This document shows positions 1 through 64,000 of a stretch of DNA of 64,000 nt, one piece after another. The DNA comes from Desulfomonile tiedjei DSM 6799 (GTDB lineage Bacteria; Desulfobacterota; Desulfomonilia; Desulfomonilales; Desulfomonilaceae). Under the pieces are notes generated by a model that was not told the DNA's origin, searched no databases, and was given only the letters and a program-made list of their open reading frames with translations. The position numbers were made by a program, and so were the translations under genes. The DNA lies in contig NC_018025.1 of NCBI RefSeq assembly GCF_000266945.1, forward strand, positions 5,832,001 to 5,896,000, written 5' to 3'. Numbering within the stretch: the stretch's first letter is position 1; each line of letters starts with the position of its first letter.

Positions 1-149
1 CTGCAATGGGAAGAATCAGTAGCGCCGGCGTCCCTGCCGGCGAGAACTGATTGATTTGTTTGGTGAATTGTTCACCGGCACGGAGGCCGGTACTACTGAT
101 TGCTGGGAGCTGCTCTTCGCAATCCGTGATTTCTTTCGAGAATCGGTAT
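1..149 (-). repeat. R2 interspersed repeat, copy a (cut by window start)
   Basis: The stretch matches, in reverse, the repeats at 7178-7362 and 51033-51437: GGAAGAATCAGTAGCGCCGG, then the paired GC-rich blocks around 25-45 and 75-95, then CGAGAATCGGTA at the end. It is intergenic, with no coding content of its own, and ends 14 bases from the aldo/keto reductase stop. Its left part is outside the window. Confidence 0.8.
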
Positions 150-162
150 GGGTGCGATTCCG

Positions 163-996
163 CTAGGGTTTGTAGTACATCAGATCTCGCGCGTACGGCG
201 CAGTCTGCTCCACCAGCTTGTCCATCTCCTCTTGCGTCATAGGCACGAAATTTTGTGCAAAAGTCACATTCTCCTCCAATTGGCGGAGAGTGTCGCATCC
301 GATAACAGCGGTGCTAATGGGTTGCGAAAGCGCGTAGCGAAAGAACGGTTCCATTGAAGAGTACCATGGAAGCTGTTTGGCAAAACCACGAAAGTACACT
401 TTCATGCCGATGACGGCGGTTCCGTTTTCCTGGGCACGAGGAATAACTTGCGAGATAAAGCTGTCGTACGTGGGTTCGGCTGGATTGACGGGAATCAACA
501 CCGTATCGAAATCGAACAAATCCATGCATTCCAGAAGCTGCTGCGGATCCTGGTGTCCCGTGAGACCCACGAATCGTACCATTCCCTTATTTCTTGCCGC
601 TTCGAAGGCCTCGAGGGCTCCGTCCGTACCTAAAATCTCATCTACATCTTCATTCGAACGCACGTCGTGTATCTGCCATAAATCCAAGTAGTCCGTGCGC
701 ATATTCTTGAGAGTCTGTTCAAGATGAGCGAGAGCGCCATCTTTCTCTCTGGAATGAGACTTGCTCGTGAGAAAAATGTCCCTTCGTCTTTCCCTGAGCG
801 CCTGTCCGTAATAGGATTCACTGCCCGAGTACGCACGCGCGGACTCAAAATAGTTGATACCCATATCGATGGCGGCATTGATTAAACTATATGCCTGTTT
901 TTCAAAACCGTACGTTCTGAGTATCCCTTCACCACCAAGTCCCATTATGGTAACGTTTCTTCCGGTTTTCCCTAAAGGTCTTTGCTCAATTGACAT
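163..996 (-). CDS. Aldo/keto reductase family oxidoreductase
   Basis: A 277-residue AKR-fold protein, predicted cytosolic and NAD(P)H-dependent, reducing aldehydes or ketones; the substrate is unknown. The N-terminal LGKTGRNVTIMGLGG stretch and the barrel segment with GSESYYGQAL are typical. The usual Asp-Tyr-Lys-His tetrad reads Glu51-Tyr56-Lys79-His110, so the Asp position holds Glu (FESARAY). Cofactor-end residues (PISTAVIGCDTLRQLEEN) are present near the C-terminus. There is no C-terminal 4Fe-4S extension, so it is shorter than the ferredoxin-containing anaerobe AKRs. It is monocistronic; trmFO follows upstream on the same strand after 179 bp. Confidence 0.85.
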   Translation of the reverse strand: MSIEQRPLGKTGRNVTIMGLGGEGILRTYGFEKQAYSLINAAIDMGINYFESARAYSGSESYYGQALRERRRDIFLTSKSHSREKDGALAHLEQTLKNMRTDYLDLWQIHDVRSNEDVDEILGTDGALEAFEAARNKGMVRFVGLTGHQDPQQLLECMDLFDFDTVLIPVNPAEPTYDSFISQVIPRAQENGTAVIGMKVYFRGFAKQLPWYSSMEPFFRYALSQPISTAVIGCDTLRQLEENVTFAQNFVPMTQEEMDKLVEQTAPYARDLMYYKP

Positions 997-1175
997 GCTC
1001 GACTCCCCTCGTCACCTGATCCGTCAAGTGTAATTGACGGTACATATACCTGTCCACCAATATTCTTTATGCATGCTGCTTCTGTATATATTTCATATCG
1101 ATTGTATTGAGAAGAAGTATTGCATGTAAAGAATGTCCCCCACTGTTTATTTCTTGGGAAAGAACGTCTCTCCGA

Positions 1176-2504
1176 TCAGCCGACGAAACCCCACAATTCG
1201 TCAATGTGCGCTTTCCACTGCTGAATTGACGAGATCGCCCGTTTTGCTACAGCCTCCTTCCTCAATTTCTTGGGACATCCCTTGGGGGCAGGATCTATGA
1301 TGCCAAAATTCACGTTCATCGGCTCAAATCGTTTTAAGGGGCAATTTCTCGTATGTTCGAGCAGGCCGCCTACAGCCGTGTCCGTCGGGGGAGTATCCGG
1401 TGCCAATCCTGCTCGAATCAAACCTGCCATGAGAGCAATTGCAAGACCCGAAGCGGTGGACTCAATGTATCCTTCCACCCCGGTGATCTGGCCGGCAAAA
1501 AACACGTGTGAAGCTGTTCTCGCCCTTGAGTAGGCATCCAGCAGCCTTGGTGCATCCAGATAGGTGTTCCGGTGAACCGATCCGAGTCTGATGAATTCGG
1601 CCTGCTCGAGACCCGGGATCATACGAAAAATTCTCTCTTGTTCGCCATAGGTCATTTTGGTTTGAAATCCCACAAGATTGTACATGCTTGCCTCTTTGTT
1701 TTCGGCCCTCAACTGCACGACAGCATATGGGCGTTCCCCTGTCCGGGGATCTTTCAATCCAACCGGTTTCATCGGACCGAATGCCAGAGTTTCCGGACCA
1801 CGGGAAGCCAATACCTCAACAGGGAGGCAACCTTCAAAGTGGGGAATCTGTTCAAAAGGATAAGGATCGACTTTTCGTGCAGAGACAATCTCTTTCACAA
1901 ACGCGCGATACAACGATTCATCCATAGGAGCATTCAAGTAATCTCCTTCGCTTTCGTCGTACCGGGAAGCCTTGAAAAGCTTGTCTCCATCCAGAGATTC
2001 CGCGCTCACAATAGGAGCAATGGCATCATAAAAAGAAAGCCCGTCAGCCCGCAGTAGGCGGCAGATATCACCAGCAAGCGCGTCCGACGTCAGGGGACCG
2101 GAAGCAATAATTGTAATGCCTTCCTCAGACCCCGGCACTCTTGTCACTTCCCTGTGTTCTATAGTCACGAGGGGATGTTCGGAGACCTTCTTGGTGATGA
2201 ATTCCGCAAAGAGCCCCCTGTCCACAGCTAAAGCTTTTCCTGCAGGAACGCGGGCCCAATCCGCTGCCTGAATGATGAGGGAATCCAGAATCCGCAGTTC
2301 CTCTTTCAATAAACCGGGCGCTGTGTGGATTTCCGCGGATCTCAGGGAATTCGAACAGACGAGTTCTCCGAACAGGGGGGAACTGTGCGCGGGGGAATAC
2401 TGTATCGGCTTCATTTCCAGGATGCGCACCGGCACCCCCCTGATTGCCAATTGCCATGCTGCCTCGGATCCTGCCAGTCCACCGCCGATTATCGTGATCG
2501 TCAT
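1176..2504 (-). CDS. trmFO: TrmFO, folate/FAD-dependent tRNA (uracil-54-C5)-methyltransferase
   Basis: It makes m5U54 in the T-loop of tRNAs using methylene-tetrahydrofolate and FADH2, in the cytosol. The N-terminus MTITIIGGGLAGSEAAWQLA is the dinucleotide (FAD) fold; LEMKPIQYSPAH, VCSNSLRS and GPMKPVGLKDPRTG are TrmFO/GidA-family blocks, and the length of 442 residues fits TrmFO rather than the longer MnmG. An in-frame extension upstream to 2594 exists, but the Rossmann motif begins right after the ATG at 2504, so I start there. It is a single gene, with divergent AT-rich sequence upstream. Confidence 0.93.
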   Translation of the reverse strand: MTITIIGGGLAGSEAAWQLAIRGVPVRILEMKPIQYSPAHSSPLFGELVCSNSLRSAEIHTAPGLLKEELRILDSLIIQAADWARVPAGKALAVDRGLFAEFITKKVSEHPLVTIEHREVTRVPGSEEGITIIASGPLTSDALAGDICRLLRADGLSFYDAIAPIVSAESLDGDKLFKASRYDESEGDYLNAPMDESLYRAFVKEIVSARKVDPYPFEQIPHFEGCLPVEVLASRGPETLAFGPMKPVGLKDPRTGERPYAVVQLRAENKEASMYNLVGFQTKMTYGEQERIFRMIPGLEQAEFIRLGSVHRNTYLDAPRLLDAYSRARTASHVFFAGQITGVEGYIESTASGLAIALMAGLIRAGLAPDTPPTDTAVGGLLEHTRNCPLKRFEPMNVNFGIIDPAPKGCPKKLRKEAVAKRAISSIQQWKAHIDELWGFVG

Positions 2505-2742
2505 GATATTATTCCGAAAAAAGGTCGAAATATTGTGTCCCGATTGCCAGGATACGGAGTAATGATACTCCCTTGCAGCCGAGATTTGAAGCAAGCGCGC
2601 GTGGAGGGAGATTCGGCAGCGCCGATTTGCGAAAAAGAATTTTGGCTTGTAATGTTAATACGTTGACAAGAATGTCTCCAGTCTTATGAAGTTAATAATC
2701 GTTTTTGAGAATAACAATGCATAATAAAAATGAATTTTTTGC

Positions 2743-2770
2743 TTGACAAAATTATGTAATTACGTAATTG
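2743..2770 (+). promoter_or_regulatory. Probable sigma-70 promoter before the decayed leader
   Basis: TTGACA at 2743-2748, 16-bp spacer, TAATTG at 2765-2770 in AT-rich sequence. It lies 35 bp upstream of a degenerate copy of the leader of the 3364 gene. Confidence 0.45.
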
Positions 2771-2804
2771 AACAAAAACAGATAGTTTGAAGCGGAGGAA
2801 GGGT

Positions 2805-2855
2805 ATGTTGAGAAGTTATACCTTTACCATCCTATTATTCCACTCATTTTTTTGA
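2805..2855 (+). pseudogene. Decayed duplicate of the signal-peptide start of the 3364 gene
   Basis: A GGAGGAAGGGT ribosome site and ATG at 2805 open a 16-codon frame, MLRSYTFTILLFHSFF then stop. The DNA of the ribosome site and first codons closely matches the start of the barrel gene at 3354-3385 (GAGGAAGGGT, then ATG, AGAAGT, TACCTTTA). The frame stops inside the hydrophobic part. I read it as the stump of a duplicated gene whose body is lost; a functional leader peptide is an alternative. Confidence 0.5.
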
Positions 2856-3298
2856 AATTCGAAAGAAGAGCGAAGTCCTGATTCGTGTGTGCTGACAGGT
2901 TGTCACTCGTGGATGCATCGCGAGATAAGGCTTCGGTCATCATGAGCGCGTACTGACCGTTCGAGAATCGCTCGATTTGGGTCGATTTCTTGACCTCCCA
3001 GCGGGAATTGGCTCGGTTGCGCATTTTTTGCGGTTGTATCTCGGAAGGAGAGGGGGGCTGAAAACCCCTATCCTCAGGGATGGGTACGCGCTTTCCGGGG
3101 TGGAACTTAAAGTGTCGCTTTTAGATTTTTGTTCTTAAATGCGGTTATTAGTTTTGAATTATAGATAATTGTTCATTTAAATTGATAAAATACTTTAGAA
3201 AATAATTGTAAGCAATGTTTTTTGAAAGATATGTACGGTTTTTGAAAGCTTATTCTAGCAAAAAGCCAAAAACCGATGGTTATTTTTGTCTTTTTTCC
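2856..3298. other. Intergenic, no gene recognised
   Basis: AT-rich sequence between the decayed leader and the promoter of the 3364 gene. A 66-codon frame on the minus strand (2824-3024) has no signal, motif or ribosome site I can recognise. It may hold the eroded body of the duplicated gene. Confidence 0.4.
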
Positions 3299-3327
3299 TT
3301 GACAGTCTTTCGAAAAAAATATTTAAG
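3299..3327 (+). promoter_or_regulatory. Sigma-70 type promoter of the 3364 barrel gene
   Basis: TTGACA at 3299-3304, 17-bp spacer, TTTAAG at 3322-3327. The ATG at 3364 with GGGAGGAAGGG upstream follows at a sensible distance. Confidence 0.6.
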
Positions 3328-3363
3328 CATTGCCAGTTAGTTCGAGCTGGGAGGAAGGGTCCA

Positions 3364-4416
3364 ATGAGAAGTTGTACCTTTAGGTTACTGGTATGCTTTG
3401 CGTTTCTTGTCGCTACATTTGGCGTTGCATCTGCCAAGTCACAAGACTTTATCCACGTAAATATTCTACCGCCGGAGAATCCCGCCGGTTCGGCTCTCCT
3501 GGGATCACATACTCTGAATGGCATATCTCAGGACGGGGCTGTTTACCGACAGGCAAGTGCGTCCTTCTACGGACCCGCATTTGCTCCACCATCCCGGGGA
3601 AAGCCTGTTACAAAGTGCAAAGTACCCGTATGTGCTCCGCCTCCTTGCGCTCCAGTATGCAAAACCTGTTGTGTATTACCGCTGCGCATGCCCGGTCAGT
3701 TTGAATTGTCTACTCAGGTTTTCTTCCCTCATGTCCGGGGTACCTTCCAGTGGCCGGGAACGGTGCTTGGAGTGCCGGCTTCTGAAGTAGCATTCTCCGA
3801 TGTAGGTATTCCTTCGCACGCTACGCTTCTGGAGTATTCAGCCAAATATCAGATTGCTCCAAGGTGGGCGCTGTACTACTCAATTATGCCCATTGAACTA
3901 TCCGGCACCAAGGTCGCCGAAAAGTCTTTCTGGTTCGGTCAGTGGTTTTATCCCATCGGTACACAGGTCCACGGGAAATGGCAGTTCACCTATCAGCGTG
4001 TCGGTTTAATGTTCCAACCGATTCTCAATCCGGCTGCAGCGGTATCCCTCTATGCGGGATGGACGTTTAACGAGCAGCGCGTGTCAATTAAAAGCTCCGT
4101 ATGTTCGGGAAGAGGGAGTACGATAGACCGCACCAGAAACATGGTCAATTCGGGTATCGAAATCCAGAGATGTTTACGCACGCTTCCCAATGGTTCCACA
4201 TTCGCCTGTGACAACAAGGCTGAGGTAATCTGGTTGGATGGAGCGTTTGGCTACGATATTCAAGCGGGAATGCGGTTCAGCGTTCCCCTGGGATATGGTC
4301 GATGGGGATATGCCAAGGGCGGTTATCGGCTCTTGAATCTCAACGAAGATCGTGACGATCTCCGGCTTGACTCCTCGTTTGAAGGCGGCTTCGTGGAAGG
4401 TGGCATCATCTTTTAG
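3364..4416 (+). CDS. Secreted outer-membrane beta-barrel-like protein, unknown function
   Basis: A 350-residue protein. The frame is open from 3286, but the strong ribosome site GGGAGGAAGGG and the cleavable signal peptide (MRSCTFRLLVCFAFLVATFG...ASA) put the start at ATG 3364. After the signal comes a Cys/Pro-rich linker (about residues 88-112, CAPPPCAPVCKTCC), then alternating hydrophobic strands rich in Tyr, Trp and Phe ending in FEGGFVEGGIIF, as in outer-membrane barrels. A promoter lies at 3299-3327 and a terminator at 4566-4613, so it is monocistronic. The Cys cluster may bind metal or crosslink; the function is not recognised. Its leader exists in two partial extra copies at 2805 and 4629. 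Confidence 0.7.
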   Translation: MRSCTFRLLVCFAFLVATFGVASAKSQDFIHVNILPPENPAGSALLGSHTLNGISQDGAVYRQASASFYGPAFAPPSRGKPVTKCKVPVCAPPPCAPVCKTCCVLPLRMPGQFELSTQVFFPHVRGTFQWPGTVLGVPASEVAFSDVGIPSHATLLEYSAKYQIAPRWALYYSIMPIELSGTKVAEKSFWFGQWFYPIGTQVHGKWQFTYQRVGLMFQPILNPAAAVSLYAGWTFNEQRVSIKSSVCSGRGSTIDRTRNMVNSGIEIQRCLRTLPNGSTFACDNKAEVIWLDGAFGYDIQAGMRFSVPLGYGRWGYAKGGYRLLNLNEDRDDLRLDSSFEGGFVEGGIIF

Positions 4417-4565
4417 CACCCACGGTTTGAATGGCGCCGGAACTGAATGTCCAATCATAGGGGCTTTGATACCCGCCTTGATTGAATGTCCCCTCTCAAG
4501 GCTATCACCGGGACAAAGCTTCCCTCTCCGGCGCCATTCCTTCTCTACCTCAGGTCCACAAAAAC

Positions 4566-4613
4566 GAAAAGCCCGAAAACGGCTGAATCAGCCGCCCCTT
4601 TCAGGGCTTTTCT
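4566..4613 (+). terminator. Nested-hairpin terminator after the barrel gene
   Basis: The outer stem AAAAGCCC/GGGCTTTT encloses an inner GGCTGA/TCAGCC hairpin, followed by TCTTTAAAT. It sits about 150 bp after the stop at 4416. Confidence 0.65.
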
Positions 4614-4822
4614 TTAAATCGAAAGGGTATGTTGAGAAGTAGGTCCCTCCTATCATATTTTTCCACATCTGAGAAACATTTTTTTCAACACTTTCCGCTT
4701 GGTTTTCCACCAAGAGGGGAAATTTCATCTTAAAACCCGTAAGTTGCCTGCAACTCGTGACAGGCAACTTCGGTTCTTCTTCATCTATTCCCGATCGCAT
4801 ATCTACGGTCATCTCAACAAAC
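4614..4822. other. Intergenic with a third leader-like copy and a hairpin
   Basis: GGGTATGTTGAGAAGT at about 4625-4640 is identical to the start of the decayed leader at 2801-2816, but is followed by unrelated sequence. A perfect 10-bp hairpin, AAGTTGCCTG/CAGGCAACTT, lies at 4741-4770. No gene is evident. Confidence 0.5.
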
Positions 4823-4851
4823 TTGACAATGACCGATTTCTCGTTTACATT
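4823..4851 (+). promoter_or_regulatory. Strong sigma-70 promoter of the RRM gene
   Basis: TTGACA at 4823-4828, 17-bp spacer, TACATT at 4846-4851. The next gene begins 207 bp downstream, so the transcript would have a leader of about 200 nt. Confidence 0.6.
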
Positions 4852-4857
4852 GAGTCT

Positions 4858-5057
4858 CGGCCTTAACTTGTTTTACTCCAGTCGACTTCGCGTCAGCGAT
4901 CACGGGCGTATGCATGATTAAGATCCTAGGATATAGGTGCCCGTGCGAGGACGTCCAACCATCATGGTCAGACCTATCCCGACACAAAGAGCCCTAATTC
5001 TCAAATGTAAACGCACTCCCGCCTAGACGTGTGACGTGCCCTCTCTAAGGAGCTGAA
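4858..5057 (+). promoter_or_regulatory. Long structured 5' leader of the RRM RNA-binding protein gene
   Basis: About 200 nt between the predicted start site and the ATG. It has a hairpin CACGGGC (4901-4907) with GCCCGTG (4939-4945), enclosing the palindrome ATCCTAGGAT. The ribosome site TAAGGAG is at about 5046-5052. Long folded leaders are typical of cold-responsive RNA-binding proteins; thermosensing or autoregulation here is an inference. Confidence 0.45.
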
Positions 5058-5363
5058 ATGAGCATCAAAATTTATGTTGGAAACCTGTCCTTTAATACGA
5101 GCGAGAACGAACTCCAGGGTTTCTTTGAGCCGTACGGAGCAGTGGATTCCACAAAGATCATTGTGGACCAGTTCACAAACCGATCCCGAGGATTCGGATT
5201 TGTTGAAATGTCCAATCGTGAAGAAGGTCTTCGCGCCATCCAGGAACTTGATTCCAAAGAACTTGGCGGTCGCAGCCTCAAGGTGAATGAAGCCCGTCCC
5301 AAGACCGACTCAGGCAATGGACGTCGTGGCGGCGGCGGTGGCGGAGGACGATCCCGCTGGTAA
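5058..5363 (+). CDS. Small RRM-type RNA-binding protein with glycine-rich tail
   Basis: A 101-residue single RNA-recognition-motif protein like the cyanobacterial and deltaproteobacterial cold-induced RRM proteins, expected to bind single-stranded RNA in the cytosol. RNP2 is KIYVGNLSF (residues 4-12) and RNP1 is RGFGFVEM (44-51), with the expected aromatics. The tail GNGRRGGGGGGGRSRW (86-101) is the usual Gly/Arg extension. The ribosome site AAGGAGCTGAA precedes the ATG. It has its own promoter, long leader and terminator, so it is a single-gene unit likely controlled after transcription starts. Confidence 0.92.
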   Translation: MSIKIYVGNLSFNTSENELQGFFEPYGAVDSTKIIVDQFTNRSRGFGFVEMSNREEGLRAIQELDSKELGGRSLKVNEARPKTDSGNGRRGGGGGGGRSRW

Positions 5364-5394
5364 CCTTGAGGGTGTAGCCTCACCCTAAATATAT

Positions 5395-5430
5395 GGGGCC
5401 GAAGTCTGCTTGCGGACTTCGGCCCTTTTC
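5395..5430 (+). terminator. Rho-independent terminator of the RRM gene
   Basis: An 11-bp perfect stem GGGCCGAAGTC/GACTTCGGCCC with a short loop, then TTTTC. A weaker AGGGTG/CACCCT hairpin lies just after the stop. The stem ends about 30 bp before the start of the radical SAM gene. Confidence 0.9.
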
Positions 5431-5461
5431 ATTATGGTTGTATTCGCAAGGAGACGTTTCT

Positions 5462-6910
5462 TTGGGAGAAATTTATAGGCATGCCCTATGTTTGCATCCG
5501 TATTATCGGGATAGCCAGTCCGGTTCGTTGGGCCTTGCCGTCTTTCCTCCCACGGGTCTCGAGTATATCGCTTCCGCACTTCAGCCTCATGTAGAAAAAG
5601 TCACCCTGTTGGATCTTCGTCTGCCCGGTCCTCTGAGAGATCCTAAGAAACTGCAAGCATTCATCCGGCAGGAGATCGATCTGCTCTGCATAAGCATCAA
5701 TTGGGAATACCAGTTTCACGAGGTATGCGATCTGGTCAATTCTCTTCCCGCGGAAATTTTCACCGTTGTGGGCGGAAAACAGGCTACCGACTGCCTGGAA
5801 GACGTATTTAAAGCGTGCAAGGGAATTGATGTCCTGGTCCGCGGTGAAGGGGAAGAAGTCATCGCCGAAATCGCTTCAGGGGCGGATATCGCCACGATTC
5901 CGGGACTTTCTTATCGAAATGGTTCGGATATCGTTCACAATCCCAATAGAGCACTTGCAAACGTCGATGATTACCAGTTTCCCGATCGTTCATTGAGGCA
6001 ACAGAAATATCACTTCAATATGGGGGGCTTTGCACTACGGGGCGAAGAATTCGATATCATCCTCACTTCCCGCGGCTGTCCCAGGAACTGCAAATTCTGC
6101 ACGTTCACCATGAATCCGTGGGGTCAAAAGAGACCGTATTCGGTGCGTTCCATAGATTCGGTTATCGAGGAATTGCGACAGGTTTCGGCAGGTATCATTC
6201 TTGTTGCTGACGAGGATTTTTTCGTAAATCCGGCAAGGGCCAAGAAGATTTGTGAAAGAATTGCGGAAGAGGGGATAAAGAAGCGATTTCTCGTTCAGGC
6301 GAGAATCGAAATCTACAAACACCCCGATGTTCTCGAAGCCGCGGCAAAGGCGGGCATCAAGATCTTTCTCCTGGGCATTGAATCGCCGACCGACCGGATT
6401 CTCGATCAACTGAACAAAGGCTTTGATACGGCCACAGTGAGAAAAGCTTTTGAGGTGTTCCGGCAATTTCCTTTCTACTACCACGGTTATTTCATCTATG
6501 GGAATGTGACGGAAACAGACGATGAAATGATGCAAATTCCGGTCTTTGCCAAGGAACTGGGTCTCGATTCGATCAGCTACCAGAAATTACGCATAGAAAA
6601 GTACTCTCCTCTTAAGGAATTGGTTGAAACTACACCGGGTTATTTCATCGGAGACGACCACATCGTGTATCGTGAAGGAATAGGTCGCAAAGGACTCAAA
6701 CGTATTGCTGCCCGAATTACCCGCACATTCTATACGCCGGCTCAGTTGACACGAATTACGCGAAAGCTTTTCGGGACTGGGTTGTTTGTGCCAAGGAACA
6801 TTGCTCCGTTACTCCTCGCAGGACCCATCGTGCTCGGGAATTCCGTAGCTCGACTCGTGAACAAGAAAATGCGTCGGTTCCGGGTATGGCGCGATCTCGT
6901 CCCTGAATAG
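5462..6910 (+). CDS. B12-binding radical SAM protein
   Basis: A 482-residue enzyme with an N-terminal cobalamin-binding-like domain (about residues 1-170, ending in a RGEGEEV block) and a radical SAM domain whose cluster ligands are Cys206, Cys210 and Cys213 in TSRGCPRNCKFC. Family members do methylations or rearrangements on unactivated carbons; the substrate cannot be told from sequence (hopanoid or other lipid methylases are possible relatives). The frame is open from 5393, inside the upstream terminator, so I chose the TTG at 5462 with AAGGAG eight bases before it. The basic, hydrophobic C-terminal 100 residues may contact membrane. No cobalamin riboswitch was seen. Confidence 0.82.
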   Translation: MGEIYRHALCLHPYYRDSQSGSLGLAVFPPTGLEYIASALQPHVEKVTLLDLRLPGPLRDPKKLQAFIRQEIDLLCISINWEYQFHEVCDLVNSLPAEIFTVVGGKQATDCLEDVFKACKGIDVLVRGEGEEVIAEIASGADIATIPGLSYRNGSDIVHNPNRALANVDDYQFPDRSLRQQKYHFNMGGFALRGEEFDIILTSRGCPRNCKFCTFTMNPWGQKRPYSVRSIDSVIEELRQVSAGIILVADEDFFVNPARAKKICERIAEEGIKKRFLVQARIEIYKHPDVLEAAAKAGIKIFLLGIESPTDRILDQLNKGFDTATVRKAFEVFRQFPFYYHGYFIYGNVTETDDEMMQIPVFAKELGLDSISYQKLRIEKYSPLKELVETTPGYFIGDDHIVYREGIGRKGLKRIAARITRTFYTPAQLTRITRKLFGTGLFVPRNIAPLLLAGPIVLGNSVARLVNKKMRRFRVWRDLVPE

Positions 6911-6976
6911 CATAAAGGGGGGTATTGCATATCTGCAGAATACTCCCGCAATTTCCATCCAAGAAAAACATATCTC

Positions 6977-7111
6977 ATACCCATTCGCTTTTCTTTTCAT
7001 AATCCGGGAGGCTGAGGTATCCTTCGCTCCGGACGACGCGAGGCCGTCTAATCACTCCGCTCAGAACACCTCAGCCTTCGCCATCTTATATGCATAATTG
7101 CGAAATGGTAT
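6977..7111 (+). repeat. R1 interspersed repeat, copy a
   Basis: 135 bp bounded by imperfect inverted ends ATACCCATTCGC and GCGAAATGGTAT. Inside, CTGAGGTATCC pairs with GGACGACGC/GCGTCGTCC-type blocks to give a long imperfect hairpin. Other copies lie at 9384, 15779, 36898 and 59466. It looks like a palindromic MITE without coding capacity. Confidence 0.85.
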
Positions 7112-7177
7112 CATACGGACTCGCGATCGAGATAGTTCTCATTGAGGCGACAGCACAGACCTGCGGTCCATACTGTT

Positions 7178-7362
7178 ATACCGATTCTCGTAAGTAATCA
7201 CGGATTGTGAAGAGGAACTCCCAGCAATTGGTAGCACCGGCCTCCGTGCCGGTGAACAATTCACCAAACAAATCAACTAGTTCTCACCGCAGGGACGCCG
7301 GCGCTACTGATTCTTCCCATTGCAGGTATTGGATTCCGTCAAGACTTTCGATAGCCGCTATA
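7178..7362 (+). repeat. R2 interspersed repeat, copy b
   Basis: 185 bp from TATACCGATTCTCG to CGATAGCCGCTATA, with the GC-rich core ACCGGCCTCCGTGCCGGT and GACGCCGGCGCTACTG. It is the intact empty-site version of the copy at 51033, which carries a MITE. It ends about 320 bp before the sulfatase; the rest of that gap holds no gene I can support. Confidence 0.85.
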
Positions 7363-7683
7363 GCATCTTGCAAAATCATATCAGAACACAGACATACTCG
7401 ATCGACAATACAAATGTAACTTGCTTCCCTAAGATAAATAGTTATACCGTCTTTGTTGTTCGGAGAAATATCATTGGAAATGTTTTTGACAGGTTGCATA
7501 CTGAACGGACTAGTATTCTAAATGGGCCAGGAGTATGTTGAGCCTATATGATGATCGAAGAAGTGAGATTTTGGGTTTTTTCTATTGAGAGCGATTCTCA
7601 GAATCTGTCTTTAGCCTATGAATATGTGTTCATTCCCACGAGGCAATGTGTCTCCTGGCATGCATTGAATGGAGGTTGGCGGA

Positions 7684-9384
7684 ATGCAAAAGAGCATCGC
7701 GTTATCTAAATCTGTTCTTCCCGTCTGTGTTGCAGCAATCTTTGCTCTTACGGCTATCTTTCCGGTCTCGGGTTTAACTGCGGATAACACCATAACCAGG
7801 GGGTCTACCTCCGGACAGACGACCGCGAAGGGGTACGATCATCCCAATCAGTTTATCCACATGAGGCCTGCAAAAATAGCTGAAAACATGGAACCTGTGA
7901 TGCAGCATCCCGACCAGGACAAAGAAGCCCGGGAGAAATTGGCCGCACTCGAGAAGAAATTCGGAAAGAAACCGAATATTCTCATTTTTATCATGGATGA
8001 TGTCGGATGGATGGACCCGGGGTTCAACGGTGGCGGAGAGAGCGTGGGAAATCCCACGCCGACAATGGATCGGCTGGCACGAGACGGATTGGTTCTCACT
8101 TCAGCTTATTCCACGCCCAGTTGTACGCCTACCCGTGCCACGATTCATACCGGTCAGAATCCGCTTCATCACGGCCTCACTCGTCCCCCGATGTACGGGG
8201 AACCCGGCGGACTTGATGGCGCAGTCACAGTCGCTTCTGTCCTGCAGAAGCTTGGGTACGTCACACAGGGAGTAGGAAAATGGCACATGGGTGAGAATGA
8301 GGCCTCTCTCCCTCATAATGTGGGATACGACAACTATTATGGATTTCTCGGCGTGTCCGACATGTACACCGAATGGAGAGACACGTATTTCAACCCTGAA
8401 ATAGCATTGAGTCCGGGGCGCTTCGCTCTCATGCAAAAGCTCCCCTTCAACCACAACAATGTGCGATGCGTAAAAGGAGCAAAATCTTGCGAGAACCTGT
8501 ACGAAATCGATCTCACGACCATAAAGGATCTCGACCAGGACTGGGCAGCCTACAGTGAAAAGTTCATTCGGGACATGAAAGACAACACTAAGCCCTGGTT
8601 TTTGTACCATGCCACCCGAGGGTGTCATTTCGATAATTATCTGAATGATAAGTACGCAGGGAAATCTCCTGCCCGAACCGTGTACTCGGATTGTATGGTC
8701 GAGATGGACGATATTCTTGCCAGACTGGTAAAGACACTCGAAGAAACGGGCCAGCTTGAAAATACACTCATCCTTCTGACATCCGACAACGGCCCGGAAT
8801 GTGAAATTCCGCCGCATGGAAGAACTCCGTTTCGCGGCTGCAAAGGTTCGAATTGGGAAGGGGGCGTGCGGGTACCAACCTTTGTGTACTGGAAAGGAAT
8901 GGTTAAACCGAGACGATCCGACGGTCTTTTCGATCTGGCAGACCTTTTCAACACGTGTATTTCGCTGGCCGGCTCACCGGGGGCTGAAGTGGCGAAGTTC
9001 GTACCTGCAGATCGCTATGTGGACGGAATCGACCAGGCCTCTTTCCTGATCGGCGATCAGGGGCAATCGAACCGTCGAAGCATCATATATACCCTTAATC
9101 AATTCGTTGCGGGAGTGCGGGTGGATGAATTCAAAGGCCATCAAACCGTGGAACTCGAACGCGCGATTTACCCCAGGGGGTACACAGGAGGGTTCAGCGG
9201 CGCAATCATACCGTTGACCGGAGGAGCCACTGTTACGAATCTCTACACTGATCCGCAGGAAGACGTGAGCGAGGGGATTCGTCACATACCCATTGGCATT
9301 CTAATGAGTCAAGAGGGCAACAGGTATGCAGAAGTACTGAAGAAATTTCCGCCCAAAATAATAATCAAGTTCGGAACAAATTAA
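7684..9384 (+). CDS. Secreted sulfatase (arylsulfatase family)
   Basis: A 566-residue protein with an N-terminal signal peptide (hydrophobic residues 10-31), then the alkaline-phosphatase-like sulfatase fold. Metal-binding Asp105-Asp106 lie in MDDVGWMDPG. The formylglycine motif is Cys147 in CTPTRA, the Cys-type motif with Thr instead of the usual Ser at the fourth position. GKWHMGE and TSDNGPE are further active-site blocks. It should hydrolyse sulfate esters in the periplasm after maturation by an anaerobic sulfatase-maturating enzyme encoded elsewhere. ATG 7684 follows GGAGG at eight bases; the upstream ATG at 7669 overlaps that site. The substrate is unknown; a phosphonate or phosphate ester hydrolase is less likely given the Cys motif. 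Confidence 0.88.
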   Translation: MQKSIALSKSVLPVCVAAIFALTAIFPVSGLTADNTITRGSTSGQTTAKGYDHPNQFIHMRPAKIAENMEPVMQHPDQDKEAREKLAALEKKFGKKPNILIFIMDDVGWMDPGFNGGGESVGNPTPTMDRLARDGLVLTSAYSTPSCTPTRATIHTGQNPLHHGLTRPPMYGEPGGLDGAVTVASVLQKLGYVTQGVGKWHMGENEASLPHNVGYDNYYGFLGVSDMYTEWRDTYFNPEIALSPGRFALMQKLPFNHNNVRCVKGAKSCENLYEIDLTTIKDLDQDWAAYSEKFIRDMKDNTKPWFLYHATRGCHFDNYLNDKYAGKSPARTVYSDCMVEMDDILARLVKTLEETGQLENTLILLTSDNGPECEIPPHGRTPFRGCKGSNWEGGVRVPTFVYWKGMVKPRRSDGLFDLADLFNTCISLAGSPGAEVAKFVPADRYVDGIDQASFLIGDQGQSNRRSIIYTLNQFVAGVRVDEFKGHQTVELERAIYPRGYTGGFSGAIIPLTGGATVTNLYTDPQEDVSEGIRHIPIGILMSQEGNRYAEVLKKFPPKIIIKFGTN

Positions 9385-9516
9385 TACTGATTCGCTTTTC
9401 TTTTCATAATCCGGGAGGCTGAGGTATCCTTCGCTCCGGACGACGCAAAGCCGTCTAATTACTCCGCTCAGGACACCCCAGCCTTCGCTATCTTATGAAC
9501 ATCACTGAGAAATCCT
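9384..9516 (+). repeat. R1 interspersed repeat, copy b
   Basis: It begins ATACTGATTCGC at the last base of the sulfatase stop codon and matches copy a through CTTCGCTATCTTATG. The right end has decayed (GAGAAATCC instead of GCGAAATGG). Confidence 0.8.
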
Positions 9517-9584
9517 GTGGCTCTCCATCTCAACTAAAGACATGGTCCACTTACAAAAGGCTTCCTGTATTTCCTTGCGCGCCG

Positions 9585-10592
9585 TTATTCCTCCTCAGAG
9601 CCGTTGTAGACCTCTCCGGAGCATCCCCTGAATCTTCGCTGATATTCGTTCGGTCTCAAACCGGTAAGCCTGATAAATAGTTTTCTGAAAAATGGAATGT
9701 CTTCGTACCCAACTTGATAGGTGATTTCGCTGAAAGTCTGGGTACCTTCCTCCAACAAACTTTTGGCTCTTTCCACTCGCAATTTCTGCAAATAACCCAA
9801 TGGAGTCACTCCAAGTGACTGCCTGAAGCGCCGCTCCATGGATCGACGGCTCATGCGAAGTTCCCGGGCCAGCCGCTCGTAATCGATGTTCTCAGATGAA
9901 TGCTGTTGCAGCCAGTCCTGGGCTCTCACAACCAAAGGATCGCCGTGATCTTTCGGAAAGAAGAAATGCTCGTACGGAGCCTGCGATACTCTACCCATAT
10001 CCAGAATCATGGTTTTGGCGGACTGTACAGCCGCTTGTCGACCGCAGAATTTTTCCACCAGGTACAGAGAAAGGTCCAGACCTGCGCTTACCCCAGCCGA
10101 ACAATAGAGACGTCCGTGATCGAGATACATTTTGTCCTGTTCCAGTTTCACCTGCGGATATCTTTTGCGGAACAAGTCGGCAAACCCCCAGTGAAGAGTG
10201 GCAGATTTGCCGTCGAGCAGTCCGGTTTCGGACAACAGAAAGACACCTGTGCAAATACTGGCTACATGTGCCCCTCGATGGTAGTGATCGCGTATCCAGG
10301 GTACTAGTTCCGGATTCTTTTCAAGAATTCTGTCGATGTAGGTAGCCGAGGAGATGACAATCAGATCGGTTTGGTGAACATCCGTAATGCTGCAATGAGG
10401 TTGGATAGACACGTTATTCACCGATCTAATGGGTAGTCCGTCCGCCGAGGCGATTATCACGTCAAAGAACGGAGTCTGCGGAGATTTCGTCACTCGATTC
10501 CACAATCGTCCCGCCTGGTTGAAAATATCCATAGGTCCGAAAATGGTTGTTGCCATAGTGTTGTAAGGCGCAAGAATAGTGACTTTCTTCAT
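9585..10592 (-). CDS. GlxA/FtrA-type AraC family transcriptional regulator
   Basis: 335 residues. The N-terminal DJ-1/PfpI-like domain (about 1-185) has the elbow ASICTGVFLLSETGLLDG and TLHWGF typical of the GlxA group, where it senses ligands rather than catalyses. The C-terminal AraC domain has two helix-turn-helix units (IDYERLARELRMSRRSMERR and FSEITYQVGYEDIPFFRKLF), ending in GLRPNEYQRRF. ATG 10592 has GGAG eight bases upstream; a longer frame from 10628 has no ribosome site. It is divergent from the DUF3795 gene across a 141-bp shared promoter region, so it may regulate that gene. Confidence 0.88.
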   Translation of the reverse strand: MKKVTILAPYNTMATTIFGPMDIFNQAGRLWNRVTKSPQTPFFDVIIASADGLPIRSVNNVSIQPHCSITDVHQTDLIVISSATYIDRILEKNPELVPWIRDHYHRGAHVASICTGVFLLSETGLLDGKSATLHWGFADLFRKRYPQVKLEQDKMYLDHGRLYCSAGVSAGLDLSLYLVEKFCGRQAAVQSAKTMILDMGRVSQAPYEHFFFPKDHGDPLVVRAQDWLQQHSSENIDYERLARELRMSRRSMERRFRQSLGVTPLGYLQKLRVERAKSLLEEGTQTFSEITYQVGYEDIPFFRKLFIRLTGLRPNEYQRRFRGCSGEVYNGSEEE

Positions 10593-10733
10593 CGGTTTCT
10601 CCGGAAATGCAGAGAATGGCGATATCACCCACTAATATGACGATTATGCCACTTTCCTTCCGAACTGCAACAGGTATGATCGAAAGAGATACGCCCCGGA
10701 GAAGTAAGTATTTCAACCAAAGGAGAAAAGAGC

Positions 10734-11189
10734 ATGACCGATGAAGAAATCAAGGAGTCCATAGCTCCCTGCGGCCTCTGTTGCGAGACGTGTTTTGCAC
10801 ATGTGGACGGGGATATACGTACATTGAGCCTCAAACTCAAAGAGAAATTGGGAAATTTCCACCTCAACGCCAAACGATTCGAGACGCTTCTGGAAAACCC
10901 AATTTTCAGCAAGTATCCTGATTTCAAAGAGATGCTTGACTATTTTGCCGCGGAAAACTGCAGGGGATGTCGCAATGAACAATGCAAGTTATTTAGGAAT
11001 TGTGGAATACGCAAGTGTCACCAGGAAAAGCAGATAGATTTTTGCTATCAATGTGACCGGTTTCCCTGTGAGAAAACGAATTTCGATCCGGGCCTGCATA
11101 AAGCCTGGGTAATCATAAATGAAAAGATCAGGACAATCGGTATAGAACCCTATTGCCAAGGTGCCAGGACCCGATGCAGATATCCATGA
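10734..11189 (+). CDS. DUF3795-like cysteine-rich protein
   Basis: 151 residues with an N-terminal CGLCCETC cluster (Cys13, 16, 17, 20), a central CRGCRNEQC, then CGIRKCHQEK and CYQCDRFPC, followed by the helical end of the family. This cysteine layout is that of DUF3795, frequent in anaerobes; metal or Fe-S binding is inferred, and no biochemical role is known to me. AAAGGAGAAAAGAGC precedes the ATG. It is divergent from the AraC-type regulator. The C-terminal GARTRCRYP is slightly unusual. Confidence 0.8.
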   Translation: MTDEEIKESIAPCGLCCETCFAHVDGDIRTLSLKLKEKLGNFHLNAKRFETLLENPIFSKYPDFKEMLDYFAAENCRGCRNEQCKLFRNCGIRKCHQEKQIDFCYQCDRFPCEKTNFDPGLHKAWVIINEKIRTIGIEPYCQGARTRCRYP

Positions 11190-11287
11190 GTCTGACACGG
11201 TTGCAAAGTTTATCTCGGCCGGAAGGAATGCCCCCCACTCACATCGGTTGGATGCGCGCTTCGGCAATAAGCCGTCCCAAACGCAGT

Positions 11288-11315
11288 CGATCCGGGCTCA
11301 AAGAGACCCGGATCG
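11288..11315. other. Perfect 9-bp hairpin downstream of the DUF3795 gene
   Basis: CGATCCGGG (11288-11296) pairs with CCCGGATCG (11307-11315). No T-run follows on the plus strand, so it is a weak terminator candidate only. Confidence 0.4.
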
Positions 11316-11457
11316 ACCAAGAATCGTGCTCGCCTGTTGCTCAAATTATAGCTCAGAAAATGTTCCCGTCAACCATATTGCGCCCGATAATTGTGGACGT
11401 TTCGATCTCGACTCCAGGGAACAACCCTTCCCCCAGATGGTCGATGCCCCATACGAA

Positions 11458-11632
11458 TTCGCAAAATTAATCTCGATCGAGAATAGGAGTATTGGTGGGT
11501 GTCGGCCTCCGTGCCGGCACATCTTCAATATGATCAATAATATCGACGGAATGGACTGTTAAGGACGCCGCTCCCGCTAATAGCAAGTATTCGAGCGTAG
11601 GATAAGCGTCAGAATTTTCAGCAATCGCTCTA
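11458..11632 (+). repeat. R3 interspersed repeat, copy a
   Basis: It contains the R3 core AGGAGTATTGGTGGGTGTC, a GC-rich palindromic block, a GATCAATAATATCGA segment and the closing GCGTCAGAATTTTCAGCAAT. The same order recurs at 13113-13310 and 33137-33538. The left boundary is approximate. Confidence 0.75.
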
Positions 11633-11642
11633 TGGTCTTTTA

Positions 11643-11671
11643 CAAAAAAAAATGCCCGTTCGGAAACGGGC
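11643..11671 (-). terminator. Rho-independent terminator, minus strand
   Basis: On the minus strand GCCCGTT/AACGGGC forms a hairpin followed by a run of nine T (11643-11652 read in reverse). It would end transcription of the 11881-12720 nuclease gene about 210 bp past its stop. Confidence 0.75.
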
Positions 11672-11880
11672 CAAAGGAAGGATTAGGTTTGGTTTGTCGC
11701 TGGCCGTGAAAAAACCATTTTTTTAGATGGTTGTCAAGTTTTTTTAAATAATCTTGTTAAAAAATATGAAGCACAATGACGGCTTTTGCGATAAGTAACT
11801 GAAAACACGTAAATGAGGCAATAGTAAAACACATCGTTTGACCTCGTTTACTCCCCCCGATTTCGTTGCTGGCGGCGACA

Positions 11881-12720
11881 TTAAGAAGATGTGTGTTCTA
11901 TGTACGAAATTATGCGCTCGACGGTTTCCAGGTCTGCGCGAAACGGGTTTTCCACGGCTTCCGGAAGGCTCAAGCAGTGCGTATCAGCGAATGGGGTTCC
12001 CTGGACCTTCAGATTGTACGCGCTCACCATGAGGAATTCGAGGTTTACCGCATCGAGCACATTGTATGCGAGGAGGGTTTCGAGAGCCTTGTCGTTTTTG
12101 TTCTCTCGGAAATCTCTCCAGAGGAGCACGGCAAAATAGCCGTTTACTCCATCAAGTTCTCTGCGGTCGATCCCGAATTTTTTCTCGCATCCCTTGAGCC
12201 CACCGGTATAGCCGAGGCTCTTCAAGAGAAATCTCAGGTCGATATGGACGTGATTCATGGGAACATGGAGATACTGTTCTATGAATGGCACGTCGAAACA
12301 AACGCCATTGTACGTCACCAGCACCTTATACTGAGATATATCTTGACGAAATTGCTCCAGGTTCTCACCTGTTACATAATATCTGACGATCTTGCCGTCG
12401 AATAACGCGATGGTGGTCACGCGCGCGCGATGACCGGCCAAACCGTTGGTCTCAATATCCAGGTACGCTGTGGAATCGCGAAATTCAGGAAAGATTCGCC
12501 ACAAACAGTCGGAAGGGAGATGATCGCCGAAATAACCGGGATCTCTTTGCTCCATGTACTGGAGAGATTCCTCCATCCGACTTTGCAGAAAAGGATATCG
12601 TCGTTGCACGTCCGATGGGGCGGATAGTGCATCTTCCCAGCGCAAAAGTCCCTGAGACCAAAGTTTGGCTTCTGATTTCAGCCCAATTCCCGGCACATGA
12701 CAAAAGGTATTAAGGAGCAT
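11881..12720 (-). CDS. YprB-like ribonuclease H-fold (DEDD) exonuclease
   Basis: A 279-residue protein of the RNase_H_2/YprB group, a predicted 3'-5' exonuclease on nucleic acid in the cytosol. Acidic residues fit the DEDD scheme: Asp88 and Glu90 in YLDIETNGL, Asp143 in TYNGVCFDVPF, Asp161, and Asp223 in YNVLDAVNL. The N-terminus (FCHVPGIGLKSEAKLWSQG) resembles a helix-hairpin-helix DNA-contact loop and is followed by a short helical segment. It is a single gene with its own terminator at 11643. The exact substrate is unknown. Confidence 0.8.
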   Translation of the reverse strand: MLLNTFCHVPGIGLKSEAKLWSQGLLRWEDALSAPSDVQRRYPFLQSRMEESLQYMEQRDPGYFGDHLPSDCLWRIFPEFRDSTAYLDIETNGLAGHRARVTTIALFDGKIVRYYVTGENLEQFRQDISQYKVLVTYNGVCFDVPFIEQYLHVPMNHVHIDLRFLLKSLGYTGGLKGCEKKFGIDRRELDGVNGYFAVLLWRDFRENKNDKALETLLAYNVLDAVNLEFLMVSAYNLKVQGTPFADTHCLSLPEAVENPFRADLETVERIISYIEHTSS

Positions 12721-13112
12721 CCGGTTTCCATATCCGCAATGATCTATTGTCCTGCAATGCTGCAGCCGATGCGGGATTCATTGCATATCTGGTCATTTGA
12801 AGCATTTCTACAATTCATACCATAATTTTGCCGATTTGTATGGCAGTACGGTTCAAACCTTTTTTAGATAGTCTTGAAAAAAGCCTTCCCCGAAAACCGT
12901 TTTCGGAGGATAAACAAAGGAATCCTCATGAGCGCCAGGAATTTGTCATCAGACTGAATCCAAAAAATTCGTGAGATTCGTGGAATAACGATCGATAAAC
13001 AGGTGAAGAACCAAAGGTTTGATACCGCGTCTCGTAAGCTGGAGGAAACCGGATGATTTGCCGGGAAAAATCGGATGGAGGGGCATGCGACCGGCCGCTG
13101 TTTGTGCTGAAG
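12721..13112. other. Intergenic, no gene recognised
   Basis: This is the upstream region of the nuclease gene. It is AT-rich with no coding signal on either strand that I can support, and runs into R3 copy b. Confidence 0.5.
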
Positions 13113-13310
13113 TATAGAAAACTGCACGTTTTCTTGAGAATGATCGTTTTCACTTTGAGATAGGAGTATTGGTGGGTGTCGGCCTCCGTGCCGACACATC
13201 TTCAATATGATCAATGATATCGATAGAATGGACCGATAGAGACGCCGATCCCCACTAATAGCTTTTATTCGAGCGTAGGATGAGCGTCAGAATTTTTGGC
13301 AATTGTTATA
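13113..13310 (+). repeat. R3 interspersed repeat, copy b
   Basis: 198 bp bounded by TATAG at 13113 and TTATA at 13306-13310. The core ATTGGTGGGTGTCGGCCTCC and the end GTCAGAATTTTTGGCAATTG match other R3 copies. Its right end touches the stop codon of the barrel remnant on the other strand. Confidence 0.75.
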
Positions 13311-13480
13311 ATTTGACCCGATAACCGACGACGAGTCCCCGCCCGAAGCTGTAAGGCACCAGCCACAATCCACGGCCAGCCCATTATCGGCTATTCCGTC
13401 GTAAGATTGACTTGGCGTCCCGGGGTTTGGAGGGACTTTCTCTACAAAGAGGTCCCCCCAATATTCCTTGTCAATAATGG
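13306..13480 (-). pseudogene. 3' remnant of an outer-membrane beta-barrel gene
   Basis: Read on the minus strand, one frame ends PYSFGRGLVVGYRVKL then TAA at 13306-13308, a typical alternating barrel C-terminus. The preceding sequence stays open in a different frame (EYWGDLFVEKVPPNPGTPSQ, then SYDGIADNGLA), so a frameshift near 13375-13385 is needed to join them. No start is left: the 5' part is replaced by the end of pstS. A porin next to pstS would make sense as a phosphate porin, but too little remains to say so. Confidence 0.5.
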
Positions 13481-13482
13481 TA

Positions 13483-14610
13483 TTATTCGCCGCGTTTGGA
13501 GGTTTTTGTCTCCCACACCGGCTGACCGCTCGATGAGATCTCTTTTTTCCAGTTGGATTCGACCATATCGTACACTTTGTCGGGGATAGGTACATAATGC
13601 AGACTGATAGCTTGTTGAGCCCCATTTTTGAAGCACCAGTCGAAGAACTTCAAGAGAGCTTTTGCCTTCTGTGCATCGGCTTGATCTTTGTGAACCAGAA
13701 TGTATGAAGCGCCGGTAATGGGCCAACTCTTTTCCCCAGGCTGGTTGACCAGGACCATGTAGAAACCCGCGGCATTCTTCCAATCAGCGTTTGCACAGCT
13801 CGACTGGAAAGCTTCAATCGTCGGCGATATGAATCTGCCGGTGCTGTTCTGCAGAAGCGCGTATTTCAACCTCTGCTTCAATGCATATGCGAACTCGACA
13901 TATCCTATCGATCCGGAAGTTTTCGCAACCAATGAGGAAACACCTTCATTGCCTTTGGCACCCAATCCGGTCGGCCAGGAAACAGTTTTTCCAGAGCCGA
14001 TTTTCGATTTCCATTCTTCTGATACTTCAGTGAGATACGTCGTAAAAATCCAGGTTGTTCCCGATCCATCGGCTCTGTGGACGACCGTGATCTCCTCATC
14101 CGGCAATTTCAGGTCCGGGTTTACTGCAAGGATTCTTCGATCGTTCCAGCTTTTGATTTTTCCAAGATAAATGTCTGAAATGAGTTCGGGAGTCAGCCTG
14201 AGTTTTCCTCTGCGGACGCCTTCTATATTCACTACGGGGACGACTCCGCCCATGATCATGGGAAATTGTATGAGTCCTTCCTTGTCCAATTCCGCTGCTT
14301 TCATCGGTTCGTCGGATGCGCCGAAATCAACAGATTTCGCCTTGATTTGAGCTATTCCGCCTCCAGATCCGATAGACTGGTAGTTGATTTTCAGTCCCGA
14401 AATCTGGCTGTAGCTGTTACCCCATTTGGAATAAACCGGGTAAGGGAAAGAAGCGCCGGCGCCGCTCACCGATTCGACTTCAGCGGCGAAAACCCTGGGC
14501 ACGGCTGTCATAGACAGAGCAAGACATGCCATGAATGCCAGAGCGATAGCAGCAGTCATTGCCCATGATGCCCTTTTGCCACGTGCGGTCACATACATGA
14601 ATTTCTCCAT
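13483..14610 (-). CDS. pstS: PstS phosphate ABC transporter substrate-binding protein
   Basis: A 375-residue periplasmic phosphate-binding protein delivering phosphate to PstCAB. After a signal peptide (hydrophobic core about 17-42) come the PstS blocks: GAGASFPYPVYSKW, YQSIGSGGGI, FGASDEPM, HRADGSGTTWIFT, SIGYVEFAYA and a C-terminal FFDWCFKNGAQQA. The Ser/Gly/Thr phosphate loops are intact. An AGGAGG site lies 5' of the ATG. No pstC, pstA or pstB is in the window, so the permease is elsewhere. It is divergent from the ankyrin gene's neighbours and about 1.8 kb from phoBRU. I saw no convincing Pho box. Confidence 0.93.
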   Translation of the reverse strand: MEKFMYVTARGKRASWAMTAAIALAFMACLALSMTAVPRVFAAEVESVSGAGASFPYPVYSKWGNSYSQISGLKINYQSIGSGGGIAQIKAKSVDFGASDEPMKAAELDKEGLIQFPMIMGGVVPVVNIEGVRRGKLRLTPELISDIYLGKIKSWNDRRILAVNPDLKLPDEEITVVHRADGSGTTWIFTTYLTEVSEEWKSKIGSGKTVSWPTGLGAKGNEGVSSLVAKTSGSIGYVEFAYALKQRLKYALLQNSTGRFISPTIEAFQSSCANADWKNAAGFYMVLVNQPGEKSWPITGASYILVHKDQADAQKAKALLKFFDWCFKNGAQQAISLHYVPIPDKVYDMVESNWKKEISSSGQPVWETKTSKRGE

Positions 14611-14832
14611 ACGTGTCCTCCTTTTTTGAATGGACCTAGAAATAATTTCGGGGGGAAATGCCTCTTCTACACCAAAAGAAAACCCCGGACTGAAGCGAAC
14701 CAGGGAATAGATTTGTCGCTATTTTTCACACAGGCTGTAAAGACATTGCTAATGGCAGGTTAGAACTTTATAAACATCGATCCGGTGCAATGGGGCTTGT
14801 CAAATTCGGCCGTTTACGCATTTCAGTCCACT

Positions 14833-15648
14833 TTATGCAGCGCTTCCAAAATTCAATCCGGTATTCTTCTTTCGAACCGCAAAAAATGCGCTTATTTCAT
14901 GCCGAACCATTCGACGAGCGATGGTATCTGCCGTGTCTCCGTGAATGTCTTTCTGGCTGACATCGGAACCATGATCCATGAGAAGGCGGACCATTTCCAG
15001 GTGCCCCGCTCCGGCAGCGAGCATCAATGCCGTCTTTCCATCCAGGGATTTGCAGTTGACATTCGCACCCCTATGGATAAGCAATTCCGCGGTTTCCACC
15101 GACCCCGAAAGCGCTGCTTCCATAACGGCTGTTTTTCCATACCGGTTGCAAGCATTGATGTCTGCTCCCGATTCAACCAATAGTTCGACAACGTCCGTTT
15201 GTCCGGTAATGCAAGCTGCAAGGAGTGCTGTTGTCCCGTACTTATTGCAGATATGGATGTCTGCGCCTCTGCGAAGAAGCAAACTTACCAATTGAGGATG
15301 TCCGGCCAGGGAAGCTTCCATCAGAGCCGTCCGCCCATCATTGTCTTGAGCGTTTATCTCCGCACCGAAATCCAGGAGATCCCTGGCAGTCTCAAGCTGT
15401 CCTGCCAGACTTGCCGTAATCAGAGGTGTGGATCCCAAAATACGTTCACGGGAGTTTACATTTATTCCAAGCTCGAGCAAAATTCGTACACGAAGGCTGT
15501 CCCCATCCAGAGAAGCCCTGATCAGGACATCGGTAGCACATTCAAGAGATTTGCGGTAATCAAATGAGGTAGATCCTTCACTTACTGATCCATTACGAAT
15601 CTTCCTACTAATAGGACATTTCACTTTGTTAATTTTCGAATCGGGCAT
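14833..15648 (-). CDS. Ankyrin-repeat protein
   Basis: 271 residues. A short basic N-terminus without signal peptide is followed by about six ankyrin repeats (about residues 38-250) with repeated signatures GSTPLITASLAG, GRTALMEASLAG, GTTALLAACITG, GKTAVMEAALSG and GKTALMLAAGAG. They form a protein-binding scaffold, probably cytosolic; the partner is unknown. A GAGGTG site precedes the ATG. It is transcribed towards pstS from 222 bp away and could share a transcript with it. The adjacent repeat units are similar, suggesting internal duplication. Confidence 0.88.
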   Translation of the reverse strand: MPDSKINKVKCPISRKIRNGSVSEGSTSFDYRKSLECATDVLIRASLDGDSLRVRILLELGINVNSRERILGSTPLITASLAGQLETARDLLDFGAEINAQDNDGRTALMEASLAGHPQLVSLLLRRGADIHICNKYGTTALLAACITGQTDVVELLVESGADINACNRYGKTAVMEAALSGSVETAELLIHRGANVNCKSLDGKTALMLAAGAGHLEMVRLLMDHGSDVSQKDIHGDTADTIARRMVRHEISAFFAVRKKNTGLNFGSAA

Positions 15649-15778
15649 CGTTCACCTCAAATATAATGTAGAATCCATAACAGGTTAGAAACGTTCTGCT
15701 AAGATTGCATGAGGATTGGAAAAAATCTTCGCTAGTTCCGCCTCCCTCAAGCGACCTGATGTGCAGAATACCAGTGTC

Positions 15779-15860
15779 ATACTATTTCGCAGTTATGCAT
15801 ATAAGATAGCGAAGGATACCTCCAGCCTCTCAGATTAAGAAAAGAAAAGTGAATCGGTAT
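15779..15860 (-). repeat. R1 interspersed repeat, copy c, internally deleted
   Basis: 82 bp, reverse orientation, with intact ends ATACTATTTCGC and GTGAATCGGTAT. It lacks the central ~53 bp that other copies carry between GCGAAGG and GGATACC. The rest of 15649-16003 shows no gene. Confidence 0.8.
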
Positions 15861-16003
15861 CATATGCCGCAGATGTATCATTGTCTTTTGTTTAGACGGA
15901 TTCATTACATACTCACGAAATCCGAATGCGATCCTAACAAAGTGCTGTTGTATTTGTACGGGCTTGGCTTGTATTCCGAGAGGATGAAGGGAGGTATGAA
16001 AGA

Positions 16004-16231
16004 ATGGGAGTGCTACCTGTTCCTGAGGAAGTGAGATCCATGCATGCAAAAATCGATCGTGTTCTCGATACAGTCTATATGCAAAACAAAGCTCTGGAGA
16101 AGATAATAGGAAGGCTCGACGAGTTCGAAGCTACTCAGAAAGATTTGCATGAATTGAGCCGAGAATTAAGGCACGTAAAGAATTCGTTGATAACAATAAA
16201 AGATTGTCTGCGGTTTGACGCAGTTTCTTGA
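16004..16231 (+). CDS. Small coiled-coil protein, unknown function
   Basis: 75 residues, highly charged and helical, with heptad-like spacing of Leu/Ile from MHAKIDRVLDTVYMQNKALE through LRHVKNSLITIKDCL, so a short coiled coil is likely. It has no signal or membrane segment. GGAGGT lies eight bases before the ATG at 16004. It is just upstream of phoB on the same strand (175 bp). No family recognised. Confidence 0.55.
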   Translation: MGVLPVPEEVRSMHAKIDRVLDTVYMQNKALEKIIGRLDEFEATQKDLHELSRELRHVKNSLITIKDCLRFDAVS

Positions 16232-16406
16232 GAGAGTGCGGTTGCAGGTCGGAAGCATTTAGAAATATGGCCGACATGAAAATCCAAGCGGATACAACGA
16301 CGGCTTATGTGAAATGTTTCCGTTTGCTTCTGAAAATCATCCGCATTACAATTCGCTTAACCGTCTCATTATGAGTACGATTCCGATGATATCGCGAGGG
16401 ATAACG

Positions 16407-17099
16407 ATGGCCAGAGAAAAGGTCCTCGTCGTTGATGATGAAGAAGATATACTCGAGTTAGTACGATACAACCTTTCCAAAGACGGGTATCAGGTTACGT
16501 CAGCTCTTTCCGGTGAAACAGCTCTTAAGAAAGCCAAGGAAGAAAGTCCGGATCTGGTGCTCCTGGATCTTATGCTTCCGGGAGTTGACGGTCTCGATGT
16601 ATGTAAGGAATTGAAACGCGATCCCGCCACCGCCGCAATCCCGATCGTAATGCTTACGGCCAAAGGCGAGGATGCAGACGTGGTGACAGGGCTCGAATTG
16701 GGCGCTGACGATTACATTACCAAACCTTTCAGTCCCCGCGTGCTTCTCGCACGAATAAAAGCAGTACTGCGACGGCGAAAACAACACCAGGCCAGCGAAG
16801 ATACGGTTCTTCGCATTCATGACCTGGTTATCGATCCTACACGTCATGAAGTCCTGGTGAAGAACGTTTCCATGACTCTTACGGCAACAGAGTTCAGGAT
16901 TCTTCACTTCCTTGCCAGGCGCCCGGGATGGGTTTTCAGTCGAGACCAGATCATCACCGGCGTGAAAGGAGACGATTACCCTGTAACGGACCGGTCTGTG
17001 GATGTACAGATAGTCGGTTTGCGCAAAAAGCTGGGATCTGCAGGAAATCACATAGAAACTGTCCGGGGCGTGGGTTACAGATTTAAGGAAGCAACCTGA
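16407..17099 (+). CDS. phoB: PhoB-type response regulator
   Basis: 230-residue OmpR/PhoB-family regulator. The receiver domain has acidic Asp10/Asp11, phospho-acceptor Asp54 (VLLDLMLPG), Thr84 and Lys106 (DYITKPFSP). The C-terminal winged helix carries LTATEFRILHFLARRPGWVFSR and the RSVDVQIVGLRKKLG recognition region. ATG 16407 follows GCGAGGG; a longer frame from 16314 would add a non-homologous tail. With phoR and phoU downstream it should run the phosphate-starvation response; PhoB naming rests on that context. Confidence 0.9.
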   Translation: MAREKVLVVDDEEDILELVRYNLSKDGYQVTSALSGETALKKAKEESPDLVLLDLMLPGVDGLDVCKELKRDPATAAIPIVMLTAKGEDADVVTGLELGADDYITKPFSPRVLLARIKAVLRRRKQHQASEDTVLRIHDLVIDPTRHEVLVKNVSMTLTATEFRILHFLARRPGWVFSRDQIITGVKGDDYPVTDRSVDVQIVGLRKKLGSAGNHIETVRGVGYRFKEAT

Positions 17100-17313
17100 A
17101 ATGCATGCATCTTTGCAGTTAAGCTGTGGAACACTTCCGTAATCATGTCGCGGCAGCTTCAGGTCAATCCCGCCATTGCTCCACCAGTGGTCCGACTATT
17201 TCAGTCGAAGACAGAGGACTCCGCACGCCAAGTCCTCGGAATTCTCTCATTGTTGACACGCCTGAGCATTGTTGATAGGCTCGAGTACTTATCCCGCGGT
17301 CGGAGGCCTGCAT

Positions 17314-19110
17314 ATGGGAACTAAGCCGACCCTCTTTTGGCGATTCTACCCCGCATCTCTGCTGATTGTACTCTTGTCCCTGATCACTATGTGCTGGTAC
17401 GTGTCTCGAATTGCGACAGAGCAATTTACCGAACGAGCTGTGAATGAACTGCTTTCTGAGGCTCACATAGCTCGGGAACTCGTTGGAGACCGATTTTCTG
17501 AACAGAATGCTCCCGAAATCGATGCTATGCTGAAGAAACTCGGTAGGCATCCTTCCAGTCGTATCACAGTGGCTCTGCCGAATGGAGTGATTCTCGGCGA
17601 TTCACAATTAGATCTTGCCAATATGGATCAATTCTTCGATCGGCCTGAAATTAAGGAAGCGTTGAGCGGAAAAACCGGGATGGCAACCCGAAAAAGTCTT
17701 ACAATGAATGCCACTGTACTCTTTGTTGCTATTCCGGTCCAAAATCAGGGGAATACTATTGGTGTCGTGCGAGCGGCATCGCCGGAGATTTCTTTCGATT
17801 TTTTCCAGTGGACCCGGGTTCCGTTGTTCTGGATTCTTCTGATTGGGCTCCCGGCTCTTCTTAGTTTTTACTGGTCTCGAAAACTAGCTAAAAGTCTGCA
17901 TCAGTATCGAACTGCTGCGGAAATGCTGACTCATTCAGATCTGGAGCACCGTTTGAATGAAAGAGATACATCTGAATTTGAGGCTCTGACGGATGCAATG
18001 AATACCATGTCCGAAGAGGTGCATTCACGTATCGCTGCCATCCTGCGGCAGCGTAACGAGCTTGAAGCAGTATTATCCGGAATGCTCGAATCGGTCATGG
18101 TCGTGGACATTGAAGAACGTATCGTGCGGCTCAACAAGTCTGCGGAACGGCTGTTCAGGACGAGTCTCGATAAGGTGAAAGGCAAGACGATTCAAGAGGC
18201 GATTCGCCATACGGAACTGCATCGATTCGTCGAGGATACCCTTGCATGCGGAGATCCGCTTGAAGGTGATATCATGATTATCGGACCCTCGGATGTGTTT
18301 CTTCAGGCCAGAGGTTCCACGCTCCGCGATACTCGAGGCAATGTTCTGGGAGCGCTTATCGTGTTGAACGACGTCACTCGGTTAAAAACTCTCGAAAACA
18401 TACGGCGAGACTTCGTCGCAAATGTTTCCCATGAACTGAAAACTCCCATCACATCCATCAAGGGTTTTCTTGAGACCTTGCGAGAAGGGGCCTGGGAAGA
18501 TCGTGAGAACGCTGAACGGTTCATGGATATTATGCTGAAGCACACAAATCGCCTGGATGCGATAATCGACGATCTTCTCAGTCTGTCAAGGATAGAAAGG
18601 GATACGGAACGAGGAGAAGTGCTTCTTGATATCGGGTCGGTTCGAGACGTCCTTGAATTGGTTGTCAAAGAAGCAAAGGAAAAAGCCAAAGACAAGGATA
18701 TGACGATCGATTTCAGGGCTCCCGACGAGTTGGTTGCCCGAATCAATCCCAGCCTTCTGGAACAGGCTCTCATGAATCTGGTGGAAAATTCCATCAAGTA
18801 TAGTGACTCGGGAAAGACGATTTCCATTTCAGCCGATCGTGGTCCAAAGGAAATCATCATTCGCGTCAAGGACCAGGGATACGGTATTTCTCAGGAGCAC
18901 CTCTCAAGGATTTTCGAGCGCTTCTATCGCGTGGATAAGGCGAGAGATCGGAAGATCGGAGGGACAGGGTTAGGACTGGCTATCGTAAAACACATAGTCC
19001 ACGCACATGGAGGCAGAGTCGGCGTGGAGAGCTCTCCGGGAAAAGGCAGTACTTTTTCCATCTTCCTTCCAGCCGATTCGAAAGATTTACACGAGATGTT
19101 GCCCAGATGA
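17314..19110 (+). CDS. phoR: PhoR-type sensor histidine kinase
   Basis: 598 residues. One N-terminal membrane helix (about 10-30), a periplasmic region of about 140 residues, a second helix (about 168-187), a HAMP-like linker, a PAS domain (about 250-355), then HisKA with phospho-His373 (NVSHELKTPITSIKGFLETL) and an ATPase with NLVENSIKYSDSG, DQGYGI and GTGLGLAIVKHIV. ATG 17314 has GGAGG upstream; an in-frame start at 17269 is weaker. It is 214 bp after phoB. The large extracytoplasmic domain, unlike E. coli PhoR, matches the PhoR of many Gram-positives and Desulfobacterota. Confidence 0.9.
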   Translation: MGTKPTLFWRFYPASLLIVLLSLITMCWYVSRIATEQFTERAVNELLSEAHIARELVGDRFSEQNAPEIDAMLKKLGRHPSSRITVALPNGVILGDSQLDLANMDQFFDRPEIKEALSGKTGMATRKSLTMNATVLFVAIPVQNQGNTIGVVRAASPEISFDFFQWTRVPLFWILLIGLPALLSFYWSRKLAKSLHQYRTAAEMLTHSDLEHRLNERDTSEFEALTDAMNTMSEEVHSRIAAILRQRNELEAVLSGMLESVMVVDIEERIVRLNKSAERLFRTSLDKVKGKTIQEAIRHTELHRFVEDTLACGDPLEGDIMIIGPSDVFLQARGSTLRDTRGNVLGALIVLNDVTRLKTLENIRRDFVANVSHELKTPITSIKGFLETLREGAWEDRENAERFMDIMLKHTNRLDAIIDDLLSLSRIERDTERGEVLLDIGSVRDVLELVVKEAKEKAKDKDMTIDFRAPDELVARINPSLLEQALMNLVENSIKYSDSGKTISISADRGPKEIIIRVKDQGYGISQEHLSRIFERFYRVDKARDRKIGGTGLGLAIVKHIVHAHGGRVGVESSPGKGSTFSIFLPADSKDLHEMLPR

Positions 19111-19170
19111 TGGCGCTCATACGTATATTGCCGAAGCACGTAATCAATTCCGATATGAGGAGTATCGAGA

Positions 19171-19851
19171 ATGCGAATCAGACTGCAAAGAGACATTGAT
19201 AGACTGAAAAAACAAGTCGTTTCTCTTGCAACTCTCGTGGAAGAGCGGTTCCGTCTGGCTATTCGAGCAGTCGAATGCAGGGACGCGGATCTTGCCCGAA
19301 AAGTAATAATTGGGGATGCGGAAATCGATCAGAAAGAGGTCGATATTGAAGAAGAATGCCTGAAGATTCTTGCACTTCATCAACCCGTCGCGGACCATCT
19401 TCGCTATATTATTTCCGTACTGAAACTCAATAACGATCTGGAACGCATCGGCGATTTGGCCGTGAACATCGCCCAAAAAGCGGAAGTGGTCGCATCCAAG
19501 CTGGAATTACCTATTCCTTTCGACTATGTGACCATGTCTCAGCGTGCCGGTGAAATGCTGGAAGAAAGTCTTAACTCGCTGGTAAACCTTGACCTGCATT
19601 TAGCGTATCGTGTCTGCGCTCAAGACGATGAAGTCGATTTCATGAAAAGCGCCATGCAACTACAGTTTGCAGAAGAGATTCGCAAAGCCAAGGAGGAGCA
19701 CATTGAACCCTTGATTCACTTATTTCTTATATCTCGTCACCTGGAGCGCATAGCGGATCACGCGACCAATATAGCAGAAGACGTCATCTACATGATTACC
19801 GGCGAGATTCACCGTCATAAAGGATTCGAATATCACCATTCTGAAGAGTAG
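19171..19851 (+). CDS. phoU: PhoU phosphate-signalling regulator
   Basis: A 226-residue two-repeat helical-bundle protein of the PhoU family, which links the Pst transporter to PhoR and damps the Pho response. Both metal-binding motifs are seen: LKLNNDLERIGDLAVNIA and ISRHLERIADHATNIAED, each with E-RI(G/A)D. It is 60 bp after phoR, same strand, and presumably cotranscribed. Confidence 0.93.
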   Translation: MRIRLQRDIDRLKKQVVSLATLVEERFRLAIRAVECRDADLARKVIIGDAEIDQKEVDIEEECLKILALHQPVADHLRYIISVLKLNNDLERIGDLAVNIAQKAEVVASKLELPIPFDYVTMSQRAGEMLEESLNSLVNLDLHLAYRVCAQDDEVDFMKSAMQLQFAEEIRKAKEEHIEPLIHLFLISRHLERIADHATNIAEDVIYMITGEIHRHKGFEYHHSEE

Positions 19852-20011
19852 CCTATGATTTCTTAGATCGGTGAACCTGCCGAACATTGAATGTGCTGCA
19901 ATAATCCAGTCTTTTTTTCAGCCGACGCAGACTCCGATTGCCTCTCTTACATTCCCTGTTCGAAAAAAGGTGAACCATTCATCCGCACAAGCAAATAGCG
20001 CTGCTTCTTAC

Positions 20012-20189
20012 TATAGCAGTTGACCTAATTTCTGCTCCTTACCCTTTATAGGGAGCGGTAGGGCCGGCGTCGCTGCCGGCCGAAAACTCCTCGATTTGTT
20101 ATGAAAGATGTGCCGGCACGGAGGCACGGCACCCACCAATTTTTAGAAGCGTTTTTCGCAATCGGACAAAAATTCTGTCATTTGCTATA
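20012..20189 (-). repeat. R3 interspersed repeat, copy d
   Basis: 178 bp with inverted ends TATAGCAGTTGAC (20012) and GTCATTTGCTATA (to 20189). The core reads, in reverse, ATTGGTGGGTGCCGTGCCTC then a GC-rich block and GACGCCGGC. It ends 15 bp from the next gene's stop. The rest of 19852-20203 has no gene. Confidence 0.75.
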
Positions 20190-20203
20190 ATGTGATTCTC
20201 AGC

Positions 20204-20494
20204 TTATCCAAGCGTTTTCAAAAAATCCTCCCAGGGAGTTGCAGGCATGGTTTCGGTTTGGGTCTTACCATATCCGCGAATTATCAGTGCAGCCTTTGAT
20301 ACTTGCTGAGGATCGTTCGATTCCACAATATCCACAACATCGAATCTTCCAAATGTCACGAAGCTGCTTTTCCAGGTCACCCCGGGGCACTCTTTCTTTA
20401 TCCGCTCCGAGACGGTTTTGGCAATTTTTGTGAAATCTTTCGGATCACTGAACGCTTCGGGCGATATTCGGCTTAGAATAATGTAGAACGCCAT
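20204..20494 (-). CDS. GYD-domain-like small protein
   Basis: 96 residues, single ferredoxin-like GYD domain: MAFYIILSRISPEAF at the start, a basic helix (IAKTVSERIKKECPGVTWKS), then FGRFDVVDIVES and a C-terminal helix. Small cytosolic proteins of this type have no settled function. ATG 20494 follows AGGGAGGGGAAG; the upstream frame to 20557 lacks such a site. Single gene. Confidence 0.72.
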   Translation of the reverse strand: MAFYIILSRISPEAFSDPKDFTKIAKTVSERIKKECPGVTWKSSFVTFGRFDVVDIVESNDPQQVSKAALIIRGYGKTQTETMPATPWEDFLKTLG

Positions 20495-20677
20495 CTTCCC
20501 CTCCCTTGAGCAATGAATAATTACTGCTATGTTTTCAAATTGGGCTGCTTTTGTCAATGCATGTATAAGATGAAAAACAAACCGAACATGTGAAAAAAAT
20601 TGTGCTTCAAAAGTTCCCGTGTTGTCTCGAATGTGGTATGGTCATGAAGCATTCCTATAACACAATCAGAGTTTCCT

Positions 20678-21808
20678 ATGGCTAAATCGATAAGTGCTAA
20701 ACAGATTTTGGTGGATATCAGGGCTGGTTTGAGCGATGCCGAGCTGAAAGAAAAATACAAGCTGTCCGATAAAGGCCTCGACTCAGTGCGTAAGAAACTA
20801 CAGGAAGCCGGGTTGATTCAACCGGATCAAAAAACCGATTCCATGAAAGCGGCAGCGGCAGCCGGCACGAAGGAGTCTTCAAATTTCGACCCGGATCTTG
20901 TGTCGACTCTTGCTGAAGATGTGAAGAAAGGGTTGCACGATAACGAGTTAATGCGTCGTCATGAACTGGCACCTTCTGCTCTGAAGAAACTTTTATCCGA
21001 ATTGGTCGCACGCGGCTACTTGACCGAAGATGAACTCGCACTTCGTTCGGGTAACAACAGCATCTTATGTGTTTCGTGTTCGGGAAAAAATGTGCCGACT
21101 GCCGAGATCTGTCGTCATTGTGGAAGGAAGCTCGGAGAGACACCCGATCACGAACAATTTCCCGAACATCCTGAGATGTCACAGGCCCGGAATCCGGAAG
21201 CGGAGCTGTCTTCCAGCTCTTCAGACGAGCTTTGGCACGAATGTCCGTGGGAAGAGCGGGAAAATTACGGTCTTTGGAACGCATACTTTCAGACCGCCTG
21301 GAAGAGCCTCCTGTCTCCACAGGCTTTCTTTTCCAAGCTGCCCCCGGACGGTGGATACGGCAATCCCATATTGTTCGGGATCTTTTCCGTCGCTCTCAGC
21401 ACTCCCCTGGCATTGCTAATTCTGACGCTCCTCGGAAAGATGGGAGGGGCGGTAAGCCTGGTCGGAATCGTAATCGGCTTTGTGTGCGCTTTCATCGGTG
21501 CGGCAATAGTGTACCCGGTTGTACTCTTGGTCGTGGCAGGACTGGTTCACCTGGTGCTTATGGTTCAGGGAGTGGACAAGGAATTTCAGCGTACTCTCAG
21601 GGTCACCTCCTATTCAAGCGCACCCCATCTCCTCGAATCAATACCTCTGGTGGGAGCCTTAATTGCCATAGTCTATTGGATAGTACTGATGATTATAGGT
21701 TTGCGGGAGATGCATGAGACTTCGACGGTGAAAAGTGCGATAGCGGTTTTGTCTATTTTCATTGTGTTTGGACTCGTTGTTTTGGCTTTGTATGCAATTA
21801 AGACCTAG
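20678..21808 (+). CDS. Two-module, zinc-ribbon, Yip1-like membrane protein
   Basis: 376 residues. Two copies of a ~50-residue module (residues 5-50 and 74-122: VDIRAGLSDAELKEKYKLS and a diverged second copy with LMRRHELAPSALKKL), then a zinc ribbon (Cys131, 134, 145, 148), an acidic linker, and a C-terminal hydrophobic domain with about five membrane helices (about 230-375) resembling Yip1. The module recurs in the genes at 58446 and 60669. It probably sits in the inner membrane with its modules in the cytosol. Ribosome site weak; no operon partner. Function unknown. Confidence 0.75.
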   Translation: MAKSISAKQILVDIRAGLSDAELKEKYKLSDKGLDSVRKKLQEAGLIQPDQKTDSMKAAAAAGTKESSNFDPDLVSTLAEDVKKGLHDNELMRRHELAPSALKKLLSELVARGYLTEDELALRSGNNSILCVSCSGKNVPTAEICRHCGRKLGETPDHEQFPEHPEMSQARNPEAELSSSSSDELWHECPWEERENYGLWNAYFQTAWKSLLSPQAFFSKLPPDGGYGNPILFGIFSVALSTPLALLILTLLGKMGGAVSLVGIVIGFVCAFIGAAIVYPVVLLVVAGLVHLVLMVQGVDKEFQRTLRVTSYSSAPHLLESIPLVGALIAIVYWIVLMIIGLREMHETSTVKSAIAVLSIFIVFGLVVLALYAIKT

Positions 21809-21998
21809 TTGAATGGGAATAAAACGTATACTGATGTCTTTTTTCCCATAGATCGTTTTTATTGGCATCTATTCTCCATTCAACATGGTTAGGAACTATT
21901 CATTTTGTACCCCTTTTCTGATTTTCGTCTTTGTTGTGATGCGCGTGCTCGGAAATGGTACAGATTAAAAAATACCCAATGAGAATGCTGGTAAGTGC

Positions 21999-22028
21999 TT
22001 GACATTTCGAACCTGCATTTTGTTTTAT
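21999..22028 (+). promoter_or_regulatory. Possible sigma-70 promoter for the glycan operon
   Basis: TTGACA at 21999-22004, 18-bp spacer, TTTTAT at 22023-22028. It is 930 bp upstream of the first operon gene, so a long leader would result; another promoter closer in is possible. Confidence 0.35.
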
Positions 22029-22955
22029 GGGCTTTTTTCTCTCACATCAGAGAGATATGTTTTTCTCACTTGATCGAAACGACGCCTACTTTCATTGTAA
22101 TTTTAGGTACTTTCTGTTTTAGAACTTTCTAGATCGAATTGGCATTAGATCTGCATAAACAATGAGCTATCTTGATAGAGGATCAGAATGCTCGACAAGT
22201 TACAAAAATTGGTAACGATAAATTTCTGTGGTGGGGAACAGAGTCATAGAGCGAGCACTAATACTTAGGAATCAAGCCGGGAAACAGTAACTGCTTCCGG
22301 TTGAATGCGTAGAGAAAAGGCTTCCGGGGACCCGACGCGAGCTGTTGAGTCCGAGGATTAATTGATACAAGGTGAATTTTGGTTGGCACAGCCAAACTTT
22401 TTGCACAGAGGAGAGAGGACTCTGCGATACAAGAGTCCTGCCATGTAATTACCATGTGATGAGCTCGAAATAGAGTTAACGTGGTTAGTGAAATGGTTCT
22501 GTGAGTTTTCTCGTTTGAGAGGCGAGACGCTCACTATTCTAAGATCTATTCATATTTATTGAGGGGCTGAAACAGCTATTAATAACACGAAAGAAAACCT
22601 AAGCATGTATTCAGGGGGGGAAACCAATATCTTACATGAAGGAAATAACGGTTCGAACGGCTCCGATTCGGTAACTGGGCATCGGCCGTTGTTGTTGCGA
22701 CACGAGGAACGTTTTTCTCCCTGAACCTGTTCGAGACCTGCAATCGGGGCTGAGCAACCGTGAATCCGGGAACACCCGTGCGGGAGTGTTGCTGTCATTA
22801 CGTAAGGATGTCGGCTGTGAACATTATGCTGAACAAAAAATGCTACTTACAGGTTAATACGACATGGGAAAAGTAATCTGAAATTGATGAATTAGAGGAA
22901 TTACGCAAGAGCGACGCATTCTTTAATGTCAAAGGAACAGAGCGAGGGATTTTCA
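22029..22955 (+). other. Long non-coding stretch before the glycan operon, with hairpins
   Basis: No convincing gene on either strand in about 930 bp. Small hairpins are visible, for example AGGACTCT (22416-22423) with AGAGTCCT (22432-22439), and a TTTGGTTG/CAGCCAAA pair just before it. I could not match it to a known riboswitch class. It may be a leader RNA or simply degraded sequence. Confidence 0.4.
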
Positions 22956-23738
22956 ATGAGAGCAATAATTCTCGCAGGTGGCAAAGGGACACGACTTCTC
23001 CCGTATACGACCATTTTGCCCAAACCTTTAATGCCGGTAAATCAGCAATCGATTGTGGAGATCGTGATTCGACAACTCAAACATAATGGTTTTGATCACA
23101 TAACACTTGCTCTGGGGCATTTGGCTCATCTGGTTAAGGCTGTCCTGGGTAACGGAAACCATCTTGACGTCAAGATAGACTATTCTCTGGAAGACGTACC
23201 CCTTGGAACCAGCGGGCCATTATCCCTCATCCCGGACCTCGATGACACTTTTCTCGTCATGAATGGAGATATCCTCAGTGACTTGGATTTCAAAGACATG
23301 CTCCAGTTTCATCGAGAACGGCAGGCTGTGGCGACAATAGCGGTGCACAGACGCAAGGTTCACATCGATTACGGCGTGCTTCACCGGAAAGATTACCGTC
23401 TTCTGAAATACGAAGAGAAACCGACCATAGACTATGAGGTGAGCACCGGCATTTACATTTTTCAACGGGAAATTATCAATTACATACATCCGGGAGTATA
23501 TCTCGACTTTCCCGAGCTGGTGAAAATGCTTATCCACAATGAAAGACCCGTCATGTGTTATCCCTTCGACGGCATATGGTTCGATCTTGGTAGAGTTGAA
23601 GATTTCCAGTACGTCCAGGAACGAATAGATGCCTTGAAAGATGCTATTCCCTTCCTTTCTCCCAATGGGCATCGGAGTAACCCTGACCTGTACGTTCCGG
23701 CAAGCACGTATCGAGAGGAGCAGCCGTATGAAGCTTAA
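22956..23738 (+). CDS. NDP-sugar nucleotidyltransferase
   Basis: A 260-residue nucleotidyltransferase that couples a sugar-1-phosphate to an NTP. The signature MRAIILAGGKGTRLLPYT is at the N-terminus, with LPKPLMPV, the metal site MNGDILSD and WFDLGRVEDF near the C-terminus. The sugar (mannose, glucose or a modified amino sugar) cannot be told. ATG 22956 follows GCGAGGG; an in-frame ATG at 22926 has no ribosome site. It overlaps the next gene by 11 bp, so they are translationally coupled. First gene of the glycan operon. Confidence 0.88.
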   Translation: MRAIILAGGKGTRLLPYTTILPKPLMPVNQQSIVEIVIRQLKHNGFDHITLALGHLAHLVKAVLGNGNHLDVKIDYSLEDVPLGTSGPLSLIPDLDDTFLVMNGDILSDLDFKDMLQFHRERQAVATIAVHRRKVHIDYGVLHRKDYRLLKYEEKPTIDYEVSTGIYIFQREIINYIHPGVYLDFPELVKMLIHNERPVMCYPFDGIWFDLGRVEDFQYVQERIDALKDAIPFLSPNGHRSNPDLYVPASTYREEQPYEA

Positions 23739-26238
23739 ACGCTTCTTCGATATAGTTGTAGCATCGATAGGTATTTTCATTGCATCACCATTGATGCTTC
23801 TGATCGCGATCTTGATCAAAATGGAATCGAAAGGTCCTGTTCTCTATCGCTGCATTCGCGTCGGCAGGTACGGCAAACATTTTGGGATGCTGAAATTCAG
23901 GACTATGGTTGACAATGCGGATACCATTGACTTGAAACTGTGCGGCGAAAGAGACGTAAGAGTGACTCCGTTCGGAACTCTTCTCCGCCGGACCAAGTTA
24001 AATGAACTGCCGCAGCTCTTCAACGTTCTGCTGGGTGACATGAGCCTGGTCGGCCCTCGGCCGGAAGATCCCAAATTTGTAAGTCATTATAGAGACAAGT
24101 GGGATGTGGCTCTTTCAGTCAGACCCGGAGTAGCAGGCATCAATCAGGTGCTCCATCGCAATGAGGAAGATCTCTTTCCACCGGGAGCCGATAGAGAAAC
24201 CTACTACCTGGAACACATACTTCCGGACAAACTGGATCGAGACATCCAGTACATTGCTCGTCAAACCGTATGGAGCGACATAGCACTTCTTACTAAAGCG
24301 CTATTGGCAACGCTCTTCGAGGGAGGCATTGTCTCCAGGTTGTTCCAGTATCGAGAACTGGGAATTCAGTTGTTGGCCGATCTCGGTTTTTCGATCCTTG
24401 CGTTCATGATCGCTCACGCTGTGCGATTCGAAACCTTGGCTCTCCATTATGAGAACAGTCTTCCTGCTCTGGGCATGGTTGTAGTGATCAATCTCGTCTT
24501 GTTTCCTTTGATGGGACTCTACACCAGGAGTCCTCGCTTTTTCTCCGTAACCGACCTGTTGCTACTTGCGAAATGTTCACTACTCTCCAGCATTATTTTG
24601 ACGGTAGCGAATGTTTTCCTCTTCAGCGGGAATGGTTTATCCAGGGCCGTGCTGATTTTCTATCCATTCGTCCTGTCGGTATTGCTCGGGGCATCTCGCA
24701 TCATGCACCGAATTGCGCTTGAGAAAACCGAAATGCAGCGGCAGCCAGGAGGTCCGGAGCGAAACGTAATAATCTACGGAGCAGGTCGGCTGGGGTCAGA
24801 GACTCTGCAGCGCCTGAAATTCGAACCTGGAGTGAAGATATTCGGGTTCGTGGATGACGATCCGGCAATGAGGAATCGCTCCATTTACGGAGTAAAAATT
24901 ATCGGAACAGGGCATGACCTCTCTTTCCTGAAAACGCTCTACGAAATAGATCAGGTTGTCATAGCGTTCGCCTCGGCAAATACCGATGCATTGAATCAGG
25001 TTCGTCAGCGTTGTCAGGAGGCAGGTTTAAGTAATGTGCTGATAGTCTCATCCATTCCGTCAATTCCCAGGTCTCACGCTTCCGTTCGAAGATATTTCAG
25101 AGGTATCCGATTTACCGATCTTCTGGGAATACCGGAAGTCTCTCTGGATGTGAAAAATCTCCAAGAAAAGTTCGCTGGAACGACAGTGGCCGTTGTGGGT
25201 GCCGGGGACCATTTGGGGGAGCATATTTGTCGAGAACTCCTCAGGTTGGATATCGAGCAACTGGTGGTACTGGAGGATTCTTGCCACAGACTCACGAGAA
25301 TCAACGACACATTCGAATATATCAACACGAACCAAATTCCGTTCCACAGCTACTTTTATCCTTTCGGCTTTCATGAAGAAATCGAGAGCGTCTTTAAGTG
25401 CTTCAATGTGAACTGGATTATCTACAACCGTCCCAATACTCCTGCGGCCTTACCTCTGAACGAGCCTGTCCTATTTCTCACCGAGTTTCTGGAAACGGCA
25501 AAATTCGTGGATATGGCCGGACGTCTCGATTGCCATGGATTTTGTCTCCTGTCTCCTTACTTGAAGGATTGTTTCTGTGATGGAGAGCGGACTATGCATC
25601 TCCTGGGCGAACACTACCTGAGGATCTCCACAGGCATGAGAAACGGCAGCACGAAATATGGGATTATGCGATTGTCGAACATTTTGGAGAACGAAGTAGA
25701 AATCGTCAGAAAGTATTACGATCGCAAGATTCACGATATCCCATCTTTCATTCCACGCAGTCCCATGAGGTTTTCGTCATCGAGATATGCGGCTCGAACT
25801 GCACTGAATAGTATGGTGCTTCAGAACAAGGGAGAAACCTTCATAGAAGCTGCCAGCTCTCCCATCCGCCTAGACAGGCTCCTTGAATTCTACTCCATGT
25901 ATCAGGAGAACGGGGTCAAGATGCGTAACACGCAATTTGACTGGGAATCCGAAAGTCAAACGAGTGATGTTGAATTCAGTTCCGCATATGCAGATTCCGG
26001 CGTGCCCGGCATCTCAATCCACTCCAGGCCGGAGTTGCCCGATCCTGGCGAAGGAAATCGCCTTTTCAAGATAAGTCAGAGCTTCTTGAATCCTGCCGAC
26101 AAGCTCATGCTGAAACGTTTCTTTTCTGTCCTGGACTCTAATCATGGGCATCTTCTGCAATCAGGAAACGGAAGCCTCTTATCCGATCGCAATAGGCTGA
26201 TTCAAAATGCGAAAGCGATAGAGCACACTTCACAATGA
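23728..26238 (+). CDS. Phosphoglycosyltransferase fused to a CapD/FlaA1-like region
   Basis: 836 residues. Residues 1-205 are a monotopic phosphoglycosyltransferase (re-entrant helix MKLKRFFDIVVASIGIF, KFRTMVDNAD, GDMSLVGPRPE) that would put a sugar-phosphate on a lipid carrier. The catalytic dyad position reads Asn92-Glu93 (KLNELPQL) where C. jejuni PglC has Asp-Glu. Then come about four membrane helices (about 210-320), a Rossmann domain (IIYGAGRLGSETL) and a second, worn SDR domain (VVGAGDHLGEHICRE) lacking the usual Tyr-x-x-x-Lys region I would expect. ATG 23728 has GAGGAG upstream. PGTs normally sit at the C-terminus or alone; this order is unusual. Confidence 0.8.
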   Translation: MKLKRFFDIVVASIGIFIASPLMLLIAILIKMESKGPVLYRCIRVGRYGKHFGMLKFRTMVDNADTIDLKLCGERDVRVTPFGTLLRRTKLNELPQLFNVLLGDMSLVGPRPEDPKFVSHYRDKWDVALSVRPGVAGINQVLHRNEEDLFPPGADRETYYLEHILPDKLDRDIQYIARQTVWSDIALLTKALLATLFEGGIVSRLFQYRELGIQLLADLGFSILAFMIAHAVRFETLALHYENSLPALGMVVVINLVLFPLMGLYTRSPRFFSVTDLLLLAKCSLLSSIILTVANVFLFSGNGLSRAVLIFYPFVLSVLLGASRIMHRIALEKTEMQRQPGGPERNVIIYGAGRLGSETLQRLKFEPGVKIFGFVDDDPAMRNRSIYGVKIIGTGHDLSFLKTLYEIDQVVIAFASANTDALNQVRQRCQEAGLSNVLIVSSIPSIPRSHASVRRYFRGIRFTDLLGIPEVSLDVKNLQEKFAGTTVAVVGAGDHLGEHICRELLRLDIEQLVVLEDSCHRLTRINDTFEYINTNQIPFHSYFYPFGFHEEIESVFKCFNVNWIIYNRPNTPAALPLNEPVLFLTEFLETAKFVDMAGRLDCHGFCLLSPYLKDCFCDGERTMHLLGEHYLRISTGMRNGSTKYGIMRLSNILENEVEIVRKYYDRKIHDIPSFIPRSPMRFSSSRYAARTALNSMVLQNKGETFIEAASSPIRLDRLLEFYSMYQENGVKMRNTQFDWESESQTSDVEFSSAYADSGVPGISIHSRPELPDPGEGNRLFKISQSFLNPADKLMLKRFFSVLDSNHGHLLQSGNGSLLSDRNRLIQNAKAIEHTSQ

Positions 26239-26279
26239 AAGACCGGATACTTAATAGGGGAGGTTCGGATCATACAATT

Positions 26280-27269
26280 ATGAAAATTTCCGACAAAAAA
26301 GTTCTCGTGACAGGGGCGGGCGGTTTCATAGGGTCCCACCTGTGTGAGGAACTGGTGAAATCCGAGGCTCGCGTCAGGGCTATGGTGAGGTATAATTCAA
26401 GTGAATCCCACGGATTGCTCGAAGGCTTGCCCCGTGAACTCTACAATCGACTCGAGATTGTATCCGGGGACATTCGCGATATCGATTCAGTCACCAAGGC
26501 CGTTTCGGGGTGCGACATCGTCTTCCATCTGGCTGCTCTCATCGGGATACCGTACTCTTATCATGCTCCCAAGAGCTACGTTGATACGAATGTAGTGGGA
26601 ACACTTAATGTGATGCAGGCGTGCAGACAAGAATCCGTAGAGAGGGTGATTCATACGTCTACAAGCGAAGTGTACGGTACCGCGATGTACATCCCTATAG
26701 ATGAGCACCATCCTCTTCAGGGCCAATCACCCTATTCCGCAAGTAAGATTGCAGCAGACAAAATAGCGGAAAGCTACTATCTTTCATTCAATCTTCCTGT
26801 AGTTACCATCCGACCTTTTAATTGCTACGGTCCCAGACAATCTTCCAGAGCTTTTATTCCTGCAATGGTGTCGCAACTGTTGAGCGAGTCGGTGATCAAG
26901 TGCGGATACCTGGCTCCTCAAAGAGACTATACCTTTGTGAAAGATACGGTTGCCGGATTCATAGCTGCTGCACTGGTGCCCGGAATTGAAGGAATGACGA
27001 TCAACGTCGGGACCGGAAAGAAGATCTCTATGGGGGATCTCCTTCAGCGCATCATGTCGAGAATGGATCTAATGAAGCAGATATTGCCTGAGGAAAGTCG
27101 TTTGAGACCGCCTAAGAGCGAGGTAATGGCTTTGATCTGCGATAACACGCGAGCCAGAGCATTCTTGGGATGGGAACCCGGTTATACGCTGGATCAAGGT
27201 TTGGATGAAGTCGTCTCGTTTGTGAAATCCAATTCGAACAGATACAAAACCGATCATTTTGTGGTGTGA
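26280..27269 (+). CDS. LegB-like NDP-sugar 4,6-dehydratase/epimerase (extended SDR)
   Basis: 329 residues. Rossmann motif VLVTGAGGFIGSHL, a RYNSSESHGLLE block like NDP-GlcNAc 4,6-dehydratases of the LegB group, catalytic TSTSEVYG and Tyr-x-x-x-Lys (YSASK), then RPFNCYGPRQSSRAFIP and RDYTFVKDTV. The product would be a 4-keto-6-deoxy sugar. The start is uncertain: ATG 26235 overlaps the previous stop (ATGA) and gives a 15-residue extension, while ATG 26280 starts just before the Rossmann strand. It feeds the aminotransferase that follows directly. Confidence 0.82.
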   Translation: MKISDKKVLVTGAGGFIGSHLCEELVKSEARVRAMVRYNSSESHGLLEGLPRELYNRLEIVSGDIRDIDSVTKAVSGCDIVFHLAALIGIPYSYHAPKSYVDTNVVGTLNVMQACRQESVERVIHTSTSEVYGTAMYIPIDEHHPLQGQSPYSASKIAADKIAESYYLSFNLPVVTIRPFNCYGPRQSSRAFIPAMVSQLLSESVIKCGYLAPQRDYTFVKDTVAGFIAAALVPGIEGMTINVGTGKKISMGDLLQRIMSRMDLMKQILPEESRLRPPKSEVMALICDNTRARAFLGWEPGYTLDQGLDEVVSFVKSNSNRYKTDHFVV

Positions 27270-27271
27270 AC

Positions 27272-28468
27272 ATGGACTGGAAAGTTGCTTTGTCGGACAT
27301 TACCTTGGGCCCCGAAGAACGAACCGCTGTGAACCGTGTCATGGAATCCGGCTGGATCTCCATGGGGCCTGAAATCGAACAATTCGAATATGAATTTGCA
27401 GACTATCTGAGAGTAGATTTTGCTGTGGCAGTGTCCTCCGGAACCACTGCCCTGCACCTGGCACTTGCCGCTGCCGAGATCGGAGCAGGCGACGAAGTGA
27501 TACTGCCGTCTCTGACGTTTGTGGCTACAGCAAATGCCGTCATCTACCAGGGAGCAGTCCCGGTATTCGCAGACGTTGGAGATCTCTCTGACTGGAATCT
27601 GTCTCTCGCATCAATTGAAAAAAAGCTGTCGTCCAAAACTAGAGCCATCATAGCGGTTCATTACGGCGGATTTCCCTGCATGATGGATCAATTGCGCGAA
27701 CTCGCGGCTACTTACAATTTAAAAATAATCGAGGATGCTGCACATGCTCCCGGGGCTGTTTATCAGGACAGGAAACTCGGCACATGGGGAGACGTAGGCT
27801 GTTTCAGCTTCTTCTCCAACAAGAACATGACCACAGCAGAAGGGGGAATGGTTGTCACCGACAATCCGGAAATTGCGCGGAGAGTGCGGCTGCTCAGATC
27901 GCATGGTATGACTACGCTCACGTGGGATCGTCACAAAGGGCATAGCTTTTCGTACGATGTCGTAGAAACCGGGTTCAATTATCGAATGGATGAGATACGG
28001 GCTGCAATAGGACGGGTCCAATTGGCCAAATTGGAAGAGAACAATGAGAAACGTAAATGGATCACCAGAAAAATGAGGCAGCTTATATCGGATATTGACG
28101 GGGTATTCGTACCGTTTTCCGACAACTTGATCGAGTCCTCATCCTGTCACATCTTCCCGATATTTCTCGAGGACAAGGATATCCGACCTCTGGTCATGGC
28201 TTCCATGAGAAATTCCGGAATTCAAACCAGCATCCATTATCCGCCGGTACACCGTTTTTCGGTTTTCTCATCTTCTGATAGGGCTCCGCGAAAAGACTTG
28301 CGGTTCACGGAATTGATCGCGGAACGGGAAATCACGCTTCCACTTTTCCCTGGTATGACCGACTATCAGATGGAACTCGTGATTGAAAAACTCAAATTGA
28401 GCCTGTCGGCTGCCCGCAGATCCATGGATCAATATACAAGTGCTATGTTGACGCCGAGTGGTGCCTAG
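27272..28468 (+). CDS. DegT/DnrJ/EryC1 sugar aminotransferase (first copy)
   Basis: 398-residue PLP enzyme that aminates keto-sugar nucleotides. SSGTTALHLAL, ILPSLTFVATANAV, EDAAHAPG and the PLP lysine Lys184 (FSFFSNKNMTTAEGG) are intact, as is RMDEIRAAIGRVQL. The ATG (27272) lies two codons after a possible GTG that overlaps the previous stop. Paired with the LegB-like dehydratase it should make a 4-amino-4,6-dideoxy sugar, as in LegB-LegC or PglF-PglE. Confidence 0.88.
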   Translation: MDWKVALSDITLGPEERTAVNRVMESGWISMGPEIEQFEYEFADYLRVDFAVAVSSGTTALHLALAAAEIGAGDEVILPSLTFVATANAVIYQGAVPVFADVGDLSDWNLSLASIEKKLSSKTRAIIAVHYGGFPCMMDQLRELAATYNLKIIEDAAHAPGAVYQDRKLGTWGDVGCFSFFSNKNMTTAEGGMVVTDNPEIARRVRLLRSHGMTTLTWDRHKGHSFSYDVVETGFNYRMDEIRAAIGRVQLAKLEENNEKRKWITRKMRQLISDIDGVFVPFSDNLIESSSCHIFPIFLEDKDIRPLVMASMRNSGIQTSIHYPPVHRFSVFSSSDRAPRKDLRFTELIAEREITLPLFPGMTDYQMELVIEKLKLSLSAARRSMDQYTSAMLTPSGA

Positions 28469-28904
28469 AAACAGTATATTCACATTATGAGCGTGATACA
28501 CAGAAATTCGGAGATGTAACAGAGCGCGGCGACTCAATTGCTGCTGAGTAAATTCGAAAATACATGAATTATGACTGCAGTTAGAACACTCCATTGCCGT
28601 TCCATGTACTCCTGCCGCCAGAATTCCTTCGCAATTTTCAAGATGCACGGCGACTGTTGTTGCGACAAACAGCTCGCCTTGGCATCGACGAACATGAAGA
28701 CTGACAAATAGGGCGAATCAGGAGGTCATGGGCAATCGCGTGGCGATCACGATTCATACCCTTTGCAGCCAAGTAAAGGATTATGGAGAGGAACTTCTTA
28801 CAGGAATGTCTTCGCCGACTTACTTTCTTTGACTGCGAACTGGGATCGGTTACGGCCGCTATGTTCATCTGAAATAATACGAAATATTACGGGAGAGCCC
28901 AGGA
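28469..28904. other. Intergenic gap inside the glycan cluster
   Basis: 436 bp with no frame that has both a ribosome site and family resemblance. The second aminotransferase probably has its own promoter here; I could not place one. Confidence 0.4.
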
Positions 28905-30092
28905 ATGAAACAGATTGAAATGAGCGCAACGAAGCTCGACGATTCTGAAATTGAAGCAGCATTACGAGTATTGCGGTCCGGAGCATTCCGTCAGGGAAAG
29001 GAATGTGAAGCCTTTGAGATAGAGTTTGCAGAAAAAGTGGGTGCGAAATATGCCGTAGCTTCTTCAAATGGATCTGCAGCTCTTCATCTCGCCTATATGG
29101 CTTTTCTCAAGCCCGGTGATGAGGTGCTCGTGCCGTCTTTCGCCTTCATTGCGTCGGCCGCAATGATCAGTATGACCCAGGCGAAGCCGGTGCTGTGCGA
29201 CATAGACCCCAAAACATTTCTCATTGATCTAAACGATGCGGAACAGCGGATTACACACAGAACCCGGGCAATCGCTCCTGTACATCTGTTTGGAAACGCC
29301 TGTAACACAGAGGATGTCAGCAATTTTGCCGACAAACATCATCTCAAGATTGTATGGGACGCCGCACAGGCCCACGGAACAATGCATAAAGCGCAGGACA
29401 TCGGGGGATTTCCCGATTTTGTCTGTTATTCCTTCTATCCATCCAAAAACACATTCGTAGGAGAGGGTGGCATGACATGTACACCCCATGCCGAACTCCA
29501 CGAGAAGATGAAATATTTGAGATCCCATGGTGAGACGCGAAAAGACTATCACACGATGTTGGGTATGGACTACCGGATGACTGATATCGAAGCAGCCATT
29601 GGCAGAGAACAGCTTCGGCACCTCGATCGAATGCTGGAAATTCGTCGCAAGAATGCGCATCATCTCGAAATAGGAATTGCCGCTATTCCCGGAATACGCT
29701 CACAGCATGTCACACCGAATTCACTTCATGCCTGGCGTCAATATTGTGTGTACGTGGATGCAGATAAATTCGGGTGCGATAGAGATACCTTGGCCGAGCA
29801 TCTCAAGGAGAGAGGGATAGCAAGCAGCATCCATTATCCGCGGGGAATTCACTCTCAGCCGGTATTCGAACAGCTCTACGGACGAACTTCGTTGCCCAAT
29901 ACCGAACAGATCTCTCGAGGAATACTCGCTCTTCCCGTACACCATGAACTTCATGAAGATGACGTATACAGAATTATCGAAGCAGTAGAAGAATGTTACG
30001 ATCACAGCCCTTATTTCAGCAGTGCTCGCATGAGCAGACTCGAGTTGATGCCCCAGCCGGAGTTTTCGCAAGGTATACAGCGTTCTGTGTGA
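28905..30092 (+). CDS. DegT/DnrJ/EryC1 sugar aminotransferase (second copy)
   Basis: 395 residues. SSNGSAALHLAYMAF, LVPSFAFIASAAMI, WDAAQAHG, PLP lysine Lys181 (YSFYPSKNTFVGEGG) and RMTDIEAAIGREQL are present. It is only distantly similar to the copy at 27272, so it is not a recent duplicate but a second aminotransferase, perhaps for another carbon. GGGAGAGCCCAGGA precedes the ATG. It ends 36 bp from the insertion sequence at 30128. Confidence 0.86.
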   Translation: MKQIEMSATKLDDSEIEAALRVLRSGAFRQGKECEAFEIEFAEKVGAKYAVASSNGSAALHLAYMAFLKPGDEVLVPSFAFIASAAMISMTQAKPVLCDIDPKTFLIDLNDAEQRITHRTRAIAPVHLFGNACNTEDVSNFADKHHLKIVWDAAQAHGTMHKAQDIGGFPDFVCYSFYPSKNTFVGEGGMTCTPHAELHEKMKYLRSHGETRKDYHTMLGMDYRMTDIEAAIGREQLRHLDRMLEIRRKNAHHLEIGIAAIPGIRSQHVTPNSLHAWRQYCVYVDADKFGCDRDTLAEHLKERGIASSIHYPRGIHSQPVFEQLYGRTSLPNTEQISRGILALPVHHELHEDDVYRIIEAVEECYDHSPYFSSARMSRLELMPQPEFSQGIQRSV

Positions 30093-30127
30093 ACTGCCCA
30101 TCGGCTTGTGCATTGGAGATCCTCTAT

Positions 30128-30565
30128 CTATAGTTTCGCGATTCTTGCATGGTCGAGTCCGCGCGTGGAGCGCGGGCCGTTGAGTTTTTCGAACTTATTG
30201 ATTCGGCTGGCTTTCGAATAAATTCTCAGCGAGAAATGACTCCTTCGAGCTGCTGCCAGCATGTCTGAAAAGGTGAACGACTTTTTCCGGCAGTACCAGG
30301 GAGCCGGGTCGGCAACGAGGTTCTTTGCAGTGACGAATTGCCCAACGAACCAAAGCACTACAAAGCAGTAGGCCCAGTAAGCAAACATAGGGGCACGGGT
30401 TACCGAGGTCTCTTTCCGACACTGAGGTTCAGCCGCACCCAGGAGGTTCTTGGTCTCTCGATTGGTCATCTCAATGCTAAAGCGTGCAGCGTAGCGCTCG
30501 ATAATCTGCTGTGGTGCAGCCTGAGGGTCCGTATCGAAAAACACCATATTGGCATGGTGGCCGGC
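30128..30565 (-). pseudogene. C-terminal part of IS-B transposase
   Basis: Encodes AGHHANMVFFDTDPQAAPQQ and the Glu-bearing stretch RYAARFSIEMTNRETKNLLG, then a long tail ending HARIAKL with its stop inside the IS terminal repeat. It continues exactly the reading of the N-terminal part at 32081-33014: LCHDPAGH joins HANMVFFDTD. The resemblance is to IS701-type/DDE_5 transposases, not verified. Confidence 0.85.
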
Positions 30566-32080
30566 GCAATGCTGTTGAATTAAGGAAAGGGTTCTTGATT
30601 TTTCACGTTTAACCTCCGAGAATTCAGAAGGAATTGTGTTGACATGCGGGTAGTTACGCGCGATAAATTCTTTCAAAACAAGCTGCTGAAAGGATTTTAT
30701 TATGGCACGCATTATGCTTTGAAGAACCATGCCAACTTAGCGCGTACGCTGAAAAATTTCTTCACATTATTCCCGGACAAATCGACCCTTCCAAGAAACG
30801 CTCGCCTCAGGACTTTACTCGAAACAGAAAACTCGCCTTTGGAAAGCTTATCACCTTCATCTTGTCCATTGCCGCCAGTGGAAAGGGTAAAGGAGTGGAC
30901 ATGAAATCCGGTGAATTCTTTCGACATGCCAGAATTCTTGGCCTTTGGCCTGACGCCGAGGCGATCCATCGAAGCGCGCTCACCAAGGCGCGCAAAAAGG
31001 TGGATTGGAGGATCTTTCGGCAAATACTCGATGATGCGGTTGGTCTGGCTTATGAGTGTTGGCCTAAGAGCCCGAAGGACGAGTGGCATGGTATGTCCAC
31101 TCATGCGATAGATGGCTCCGACTATACGCTTCCAGCCGCCGATGAGCTCAGGGCCGAGTTTGATCCTGAGAGCGGACTTGGGCAAGCGGGCAAAGGACAT
31201 TATCCTCAGTGTCTTGTATGCACGCTCTATGACGTCTTCAGACGTCTGCCCATCGCAAGAACTGTGGTCCCGGTGAATTCTTCGGAGCGGGACCAAGCCA
31301 AACATCTCCTGCCCCTCGTGCCTGAGGGAAGTGTCTTGCTCCTGGATCGAGGTTACCCAGGATATGAATTTCTCAGCTACCTTTTGGACAAGTTCAAAGG
31401 CTATTTCGTGATACGTTGCCCCGCAACGTCCACCTTCGCCACAGTAAAGGAATTCATTCGGAGCGGGAAGAGCGAAGCCGAAATCGTGATTCCTCCGACA
31501 TCGAACTATCTCAGCCAGGTGACGGCTGAACAACGAAAGGCCGCCAAGCCCATCAGAGTGAGAGTCATCAGACTGTCCAATCCTGACGGAACCCTCTCGG
31601 TTCTCCTGACGAATCTTTACGACAAGGTGGAGTTTCCGAGACAGGAGATCACTGACCTCTATTTCAGGCGATGGGAAATCGAGAGCTATTTCCGGGATGA
31701 AAAGATTGGGCTCGAAATCGAAAAATTTCATGGCAAAACCTGCAACAGCGTCCTGCAAGAACTCTTTGCAGCTGCGATCATGGCTGTGATCTCAAGAACT
31801 CTCATGGCCATTTCCACCCAGTTACTCGGTGGAGAGCTCGGAGAACCTCAGTTCAAGAATGCGGTCATGACGCTCGCGTCTGAAGCCGCCGTGCTCGCCG
31901 CAGACGATCCTGAAAGAGCCATCGAAATCTTTCAGGATATTCTCAAAGAAATCTATCGTGTCAAATACTATCGACCAAACAGTCAGCGACCACCCCAACC
32001 AAGGGTGAACAAGCAAAGCAAAAACAAATGGCTTTACCGCAGGTACAAAAATGTCCCCGCAGCTTAAGTCAACAGCATTG
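30566..32080 (+). mobile_element. IS4-family insertion sequence A (inner)
   Basis: About 1515 bp with 18-bp ends CAATGCTGTTGAATTAAG (30567) and, inverted, CTTAAGTCAACAGCATTG (to 32080), differing at one base. A 10-bp direct repeat GGTGGCCGGC flanks it (30556-30565 and 32081-32090), within the 9-12 bp usual for this family. It cuts the IS-B transposase in two. Confidence 0.88.
30702..32067 (+). CDS. IS4-family transposase, needing a +1 frameshift near its start
   Basis: DDE transposase with Asp in AIDGSDYTLP, Asp in LLDRGYPGY and the IS4 Y-R-E-K signature YFRRWEIESYFRDEK. The AAAGGA site and ATG at 30702 give MARIML then TGA at 30720; the homologous protein continues in the +1 frame (EEPCQLSAYAEKF, then NRKLAFGKLITFILS). 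That frame has no ATG, GTG or TTG upstream before its stop at 30664, so translation needs slippage at CTT TGA or the copy is mutated. The stop overlaps the right end of the IS. Otherwise the frame is intact to 32067. Confidence 0.8.
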
Positions 32081-33014
32081 GGTGGCCGGCCGGGTCATGG
32101 CACAACACGATCGAAAGAGGCTGTTGCCCTGCGCTATGATACCATAGCGCCGTGAACTGATGTATCAGGAGCTTAGTTTGTTTTCCATAGCAGAAGACCC
32201 TAATCTCATTCCACCCCAGATTGGGGTCCTGGAACATCGTTTCCAGGGAGGGCAGTCGAGCGCCTCTCTTGCGAGGTCTGCCCATCACTGTAAATGGAGC
32301 AGGTTCCAGCACAGCGAACAAAGCTGCATCCTTTCTCAGCCTCCCTGTAATGTGCACATTCTTGGGTCGTGCTTTGAGGATGGTATCGCAGCAGTATCCC
32401 AGGTCGAACACAATTCTCAGTCTTTCTCCCTCTTGGAGCCATGAATGAGTCAGATTTATAAGATCCAATCCAAGTTCGGGTTTTGTCTTGTAGGGCAGGC
32501 TCTTGGGATTAAACTTGGCCTTTGGCGGCCACCAAAGGCGGGCAGCGTATGGCAGACAAAACATGCGATCGCTGATGCCGGGAAGGCGAATCGCCAGTCC
32601 TATGATGACAAAGCACACTCCATACCCCTTTTGCTTAGTATGCTTTGGGAGTGAACCATCATGCTGCCAGCCCGCGCCACAGATCTTCTTGCCAGTGTGC
32701 TTGTTCAAGGTGTCGTCAATCACCACAAGGATCTCGATCCCTTCTGCAATCAGCGTTTCTACCAACATTCTGAAGACGAAATAGGAGACAAAGTCAGTCT
32801 CCCATCGTCCCTTGCCGAGGAATCGGTAGATGCTGGCGAAGTGCTTGGATTCATGGAGTCTCATGGTCAGAATCACCTGGCTGATAGTGTGCTTGCCCAT
32901 AGTGAGCACCCAACCGACCACCAGCGCAACGAAGATACGGAAACTCGGTGCGCTGAAACACGCTCTGAAATGAATCTCGTCAATCCCGAACGGATCTGGT
33001 ATAGATCTCTTCAA
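32081..33014 (-). pseudogene. N-terminal part of IS-B transposase
   Basis: Starts at TTG 33014 with AAGGAGG eight bases upstream, reads MKRSIPDPFGIDEIHF, LVVGWVLTMGKHT, the first acidic block VVIDDTLNKHTGKK and a later IVFDLGYCCDT, to LCHDPAGH, where the IS4 element interrupts it. The remaining 9 codons read into that element before a stop. No other lesion was seen, so the gene was intact when hit. Confidence 0.83.
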
Positions 33015-33136
33015 CTGGCGTTCCTCCTTCCCAGAATCTTTACACAAAACCGGGTATGTGCGGAACGCCTTATTTTTTCAAGGATTATCTCACCATCTAA
33101 CCGTCCAGAATACAAAAAGGGCGAAACTATAGCCTC

Positions 33137-33538
33137 TATAGCAATCGCCAAAATTAATGTCCGATTTAGGACAGGAGTGTTAGTGGGTGCCGGCCTCCGT
33201 GCCGGCACATTTTTTAACATGATCGATGATATCGATAGAATGGACCGGAAGGGAGAGACTGTCTCAAAATTCTCGAATACACAAAAATCGTGCCACGATT
33301 CATCGTCCTTGTAGGGGCAGGTCTCGTGCCAGCCCTCCTGCAATGACCGGCACGGAGGCTGGTCACTACCGGGCACCCACGAGGGGCGCCCCTACAATCA
33401 GGCCGTGAAGATCATGAGAAGTTCGTGCCACGATTTGGGATAAATTTTGATTTTGAGACACTTTCGGGACGCCGGTCTCCACTAATATCTTGCACTGGAG
33501 CGTGGGATAAACGTCAGAATTTTTGGCAACGGTCCTAA
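33137..33538 (+). repeat. R3 interspersed repeat, copy c, carrying a MITE
   Basis: Left end TATAGCAATCGCCAAAATTA, core GTTAGTGGGTGCCGGCCTCC, and right end GTCAGAATTTTTGGCAAC match other R3 copies, but a 211-bp element (33255-33465) sits between ATGGACCGGAAGGGA and GGGACGCCGG. Confidence 0.8.
33255..33465 (+). mobile_element. MITE, copy 1 (inside an R3 repeat)
   Basis: 211 bp, ends GAGACTGTCTCAAAAT and, inverted, GATTTTGAGACACTTTC, flanked by 4-bp direct repeats GGGA (33251-33254, 33466-33469). Inside is an imperfect palindrome around TGTAGGGGC/GCCCCTACA. No coding capacity; a transposase would act in trans. Confidence 0.85.
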
Positions 33539-33578
33539 TACTAAATGCCCCCCCGATTCTCCAAAAATGCTGCACACG

Positions 33579-33608
33579 CGAAAAGACCCTCCGCAATGGG
33601 AGGGTCTT
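33579..33608 (-). terminator. Rho-independent terminator, minus strand
   Basis: On the minus strand GACCCTCC/GGAGGGTC forms a hairpin followed by TTTTCG. It is about 100 bp past the stop of the barrel gene at 33706. Confidence 0.7.
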
Positions 33609-33705
33609 CCTGTTCTTGAAGCATCATATTCTCTGGGATGCGAAATTCCCCACGAATTTTCTGAAAGCGACTTCGTATCGCTCTGGGATGATAAGCAAAC
33701 CGGGT

Positions 33706-34596
33706 TTAATAATAGTATACCAGTTCGCCGAACCAACCGCCCATGGCAACGTCTACTTCTGCACGCCAAGGCGTTCCCACAGTAATTTGTCCATTTGTGA
33801 CTGTCAAGACTGTCGTCCAATCCTTGAACTGGATTGTCGTGCTTCGATAACCCGATCGAAGCGCCACAACACCGAGCACGGTTTCAACTGTCTTGACTCC
33901 CCCTGCAATCTCCCAGTCTGTCACATTGGTTCCCGCTATGGACCACCTGGCTCGACCTTCTGCAATGGGTGAAAAACCGTACGCATTATATGTAGGACAA
34001 AGCACCACATGAAAACCCAGGGTAAGCGCTGATGGACCGCTGACTTCGGTCGTTCTCCACACACTCGGACCGGTGATTATTCCCGACACATTCAGAGTAG
34101 GGCGGTACAGATCGTAATCCATATCGATCCCTATCCTGGAACAACTCCAGCGAAACACGTCAAAGTCGCCACCAATGCGTAGTCCTGTATAATCGAATGC
34201 AGCTTGTCCTACTGTTCCTCCCGGAAGAGGTGGAGCCGCCGCTGAGCCTTCTCCGCCTTTGAAGTAACGCATTCCGTAATTCAGTCGTGCAGAGAACGGC
34301 CCCACTTGCAGTCTCACCATTGCATCCAGAAATGTCGCGGACCGCTCCATTCCCCAGTCATCTCGGAATTGAAAAGTTTGGAATGCTGCGGGAATTGTTT
34401 CCTTGCCCTTCAGGAGTTGCACCCAGATCAGTGACGCTTTCGCTTCGCCTTGCAGGGGAGGAAACGAAAAAACCGGTGAAAAGGGATTAGCCAACCCGGG
34501 AAACACCTGAGCCATGCAAGGAGTTATCCCTGATTGCAACAAAAAAAGCACGCAAACGACACCCAGAACCATTTTGGACAAAGAATACCTACACAA
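33706..34596 (-). CDS. Secreted outer-membrane beta-barrel-like protein, unknown function
   Basis: 296 residues. A signal peptide (MVLGVVCVLFLLQSGITPC...AQ after a short basic tip) is followed by a Phe/Pro-rich segment and alternating amphipathic strands rich in Tyr, Arg and Gly, ending in the aromatic FGELVYYY, as expected for a barrel. The TTG at 34596 has AAAGGCGAG nearby; the internal ATG 34572 would leave the signal almost complete but has a weak site. Own terminator; no operon partner. Comparable in style to the 3364 protein but not clearly homologous by eye. Confidence 0.68.
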   Translation of the reverse strand: MCRYSLSKMVLGVVCVLFLLQSGITPCMAQVFPGLANPFSPVFSFPPLQGEAKASLIWVQLLKGKETIPAAFQTFQFRDDWGMERSATFLDAMVRLQVGPFSARLNYGMRYFKGGEGSAAAPPLPGGTVGQAAFDYTGLRIGGDFDVFRWSCSRIGIDMDYDLYRPTLNVSGIITGPSVWRTTEVSGPSALTLGFHVVLCPTYNAYGFSPIAEGRARWSIAGTNVTDWEIAGGVKTVETVLGVVALRSGYRSTTIQFKDWTTVLTVTNGQITVGTPWRAEVDVAMGGWFGELVYYY

Positions 34597-35082
34597 TTTG
34601 GCTCGCCTTTCCCTGGGGATAATGGTCCTAATTATTAACTGAGAAGAGGTTCATAGTCAATGAAAAGCAGTAGACCTCTTCGATTCTTTTTTCGTGGGGT
34701 ATATCACTAGTGCGGCAACTACGGATAAGTCGTTCGTCAAGTTTTTTGCTTGGAATTCCAATGTATTATTCTCGTTTTTCACGTTCCGTTACTTCACTGG
34801 GAACCTAACTTACGTCGGCTCGGTAGTTCAATTTTTACTCAAGTTACGCGTTTTGTTTGCCTAATTCGCTGTCTCATGCGCGTACGCTTCGAGAAGGCCC
34901 GTAAATAAGGACTGACACACTGTCAGCAGAAATTCTGCTCCTTATTTGAAAAATTCTTTAAGAAAAATCGTAACCAGTCCGTTTTTCTTGAAGATCTTTT
35001 TGCGGCTTGAAATGGCGATATCATGCGGTAGCTCATTCAATTTCACCGGCGTAATCCGAGCCGGCAGAAGGTAAAAAAAATC
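34597..35082. other. Intergenic region before the polysaccharide exporter
   Basis: AT-rich, between divergent genes. No gene or recognisable RNA seen; promoter elements lie at its right edge. Confidence 0.45.
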
Positions 35083-35109
35083 TTGACAACCCTTGGCATT
35101 TTGTAGAAT
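35083..35109 (+). promoter_or_regulatory. Probable sigma-70 promoter of the exporter gene
   Basis: TTGACA 35083-35088, 15-bp spacer (short), TAGAAT 35104-35109. It is about 120 bp upstream of the ATG. Confidence 0.5.
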
Positions 35110-35230
35110 TGTAACCTATGTCCCCTTTAAATGTTCGGGTGCGATGAATAAAAGTTAAATTGGCCTGGGAAAACGGTCTATACCGTTTCTATTTAAGTGC
35201 GATTGCAGATACTTGGGGTATGGTAAGTTG

Positions 35231-36304
35231 ATGAACAAATACAAGCTGCTTACATGGCAGTCTAGTTGTCTACTGATATTCCTCCTGTGCATTACCTTGT
35301 CAGGATGCATAGGACTCATGCCTTCGCCTTTCAGACCATCACCCGGACCGCAGAAAACCCCTCAAGCATACGATTTGGCGCAGGCTTTCGATATCGCATG
35401 CAGGAATTATCGCTTGGGGCCGGGCGACAATCTGCGAGTTCTTTTTCAGACGGAATGGAGTATACCCAGAGGTACCTATACCCTTGACACCCTCGATGAA
35501 ATCGAAGTGGAATTTATTCTCGATCCTGCATTGAACAGAAAAGCAGTGATCAGGCCCGACGGAATGATCACTCTTCCGGGTATCGGAGAAGTCCAGGCCG
35601 CTGGGGTGACTCCGGACCATCTCGCCAAAATCATCTCAGAGAAATACCAGGAAACGGAGATCTTTGGAAAAGAAGATGACAGGCAGCTCAAGCAATATAA
35701 GCTTGTGACTGTTCATGTTCTCAGTTTTTATCAAAAGGTTAAGAGACTTGTAGAATCGCTGACTACGCTTACTGGGGGGCAGCAACTGACAGTAGTCGTT
35801 AATCCTGACGGCAATATCGATCTACCCCTTCTGGAACAGAGAATATTGGCTGCCGGGAGTACGGTAAGAGAAGTCGAAAAAACCGTTAATACCCTGTACA
35901 GGCGAGGTCCGCTTCAGCATGTGGTTGCATCGGTTTCTCTGCAAGAGGGGAAATCGCGAAAAGTGTACGTAATGGGAGAAGTCACCCGACCCGGAGCATA
36001 CGACATAACCCAGCCGATAACTGCCCTGCATGCAATAGCTCTTGCGGGTGGTCATAATTCCAGGACTGCCGATCTCACGAGTGTAATTCTCGTTTCAAAG
36101 GATATTTACGGGAAACCTATTGGAAGACGACTGGATCTCAAGAAGATTCTTGACGTGGGGGACATGGGGTCAGCGATCATGGTCAAACCATACGATGTTC
36201 TTTTCGTTCCGAACACTTACGTGGCTGACCTGAGACTTTTCATGGAACAATATATTCTGACGATAACAGACTTTGCGACCTTGAGGAACTTGATCAACCA
36301 GTAG
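35231..36304 (+). CDS. Wza-type polysaccharide export outer-membrane lipoprotein
   Basis: 357 residues. Signal peptide with lipobox (LLCITLSGC, acylated Cys about residue 25), then a Poly_export domain (YRLGPGDNLRVLFQ ... VRPDGMITLPGIGEVQAAG) and two SLBB-like ubiquitin-fold repeats (VVVNPDGNIDLPLLEQRILA and VYVMGEVTRPGAYDI). It forms the outer-membrane channel for an exported polysaccharide. An upstream TTG at 35213 in frame is less likely. No Wzc or Wzx/Wzy neighbour here; the glycan operon at 23-30 kb could be its supplier. Confidence 0.85.
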   Translation: MNKYKLLTWQSSCLLIFLLCITLSGCIGLMPSPFRPSPGPQKTPQAYDLAQAFDIACRNYRLGPGDNLRVLFQTEWSIPRGTYTLDTLDEIEVEFILDPALNRKAVIRPDGMITLPGIGEVQAAGVTPDHLAKIISEKYQETEIFGKEDDRQLKQYKLVTVHVLSFYQKVKRLVESLTTLTGGQQLTVVVNPDGNIDLPLLEQRILAAGSTVREVEKTVNTLYRRGPLQHVVASVSLQEGKSRKVYVMGEVTRPGAYDITQPITALHAIALAGGHNSRTADLTSVILVSKDIYGKPIGRRLDLKKILDVGDMGSAIMVKPYDVLFVPNTYVADLRLFMEQYILTITDFATLRNLINQ

Positions 36305-36489
36305 GGACTGAAAGTCGGAAGTCGTTTTCCTTCAGGATCAGGGGGAACACGGCCTTGTTCTTCCAGTGAACGATATGCCGCGAAATTAAGCATGAATCAA
36401 CAATATATTACAAATAGTTGCGGTCATTCACATCTCTATAATGTCGGTCCTGTGCTTTGGCCAAATGATCGCAGCGGGCGGAAAGTAAA

Positions 36490-36765
36490 ATGATACCACC
36501 TGTTTTCTTAAATGGGGTAAGAGTCCCTGAGGAGACTTCCCGGGCACTCATGAATTCCATGGGGCCGTTGCATGGGATTTGCGATCATTGCGGGGGGTCT
36601 GTTGTAGAAATCAAAAGCGTAATCATTGGCACCCAACCGACTCCGTTGTTCCGTATCTGGTGTTCGACCTGCGGACGGTATGGTGACGTGGTTCACGAAT
36701 TTCCCTCTGATTGGTACAAACGCCTTCTCCGCTCCGTGGAACTTCAGGTCCAAAGGATCTTTTAG
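36490..36765 (+). CDS. Small protein with two CxxC motifs (zinc-ribbon-like)
   Basis: 91 residues with CDHC (about 30) and CSTC (about 60) separated by about 27 residues, the spacing of a small zinc ribbon. The C-terminus is basic and amphipathic. GGCGGAAAG lies before the ATG. No family recognised, no operon partner. Confidence 0.6.
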   Translation: MIPPVFLNGVRVPEETSRALMNSMGPLHGICDHCGGSVVEIKSVIIGTQPTPLFRIWCSTCGRYGDVVHEFPSDWYKRLLRSVELQVQRIF

Positions 36766-36897
36766 CAAGAAAGACTTTGAAGATCGCAAATCGCTCCTTC
36801 TGCGACGCTTCCCGCTGCGTGGAGCCGCATGGCGACGGGCTTGCCTCGATGAACGAGTGCTGCTGAAGTCATGTATTCTTAGCTGAAATTGCTCCTT

Positions 36898-37034
36898 ATA
36901 CCGATTCGCTTTTCTTCTCATAATCTGGGAGGCTGGAGGTATCCTTCATTCCGGACGACGCAAAGCCGTCTGATCACTCCGCCTCAGGACACCCCAGCCT
37001 TCGCTATGTTATGTGCATAACTGCGAAATGGTAT
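36898..37034 (+). repeat. R1 interspersed repeat, copy d
   Basis: 137 bp, ends ATACCGATTCGC and GCGAAATGGTAT, the best preserved ends in the family. The remaining gap to 37314 contains no gene I can support. Confidence 0.85.
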
Positions 37035-37314
37035 TATAGCTTTGTCCGAGGCAGTTTTGACGTTCGAATCTGTGTACTATCATCTCGTCTCGTCCGAGCG
37101 GGACTCACCTTCCGAAGAAAGCCAGGCAGATCGGATACACTAACAATCAGCATCAATACAAGGTATAATGTTTATACAATGATGGTAAGATACTCTGATC
37201 TACTTTTGCGAAGCTATTTATTGTTTTCAAGGTTGACATTGTCAGGCATCATAGAGTTTTACTGATGTGCATGCTTTGATACCATGCATTCGCCTTATTT
37301 CGAGATAATATTCT

Positions 37315-39522
37315 TCAATTGTTGGTTCCGGTAGAGTACTGCAGATAACCTCTGTACAACTGGTTAAGTGAATCATATTCTTGCTGAAAACTGATTTTCA
37401 GGGCTGACATTTTTTTCTGTTCCTCCTGATGACCGCAAAGATAAGCGTTTTCTTCCAGAATCCCTGCCAGTGCGATCAAGCTCGTCGTGATCTCTTCCGC
37501 CCCATGTCGGTAATGAGCATTTTTTGACATTAGCCGCAGTATTTCACTTTTCAGGTATTCTTCCGTTTCTCTTTTCAGACAGGATTGAGGATTGTCGAAG
37601 GCCCAACAGATCAGCCTGTAATAATTGGGCCAGGGTCTGGCATGCACTAATTGCTTCAGTTTTTCTCCCAACCGGGGGGGAACGTGCTGGGCTTCAAAAT
37701 GTGACTGCATTGCTTCGCTGCGTATTCTCGTTTCCTCGTCGGGGTACCAAATGCCATCATAATCTGAGGAATCCAGCGCCCTGCGATATAGGATGTCAGT
37801 CCTGCGCACGAGCACCAGGGAATAATCATCACTAAAAATACATCCCCATCGACCGGTTTTGAGCAATGACATTCCCAGGTTAAAATCATATGGATAGGTA
37901 GTCAGTACAATGTAAGATACGCCATACTTGTCCAGAAGTCCCTCCGGTTCCTCACGTGATTCCTGAGCCACCCCCATGATGATGAAATAATCTTTGATGA
38001 TCTGAGGAGGGAAAAAGGACTGATCCCGAGTATCCATAAAAAGCTGAAGTTTGGGCGTATAAAAAAGGAGATAAGACGAGATTTCCCATCCGGCCAGGGT
38101 CCGCCCTTCTAATCGGTTCTTTTCGATGAACGACACCAGTCTGCTCGAGAATGTGTCGTAGCTCATGAAATCTCGGAGAAGAGACCGAGGTGGTCTGAGC
38201 GGATTATGCGGTGAATACGGTAAGACAACTGTTACAACAAAAAGCCAACACGAACTTATCAGCGCTAGGGCGACTGCTGTAATGGAGCCTGTTCTGAATA
38301 TCCTCGAGGCAGTGAGGTCTCCGAATCTTTCTTTGGCTGTAATTGCCAAGCTTTGAATCGAAAGCGTCACGAGAACAGAGACTGCAGGGACAAAAGCCAT
38401 CGCAGCAAAAAGAATGAATCTCCTGTGCTTCAAGGAGAGCACGAGTAAAACCAGAAGCACCATAGCTTCCATAATCAGATCGCAGGGGATTGTCGCCAAT
38501 TCCTTGTGGATGCTGAATTCACGATTGACCGCATGAATTCGGGATTCGTCGAAAACTCTAGATTCCGTATGAGCTGTTTCACCTGTTTGCGAATCACGCT
38601 GTTCCTTTCTGAAGCCTGTCCACACCACAAGCATTGCGAAAACGACCAGCATCAGAAGACTCAAATAGGGGAACTGGGATCCGGTGCCCACAATTCTCAC
38701 GCCCGCATCAGTGAAGTTCAGGAGTGAAAGCCAATCACTTGAATTCGATGTGACTATGCCGGTTCCCACCTGAGTAAAAGGCATCACGAGATTAGTGATT
38801 CCGTACGGATTGAAAAAAGCGCTCATGGCAATACTTGCAAATGCGACGAACCACCATTGCGCTACAAGAGATTCTCGGCTTCTGAGACACGAAGAAGGCA
38901 GAATTCCTAAACCGGCCCGCAAGCTTACCAGACAGGCTTTCGCAATCACAAGAGCAAGACCGAGCATAAATGAACCGTGGAAATTGCTCCAGATGCCTAT
39001 GACCACAGGTACGCCGTATAACCGTATGCGATCCGACCAAAAGGTATCGGAAAGCAGACTGACGAGGATCAGCAGATAAAATATCCCGAAATTTTCGGCT
39101 CTAATCGTGAGGAAGGGACTTGCTGCGAAGAGCCCGGCGAACAAGCTGAAGAGAGCAACGTCAATGCCGGCACCCAGCCTCCGGCACCGGTAATAGAGAA
39201 ATGCCGAACAGAAGAATAACAAAAGAGCTTTGATCAGTACGGGTCCGGATTCCTCGAAATGGCTGTAAACGATGTAATAGAGAAGATGACTCAGCCAATT
39301 CTGATCCACCCAAAGACCGGCCGAGTTGGTGAACGACCAATGGCACGGGACCGCCATGCCTTCGCTCAGAATGCGTTTTCCTGCTGCGAACCCGAGAAAC
39401 AAATCCGAATTGAGACCGATATTCCCGACAGCTACGAGATACGTCACGGCTACGGCACAGATCAGCGATGCTCTTCTCACCCAAATGACTCGGCTGTCTG
39501 CACCTGTCATAGGAGAATTCAT
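37315..39522 (-). CDS. Large multi-pass membrane protein (GT-C glycosyltransferase-like)
   Basis: 735 residues. About 11-12 membrane helices in the first 430 residues, then a soluble C-terminal part of about 300. The early loop VDQNWLSHLLYYIVYSHFEE and the layout (first helix, acidic loop, many helices, soluble tail) resemble GT-C lipid-linked sugar transferases or related uncharacterised membrane proteins. The tail has an EKYGV-like LDKYGVSYIVLTTYPYD. No catalytic residue can be fixed from sequence alone. ATG 39522 is chosen over 39588, which has no ribosome site; both are possible. Confidence 0.65.
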   Translation of the reverse strand: MNSPMTGADSRVIWVRRASLICAVAVTYLVAVGNIGLNSDLFLGFAAGKRILSEGMAVPCHWSFTNSAGLWVDQNWLSHLLYYIVYSHFEESGPVLIKALLLFFCSAFLYYRCRRLGAGIDVALFSLFAGLFAASPFLTIRAENFGIFYLLILVSLLSDTFWSDRIRLYGVPVVIGIWSNFHGSFMLGLALVIAKACLVSLRAGLGILPSSCLRSRESLVAQWWFVAFASIAMSAFFNPYGITNLVMPFTQVGTGIVTSNSSDWLSLLNFTDAGVRIVGTGSQFPYLSLLMLVVFAMLVVWTGFRKEQRDSQTGETAHTESRVFDESRIHAVNREFSIHKELATIPCDLIMEAMVLLVLLVLSLKHRRFILFAAMAFVPAVSVLVTLSIQSLAITAKERFGDLTASRIFRTGSITAVALALISSCWLFVVTVVLPYSPHNPLRPPRSLLRDFMSYDTFSSRLVSFIEKNRLEGRTLAGWEISSYLLFYTPKLQLFMDTRDQSFFPPQIIKDYFIIMGVAQESREEPEGLLDKYGVSYIVLTTYPYDFNLGMSLLKTGRWGCIFSDDYSLVLVRRTDILYRRALDSSDYDGIWYPDEETRIRSEAMQSHFEAQHVPPRLGEKLKQLVHARPWPNYYRLICWAFDNPQSCLKRETEEYLKSEILRLMSKNAHYRHGAEEITTSLIALAGILEENAYLCGHQEEQKKMSALKISFQQEYDSLNQLYRGYLQYSTGTNN

Positions 39523-39648
39523 GCTCTTGGCGGAACCCTTTCTTCGTCCGTGACGGTCGTGATGAGTTTTGTATCCGGTGGGCCGCATTATGGCATATTT
39601 CGCGCCCGGCGAGTGTCAAAAGTTTGAGGCAATCAAAGAAGGAAAATT

Positions 39649-39813
39649 CGGGGAAACCCTTCTTGTAAGAAGTGTTTCCCCGAGCCCCATCCCAAGAACT
39701 TCTAGCATTTGTCTGAGTTATCGTTTTTTCATCAGAAAAAAACGATAACTCAGACAAAGTGTTAAAAGTTTTTGGAAGGGCTTGGGGAACCTTTTTGCAA
39801 AAAGGTTCCCCAA
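39649..39813. repeat. Triple-hairpin element, copy 1
   Basis: Three palindromes in a row: CGGGGAAACCCTTCTTGTAA with its partner (39649-39682), a 23-bp stem with four-base loop (39708-39757, TTTGTCTGAGTTATCG arm), and GGGGAACCTTTTTGC with GCAAAAAGGTTCCCC (39784-39811). A similar element in opposite order lies at 41920-42083; the gene 39939-41873 sits between them. Confidence 0.85.
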
Positions 39814-39938
39814 ATCTTACTGCTTTGAAAGCGTATTGGTATTACAAGAAGTTCCGCACCGATTTTCGTTTGAATCGGCTTGACCTGGCAATCTGCTCAT
39901 ACTATTTCTGATGCTGTGTCCGAATGAGGCAGAGGCAT

Positions 39939-41873
39939 ATGCAGACAGACCATTCAAATCCCGATATCGAGAGTTTCCGACCTGCAAAGATCTCCCGCTC
40001 ATACGTGCTCGTCCTGACTCTTTGCTTGCTTGCTCTGGCGCTTATTGTTCAGTGGCCGGGTCTCAAAGCGCCGATGGTGTATGATTCCCGTGTGTTCATT
40101 GCAGAAAAGGCCGAGGTCTTCTCACAAGAGGGGGTGAGTGGTGTAGTAGCTCTCTATCCGGGGCGAGCTTTGGCAATGGCTTCATTCTACCTGAATTATG
40201 TTTCTACCGGAATGGACCCGACCTTTTTCAGGCTCGTGAACATTTGCCTTCTCGCAGGCTGCGGAATTGCCGTCTTTGTGCTCGTGTTCATGCTTCTTTC
40301 GATCCGGAATGCTCCTGCTGATGAAGATGTTTCGCTTTCCCTTACCGTGGCGACACTTCTGGCTGTTCTATATCTGATTCATCCACTTCAAACGTTCTTA
40401 TCTTTGTACATCTATCAACGTATGGCACTTATGTCTTCGCTGTGTTTTCTATTCGCTATCGCCCTGTACATTGCTGCTCGCACGGGAAGAATGAGCTCTC
40501 CATACGCGGGATACTTCGCTGCATTCCTTTTGTACCAGATCGGAATGTTCAGTAAGCCGAATATCTTCACTCTACCGCTTGTTCTCCTTCTTGCTGAAAT
40601 TGCTTTCTTCCGGACGGGGTTGAAAGCGTTATGCAAATTGGCAATCATATTCCTGATCGCGAGCATCCCGTACTTCGCAGTTATGAAGATATTCGTGCCT
40701 TCTCCCGAAGGTATTTCAGCTCCCGGAACCGGGTTCGTAGCATCACTCGCGGCATACTATGTAGACAGCGGGATCACCGTAAAAGAACAGGCTTTGACCA
40801 ACTGTCGCGTGCTCTTCTCGTATCTTTCCACTATCTTTGTCCCTACACCTTCGAATGTGCAGTTGCTTCAGGTGCAGATTATCTCCCGTTCCTTACTTGA
40901 CCCGCCTTCTACTCTTCCGGCATTTCTGGGAGTGCTTATTCTCGGCGGTTTCGGCCTTCTGGCGCTCAAATTACGGCCGTTGACCGGCTTCGGCATAACC
41001 TTTTTCCTGGTAACGATCATCCCCGAGAGTTTTCTGGTGCCTCAGTATTTGTACGCAGGATATCGGCCTGTTTTGCCCATGGTCGGCCTTATCTTCGTTG
41101 CAGCGGACGTCATTGGAATAGCAGCGCTCAAACTGAAAGATCGTGTGGGGACACGTGTAGCAGCAAAGACAGTTGCACTCGTTTTGGTTCCGCTGGTGTG
41201 TTTCTTCGGAGCAGTGACTTCCATCAAGGCGACGCTATGGAGCAATCAATTACTTTTTTGGAAGCAAAGCCTCGAGAAGTTTCCCCCGTACGGCACGCAT
41301 GTAGAAAAGAAAGCCTACCTGGACACTCTTCTGAATATTGGAGATGCATATTGCGAAGTCGGTCGATGGAAGAATGCGGTCCATCATTATCAACAAGCGC
41401 TTGAAATACAACCTAATTTTGCCACATTGCACAATAATCTGGGGTTCGCATTGCATGAAGCAGGAGAGACAGAACTGGCTTTGGAGCATCTGCACAAGGC
41501 AATGGAACTGAACCCGCAAATGCCCGATGCCTTTAATAATGCGGGATTGGTGTTTTTTCGGCTCGGAAACACTCAGAAAGCAATCGATTACTTCACCAGA
41601 GCTATCGAGCTGCATCCGGGATTCGTTCCCGCATACGCGAATCTGGGAAGTGCGCTTATCCAGGCGAACCGAATACCGGACGCGATTCGCATTCTTTCAA
41701 AAGCGCTGCAGTTAGATCCTTATTCTGCACAGACACATAACAATTTGGGATTTGCATACTATCGGTCGGGTGATTCACCAAAGGCGGTCGAACACTTTCG
41801 GAAAACCCTTGAGATCGAACCGGGCTTTCAGGAAGCAAGAGAAAATATGACCCGTGCTCTGCAGAAGAAGTAG
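39939..41873 (+). CDS. Membrane protein with C-terminal TPR repeats (TMTC-like)
   Basis: 644 residues. About 10 membrane helices in the first 430 residues, an early loop WPGLKAPMVYDSRVFI (the Asp-bearing loop typical of GT-C enzymes), then about five TPR repeats (about 440-640), e.g. ATLHNNLGFALHEAGETELA and AQTHNNLGFAYYRSGDSPKA. The architecture matches TMTC/O-mannosyl-transferase-like proteins. Start taken at 39939, with GAGG just before; 39924 is also in frame. The gene lies between inverted triple-hairpin elements, which suggests a mobile or exchangeable unit. Confidence 0.75.
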   Translation: MQTDHSNPDIESFRPAKISRSYVLVLTLCLLALALIVQWPGLKAPMVYDSRVFIAEKAEVFSQEGVSGVVALYPGRALAMASFYLNYVSTGMDPTFFRLVNICLLAGCGIAVFVLVFMLLSIRNAPADEDVSLSLTVATLLAVLYLIHPLQTFLSLYIYQRMALMSSLCFLFAIALYIAARTGRMSSPYAGYFAAFLLYQIGMFSKPNIFTLPLVLLLAEIAFFRTGLKALCKLAIIFLIASIPYFAVMKIFVPSPEGISAPGTGFVASLAAYYVDSGITVKEQALTNCRVLFSYLSTIFVPTPSNVQLLQVQIISRSLLDPPSTLPAFLGVLILGGFGLLALKLRPLTGFGITFFLVTIIPESFLVPQYLYAGYRPVLPMVGLIFVAADVIGIAALKLKDRVGTRVAAKTVALVLVPLVCFFGAVTSIKATLWSNQLLFWKQSLEKFPPYGTHVEKKAYLDTLLNIGDAYCEVGRWKNAVHHYQQALEIQPNFATLHNNLGFALHEAGETELALEHLHKAMELNPQMPDAFNNAGLVFFRLGNTQKAIDYFTRAIELHPGFVPAYANLGSALIQANRIPDAIRILSKALQLDPYSAQTHNNLGFAYYRSGDSPKAVEHFRKTLEIEPGFQEARENMTRALQKK

Positions 41874-41919
41874 CAGAAATGGGGAGTGGCTGAGAGAGAA
41901 TTTAAGAGAAATAATACTC

Positions 41920-42083
41920 GAGGAACCTTTTTTGCAAAAGAGGTTCCTCAAACTCCTCCAAAAAACTCTTATCATTTTGTCTAAATCATGGTTTTTTCAT
42001 TGAAAAAACCATGATTTAGACAAAATGATAAAAGTTCTTGGGATGGGGCTTGGGGAAACCCTTCTTGTAAGAAGTGTTTCTCC
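41920..42083. repeat. Triple-hairpin element, copy 2 (inverted order)
   Basis: GAGGAACCTTTTTTGC arm pair (41920-41949), a perfect 29-bp stem with a three-base loop (41970-41998 with 42002-42030; arm contains TTTTGTCTAAATCATGG), then GGGGAAACCCTTCTTGTAAG with its partner (42052-42083). The outer hairpins match those of copy 1; the central stem is different in sequence. Confidence 0.88.
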
Positions 42084-42193
42084 AGTATTTGCTGATTGAA
42101 AGCGAAATTGCCATGAGTTGATTTAGGTTGACAATCCGGTGCTGACGAGAGAAAAATTGTCTCGCAATTATCATGTGCTCGTAAGGAGGCACT

Positions 42194-43090
42194 TTGGAAA
42201 GAATTGTGGATTGGCTCAGAGGTGTCCGAGTGCAGTTCTTGTCGTTATCTGTTGTACTGGTGTTCTTGGGCACATCAATAGCCGTGTCGGAGGGATTGCA
42301 TAATCCGGGCTACTCTGTTTTGGCATTACTTGGCCTTCTCTTGCTCCATGCCAGCGTCAATCTCTTGAATGACTATTCCGATTATCACAGCGGAATCGAT
42401 TTTGCTACGAATGCCACTCCATTCAGTGGTGGCAGTGGAATGCTGATTGCCGGCCGTATTGCGCCATCAGCCGCTCTCTGTGTAGGCATTGCCTGCGTGG
42501 TGGTCAACATCGTTATAGGACTCTATTTTGTAAAGGTAACGAACTGGCAGCTTATGCCGTTACTATTGGTCGGAGTATTCACCGTTTGCTGTTACACGGA
42601 TGTCCTGGCAAGGTGCACTTTGGGAGAAATCTTTGCGGGGTTGGGTTTGGGCCTGTTACCCGTTTTGGGCTGCTATTTTATCCAAGTGGGGCATTATTCT
42701 GCGAAGGCTTTTGTTGCAGGAATTCCTGCCGGATTGCTCACATTCAATTTGCTGCTTCTCAACGAATTCCCGGACTACCCTGCAGACTGTAAAGGTGGAC
42801 GCAAGAATCTGCTGATGCTGCTGGGCGTCGAGCGAGCCGGTCGATTGTACGCTTTTGTGATGGCTCTCGTGTATATCAGTATAGCAACAGGGGTGGTGTT
42901 ACATTTGATACCAGGTTATTGCCTGCTTGGATTGTTGACGATTCCTGTAGCACTCAAATCCATAAAATGGGCCTGGAATCATACAAACGATCTGGGCACG
43001 GTAATCCCGGCGCTTCAAGCCAACGTGATCGCAAATCTGGGAACACAGACGCTCCTGGGCGTTGGTTTTCTGGTCTCATCACAGGGATGA
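42194..43090 (+). CDS. UbiA-family prenyltransferase (MenA-like)
   Basis: 298 residues, about nine membrane helices. Aspartate motifs NDYSDYHSGID (about 60-70) and DYPADCKGGRKN (about 198-209) coordinate Mg-prenyl diphosphate. The order resembles 1,4-dihydroxy-2-naphthoate prenyltransferase, so menaquinone synthesis is possible but not proven. The start is a TTG (42194) with AAGGAGG five bases upstream. It overlaps the next gene by 4 bp (ATGA). Confidence 0.82.
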   Translation: MERIVDWLRGVRVQFLSLSVVLVFLGTSIAVSEGLHNPGYSVLALLGLLLLHASVNLLNDYSDYHSGIDFATNATPFSGGSGMLIAGRIAPSAALCVGIACVVVNIVIGLYFVKVTNWQLMPLLLVGVFTVCCYTDVLARCTLGEIFAGLGLGLLPVLGCYFIQVGHYSAKAFVAGIPAGLLTFNLLLLNEFPDYPADCKGGRKNLLMLLGVERAGRLYAFVMALVYISIATGVVLHLIPGYCLLGLLTIPVALKSIKWAWNHTNDLGTVIPALQANVIANLGTQTLLGVGFLVSSQG

Positions 43091-43659
43091 ATTCAGAGAT
43101 AAATTCCAAAAGCGCTGCACGCGAAAGATCGTCTGGAATTGTGCAGACAACTTCGTCTGATGAACCGTTGTTTGTACTAACGTACCAAACATACAAAGTT
43201 ACATTAAGAACCATCCTGTATGCCATTTGGATTCCTATGCTTGGAATTGGTCCTTTTATATTTCCGTGGGAAGATGACGTGTTCAAATCAGTATGTCAGA
43301 GAGTCCTCTGCATATGCCTATTCTTAACAACTACTCTCCTAGCCGTTCATATTCTGTCCCTAAAGGAAATAAGACTCCATAGAGATAGAATGGTAAAAGT
43401 GTGTCGATTTGGCGGACAAAAAGAAATAAAGTTGGAGAATGCAAGGTTCACTGGCACGAGGTTTCGTTTAACCAATATAAAGAAAATCTGCCATCAAGAT
43501 ACGCATCCGTTTGCATTACATAAAGCAATCATGTACGACGAATATCTGGCCGACGGCAAGGCTGTAACAAAGCTAAATGCACTTTTAGCCGAGCTTTCCG
43601 GCAGAAGGATCGAGGAATTTGAAGGAAAAACAGACATGGACCCTTTCATCAAAAGATGA
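43087..43659 (+). CDS. Hypothetical membrane protein with PH-like soluble part
   Basis: 190 residues, ATG overlapping the previous stop. Two membrane helices (about 37-57 and 68-90), then about 90 residues of beta-strand character with RDRMVKVCRFGGQKEIKLEN, suggestive of a bacterial PH-like fold. Coupling to the prenyltransferase hints at a shared membrane-lipid role, but there is no direct evidence. No named family seen. Confidence 0.6.
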   Translation: MNSEINSKSAARERSSGIVQTTSSDEPLFVLTYQTYKVTLRTILYAIWIPMLGIGPFIFPWEDDVFKSVCQRVLCICLFLTTTLLAVHILSLKEIRLHRDRMVKVCRFGGQKEIKLENARFTGTRFRLTNIKKICHQDTHPFALHKAIMYDEYLADGKAVTKLNALLAELSGRRIEEFEGKTDMDPFIKR

Positions 43660-43698
43660 GGAACATGCGAATCTTGTGAAAAGAGGAGATCTCGACAG

Positions 43699-46026
43699 TT
43701 ATTCCTGCGTAGATCCGGCCCCCGTTTGTGAGGACTGCCCGATCAATTCGCTCCAGTCACGGGTAAATCTGTACACCTGTCCGAGTCCGTACAACGAAAG
43801 GGTGAGGAATACTGTTTGATCCGGGTCCTTTATCTTTTGAGTTACCGGGTCCTGTTCGCGAACTTCCGAATATCTGAGCACCACATTCCAGCACTGCGGA
43901 TGGTAATTCAATCCGATACTGGTGAAGTAAGCAAAGTTAAACTGATGCGTATATTGATTCTCGAAAAAACATTCCAGATTTGAAGTCAATTTGACCTGAA
44001 CGTTCACATTGGTTTGTCGATTCAAATCCTGCAAACGGTCACCCTCGGTGAATTGGTGCAATATTCTTACGAGATCGCCTCTGTGATCCATGAGTCCCAG
44101 GTTGAGGCTGTACCGTCTCATGCGGTTGAAGACCGGGTCGTATTCGGTTTGAGCGCCGAAATCCACCATGGAATGAGGCTTTAAAATCAACTCGGCCCGT
44201 GTGTTTGTCCAGCGAGTGTCCCCCAGCAACAAGCTACGTTGTCCGAGCGGATCGTCTGCAGATCTGGTGCTGTAGAAATCGTATCCCTGTGACAGGGTGA
44301 GTGTCATGAAGTCGAAATACTCGTCTTGACTAAGTCTACCGGTAAGTACCTGTCGCATTTCTGCAACCAGGAGACTCACCTGGTCGACTCTATCGCTGTC
44401 ATCAAAGAAAGGGTAGGTTTGCTGTCGTGCAAAGGGCCGGTACGTCCAAGACACGCGAGGGCGTACCCAATGCTTTATCCTCTGGAACCCCAGACCGCCA
44501 TTGTAAATGGATTGGAAATCCGTGAACACGTCAGCGCTTACCTGGTACAAATCCGGTCGAATTGTGTTGACCGAACTGACACTTTTTCCACGTTCGTAAT
44601 AGTCGGCCAAGTACGCTTTGGGAAAGTACGTCATTGAAGGTTCTACTTTGAGATACCTTCCGAGCGCCAGGGGAAGACTCAGGCGAGTATCCATCTGAAA
44701 ACGGCTTCCAAGCCACTCGCGGTCTTTGATTGGAGCAAAAAAGAAATTATACGCGAGATTGGAGTTGAGATAGAACGGCGTGTACGGAATCTTCTGGTAA
44801 AACAGGACCGATCTGATCGTTGGGAGATTCTGCACTGTTGCAGCATTGTCCGGCATATCGAGATTCTCGAAATGCCTTGCCTCTGCAGAAAAGAGAAAGT
44901 TGTTCAACTGTTTGTACAGGACAACATTCGATTCCAGGTATCGCACGCGAACTCTTCTGTCAAAACGTCCACCCCAGACTTCGAAATAGCCGCGATCCGA
45001 GACCCAGCTTCCATTGGCCTGTAAGCGTATTGCAGACGGCAAGTCCTGCTCGTGTCGCCACGTGACATAAAAGAGATGGCTTCGCGGATTCGACTCCGAC
45101 CCGAACTCCCAATCGTAGGTGTACTCCCCGTGAAACCTTCCCTGAAAATCTTCATAAGGGAAATACCTGAATTCGAGGCCCAACTGTAATGCTCTCCGGG
45201 TGCACACTCTGGGGACAATGGTTGCGTCAACGCTTGGCGAAATGTCCACGAAGATGGGTAGCCGTACATCGAATCCTTTTTGGCTGCTATTTGCAAAGGT
45301 CGGCATGAGAAGGCCGCTCTGCCGTTGACGTTTTGCCGGATATATCAACCAGGGAAGATAAAAAACCGGGATATCCTTGATATAAAAGAAACCATGCTTC
45401 AAGGTACCATAGCCTTCCATGGTGACGTTCAGGTCGCGACCTCGTATCCTCCAATCCGGAATAATACCGTCACAGGTGGTGAAGCTGCCTTCTTGAAGGC
45501 GATAACTGGAAGGGCCGGTCTTTTCCAGCACCTTTCCTTCAAGATAAATATTATGTCGAGTGAGAAGCAGCTTGCCGTCAGTCAGCTCGCCGGTGGCATC
45601 CTTGAGCCGCACCAGCACCTTGTCTGCTTCAATAACATCTCCTCCCATGCGGACGATGACTTTCCCGGAGGCTGTCAAATTTCCGGTATTTTCCTCGAAC
45701 ACGATGCTGTCCGCACGAAGCCGAAAATTCCCCTGGGCAACTGTCACGTTCCCGCTGGCAGTCCACGTATTGGTTTCACGAGTCAGTGAGACACGATCCG
45801 CTGAAATCTGAATCGGTAATTCTCCGGGAAATATGCTCTTCGGTAATGCGGAAATGTCAAAATCTTTGGATTTGGATTCCTGAGCGGAACTGTCAGATGC
45901 ACATATCAATACTATCAGCAAACACCAGGAGGCCAGCAGGCATCGGAAAACGGAGCGCACCCGATCTCGAGACACGTGCGAGCTTTTCCATAAGGACTGC
46001 TGGAAGATTGTACAACGCATGAGCAT
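43699..46026 (-). CDS. lptD: LptD, LPS-assembly outer-membrane protein
   Basis: 775 residues. Signal peptide (hydrophobic about 27-46), an LptA-like OstA domain (about 65-200: ISADRVSLTRETNTWTASGN, GNLTASGKVIV, ADKVLVRL), then the LptD barrel (FFYIKDIPVFYLPWLIYPAKR and FRYFPYEDFQGRFHGEYTYD). It inserts LPS into the outer membrane with LptE. It starts one base after the folC stop (TGA then A then ATG), so the two are co-transcribed. Its presence shows an LPS-bearing outer membrane. Confidence 0.93.
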   Translation of the reverse strand: MLMRCTIFQQSLWKSSHVSRDRVRSVFRCLLASWCLLIVLICASDSSAQESKSKDFDISALPKSIFPGELPIQISADRVSLTRETNTWTASGNVTVAQGNFRLRADSIVFEENTGNLTASGKVIVRMGGDVIEADKVLVRLKDATGELTDGKLLLTRHNIYLEGKVLEKTGPSSYRLQEGSFTTCDGIIPDWRIRGRDLNVTMEGYGTLKHGFFYIKDIPVFYLPWLIYPAKRQRQSGLLMPTFANSSQKGFDVRLPIFVDISPSVDATIVPRVCTRRALQLGLEFRYFPYEDFQGRFHGEYTYDWEFGSESNPRSHLFYVTWRHEQDLPSAIRLQANGSWVSDRGYFEVWGGRFDRRVRVRYLESNVVLYKQLNNFLFSAEARHFENLDMPDNAATVQNLPTIRSVLFYQKIPYTPFYLNSNLAYNFFFAPIKDREWLGSRFQMDTRLSLPLALGRYLKVEPSMTYFPKAYLADYYERGKSVSSVNTIRPDLYQVSADVFTDFQSIYNGGLGFQRIKHWVRPRVSWTYRPFARQQTYPFFDDSDRVDQVSLLVAEMRQVLTGRLSQDEYFDFMTLTLSQGYDFYSTRSADDPLGQRSLLLGDTRWTNTRAELILKPHSMVDFGAQTEYDPVFNRMRRYSLNLGLMDHRGDLVRILHQFTEGDRLQDLNRQTNVNVQVKLTSNLECFFENQYTHQFNFAYFTSIGLNYHPQCWNVVLRYSEVREQDPVTQKIKDPDQTVFLTLSLYGLGQVYRFTRDWSELIGQSSQTGAGSTQE

Positions 46027-46027
46027 T

Positions 46028-47302
46028 TCAATTGTCTTGTACGCCGCACGCTCTCCTTACCGGACCAATCATATACAGAGAGCCTACAGCCAAGATAATG
46101 TCATCCGGTGAAGCCTTCTTCAGGAGTAACTGAAAACCTTCTTCTATATCCATTACCGCACTTGCCGGAACGCCTTGAGCCCTCACGATCGCGGCAGCCT
46201 CCTCGGGGAGCAGGGCTCTGTTGCTTTGTGGAGGCACACAGACAACCTCGCGAGCGAGGGGAGACAGAATCTTGATGAGCTGTTCGTAATTCTTATCCCG
46301 GAGCATTCCAAGAAGCAGAAGAGGCTTTACTCCCGGGTACAATTGAGAGAAAGTACTCTTGAGAAGTCGAGCTCCTTCGGGCGTATGCGCCCCATCGATG
46401 ATGACGTCCGGCTGCGATCTGAGAAGCTCGAATCTTCCGGGAAACCTTGTCATTTCGATTCCCGATCGGATTGCCCCTTCGGGAATGCGGTATTCGAGAG
46501 ATCGTAATTCCTCGATTACAGCAATTGCCAATGCAGCGTTCTTGATCTGAAAACTTCCCGGCATACTCGTTGAGAGATGTTCCAGAACAAGGCTTTGGGA
46601 CCGGTACGAGAATGAATTCTTGCCGGTACGAAGCCCCATGAAATCGCGACCGAATTTGTGAACCTGCACGTTAAGATCGCGAGCGGTCCTTTCAATGACA
46701 TTCCAAGGTTCCGACCTGCTTGCTCCGGTAATGAGAGGAACTCGTTTCTTTATTATTCCCGCTTTTTCTTGAGCAACTGAAGCCAATCCCGCGCCGAGGT
46801 AGTCTTCATGTTCGCGGGAAATGTCCGTGATCACCGTAACCAGAGGATTGACCGTGTTTGTCGCATCAAGTCTTCCGCCCAATCCTACTTCGATTACAGC
46901 CACATCGGGTTTGGCACGTGCAATACAGTCGAAGGCAGCAGCAGTGGAAAACTCGAAAAAGGTGGTCCGTTCCGGATCGTATATGCTCCGCACTTTCCTG
47001 ATGGCGGTGAGCAGAGACTCCTTGGAAACGAGAGATCCATTCAGCCGTATGCGTTCACGAAAATCATTGAGATGGGGAGACGTATAGAGCGCGGCCTTAT
47101 AACCGGATTCCAGCAGGATGTGGTAGATAAATGACGCAGTTGACCCTTTGCCGTTGCTTCCCGCAACATGCACTACCGGAAATTGAGCTTCCGGATTACC
47201 CATAGTGCTCAGAAGTCGTGTGATATTATCGAGTCCCAGGAGAATTCCAAAGCGCTCCAGCGAATACATAAAGGAGATCGTCTCCCGGTACTCACGATCC
47301 AA
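46028..47302 (-). CDS. folC: FolC, dihydrofolate/folylpolyglutamate synthase
   Basis: 424 residues, Mur-ligase fold. P-loop GSNGKGSTASFIYHILLESG, TSPHLNDFRERIRLNG, AVIEVGLGGRLDATN, TDISREHEDYLG and DGAHTPEGARLLKSTFSQL are all present. It makes folate and its polyglutamates. The start is uncertain: TTG 47302 has GGAAGA nearby, while a stronger GGAGG lies further upstream before a CTG; the frame is open only from a TAG there. Upstream of lptD in one transcription unit. Confidence 0.9.
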   Translation of the reverse strand: MDREYRETISFMYSLERFGILLGLDNITRLLSTMGNPEAQFPVVHVAGSNGKGSTASFIYHILLESGYKAALYTSPHLNDFRERIRLNGSLVSKESLLTAIRKVRSIYDPERTTFFEFSTAAAFDCIARAKPDVAVIEVGLGGRLDATNTVNPLVTVITDISREHEDYLGAGLASVAQEKAGIIKKRVPLITGASRSEPWNVIERTARDLNVQVHKFGRDFMGLRTGKNSFSYRSQSLVLEHLSTSMPGSFQIKNAALAIAVIEELRSLEYRIPEGAIRSGIEMTRFPGRFELLRSQPDVIIDGAHTPEGARLLKSTFSQLYPGVKPLLLLGMLRDKNYEQLIKILSPLAREVVCVPPQSNRALLPEEAAAIVRAQGVPASAVMDIEEGFQLLLKKASPDDIILAVGSLYMIGPVRRACGVQDN

Positions 47303-47602
47303 TTCTTTGTCTTCCAGCAGAGGCTACCTCCGGAAAAGTTAAATCGCGACTGTTTCAAAGCGGTTTCGCTAAGATACATCTGGAGTGCTTATAACATACC
47401 GAAAATTGCCCGTCAAGGTCACTTGAGAATAAGTACCCGGATTAATTTAACAATGGGCGGCAACAATCTTTCGGGAACATGCATTCGACATGTGTGTCTG
47501 AATTACTTGCACACCTTTAATCTTTTTTTCCTTTTCAGAGAGGCTGAATTGATGTGGGAGAGGCCGTGAGTGGCTTTATCCTGGCGGCAAAGGAGGCAGT
47601 TC

Positions 47603-47785
47603 ATGAAGACGAGATGTCCTGATTGCGGCCGTGAATTCAGCATTCACTACTATCCGGAGCGGGAGCAGACAACGTGGTGTCCGGAATGCGGGACCTTCTT
47701 CAGCACTGAAGAACATCTGCTCGCTGAGTCTAAGGTATCCTCACAAGATGAGACGTTTGCAGTAGAGTGGCAGATGCCGGGCTGA
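47603..47785 (+). CDS. Small zinc-ribbon protein
   Basis: 60 residues with CPDCGREFSIHYYPEREQTTWCPECGTFF: two CxxC pairs about 18 residues apart, a classic zinc ribbon, then an acidic tail. AAAGGAGG lies six bases before ATG 47603; the longer frame to 47570 is not needed. Possibly binds nucleic acid or protein; no specific function. Convergent with the cysteine-repeat gene that ends at 47790. Confidence 0.65.
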   Translation: MKTRCPDCGREFSIHYYPEREQTTWCPECGTFFSTEEHLLAESKVSSQDETFAVEWQMPG

Positions 47786-47789
47786 CCGT

Positions 47790-48167
47790 TTACCTGCATT
47801 TCACCAGGATGGACGGTTCCTTGATCCATGTAGTGCACAGGCGCTCGGGTGCGACCGGGTAATCGCAGATTCTTGTCGGCGCAAGAGGAAGCACGCAGTC
47901 GCGCACCGGGGCCACCGGACCCGCACACATCCGGAGAGGAACAACAGGAATTTCGCACAGACGCGCAGGCAAAACAGGATTTTCGCATATTCGCGGGGGG
48001 GCAATAGGGGGTTCACACAACCTCATCGGAGCCACCGGTTCTGCATATATTGCAGCAGGTGCTACAACGGTCGCACAGTGTAGGGGAGCAGACGGGTGGC
48101 ATACAAAACCGAATCCTGCCGCAGGGAGCACAAGAATAAACGCCAGAATCACCATCAGCTTTTTCAT
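47790..48167 (-). CDS. Secreted cysteine decapeptide-repeat protein
   Basis: 125 residues. Signal peptide (MKKLMVILAFILVLPAAGFG, residues 1-20), then seven tandem ten-residue units of the type PVAPxRLC (about 43-112), e.g. EPPIAPPRIC, ENPVLPARLC, EIPVVPLRMC, AGPVAPVRDC, VLPLAPTRIC and DYPVAPERLC. One Cys and one Arg per unit, at constant spacing, would give a Pro-rich rod with periodic thiols for disulfide crosslinking or metal binding in the envelope. The only other Cys are two before the repeats and one at the end. The start could be GTG 48173. No family recognised. Confidence 0.7.
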   Translation of the reverse strand: MKKLMVILAFILVLPAAGFGFVCHPSAPLHCATVVAPAAIYAEPVAPMRLCEPPIAPPRICENPVLPARLCEIPVVPLRMCAGPVAPVRDCVLPLAPTRICDYPVAPERLCTTWIKEPSILVKCR

Positions 48168-48241
48168 TGACACACCGGTCCCGAATCTCCAATAAATAGA
48201 GCGTCATTTTATCACGTTTCGAGAAATAGGACACACCAAAA

Positions 48242-49156
48242 ATGAAGATTCAGAGATCTCTTCTGATTCTCCCGGTTAATGTCCCTCGCTTCATCGATAA
48301 AGCTCATCTGAGAGGTGCGGACGCTATAGTACTGGACCTCGAAGATTCTATTCCCCCAAGCGAAAAGGACAGCGCGAGAGAACACGTTTCATCGGCAATC
48401 GGTAAGGTCGGTCGCGCAGGCGCCGATGTCTTTGTTCGGGTAAACAACGATCCCGCTCTTTTTGAAAAGGACATGCACGCGGCTGTTCGATCCGGACTTT
48501 ATGCGATTTTTCTCCCGAAAGTGGAATCGGAGAATTTCGTTCGAGAGACGGAGACTCTTCTTTCCCAATTGGAATCGGAGCGCGGCGTACTGGCTGGTTC
48601 CATAAAGCTATCCCTGCACATCGAAAGCCCCAAAGCTTTGTTGAACCTGCAATCTATACTTGCAGCGGGAACGAGAATCGAGTCCATAAGTCTCGGCACG
48701 GACGACTATTGCCTGGAGCTTGGAGTGGAACCTACTCCCGAGGGAACCGAGTTGTTCTTTCCCTTGGTGATGCTGATCACTGCGGCAAAAGCTATGGGAA
48801 TTCAACCCATGGGAATTCTCGGAAGTGTTGCGGGATATCGTGACCCGGAGGGGTTCAGGAAAGCGGCTGAAAGAGGAAGGCAGTTGGGATGTACCGGCGC
48901 ATTCTGCATTCATCCGGATCAGGTGGATATTCTCAATAAAGTCTTTTCGCCGGATCAGGCGCAGGTGGATCAGGCTTTGCGCATTAAGGCAGTATTCGAA
49001 GAATCCATGGCGCAAGGCCGGGCCGCAACAACGCTGGACGAACGCATGATTGATACTCCAATCTACAAAAGGGCTCTCAGGACTATTCAATTGGCTGATG
49101 CAGCGAAAGAACGCGAAAGAAATGCTGGAGCGGCAACGAGGAATCTGTCCGAGTGA
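48242..49156 (+). CDS. HpcH/HpaI-CitE family lyase
   Basis: 304-residue TIM-barrel. RSLLILPVNVPRFIDKA, DAIVLDLEDSIPPSEK, VFVRVNNDP, IFLPKVES, LSLHIESPKALLNL and LSLGTDDYCLELG match citrate lyase beta-like proteins (citryl-CoA, malyl-CoA or citramalyl-CoA lyases). Mg-binding Glu and Asp residues and the Arg of RVN are present. It is likely cytosolic; the exact CoA thioester is unknown. The neighbour at 49448, an acyl-CoA synthetase, makes a CoA-ester pathway plausible, though a repeat lies between them. Confidence 0.85.
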   Translation: MKIQRSLLILPVNVPRFIDKAHLRGADAIVLDLEDSIPPSEKDSAREHVSSAIGKVGRAGADVFVRVNNDPALFEKDMHAAVRSGLYAIFLPKVESENFVRETETLLSQLESERGVLAGSIKLSLHIESPKALLNLQSILAAGTRIESISLGTDDYCLELGVEPTPEGTELFFPLVMLITAAKAMGIQPMGILGSVAGYRDPEGFRKAAERGRQLGCTGAFCIHPDQVDILNKVFSPDQAQVDQALRIKAVFEESMAQGRAATTLDERMIDTPIYKRALRTIQLADAAKERERNAGAATRNLSE

Positions 49157-49263
49157 TCGCTTGACACACTATTGAACCTCACCTAACAATGAGAGTCCCG
49201 GAGTTTATCGCTCTCCTGACGAGCAGAGCGTTGCCGTGGAATAGAAACCCTTGATGTGGTGAA

Positions 49264-49438
49264 TTATATAGTCATTGCCAAAATAAATGACCGAAACTCT
49301 GTAGATATGAGTCGAAAAATCCCCCCTGACCCCCCTTTAATAAGGGGGGAATTGAGGTGTCGCCTCTTACCCCCCCTTTCGTAAAGGGGGGTTGGGGGGA
49401 TTTGAATCGGACAAAATTTTTGGCAAACACAATATATA
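49264..49438. repeat. R3-ended repeat with a CCCCCC/GGGGGG palindrome inside
   Basis: The ends TATATAGTCATTGCCAAAAT (49264) and, inverted, TTTGGCAAACACAATATATA (to 49438) resemble R3 ends. Between them, at 49319-49402, is a palindrome of the type AATCCCCCCTGACCCCCC ... GGGGGGTTGGGGGGATT. The right end overlaps the ribosome site region of the acyl-CoA synthetase. Confidence 0.65.
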
Positions 49439-49447
49439 GAGGACTAC

Positions 49448-51004
49448 ATGGTCAAATCAGTTAATGCGTCCTGGTGGATACAACGCTGGAATGAGCTCCA
49501 GCCTGAAAAAACTGCAATTCTCTTCGAAGATCGAAATATTAGCTACCGACAGCTCCACATGCGGTCAAACGCAACCAGTTGTTGGCTTCAGTCGTTAGGA
49601 ATAGAAAAAGGCGACCGTGTTGCGGTCCTTCTGGAGAACTGTCCGGAATTTATAGAGCTTTACCTGGCGTGCTCGCGACTCGGCGCCATCTTTGTGCCGA
49701 TAAATTTCAGACTGGCGGCTCCTGAAGTCGATTACCTGATAAGACACAGCCGTCCGCGTTTGTTCGTGTTCAGCAAACGATTCATGAATACGTTCCAAAG
49801 TCTGGATTCCGAGTCGTACAGGCCGCCTCTCCTGGCTGCTGTTGTGGGCGATACCAAGCCATCCAATCGCATTTTCAATTACGATCTGGATACACGGAGT
49901 TTCGAAGGCAAAGCTCCCTTCATAACGCCATCGCTCGGTCCTGCCGATCCTGAAGAGCCTCATGTAATCATGTACACCTCCGGGACTACAGGTCGGCCGA
50001 AAGGGGCTGTGCTGAGTCATCGAAAGACCTTTTTCAATTGTCTTAATGCGGAAATCTTCTTTCAACTCTCTTTTCAGGATAACATGCTCGTGATGCTCCC
50101 GCTATTCCATTCCGGCGGCCTGTTTATCCAGGCTTCACCGTGTCTTTTCAAAGGAGCTACCCTGGTAATTCATCCTCGATTCGATCCCATCAAAACATAT
50201 CGGGATATCGAACGATTCAAGATCACGAAACTCCTGGGAGTTCCCACCGTATTCCGATCTCTTCTGAGCGTGGATCCGAGAGAACGAGGAGACCTTTCAT
50301 CATTGCACGTGTGCGCAATCGGTGGTGAAAAAGTCACTCACGAACTTCTGGTAGAATGTCGCGAGAACGGGTTTCCTCTGCGGCAGATCATGGGACAGAC
50401 TGAAACCTCCATTCTCTTGTGGGCTTCGGAAGAAGAGTCAATTGCCCGCCCCGGAACGGTAGGAAGACCGGTGTTTCATGCGGAGGTCACGCTTGTCGAT
50501 AAACAGGGTAAACGGGTAAGCCCCAATGAAGTGGGCGAAATAGTCGTTCGTGGATCCATCATGATGAAGGAATATTGGCAGGATCCTGTCCAGACCGAAC
50601 AGATCTTCAGCGGAGGTTGGTTGCGTACCGGCGATCTTGCCCGTATGGACGACGACGGTTATTTCTACCTTGTTGACAGGGCAAAAGACATGTACATATC
50701 CGGCGGAGAAAACGTGTACCCCGCGGAAGTGGAACGAGTGCTCAAAGAACACCCCGCAGTGGAAGATGCAGCAGTTGTCGGCGATTTTCATGAATTATGG
50801 GGAGAATGCGGGCACGCATTTCTTCTTCTGCGCAAGGATTCGTCATTGACCGAGGACATGTTGATCGCGTTTTGCAAAGAACGACTCGCATCGTATAAAC
50901 TGCCTCGAAAAATAACCTTCTGCGTCTCGTTTCCGCGTACACCTCTGGGCAAAGTGCGTAAGTTTTTGCTCAAGAACAACTCGCATTCCGAATCGGGTAA
51001 GTGA
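49448..51004 (+). CDS. AMP-forming acyl-CoA synthetase
   Basis: 518-residue ANL enzyme that activates a carboxylic acid to its CoA thioester through an acyl-adenylate. Motifs: P-loop YTSGTTGRPKGAV, GQTET (A5), GWLRTGDLARMDDDGYFYLVDR (A7-A8), YISGGENVYPAEVE and C-terminal PRTPLGKVRKF, where Lys is the usual catalytic residue. Substrate unknown. GAGGAC seven bases before the ATG. Next to the CitE-like lyase in the same direction. Confidence 0.88.
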   Translation: MVKSVNASWWIQRWNELQPEKTAILFEDRNISYRQLHMRSNATSCWLQSLGIEKGDRVAVLLENCPEFIELYLACSRLGAIFVPINFRLAAPEVDYLIRHSRPRLFVFSKRFMNTFQSLDSESYRPPLLAAVVGDTKPSNRIFNYDLDTRSFEGKAPFITPSLGPADPEEPHVIMYTSGTTGRPKGAVLSHRKTFFNCLNAEIFFQLSFQDNMLVMLPLFHSGGLFIQASPCLFKGATLVIHPRFDPIKTYRDIERFKITKLLGVPTVFRSLLSVDPRERGDLSSLHVCAIGGEKVTHELLVECRENGFPLRQIMGQTETSILLWASEEESIARPGTVGRPVFHAEVTLVDKQGKRVSPNEVGEIVVRGSIMMKEYWQDPVQTEQIFSGGWLRTGDLARMDDDGYFYLVDRAKDMYISGGENVYPAEVERVLKEHPAVEDAAVVGDFHELWGECGHAFLLLRKDSSLTEDMLIAFCKERLASYKLPRKITFCVSFPRTPLGKVRKFLLKNNSHSESGK

Positions 51005-51032
51005 GAGTTCTTGTTACTTCTACTCAGTTATC

Positions 51033-51437
51033 TCTACCGATTCTCGAGAGTAATCACGGATTGTGAAGAGCAGCTCCCGGCAAATTGGTAGCACCGGCCT
51101 CCGGAAAGTGTCTCAAAATTCTCGTATGCACAAAAAATCGTGCCACGATTCATCATCCTTGTAGGGGCAGGTCTCGTGCCTGCCCTCCCGCAATGACCGG
51201 CACGGAGGCCGATCACTACCGGGCACCCACGAGGCGCGCCCCTACAATCAGGCCGTGAAGATGATGAGAATTTCGTGTCACGATCTGGGATAAATTTCGA
51301 CTTTTGAGACAGTCTCTCCGTGCCGGTGAACAATTCACCGAACAAATCAATCAGTTCTCGCCGGCAGAGACGCTGGCGCTACTGATTCTTCCCATTGCAG
51401 GCATTGTATTCCGTCAAGACTTTCAATAACCGCTATA
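51033..51437 (+). repeat. R2 interspersed repeat, copy c, carrying a MITE
   Basis: It matches copy b (7178-7362) on both sides of the insertion at 51104-51316: TACCGATTCTCG, CACGGATTGTGAAGAGCAGC, then after the MITE CCGTGCCGGTGAACAATTCA and the end CCGCTATA. Empty-site sequence at copy b is GGCCTCCGTGCCGG. Confidence 0.85.
51104..51316 (+). mobile_element. MITE, copy 2 (inside an R2 repeat)
   Basis: 213 bp, ends GAAAGTGTCTCAAAATTC and, inverted, TTTTGAGACAGTCTC, flanked by 4-bp direct repeats TCCG (51100-51103, 51317-51320). The body is about 90% like copy 1 in the same orientation, but the two terminal segments are swapped compared with copy 1. Confidence 0.87.
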
Positions 51438-51498
51438 AGAAAATCGTAAAAGTATTCTTTGTGGGACAGGGTCTTCCAACCTGCGGCATCTCAGAGCG

Positions 51499-53019
51499 TT
51501 ACTCAGCGGAACGAGCGTCACTGTCCGGCATTGTGAAATAAAACGTCGAACCGACCCCAACTTCGGATTCAACCCAGACTCGCCCTTTGTGACGTTCGAT
51601 TATTTTCTTTACGATCGCGAGCCCCATACCTGTCCCTTTGAACGGTCCTTTTTTCTGTAGTCGCTGAAAAATCACGAAAATACGATCATGGTGACGCTCG
51701 GGAATACCAATCCCATTGTCCTTGACAGAAAAGACCCAATCACCACTTCCATTTCTCTCGGCAGAAATGTGGATCTTGGGCGGTTCATCACGCCGAAATT
51801 TTATCGCGTTGCCAATAAGATTCTGAAATACCTGCATGAGCTGCACAGGATCGGCGTTGACAATCGGCAGAGGATCATGAGTTATGCAGGCTCCATGCTC
51901 GTCTATGACATATCTCAAATTGACCAACGCCTCTTTTGCTACTTCTTCGGAATCCGTTTCTTCGAGGGAATTCCCTTTCGTGGAGATACGCGAAAATGTC
52001 AGCAAATCAATGATAAGTGACCTCATCTTCTTGGCGCCTGCCACGGCCCAATCTATGAGTTGATCTGAATCGCCTCCAAGCTTGCCTTTGTGGCGTTGCT
52101 CCAAAAGTTGCAGACAGTTGGCAACGTTTCGTAATGGTTCCTGCAGATCATGCGACGCCACATATGCAAATTGTCTCAGATCCTCGTTCGAGCGTGCCAG
52201 TTCTTCGACTCCACGTCGCAGAAGCTCTTCCGTCCGCTTACGTTCAGAAATATCTTCAATCATGCTCAGGAAATATAACGGCTTCCCTTCGGAATCCCTG
52301 ACAATGGATCTTGTAAAACCAATCCATACGATCTCGCCCTGTTTCCTAACAAGACGTTTTTCCATCTTATAATAAGGTATTTCGCCTCTGTACAGTTTTT
52401 TTGCCTTTTCAATATCCTCAGCAATATCTTCCGGGAACGAGATGTCCGTAAATGTCAATTTTCTGAGCTCTTCCTCGGAATATCCCACAATTTGAGAATA
52501 GGCCTTATTACAAGTCACAAAACGATAATTCAGGTCCGCTATATGCATGCCGAGCGGACCTTGTTCAAATACTGTCCGGAAACGCTCCTCGCTTTCCCGG
52601 AGCTTTTCTTGATTTCGCTTATGTTCGGCTACCAGCTCCCATTGCTGCAAAACCCGTAAAGCGAGATACGGCATGTCTGCGAACGCTAGCGGGGATTTTA
52701 CCACGTAATCCGCTGCGCCTGCTTTCATGGCATCCACAGCGAGCCGTTCATCCCCGTGGCTGGTCATCAGAATTATTGGAAAAGAACGATCTTCCTCACC
52801 TGCAGGCAGAATATCCGTGCCTTTGCCATCCGGCAGCAGCCAGTCCGAGATAACGAGATCAGGAAAAGATTCACTCAAATATGTCAATGCATCCTCGATA
52901 TTGGAGACGCAGGTCAGGTTCACAGGAGGGCCCTCAGCTTTCCGAAAGGCTCTTCTAAGGGCCTCTGCATGGGCTTCTTCGTCTTCAACCAGCAAAATAT
53001 TGATAGATTTTTCAGCCAA
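51499..53019 (-). CDS. Response regulator-PAS-histidine kinase hybrid
   Basis: 506 residues. Receiver domain (about 5-125, phospho-Asp in DLVISDWLLPDG, Lys in VVKSPLAF), a PAS domain (about 140-262, FRTVFEQGPLGMHIADLNY), then HisKA with the phospho-His in ASHDLQEPLRNVANCL and HATPase_c (NLIGNAIKFR, DNGIGIP, GTGMGLAIVKKI). No membrane segments, so a soluble kinase reading a cytosolic signal. The HisKA motif is of the bacteriophytochrome-like type. Last gene of a three-gene signalling unit (15 bp after the response regulator). Confidence 0.87.
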   Translation of the reverse strand: MAEKSINILLVEDEEAHAEALRRAFRKAEGPPVNLTCVSNIEDALTYLSESFPDLVISDWLLPDGKGTDILPAGEEDRSFPIILMTSHGDERLAVDAMKAGAADYVVKSPLAFADMPYLALRVLQQWELVAEHKRNQEKLRESEERFRTVFEQGPLGMHIADLNYRFVTCNKAYSQIVGYSEEELRKLTFTDISFPEDIAEDIEKAKKLYRGEIPYYKMEKRLVRKQGEIVWIGFTRSIVRDSEGKPLYFLSMIEDISERKRTEELLRRGVEELARSNEDLRQFAYVASHDLQEPLRNVANCLQLLEQRHKGKLGGDSDQLIDWAVAGAKKMRSLIIDLLTFSRISTKGNSLEETDSEEVAKEALVNLRYVIDEHGACITHDPLPIVNADPVQLMQVFQNLIGNAIKFRRDEPPKIHISAERNGSGDWVFSVKDNGIGIPERHHDRIFVIFQRLQKKGPFKGTGMGLAIVKKIIERHKGRVWVESEVGVGSTFYFTMPDSDARSAE

Positions 53020-53034
53020 TTCATGGCTCCATTT

Positions 53035-53475
53035 TTAAACCGGGGCATCACCAAGGAAGGGATTGACATTCCAACCGAGCCAGTAAGAGCCGAGATCTCG
53101 CATGAGTTCCGTGAACTTGCTGAATTCCAACGGCTTCACCAGATAACTGTTTGCATGATAATCGCAGGCCATCTTCACGTCATTCCCTGCCTGGGAACTA
53201 GTCAAGATGACCACCGGAATGCCGCGTAATTCCTTTGTCTGTTTTATCTCCTTAAGCACTTCCAAGCCATCGACCTTCGGAAGCCGGAGATCCAACAGTA
53301 TCAAGTTTGGTCGGGGGCTTTTCTCCGGATTGGTGTAATTGCCTCGTCGAAGTAGGTAATCCAGCGCTGTTTCCCCATCTGTCACATGGTGAATGTGATG
53401 AGCCGCATGATGGACCTTAAAACTGCGCATCACTATTTCCGCATGATCTTCGTTGTCTTCTACCAGTAAAATCAT
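53035..53475 (-). CDS. Single-domain response regulator (Rcp1-like)
   Basis: 146 residues, receiver only: acidic VEDNEDHAEI, phospho-Asp in LILLDLRLPKVDG, Thr in VILTSS, Lys in YLVKPLEF. The extended alpha-4 region with HHIHHVTDGETALDYL resembles Rcp1/CheY-like regulators paired with PAS/phytochrome kinases. No output domain, so it acts by protein contact or in a phosphorelay between the kinases on each side. 32 bp after the big kinase. Confidence 0.88.
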   Translation of the reverse strand: MILLVEDNEDHAEIVMRSFKVHHAAHHIHHVTDGETALDYLLRRGNYTNPEKSPRPNLILLDLRLPKVDGLEVLKEIKQTKELRGIPVVILTSSQAGNDVKMACDYHANSYLVKPLEFSKFTELMRDLGSYWLGWNVNPFLGDAPV

Positions 53476-53507
53476 TGGAGTTTCACCATCTGCAATTCAG
53501 TCTCGTT

Positions 53508-56500
53508 TCATTTCTCGTCATCAGGCGCAGGGCAGGGGAGAGTGAGATAAAAGGTGGAACCACTTCCGATGCCTTCTGATTCTACCCAAATACGGCCACC
53601 ATGCACTTCGACGATTCGCTTGGCCAAGGCTAATCCTATGCCGGTTCCTTCGGTTTTTTGATCCAATTTGTTAAAAAGTCCGAACACCTTTTCATGGTAA
53701 AGGGGATTAATGCCTATGCCATTGTCTCGAACAAAGAGCAAAGTCTCATCGCCATTCTCTTTTATGCCAATCTCGATTCGCGGATGTGGCTGATCTCCCA
53801 TAAATTTCATTGAATTCTCGATAAGGTTTTGGAAGACTTCCAGTAACCGCGGACGATCGACGAGCAGGATAGGCAGATCCGGAGCCACCTGTACCTCCAC
53901 GCCATGTTGCGCAATTCTTCCGGACAACAGTTCCAGGGTCTCATCTACCAGTTCTCGCATAGGCACTTTTGTCGGCGGATTGAACAGCCTGCCGACCCGG
54001 GAAAGCTCCAGAATCTCTCCCAGAAGTTGTCCCATCTTCTCTGCTGCCTTGTCAATTCGATCCAAGTCAGATTTCAGGTTTTCAGTATTTCCATTGGTTA
54101 CGTTCTCTGCGACAAATCCTAAGAAGGTCCTGATGGTGATCAAGGGACTCCTCAGGTCATGGGAGACCGAATATGTAAATCTCTCCAGTTCGGCGTTCTT
54201 GGCTTCCAGTTCCGTGATCAGTCTTTCACGCTCGATCTCTGCTTGTTTCGCTTCTGTGATATCCCTGTCAAATCCTGCGACTCCACCAACATTTCCGTTG
54301 GCATCAAGAACAGGATAGAAACTGGTGTAATAGAATCTGCCATCCTTCTCGTCTTCGAAGCGCACTGCATAACCGGTTTGCAATACCTCGTTAAACTTGG
54401 CTCTGCTTTTGGCTTCAATATCCGGTGGCAGAATACTGGAAAGTGACTCCCCGAGCACTTCGTTGCTTTTCCATCCAAACCTTAATGCAGTGGCTTCGTT
54501 CAGTGCAACAATGGACCAATCAGCCGATAAGAGGAAGACGGAGTCCGCACTGGCATTCAATATTGCTTCAATGTCTCTGTTTCTTTTCGCGAGGGCTTCT
54601 TCTGCCTTTTTGCGAGCACTAATATCGCGAGCCGCTGCAAACAGGCCGATAATCTTTCCTGATTCGTCGCTATATACAGAGGCATTATATGTGACCTGAG
54701 TCAGATTTCCGCTCTTATGCCGGATCTCCAGTTCATAATCCCTGACCGATCCATCTCTGAATGCCTGTTGATATCCGGCTCGGGCATTTTCGGGACTGGT
54801 GAAATAATCGGCAAAATCCGTCCCGACGAGCTCATTTCGTGAATAACCGGTAACCCGCTCTGTAGCTGTGTTGACGTCATTAATCTTGCCTTCGGCACTA
54901 ATAGTTACCAGAGGATCCAAACTGGCCTCAATGAGACTTCTGTTATATGCGCTGGCTGTCTGCAATGCCTCTTCTGCCCGCTTACGGTCACTGATGTCAC
55001 GGGCCGCTGCGAACACACCGACAATATCCCCGGATTCATCCCGGTAAACCGACGCGTTATACATAACCGGTGTCAACATCCCATTCTTGTGCCGAATCTC
55101 CAGTTCGTAATCTTTCACCAAACCATCTCTAAAGACCTGCTGGTATCCGGCTCTCGCTCTTGAAGGATCGGTGAAGTAGTCGGCAAAGTCCGTCCCAATG
55201 AGTTCATTTCGTGAGAAGCCGGTGACTCGCTCGGTTCCGGTGTTCACATCCGTGATTTTTCCTTCCGCGCTGATGGTCACCAGAGGATCCAAGCTGGCCT
55301 CGACAAGGCTTCTGTTATATGCGCTGGCTGTCTGCAACGCCTTTTCTGCCCGCTTACGGTCACTGATGTCACGGGCCGCTGCAAATAGGCCGATAATCTT
55401 CCCGGACTCGTCACTATATACTGAAGCATTGTAGGTAACCTGAGTGAGGTCGCCGTTCTTGTGCCTGATCTCCAATTCATAGTCTCTCACCGATCCATCC
55501 TTGAATGCCTGTTGGTATCCAGCTCTGGCCTTCGCAGGATCTGTGAAATAATCGGCGAAATCCGTTCCGATCAGTTCGTTTCGTGAATAACCGGTAACCC
55601 GCTCTGTAGCCGTGTTGACGTCATTGATCTTTCCTTCCGCGCTGATAGTCACCAGAGGGTCCAGACTGGCTTCGATGAGGCTTCTGTTATATGCACTGGC
55701 TGTCTGCAACGCCTTTTCTGCGCGCTTGCGGTCGCTGATGTCGCGGGCTGCTGCAAACAGGCCGATAATCTTCCCGGACTCGTCACTATATACTGAAGCA
55801 TTATAGGTAACCTGAGTGAGATCGCCGTTTTTGTGCCTGATCTCCAATTCATAGTCTCTCACCGATCCATCTCTGAATGCCTGTTGATATCCAGCCCTCG
55901 CATTCTCAGGATCGGTGAAATAGTCGGCAAAATCCTTCCCGATCAACTCGTTTCGTGAAAAGCCGGTGACACGCTCGGTTCCGGTATTGACGTCAGTGAT
56001 CTTTCCTTCTGCGCTAATAGTGACCAGCGGGTCCAAGCTGGCCTCGATGAGGCTTCTGTTATATGCACTGGCTGTCTTCAATGCCTCTTCAGCGCGCTTT
56101 CGGTCACTGATGTCGCGGGCTGCTGCAAAGACGCCCGTGATTCTCCCTGACTCATCCCGATAGACGGAAGCGTTGTACATGACCGGAGTCAATTCTCCGT
56201 TTTTGTGCCTGATCTCCAGTTCATAGTCTTTCACTAAACCATCTCTGAAGACCTGCTGGTAACCAGCCCTTGCTCTTGAAGGATCTGTGAAATAATCGGC
56301 AAAATCCGTTCCAATCAGTTCATTTCGTGAATAACCTGTAACCCGCTCGGTTCCAGTATTGACGTCAGTGATTTTTCCTTCTGCGCTAATAGTGACCAGG
56401 GGGTCCAAACTGGCCTCGATCAGACTGCGGTTATATGCACTGGCTGCCTGCAATGCCTTTTCAGCACGCTTACTTTCGGTGATATCGCGAGCTGCTGCAA

Positions 56501-58034
56501 AAAGACCGATAATAGTCCCGGATTCATCCCGATAGACGGAAGCGTTGTACATGACCGGAGTCAACTCTCCGTTTTTGTGCCTGATCTCCAGTTCATAGTC
56601 CCTCACCGAACCATCTTTGAAAGCCTGTTGATAACCGGCTCTGGCCTTTTCAGGATCTGTGAAATAATCGGCAAAATCCGTTCCAATCAGTTCATTTCGT
56701 GAATAACCTGTAACCCGCTCGGTTCCAGTATTGACGTCAGTGATCTTTCCTTCGCCACTGATTGTCACCAATGGATCCAGGCTGGCTTCAATGAGACTTC
56801 TGTTATATGCGCTGGCTGTCTGCAACGCTTTTTCAGCACGCTTTCGGTCACTGATGTCGCGAGCCGCTGCAAATAGGCCGATAATCGTTCCGGAATCGTC
56901 AGAATACACAGAGGCATTGTACGTCACCTGAGTAAGGCTTCCGCTTCTATGCCTGATCTCCAGTTCATAATCCCTCACCGAACCATCCCTGAAAGCCTGC
57001 TGATATCCTTCCCTTGCTCGAGAAGGATCGGTGAAGTAGTCTGCAAAGTCCGTCCCGATGAGTTCATTTCGCGAATAACCGGTGACGCGTTCAGTCGCGG
57101 TATTAACGTCGGTAATCTTACCTTCGGCACTGATCGTGACCAGCGGGTCCAAACTCGCTTCGATCAGACTTCGGCTATATGCACTGGCTCTCTGCAATGC
57201 TTCTTCCGCTCGCTTCCGGTCACTGATATCGCGTGCAACGGTCGAGGCTCCTACAATTTCCCCGGATGCATTCTTAATTGGCGAGACGGTCACAGAGACG
57301 TAGATTTCGTCGCCATATTTGTCCATTCGTTTTGTTTCGTAATGCTCAACGGTCTCGCCCCTTTTAATTCGCTCGAGAATTTTAGGTATTTCGTCCTGAC
57401 GGTCCGGCGGCACCACGACGAGAATGGACTGGCCGATGGCTTGTTCGGCGGAGAAGCCGTACATTTTCTCTGCAGCGGCATTCCAACTCAGGATTGTGCC
57501 ATTCAACGTTTTTCCGATAATCGCGTCATCCGAGTATTCGACTATGGATGCTAAAAGGGCCCTCTCCGCGCTCGCCTGGAGAAGGCCCTGGCTATACTCT
57601 TTAGCCCTCTGTGATGCCTCTTCAGCTCGTTTTCGGTCGCTGATGTCGCGGGCGATCGTGCAGGCCCCTACGATTTCCCCGGATGGATTCTTAATTGGAG
57701 ATACAGAGACTGAGACGTGGAATTGCCGGCCAGTGTGACTCATTCGCTTTGTTTCGTAATGGTCGACTGTCTCGCCTTTTTTCACCTTTTCAAGAATTCT
57801 GGGCATCTCGTCCTGACGGTCCGGCGGAACTACGATGAGAATGGACCGGCCGATGGCTTCTTGCGCGGAGTAGCCGTACATCTTTTCAGCAGCAGCATTC
57901 CAACTGAGAATAGTGCCATCTAACTTCTTTCCGATGATCGCATCGTCTGAGTATTCCACTATCGACGCCAAGAGGGCTCGTTCAGCCAGGTTAATTTCCT
58001 CCGGACCTACGCAGTCTTCCGTCCCATTGATCAT
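53508..58034 (-). CDS. Multi-PAS soluble histidine kinase
   Basis: 1508 residues from ATG 58034 (GGAGGTGCG upstream; the frame is open to 58154 but has no site). Two PAS domains of the SIVEYSDDAIIGK type (about 20-275), then seven tandem PAS copies of about 124 residues (SLIEASLDPLVTISAEGKI ... AARDISDRKRAEKAL), one divergent PAS (AILNASADSVFLLSADWS), HisKA with phospho-His in VSHDLRSPLITIRTFLGFV, and HATPase_c (NLIENSMKFM, DNGIGI, GTGIGLALAKRIVEVHGG). No membrane helices seen. The tandem copies are almost identical, indicating recent amplification. First gene of the unit 58034-51499. Confidence 0.88.
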   Translation of the reverse strand: MINGTEDCVGPEEINLAERALLASIVEYSDDAIIGKKLDGTILSWNAAAEKMYGYSAQEAIGRSILIVVPPDRQDEMPRILEKVKKGETVDHYETKRMSHTGRQFHVSVSVSPIKNPSGEIVGACTIARDISDRKRAEEASQRAKEYSQGLLQASAERALLASIVEYSDDAIIGKTLNGTILSWNAAAEKMYGFSAEQAIGQSILVVVPPDRQDEIPKILERIKRGETVEHYETKRMDKYGDEIYVSVTVSPIKNASGEIVGASTVARDISDRKRAEEALQRASAYSRSLIEASLDPLVTISAEGKITDVNTATERVTGYSRNELIGTDFADYFTDPSRAREGYQQAFRDGSVRDYELEIRHRSGSLTQVTYNASVYSDDSGTIIGLFAAARDISDRKRAEKALQTASAYNRSLIEASLDPLVTISGEGKITDVNTGTERVTGYSRNELIGTDFADYFTDPEKARAGYQQAFKDGSVRDYELEIRHKNGELTPVMYNASVYRDESGTIIGLFAAARDITESKRAEKALQAASAYNRSLIEASLDPLVTISAEGKITDVNTGTERVTGYSRNELIGTDFADYFTDPSRARAGYQQVFRDGLVKDYELEIRHKNGELTPVMYNASVYRDESGRITGVFAAARDISDRKRAEEALKTASAYNRSLIEASLDPLVTISAEGKITDVNTGTERVTGFSRNELIGKDFADYFTDPENARAGYQQAFRDGSVRDYELEIRHKNGDLTQVTYNASVYSDESGKIIGLFAAARDISDRKRAEKALQTASAYNRSLIEASLDPLVTISAEGKINDVNTATERVTGYSRNELIGTDFADYFTDPAKARAGYQQAFKDGSVRDYELEIRHKNGDLTQVTYNASVYSDESGKIIGLFAAARDISDRKRAEKALQTASAYNRSLVEASLDPLVTISAEGKITDVNTGTERVTGFSRNELIGTDFADYFTDPSRARAGYQQVFRDGLVKDYELEIRHKNGMLTPVMYNASVYRDESGDIVGVFAAARDISDRKRAEEALQTASAYNRSLIEASLDPLVTISAEGKINDVNTATERVTGYSRNELVGTDFADYFTSPENARAGYQQAFRDGSVRDYELEIRHKSGNLTQVTYNASVYSDESGKIIGLFAAARDISARKKAEEALAKRNRDIEAILNASADSVFLLSADWSIVALNEATALRFGWKSNEVLGESLSSILPPDIEAKSRAKFNEVLQTGYAVRFEDEKDGRFYYTSFYPVLDANGNVGGVAGFDRDITEAKQAEIERERLITELEAKNAELERFTYSVSHDLRSPLITIRTFLGFVAENVTNGNTENLKSDLDRIDKAAEKMGQLLGEILELSRVGRLFNPPTKVPMRELVDETLELLSGRIAQHGVEVQVAPDLPILLVDRPRLLEVFQNLIENSMKFMGDQPHPRIEIGIKENGDETLLFVRDNGIGINPLYHEKVFGLFNKLDQKTEGTGIGLALAKRIVEVHGGRIWVESEGIGSGSTFYLTLPCPAPDDEK
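54593..57200 (-). repeat. Seven tandem ~372-bp PAS-coding repeats
   Basis: The same sequence, e.g. around CCAGAGGATCC at 54911 and 55283 and 55655, recurs every 372 bp, exactly 124 codons. Copies share long identical stretches and differ by scattered changes (GTGTTC/CTGTAG-type variants), so the block has probably been shaped by unequal recombination. Confidence 0.9.
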
Positions 58035-58445
58035 TAATCGCACCTCCAGAGCCGAAAATTGTAATTTCTTCTGGGCTCCGGGTCCTAAGAGTTGAGGATA
58101 CCCCGGAGAGTTGATCTTTTTCGCAACAACGATTCCTTGCTGGAGCATATGCAAGGCAAATTATTCATGTCAGATCACAACAAGTACGGCATGTAACATA
58201 AGTACGGATAATTTGAGGTATTCTACAAAATGCTGATAATCTCTGTCAAGATTATAGGTTTGCTGTTCCAGACTCCGACTGCCTGATTTTGCTTTTTCAT
58301 AATCCGCTGCAAGATCGCGGTGGGGGGCATAATTGTCTGTGACTTTGTCAAAAGGCATTCTCGCAATCCGGTCGGAACGCTGCAGGCCTTTTGATTGAGG
58401 TCTCTGCGGCCGACGATCCGGTTGAGTGCGACTATCGGCGGGCGC
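58035..58445. other. Intergenic region before the PAS kinase
   Basis: About 410 bp with two overlapping minus-strand frames (58170-58358 and 58223-58453) that have no ribosome site or recognisable motif. The promoter of the signalling unit is expected here but I could not fix it. Confidence 0.4.
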
Positions 58446-58691
58446 TTATTCAAGTTCGTCGACCATTTTTTTGACCTGATCTATCACTTCAGTGACCTGA
58501 CTCTGTGTCACGCAGAGACGTTGGGCCAATTCCAAAGGACTTACAAATCCCCCGATAATGAGCTTTCGAAAGAGTCGTTGAAGTTGCCGGTACGTAAGAG
58601 AATATTTTTCCATGAGCATCTGGTCGTCGAAACCGGATCTCAGGTCTTCCAGGACTTCTTTCGCACTCAAGGTCCGTTTCTCTTTCGTCAT
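58446..58691 (-). CDS. Stand-alone ~50-residue module protein
   Basis: 81 residues: TLSAKEVLEDLRSGFDDQML, then the LMEKYSLTYRQLQRLFRKL core and a GGFVSPLELAQR end, followed by a helical tail. It is one copy of the module found twice each in the proteins at 20678 and 60669, here without a membrane part. The core helix pair looks like a DNA- or protein-binding helix-turn-helix. Ribosome site AGGAG is rather far (15 bases) from the ATG. It sits just upstream of the PAS-kinase unit, same strand. Confidence 0.7.
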   Translation of the reverse strand: MTKEKRTLSAKEVLEDLRSGFDDQMLMEKYSLTYRQLQRLFRKLIIGGFVSPLELAQRLCVTQSQVTEVIDQVKKMVDELE

Positions 58692-58924
58692 ATGCGAATT
58701 CCGGAACTCCTAAAACGAAGTGTATGGGTAAAACCGACGAAACATTCTTGCGTGTATTGCTCGGATACTCAACAAAAACTTTGATGTTCGCAGTAAAATA
58801 GTGCGATAGATGAGGCCACGAATAAAGTGACATTATGGTATCCAGTGATGCATTATTCATACGGCAATGTCAGTTCTAGGATGCATGGAGCAGCTTTGAT
58901 GCAGCAGAGACATGGGCTTTAAAG

Positions 58925-59031
58925 ATGGCACGCGAATTGCTCAATTCGCAGTGTGCCATGTGGCTACCTCCTTGAAAGTCACGAGATACTGAAAGCCCTG
59001 GAAAAGCCAACTCTCCAGGGCTTTCGTTTTT
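58925..59031 (+). ncRNA. Candidate small RNA with CCUCC motif and terminator
   Basis: On the plus strand: a hairpin ATGGCACGCGAATT with its partner (58925-58959), a single-stranded-looking GGCTACCTCCTTG, then a perfect terminator. ACCTCCTT equals the 3' end of 16S rRNA anti-Shine-Dalgarno. No plus-strand gene precedes the terminator. The opposite strand carries an alternative: a 27-codon frame MAHCELSNSRAIFKAH... with an AAGGAGG site, so the same bases could be a peptide gene. Confidence 0.4.
58991..59031 (+). terminator. Rho-independent terminator
   Basis: A 12-bp perfect stem GAAAGCCCTGGA (58991-59002) with TCCAGGGCTTTC (59014-59025), then a five-T run. It faces the plus strand and lies 59 bp before the glutaredoxin gene. 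Confidence 0.85.
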
Positions 59032-59089
59032 GATTGCTCTGATGGATAAAATGGGTAGACTATCGGGAATGGAATAAAGGAGCAATCGA

Positions 59090-59338
59090 ATGGAAGTGTG
59101 CAAGCTCTACTCTCTCAGTACCTGCAGCCATTGCAAAGCCTGCAAGAGATTCCTGGGTGACTGCGGGATCGAATATGAATTTACGGATGTGGATCTACTG
59201 CCGGATGACATGCGTACAGAGGCTCTGGACGAGATCAAACGACTGACCTCCCGATGCGCATTCCCCACTATAATTATCGGACAAAAGGTGATTGTCGGAT
59301 TCAAGGAAGCCGAGATTAGAGAGGCTCTCGGGCTTTGA
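59090..59338 (+). CDS. Glutaredoxin-like protein
   Basis: 82 residues, thioredoxin fold. The redox site is CSHCKAC (CxxC at Cys13-Cys16 with a further Cys), the cis-Pro is in CAFPTIIIGQ, and a GFKEAEI glycine loop follows. It probably reduces disulfides or works with Fe-S or sulfur carriers in the cytosol; a glutaredoxin-like protein of anaerobes rather than a classical Grx is possible. AAAGGAG eight bases before the ATG. Single gene. Confidence 0.85.
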   Translation: MEVCKLYSLSTCSHCKACKRFLGDCGIEYEFTDVDLLPDDMRTEALDEIKRLTSRCAFPTIIIGQKVIVGFKEAEIREALGL

Positions 59339-59465
59339 AGATGCGTGTTCGAGTGCAAAGCAGATTCTTGCATTGTGGGAGGAGTCTCCGGGCAAGAAGA
59401 CGCATGCCTTGCGACGTCGTGTTTTCTAAACAAATACAGGACCGTAGACTCTCGATGCCATGCTT

Positions 59466-59602
59466 ATACCATTTGGCAGTTGTGCACATAAGATAGCGAA
59501 GGCTGGGGTATCTTGAGCGGAGTGATTAGACGGCTCTGCGTCGTCCGGAGCGAGGGATACCTCCAGCCTCCCAGATTATGAGAAGAAAAGCGAATCCGTG
59601 TT
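59466..59602 (-). repeat. R1 interspersed repeat, copy e
   Basis: 137 bp in reverse orientation, ATACCATTTGGC to GCGAATCCG; right end slightly decayed, body complete including the ~53-bp centre missing in copy c. Confidence 0.82.
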
Positions 59603-59747
59603 ACAAGATCGGGACTTCATTTTATGGAGAACCAAACATCTCTCTGCCAGTATGCTGCGCTGGTTTCAATAAGGAATATTGCGAATTTGTCTCCTCGGGG
59701 ACAATTCCAGTACTTCAAGAATCCGTTTTGGAACTTGCCCTGCCAAG

Positions 59748-59934
59748 TTGTCCACATGTTCTGTGGATAACTTGGGTGTAACCCTGTGGATAATTTGATG
59801 CAACATCCTCTCTGACCACCTGATCGGCAAAACGCTCCAATCCGGAGCAGTTCAGTTCTATCGTAATAACGGGATCATAGTTGGAAGTGCCTGTTTATTT
59901 AAGGTGGTATGGAAAGAACAATGAGTTATTCACA
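59748..59934. other. Cluster of DnaA-box-like sites (possible origin or regulatory site)
   Basis: TTGTCCACA (59748-59756), TGTGGATAA (59762-59770), TGTGGATAA (59785-59793) and TTATTCACA (59926-59934). Two are perfect DnaA boxes, the last fits TTATNCACA, and the first two form an inverted pair. The 59603-60231 gap has no gene. No dnaA, dnaN or rpmH is near, so this is not shown to be oriC. Confidence 0.5.
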
Positions 59935-60231
59935 CCTGTTGATAAGTGGAACGTACGGAGGAAAAGCTTCAGAGCGCATTCGAGTATTCCTATACCCAAA
60001 AGCCTACCCGTTTGTACTGAGTAATACGAATGTGCGTTCAAAGAAGTAACGTCTAGCAAATCCGGTCCCGGCATGTCTCCGAAGCGAAGTCAGGCGGTGC
60101 CGTTCGTAGCGAGGGAGATTTGCCGGGACCGGCAAATAACAGGTTTCTCAATATTCCTTCTATGAAAGCATTTTGGTATAAGTCATGGTTAGGCTTCAAC
60201 GGTAATAACCTGCCAGAATAGCGAGTAACAC

Positions 60232-60615
60232 GTGCAGTTCAGAATGTTCTTTCGGCTACCCGAAACTGTTTTTAGAACCTTGTTGGTCATGGAGTTCTTT
60301 TATGACGAGGATATGGACTGGTATGAAGTAAAGGTCTTCCGAGGATCCGATTTGATTGGGTATGTGCATGGATATGCGAACCGAGGCTGGTCTCCTCAAG
60401 TGAACAACATCTGGGTAATGGATAAATATCGACGGGAGGGGATAGCGTCCGCAATGATGTCCAAGATTGAATCATATTTCGGGCAAATCCCTGTCCCGGG
60501 AACCCCGATTGAAGAAAACGAGGGGGCGGCGGCATTTTGGAGAAAGTACTTGTCCGGGAGATCTCCTCAAGGACGCGATCCAACCGACGAGAATGATTCT
60601 TTCATAGAGAGATGA
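60232..60615 (+). CDS. GNAT-family N-acetyltransferase
   Basis: 127 residues (or 108 from ATG 60289, MEFFYDEDMDWYEVKVF). The acetyl-CoA pyrophosphate loop is RREGIASAMM after the beta-strand VNNIWVMDKY. FWRKYLSG near the end is a common GNAT C-terminus. The substrate is unknown. The GTG at 60232 gives an N-terminal stretch with little family likeness, so ATG 60289 may be right. Single gene. Confidence 0.72.
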   Translation: MQFRMFFRLPETVFRTLLVMEFFYDEDMDWYEVKVFRGSDLIGYVHGYANRGWSPQVNNIWVMDKYRREGIASAMMSKIESYFGQIPVPGTPIEENEGAAAFWRKYLSGRSPQGRDPTDENDSFIER

Positions 60616-60668
60616 TATACATTCAGGGGGGATGAATTACATGTTCAAGAGTTCGAGTCCGACTTACT

Positions 60669-61574
60669 ATGCGAAAACTTAAAGTCAAAGTAGACAGAAA
60701 AAGTGCAGTGGCCGCATTCAGGGCAGGGGCAACCGATGCAGACATGATGGAGAAGTTTTATCTTTCCGCACAAGGTTTGCACAAATTGTACGAGAAGTTG
60801 ATTGCACTCGGGGAATTGGACCAGCGAGAAGTCAATCGGAGAATGTTCGCATCTCAGCAGTCCCATGTAGTGGAGTTAATTATGCCCAAACCTGTTCCCC
60901 ATAAGAAAGCCGTAGTAGATGCGGAACAGGCGGTAAAGGACATCCGGGCGGGTTATAGCGATATTCTTCTGATGCAAAAGTACAATTTGTCCGCGAAAGG
61001 GCTCTCGTCGCTCCTGGAGCAACTCGTAGCATCGTCTCTGATAGAACCGTACGAGCTTGAAAAAAGGGAGAATCGCGTGAGGAAGTCCGACGTGGTTTCC
61101 GATCGCAACGAGGATACCACTGGGGGAGGGGATTGGAACCCGGAAGAATTTGTCCCTGCGAAAAAATCATGGTTATCGCGTCTCTTTGCGGATCACCAGA
61201 TTTTCGTTGCCGCGCTTGCGGGTGGGATCGCCGGAATTCTTCTTGTAGGGATCTTTATCATGATTTTAGAAGGCACAGAGCGATTTTCCGCAAACCGTAT
61301 TTCGCGAGAAAAGGAACGGGCGTTACAAGCAGCGAATAAGGCTTTGTTGACAGAGGCGCAGGACATGATAAAAATTCTGGATGCCATCGCACGGAACGAA
61401 GTTTCCGCTACGAACGGTTCAAGAAATCTTGCGTACCAGGAGTGTCTGCGTAATTGCGAAAAGAATCACGAATCTGAAGACGAGATGGATAAAGTCTTTG
61501 TCATAAACTGCAAGAAAGAATGCCTGGCTGTTCACAGTGAACGATTCAAGCGGATCCGTGAATTCTATCATTAG
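60669..61574 (+). CDS. Two-module membrane-anchored protein
   Basis: 301 residues. Two copies of the ~50-residue module (residues 8-58, AAFRAGATDADMMEKFYLS; and 79-129, KDIRAGYSDILLMQKYNLS), a short linker, a membrane helix (about 178-200, FVAALAGGIAGILLVGIFI), then a coiled-coil region and a Cys-bearing segment (CLRNCEKNHE ... CKKEC), probably outside the membrane. The arrangement suggests cytosolic sensing coupled to periplasm. Followed by the EamA gene 25 bp later. Confidence 0.75.
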   Translation: MRKLKVKVDRKSAVAAFRAGATDADMMEKFYLSAQGLHKLYEKLIALGELDQREVNRRMFASQQSHVVELIMPKPVPHKKAVVDAEQAVKDIRAGYSDILLMQKYNLSAKGLSSLLEQLVASSLIEPYELEKRENRVRKSDVVSDRNEDTTGGGDWNPEEFVPAKKSWLSRLFADHQIFVAALAGGIAGILLVGIFIMILEGTERFSANRISREKERALQAANKALLTEAQDMIKILDAIARNEVSATNGSRNLAYQECLRNCEKNHESEDEMDKVFVINCKKECLAVHSERFKRIREFYH

Positions 61575-61599
61575 TCTGATCTTTCCTCGAGGGGTCCGC

Positions 61600-62532
61600 A
61601 TGTCCGCTTCCACAAAAGGTTATCTCTGTGTGCTGATTGCTGCGGTTCTCTGGGCCTCTTCGGGAACTTCAGGAAAGGCCCTATTTGAGTCAGGCGTTGA
61701 ACCGCTGGATCTCGTTCAGGTCCGTGTAACATTTGCATCCTTATTCCTTGCTTTCTTCCTGAGCATATTTTCCAAATCTTCGCTGAAAATCAGATGGAAA
61801 GATCTCGCCTATTTCCTGCTTCTCGGCGGTGTCGTAATGACACTGGTGCAGTTTTCGTATTTCTTTACTATCAGCAAGATTCAGGTTGTCGCTGCCATAT
61901 TGTTGCAGTACCTTTCGCCGGTTGTTGTTGCTCTGTTCTCCATATTGTTCTGGAGCGAGCGTCTCACTGCTCTAAAATTGATTGCGTTGGTCGGTTCTTT
62001 GATCGGATGTTATCTCGTGGTAGGCGGATACAATCTCGAACTATTGCACATGAACCGGGTAGGAATTGCCTCGGGATTAGCTGCGGCCGTCTTTTATGCT
62101 TGTTATGCCCTCTTGGGAGAACGAGCGATGCATCGGTACAGTCCCTGGACGACTGTGTTCTATTCTCTCTTTTTTGCGGCTTTTTCCCTGAACCTTTGCT
62201 GTGGACCTCTCAAATTCCTTTGGCTCGGGTACACGTACGAGCAGTGGGCTCTCATGACGTATATTGTGTTATTCGGGACAATATTGCCGTTCGGCTTTTA
62301 CTTTACCGGAATAAACTTCATCAGGTCGACTCGTGCCATGATAACTGCCACCTTCGAACCAATTTCCGCAGGCGTTATGGCCTATTTCTTCTTAGGCGAA
62401 AAGCTGGAGTATCTTCAAATCCTGGGAGCGATCCTGGTGCTGGCTGCTATTTTACTGCTGCAATTTCAGCAAGCGTCGGATCCCATGACTCCTGACCGAA
62501 TCCGACGTGAGCGGAGCCTAATTCAGGATTGA
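61600..62532 (+). CDS. EamA/DMT-family transporter
   Basis: 310 residues, ten membrane helices in two EamA repeats (first about 5-140, second about 155-295). Motifs VLWASSGTSGKALFESG and FYACYALLGERAM plus the C-terminal LGAILVLAAILLL are typical of drug/metabolite exporters. Substrate unknown. ATG 61600 follows GAGGGG; the in-frame 61537 overlaps the previous gene and adds a non-family tail. Likely co-transcribed with the two-module protein. Confidence 0.85.
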   Translation: MSASTKGYLCVLIAAVLWASSGTSGKALFESGVEPLDLVQVRVTFASLFLAFFLSIFSKSSLKIRWKDLAYFLLLGGVVMTLVQFSYFFTISKIQVVAAILLQYLSPVVVALFSILFWSERLTALKLIALVGSLIGCYLVVGGYNLELLHMNRVGIASGLAAAVFYACYALLGERAMHRYSPWTTVFYSLFFAAFSLNLCCGPLKFLWLGYTYEQWALMTYIVLFGTILPFGFYFTGINFIRSTRAMITATFEPISAGVMAYFFLGEKLEYLQILGAILVLAAILLLQFQQASDPMTPDRIRRERSLIQD

Positions 62533-62793
62533 GATTGCAGGAAGTTAACGTCTGTTTCGGGAGCATTCACATAATATCTGTTCGGTCGGACGAGCCAATC
62601 TGCAACATTGCATTCAATATAGCCCAAAAGTCTCTTGCCCTCGTTACATTTCTGTGACAGGCTCACAGCAGGGCGCACGGAAAATCACATTTATTTCATA
62701 ACCTTGGATGCCTCAAGGGAGACGCGGCTTTTTTGCCTTTCCAAAGATCATCATCCGTTTGATGATCGGGTTCGCACGGAGTCCTGGAGTTTT

Positions 62794-64000
62794 ATGAAAA
62801 CACACGCGAGCTTTGAAGCAAAGACGTATTCCAAGGTTGACAGGCGTCTTATTCCATTCCTCTTCTTGTGCTACATCCTTGCATACCTGGACAGAGTAAA
62901 CGTAGGGTTTGCAAAGCTGGAAATGCTCAATGAGTTGTCACTGAGCGATGCGGCTTTTGCTATGGGGGCAGGTATTTTCTTCATCGGCTACTTCTTCTTT
63001 GAAGTTCCCAGCAACATCCTTTTGAAAAAGTTCGGGGCTCGGATGTGGATTGCTAGGATCATGGTATCCTGGGGTATCATATCGTCGGCGATGATGTTCG
63101 TCCAAGGTGAATGGTCCTTTTATGCCATGCGCTTTCTTCTCGGAATAGCAGAGGCGGGCTTCTTCCCGGGAATCATCTACTATTTGACATTGTGGTACCC
63201 TTCCAAGATTAGAGCGACCAGAACCGCATGGTTTGTGTCAGCCATTGCCGTTTCCGGAGTAATAGGTAATCCCGTATCTGGTTGGATCATGGATACGACC
63301 TCGGGTCATATGGGAATGTCGGGATGGCAATGGTTATTTCTTATTGAAGGGATACCTTCTATTATAGTCGGAATATGGGTTTTCTTCTATCTGGACAGTA
63401 GCATTCAGGAAGCAAGATGGTTGAATGACAGAGAGAAGAGACTGTTGATAAAGAATCTGGATGTGGAGGATCTTCATAAGCATGAAGTAAGGGTTATCGA
63501 CGCTTTCAAGAGTGGCAAAGTCTATGTTTTATCCACAGTCTATTTCACTTTGGTCATTGGTCTCTATGGCGTTACTTTTTGGCTGCCCACGATCATAAAA
63601 GCCTTCGGTATTAAGGATTATTCCGAAATTGGCTTGATTACTGCCATACCTTATGGCGTATCGGTAATTGGAATGATTCTTCTCAGTCGTAGTTCCGATC
63701 GAACAGGAGAGAGACGCTTTCACTACATATTCAACATCACTGCAGGCGCTGTCGGTCTGATCCTCAGCGGAGTTTTTTCTACCAGTCCCATTCTGTCCGT
63801 AATTTTCCTCTCAATGGCAACCGTCGGAATCATAGGGTCAATACCATTGTTTTGGCCCATACCTTCGGCATTCCTGACAGGCACGGCTGCTGCCGCGGGA
63901 ATAGGAATCGTGAATTCAATTGGTAATCTGGGAGGTTATATAGGACCGAATGTCCCGATATGGGTGAAAACCTTTTCAAGCAATCCTTCCGCCGCTCTGT
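62794..64000 (+). CDS. MFS transporter, ACS-like (cut by window end)
   Basis: 402 residues visible, no stop before the end. MFS signature LDRVNVGFAKLEM at the N-terminus, GYFFFEVPSNILLKKFGARMW loop, RFLLGIAEAGFFPGIIYY, then a central loop and further helices. The pattern is that of anion:cation symporters (4-hydroxyphenylacetate/hexuronate type). ATG 62794 follows CTGGAG. The frame stays open through the last base. Confidence 0.87.
   Translation, partial: MKTHASFEAKTYSKVDRRLIPFLFLCYILAYLDRVNVGFAKLEMLNELSLSDAAFAMGAGIFFIGYFFFEVPSNILLKKFGARMWIARIMVSWGIISSAMMFVQGEWSFYAMRFLLGIAEAGFFPGIIYYLTLWYPSKIRATRTAWFVSAIAVSGVIGNPVSGWIMDTTSGHMGMSGWQWLFLIEGIPSIIVGIWVFFYLDSSIQEARWLNDREKRLLIKNLDVEDLHKHEVRVIDAFKSGKVYVLSTVYFTLVIGLYGVTFWLPTIIKAFGIKDYSEIGLITAIPYGVSVIGMILLSRSSDRTGERRFHYIFNITAGAVGLILSGVFSTSPILSVIFLSMATVGIIGSIPLFWPIPSAFLTGTAAAAGIGIVNSIGNLGGYIGPNVPIWVKTFSSNPSAAL

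Follow-up and report, generated by a model that had tools for sequence, protein, structure and literature searches.

The window analysed here, a 64,000-nucleotide stretch of Desulfomonile tiedjei DSM 6799 DNA lying on the 6,500,104-base contig of a two-contig genome of 6,527,027 bases, contains a small gene built on decapeptide repeats, each closed by a cysteine. The question raised by this locus is whether the array is a genuine protein family and, if so, what evenly spaced thiols on a secreted chain might do. The gene lies exactly where the original prediction placed it (47790..48167), on the minus strand, with an ATG at 48167, a TAA ending at 47790 and 125 codons for amino acids.

The protein starts with a predicted Sec signal peptide (MKKLMVILAFILVLPAAGFGFV; 48102..48167, minus), read by eye as KK followed by a hydrophobic core. 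Homologue alignments delimit an N-terminal module behind it (48045..48101, minus) with two Cys and a degenerate unit 0 (ATVVAPAAIY, without Cys), whose VVxPA motif is common to the homologues. Directly after unit 0 stand seven ten-residue units (residues 42-111; 47835..48044, minus; consensus xxPVAPxR[LI]C), namely AEPVAPMRLC (48044-48015), EPPIAPPRIC (48014-47985), ENPVLPARLC (47984-47955), EIPVVPLRMC (47954-47925), AGPVAPVRDC (47924-47895), VLPLAPTRIC (47894-47865) and DYPVAPERLC (47864-47835). Pro3, Pro6, Arg8 and Cys10 occur in 7/7 units, in agreement with the description first given of seven units with Pro at fixed places and ending in Arg-x-Cys. The C-terminal tail (TTWIKEPSILVKCR; 47793..47834, minus) ends in KCR and shares the pattern T-x-[WY]...K-C-[RP] with two homologues. 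The mature protein has 10 Cys among 103 residues. Secretion, which had also been claimed, is probable from the signal-like N-terminus read by eye in 4/4 homologues; a lipobox ([LVI][ASTVI][GAS]C) was absent by eye (GFVC in D. tiedjei, GQGC in M47, SSEC in G001).

The joint periodicity of C, P and R in the mature protein, scanned at periods 5-15 with 5000 shuffles, was best at period 10 (score 23; shuffle maximum 19). Codon identity between units at positions 1, 2 and 3 was 63, 70 and 33% in D. tiedjei, 62, 76 and 29% in the homologue of the metagenome-assembled genome M47, and 55, 69 and 31% in that of G001. Third positions are thus randomised while the first and second are kept, from which it follows that selection acts on the P-V-A-P-x-R-x-C pattern of the protein. 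In D. tiedjei, six different codons are used across the seven Arg8, and Pro and Cys codons are mixed; together with the codon bias, this means that the units are either ancient or much diverged at their silent positions, with their residue pattern kept. Tandem Repeats Finder (TRF) did not call the unit DNA of the gene as a tandem repeat. Across species, units of the same index were no more alike than units of different index (permutation p = 0.94, 0.94 and 0.18), so that the array resembles one uniform scaffold; this lack of index-specific likeness suits a periodic scaffold better than a set of unit-specific binding sites. Elsewhere in the window, a 1548-residue sensor kinase (53508-58154, minus) carries a long tandem series of PAS-like domains that are almost identical, called by TRF as a 372-bp unit in 7.0 copies with 81% matches, and a second, 417-bp array. 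The DNA repeats of this kinase are still visible, unlike those of the decapeptide gene, and its PAS-like array is therefore recent or homogenised.

Protein and profile searches returned three clear relatives, all in the family Desulfomonilaceae: one in G001, of the same genus as D. tiedjei, one in M47 (G011 in the family set; contig JAIWNO010000037.1) and one in G008, of another genus. The three identities to the D. tiedjei protein are 42, 43 and 32%. A three-unit profile matched 4/18 Desulfomonilaceae genomes, D. tiedjei (G000) included, with one copy per genome, and the gene is therefore dispensable to the lineage. Profile searches gave no convincing relative in the rest of the class or in 395 genomes of the phylum, the latter yielding one 14-residue match at 9.6e-4. 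Stringent family patterns run over 84,980 species genomes returned only the same two MAGs; these narrow patterns failed to recover G008, and distant relatives may therefore have escaped them. Viral contigs gave no relatives, Pfam and NCBIfam no match above cut-off, and the PDB no relative, its only match (SspH2, 8e-5) being one of composition to leucine-rich repeats. The literature searched described no comparable decapeptide repeat with Cys in bacteria. The statement that the protein belongs to no known family thus held for the libraries consulted, and the gene represents a genuine repeat family that is under selection at the protein level, restricted to one lineage and absent from these libraries.

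The signal-like N-terminus, the VVxPA module and tandem xxPVxPx[RK]xC units are present in all four proteins, with full units numbering 7 in D. tiedjei, 7 in M47, 7 in G001 and 3 in G008; the flanks are kept while the repeat number varies. Over the 24 units, Pro3 was found in 23, Pro6 in 22, Arg or Lys at position 8 in 22 and Cys10 in 21. Every full unit of D. tiedjei, M47 and G008 has Cys10. M47 has an eighth in-phase Cys in its tail, and G008 has five Cys exactly ten apart (43, 53, 63, 73 and 83) despite having only three full units. G001 keeps Cys10 in 4/7 units and has Cys instead of Pro6 in two. The fixed thiol spacing of the original prediction therefore stood in two of three relatives and failed in G001; loss of the Cys period in homologues, which it had named as a refuting outcome, is thus partly the case, in one relative of three, and the family cannot be defined by a strict Cys period. 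Mature Cys counts were 10 in D. tiedjei, 11 in M47, 10 in G001 and 6 in G008; G001 has lost three Cys10 and gained other Cys to remain at 10, as if thiol number counted for more than exact place. Pro made up 16-22% of the four mature proteins. None contained a CxC or CxxC cluster, and the closest Cys pair in any of them was four positions apart (CEKIC, G001).

In three of the genomes the repeat gene is divergent from a gene for an HpcH/HpaI aldolase/citrate-lyase-like protein (48242..49156, plus, in D. tiedjei; PF03328, 4.7e-44): the two starts are 74 bases apart in D. tiedjei, about 69 in G001 and about 113 in G008. The genes folC and lptD lie on the other side of it in D. tiedjei and G001; the neighbourhood in M47 differs. 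Among 15 family genomes that carry the lyase gene, the repeat gene adjoins it in three and is absent beside it in twelve. The lyase belongs to a metabolic enzyme family, and so the pairing is uninformative on the function of the repeat protein. In the 74-bp intergenic region of D. tiedjei (48168..48241), a ATGATAAAATGAC-like block, TGATAAAATGAC and GTGTCAATGAAAAA are conserved with G001. The first and last of these are a possible -10 and start region, and the blocks around TGATAAAATGAC and GTGTCAATGAAAAA suggest a promoter, with the GTG at 48173 as a possible start codon. The conservation of GTGTCAATGAAAAA in G001 makes this GTG, six bases (two codons) upstream of the ATG, a candidate for the true start. 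A sigma-70 consensus scan returned no site, and Rfam no family in the region.

The reading that we favour, tentatively and at somewhat short of an even chance, is that of an exported, extended, proline-rich chain whose evenly spaced thiols form disulfides, making it a cross-linker of the envelope or the extracellular space. The chain would be exported through Sec and would remain mostly extended, its backbone held so by Pro3 and Pro6, with Arg/Lys8 presenting a regular positive charge and one thiol displayed per ten residues. Cys10, or Cys at other positions in one relative, would be oxidised by a periplasmic VKOR/DsbA machinery to give disulfides within and between chains, and the linked chains would form a layer or tether, probably in the cell envelope or beyond it. 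In D. tiedjei, G001 and G008, a single open frame holds both a VKOR domain and a DsbA-like domain; a disulfide-forming system is therefore present, and oxidative thiol chemistry is available in the periplasm. Of the two roles first proposed for the thiols, crosslinking is plausible from these domains and from the mature Cys counts, and metal binding is the weaker. The odd count of M47 speaks against crosslinking, and the even numbers elsewhere prove nothing. D. tiedjei is a strict anaerobe of sulfide-rich surroundings, in which extracellular disulfides may be reduced, and this counts against crosslinking, as does the dispensability of the gene to the lineage. No rod of the kind that was to be modelled emerged: AlphaFold2 gave no fold with either the family alignment or a register-expanded repeat alignment (mean pLDDT 41), a value in keeping with an extended or disordered chain, though it may only reflect alignments of 3-10 rows.

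Among the thiol oxidoreductase genes, one of the DsbA family (PF01323; G000:C1:1203217-1203786) reads through a TGA that lies in frame in the active site (SDFV-TGA-PYCYIGKG), present in G000, G001 and G008 alike and giving a U-x-x-C motif. Its product looks like a selenocysteine DsbA/FrnE-like protein. Selenoproteins of this kind have probably been described before from related bacteria.

Alternatively, though with low probability, the exported protein may buffer metals or thiols, its Cys array binding soft metals or carrying persulfide in the periplasm. Ten Cys in 103 mature residues are many for a small exported protein, and a sulfate reducer encounters both sulfide and soft metals. Metallothioneins, likewise small and Cys-rich, are defined by CxC and CxxC clusters; such clusters are missing from every mature homologue, for which reason metal binding is the weaker proposal, and lone Cys at ten-residue intervals, separated by Pro, are poorly suited to metal clusters. 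The immediate neighbours include no metal-transport or resistance gene. A zinc-ribbon-like ORF (71 residues, CPDCG...CPECG; 47570..47785, plus) adjoins the repeat gene in D. tiedjei and would speak for metal handling, but no matching ORF lies beside the G001 homologue. The two are convergent, with only 4 bases between their stops.

Somewhat less probable again is that the protein serves as a proline-rich spacer or an array of ligands, its P-V-x-P-x-R motif binding an envelope partner and its Cys being secondary. Pro3, Pro6 and Arg/Lys8 are at least as constant as Cys10 over the 24 units, and Cys is the residue that drops out in G001 (3/7 units). This is opposed by the retention of Cys10 in every full unit of the other three proteins and by the Cys phase of G008, which extends into degenerate units that lack R; nor is there a known partner.

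That the protein is a fast-evolving, lineage-specific product without an important function, maintained by chance or by weak selection, appears improbable. Its occurrence in 4/18 family genomes, its variable repeat number and its 32-43% identity would be expected of such a protein, but the strong codon-position bias between units, the conservation of the sense frame in all homologue pairs and the conserved neighbourhood in three genomes are not. In six-frame comparisons of these pairs, the sense frame was best in every pair (238, 262, 222 and 114), the best non-sense frames reaching at most 123, 171, 135 and 80.

It is scarcely credible that the frame is open by chance or is the antisense of a pentapeptide-repeat gene, and the homologues refute this: weak database matches on plasmids, on phages and in some family genomes do sit on pentapeptide-repeat genes, read in a frame or strand that is non-coding and spells xAPxRxAPxR, but in 4/4 genomes the sense frame is uninterrupted and is the one best conserved, variation falls on third codon positions and not on the first or second, and there is no Pfam pentapeptide match. 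The array is therefore not a chance repeat of the opposite strand, which the original prediction had named as an outcome that would count against it. Pentapeptide-repeat genes read in the wrong frame or strand are a general source of false matches to Pro/Arg decapeptide queries, with E-values to about 1e-4 or lower. Several candidates were discarded: a plasmid match (H1, 9e-5) lay one base out of frame with an annotated pentapeptide gene, phage matches at 1e-3 to 3e-4 lay mostly on pentapeptide-repeat genes, and profile matches in G002, G009, G006 and G041, with second matches in G000 and others, were stop-containing frames, reverse strands of pentapeptide genes or other low-complexity stretches. 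Pentapeptide repeats are short tandem repeats of the pattern A(N/D)LxX. The decapeptide protein resembles them in its short tandem units, ten residues being the length of two pentapeptides, but it lacks the A(N/D)LxX pattern and any Pfam match, and the database similarities are out of frame or antisense.

For the cross-linked chain, the nearest likenesses of design in the literature searched are found in vertebrate skin and its appendages. Avian EDCRP has a central array of short Cys-bearing repeats of 7-9 (at times 10) residues, and EDCRP and mammalian KRTAP arrays have CC every 8-11 residues and a Cys content of about 29-38% (PMC4423139). Short Cys repeats in variable number between conserved, unique N- and C-terminal flanks are common to these proteins and the decapeptide family, and EDCRP and KRTAP are thought to be disulfide cross-linked (PMC4423139); they differ in being eukaryotic, intracellular in cornifying cells and built on CC pairs, and in their higher Cys content (about 10% in the repeat protein). 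SPRR proteins (cornifins) are likewise short, rich in Pro and Cys, predicted to be disordered and part of a cross-linked cornified envelope (PMC8348711), but they are eukaryotic, Gln-rich and cross-linked by transglutaminase, whereas the repeat protein has a fixed Arg, predicted Sec export and no Gln/Lys bias. No sequence relation to SPRR, EDCRP or KRTAP was found (no Pfam match above cut-off), and these are therefore likenesses of design only and not relatives. The genus Desulfomonile is marked by a collar, an invagination of the cell wall (PMC7773648). It is conceivable, at long odds, that the repeat protein is a disulfide-linked component of this collar, a bacterial design counterpart of the vertebrate cornification proteins confined to some family members with collar morphology. 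The family, small, predicted to be exported and new to the libraries searched, has a clear protein-level pattern, and its members, with 3 or 7 full units and with Cys10 kept or moved, form a natural series for effects of Cys spacing. If its chains are cross-linked, the proposal that an anaerobe has an envelope cross-linker would become testable, and the protein would be a compact bacterial example of the design of vertebrate hair, feather and skin proteins.
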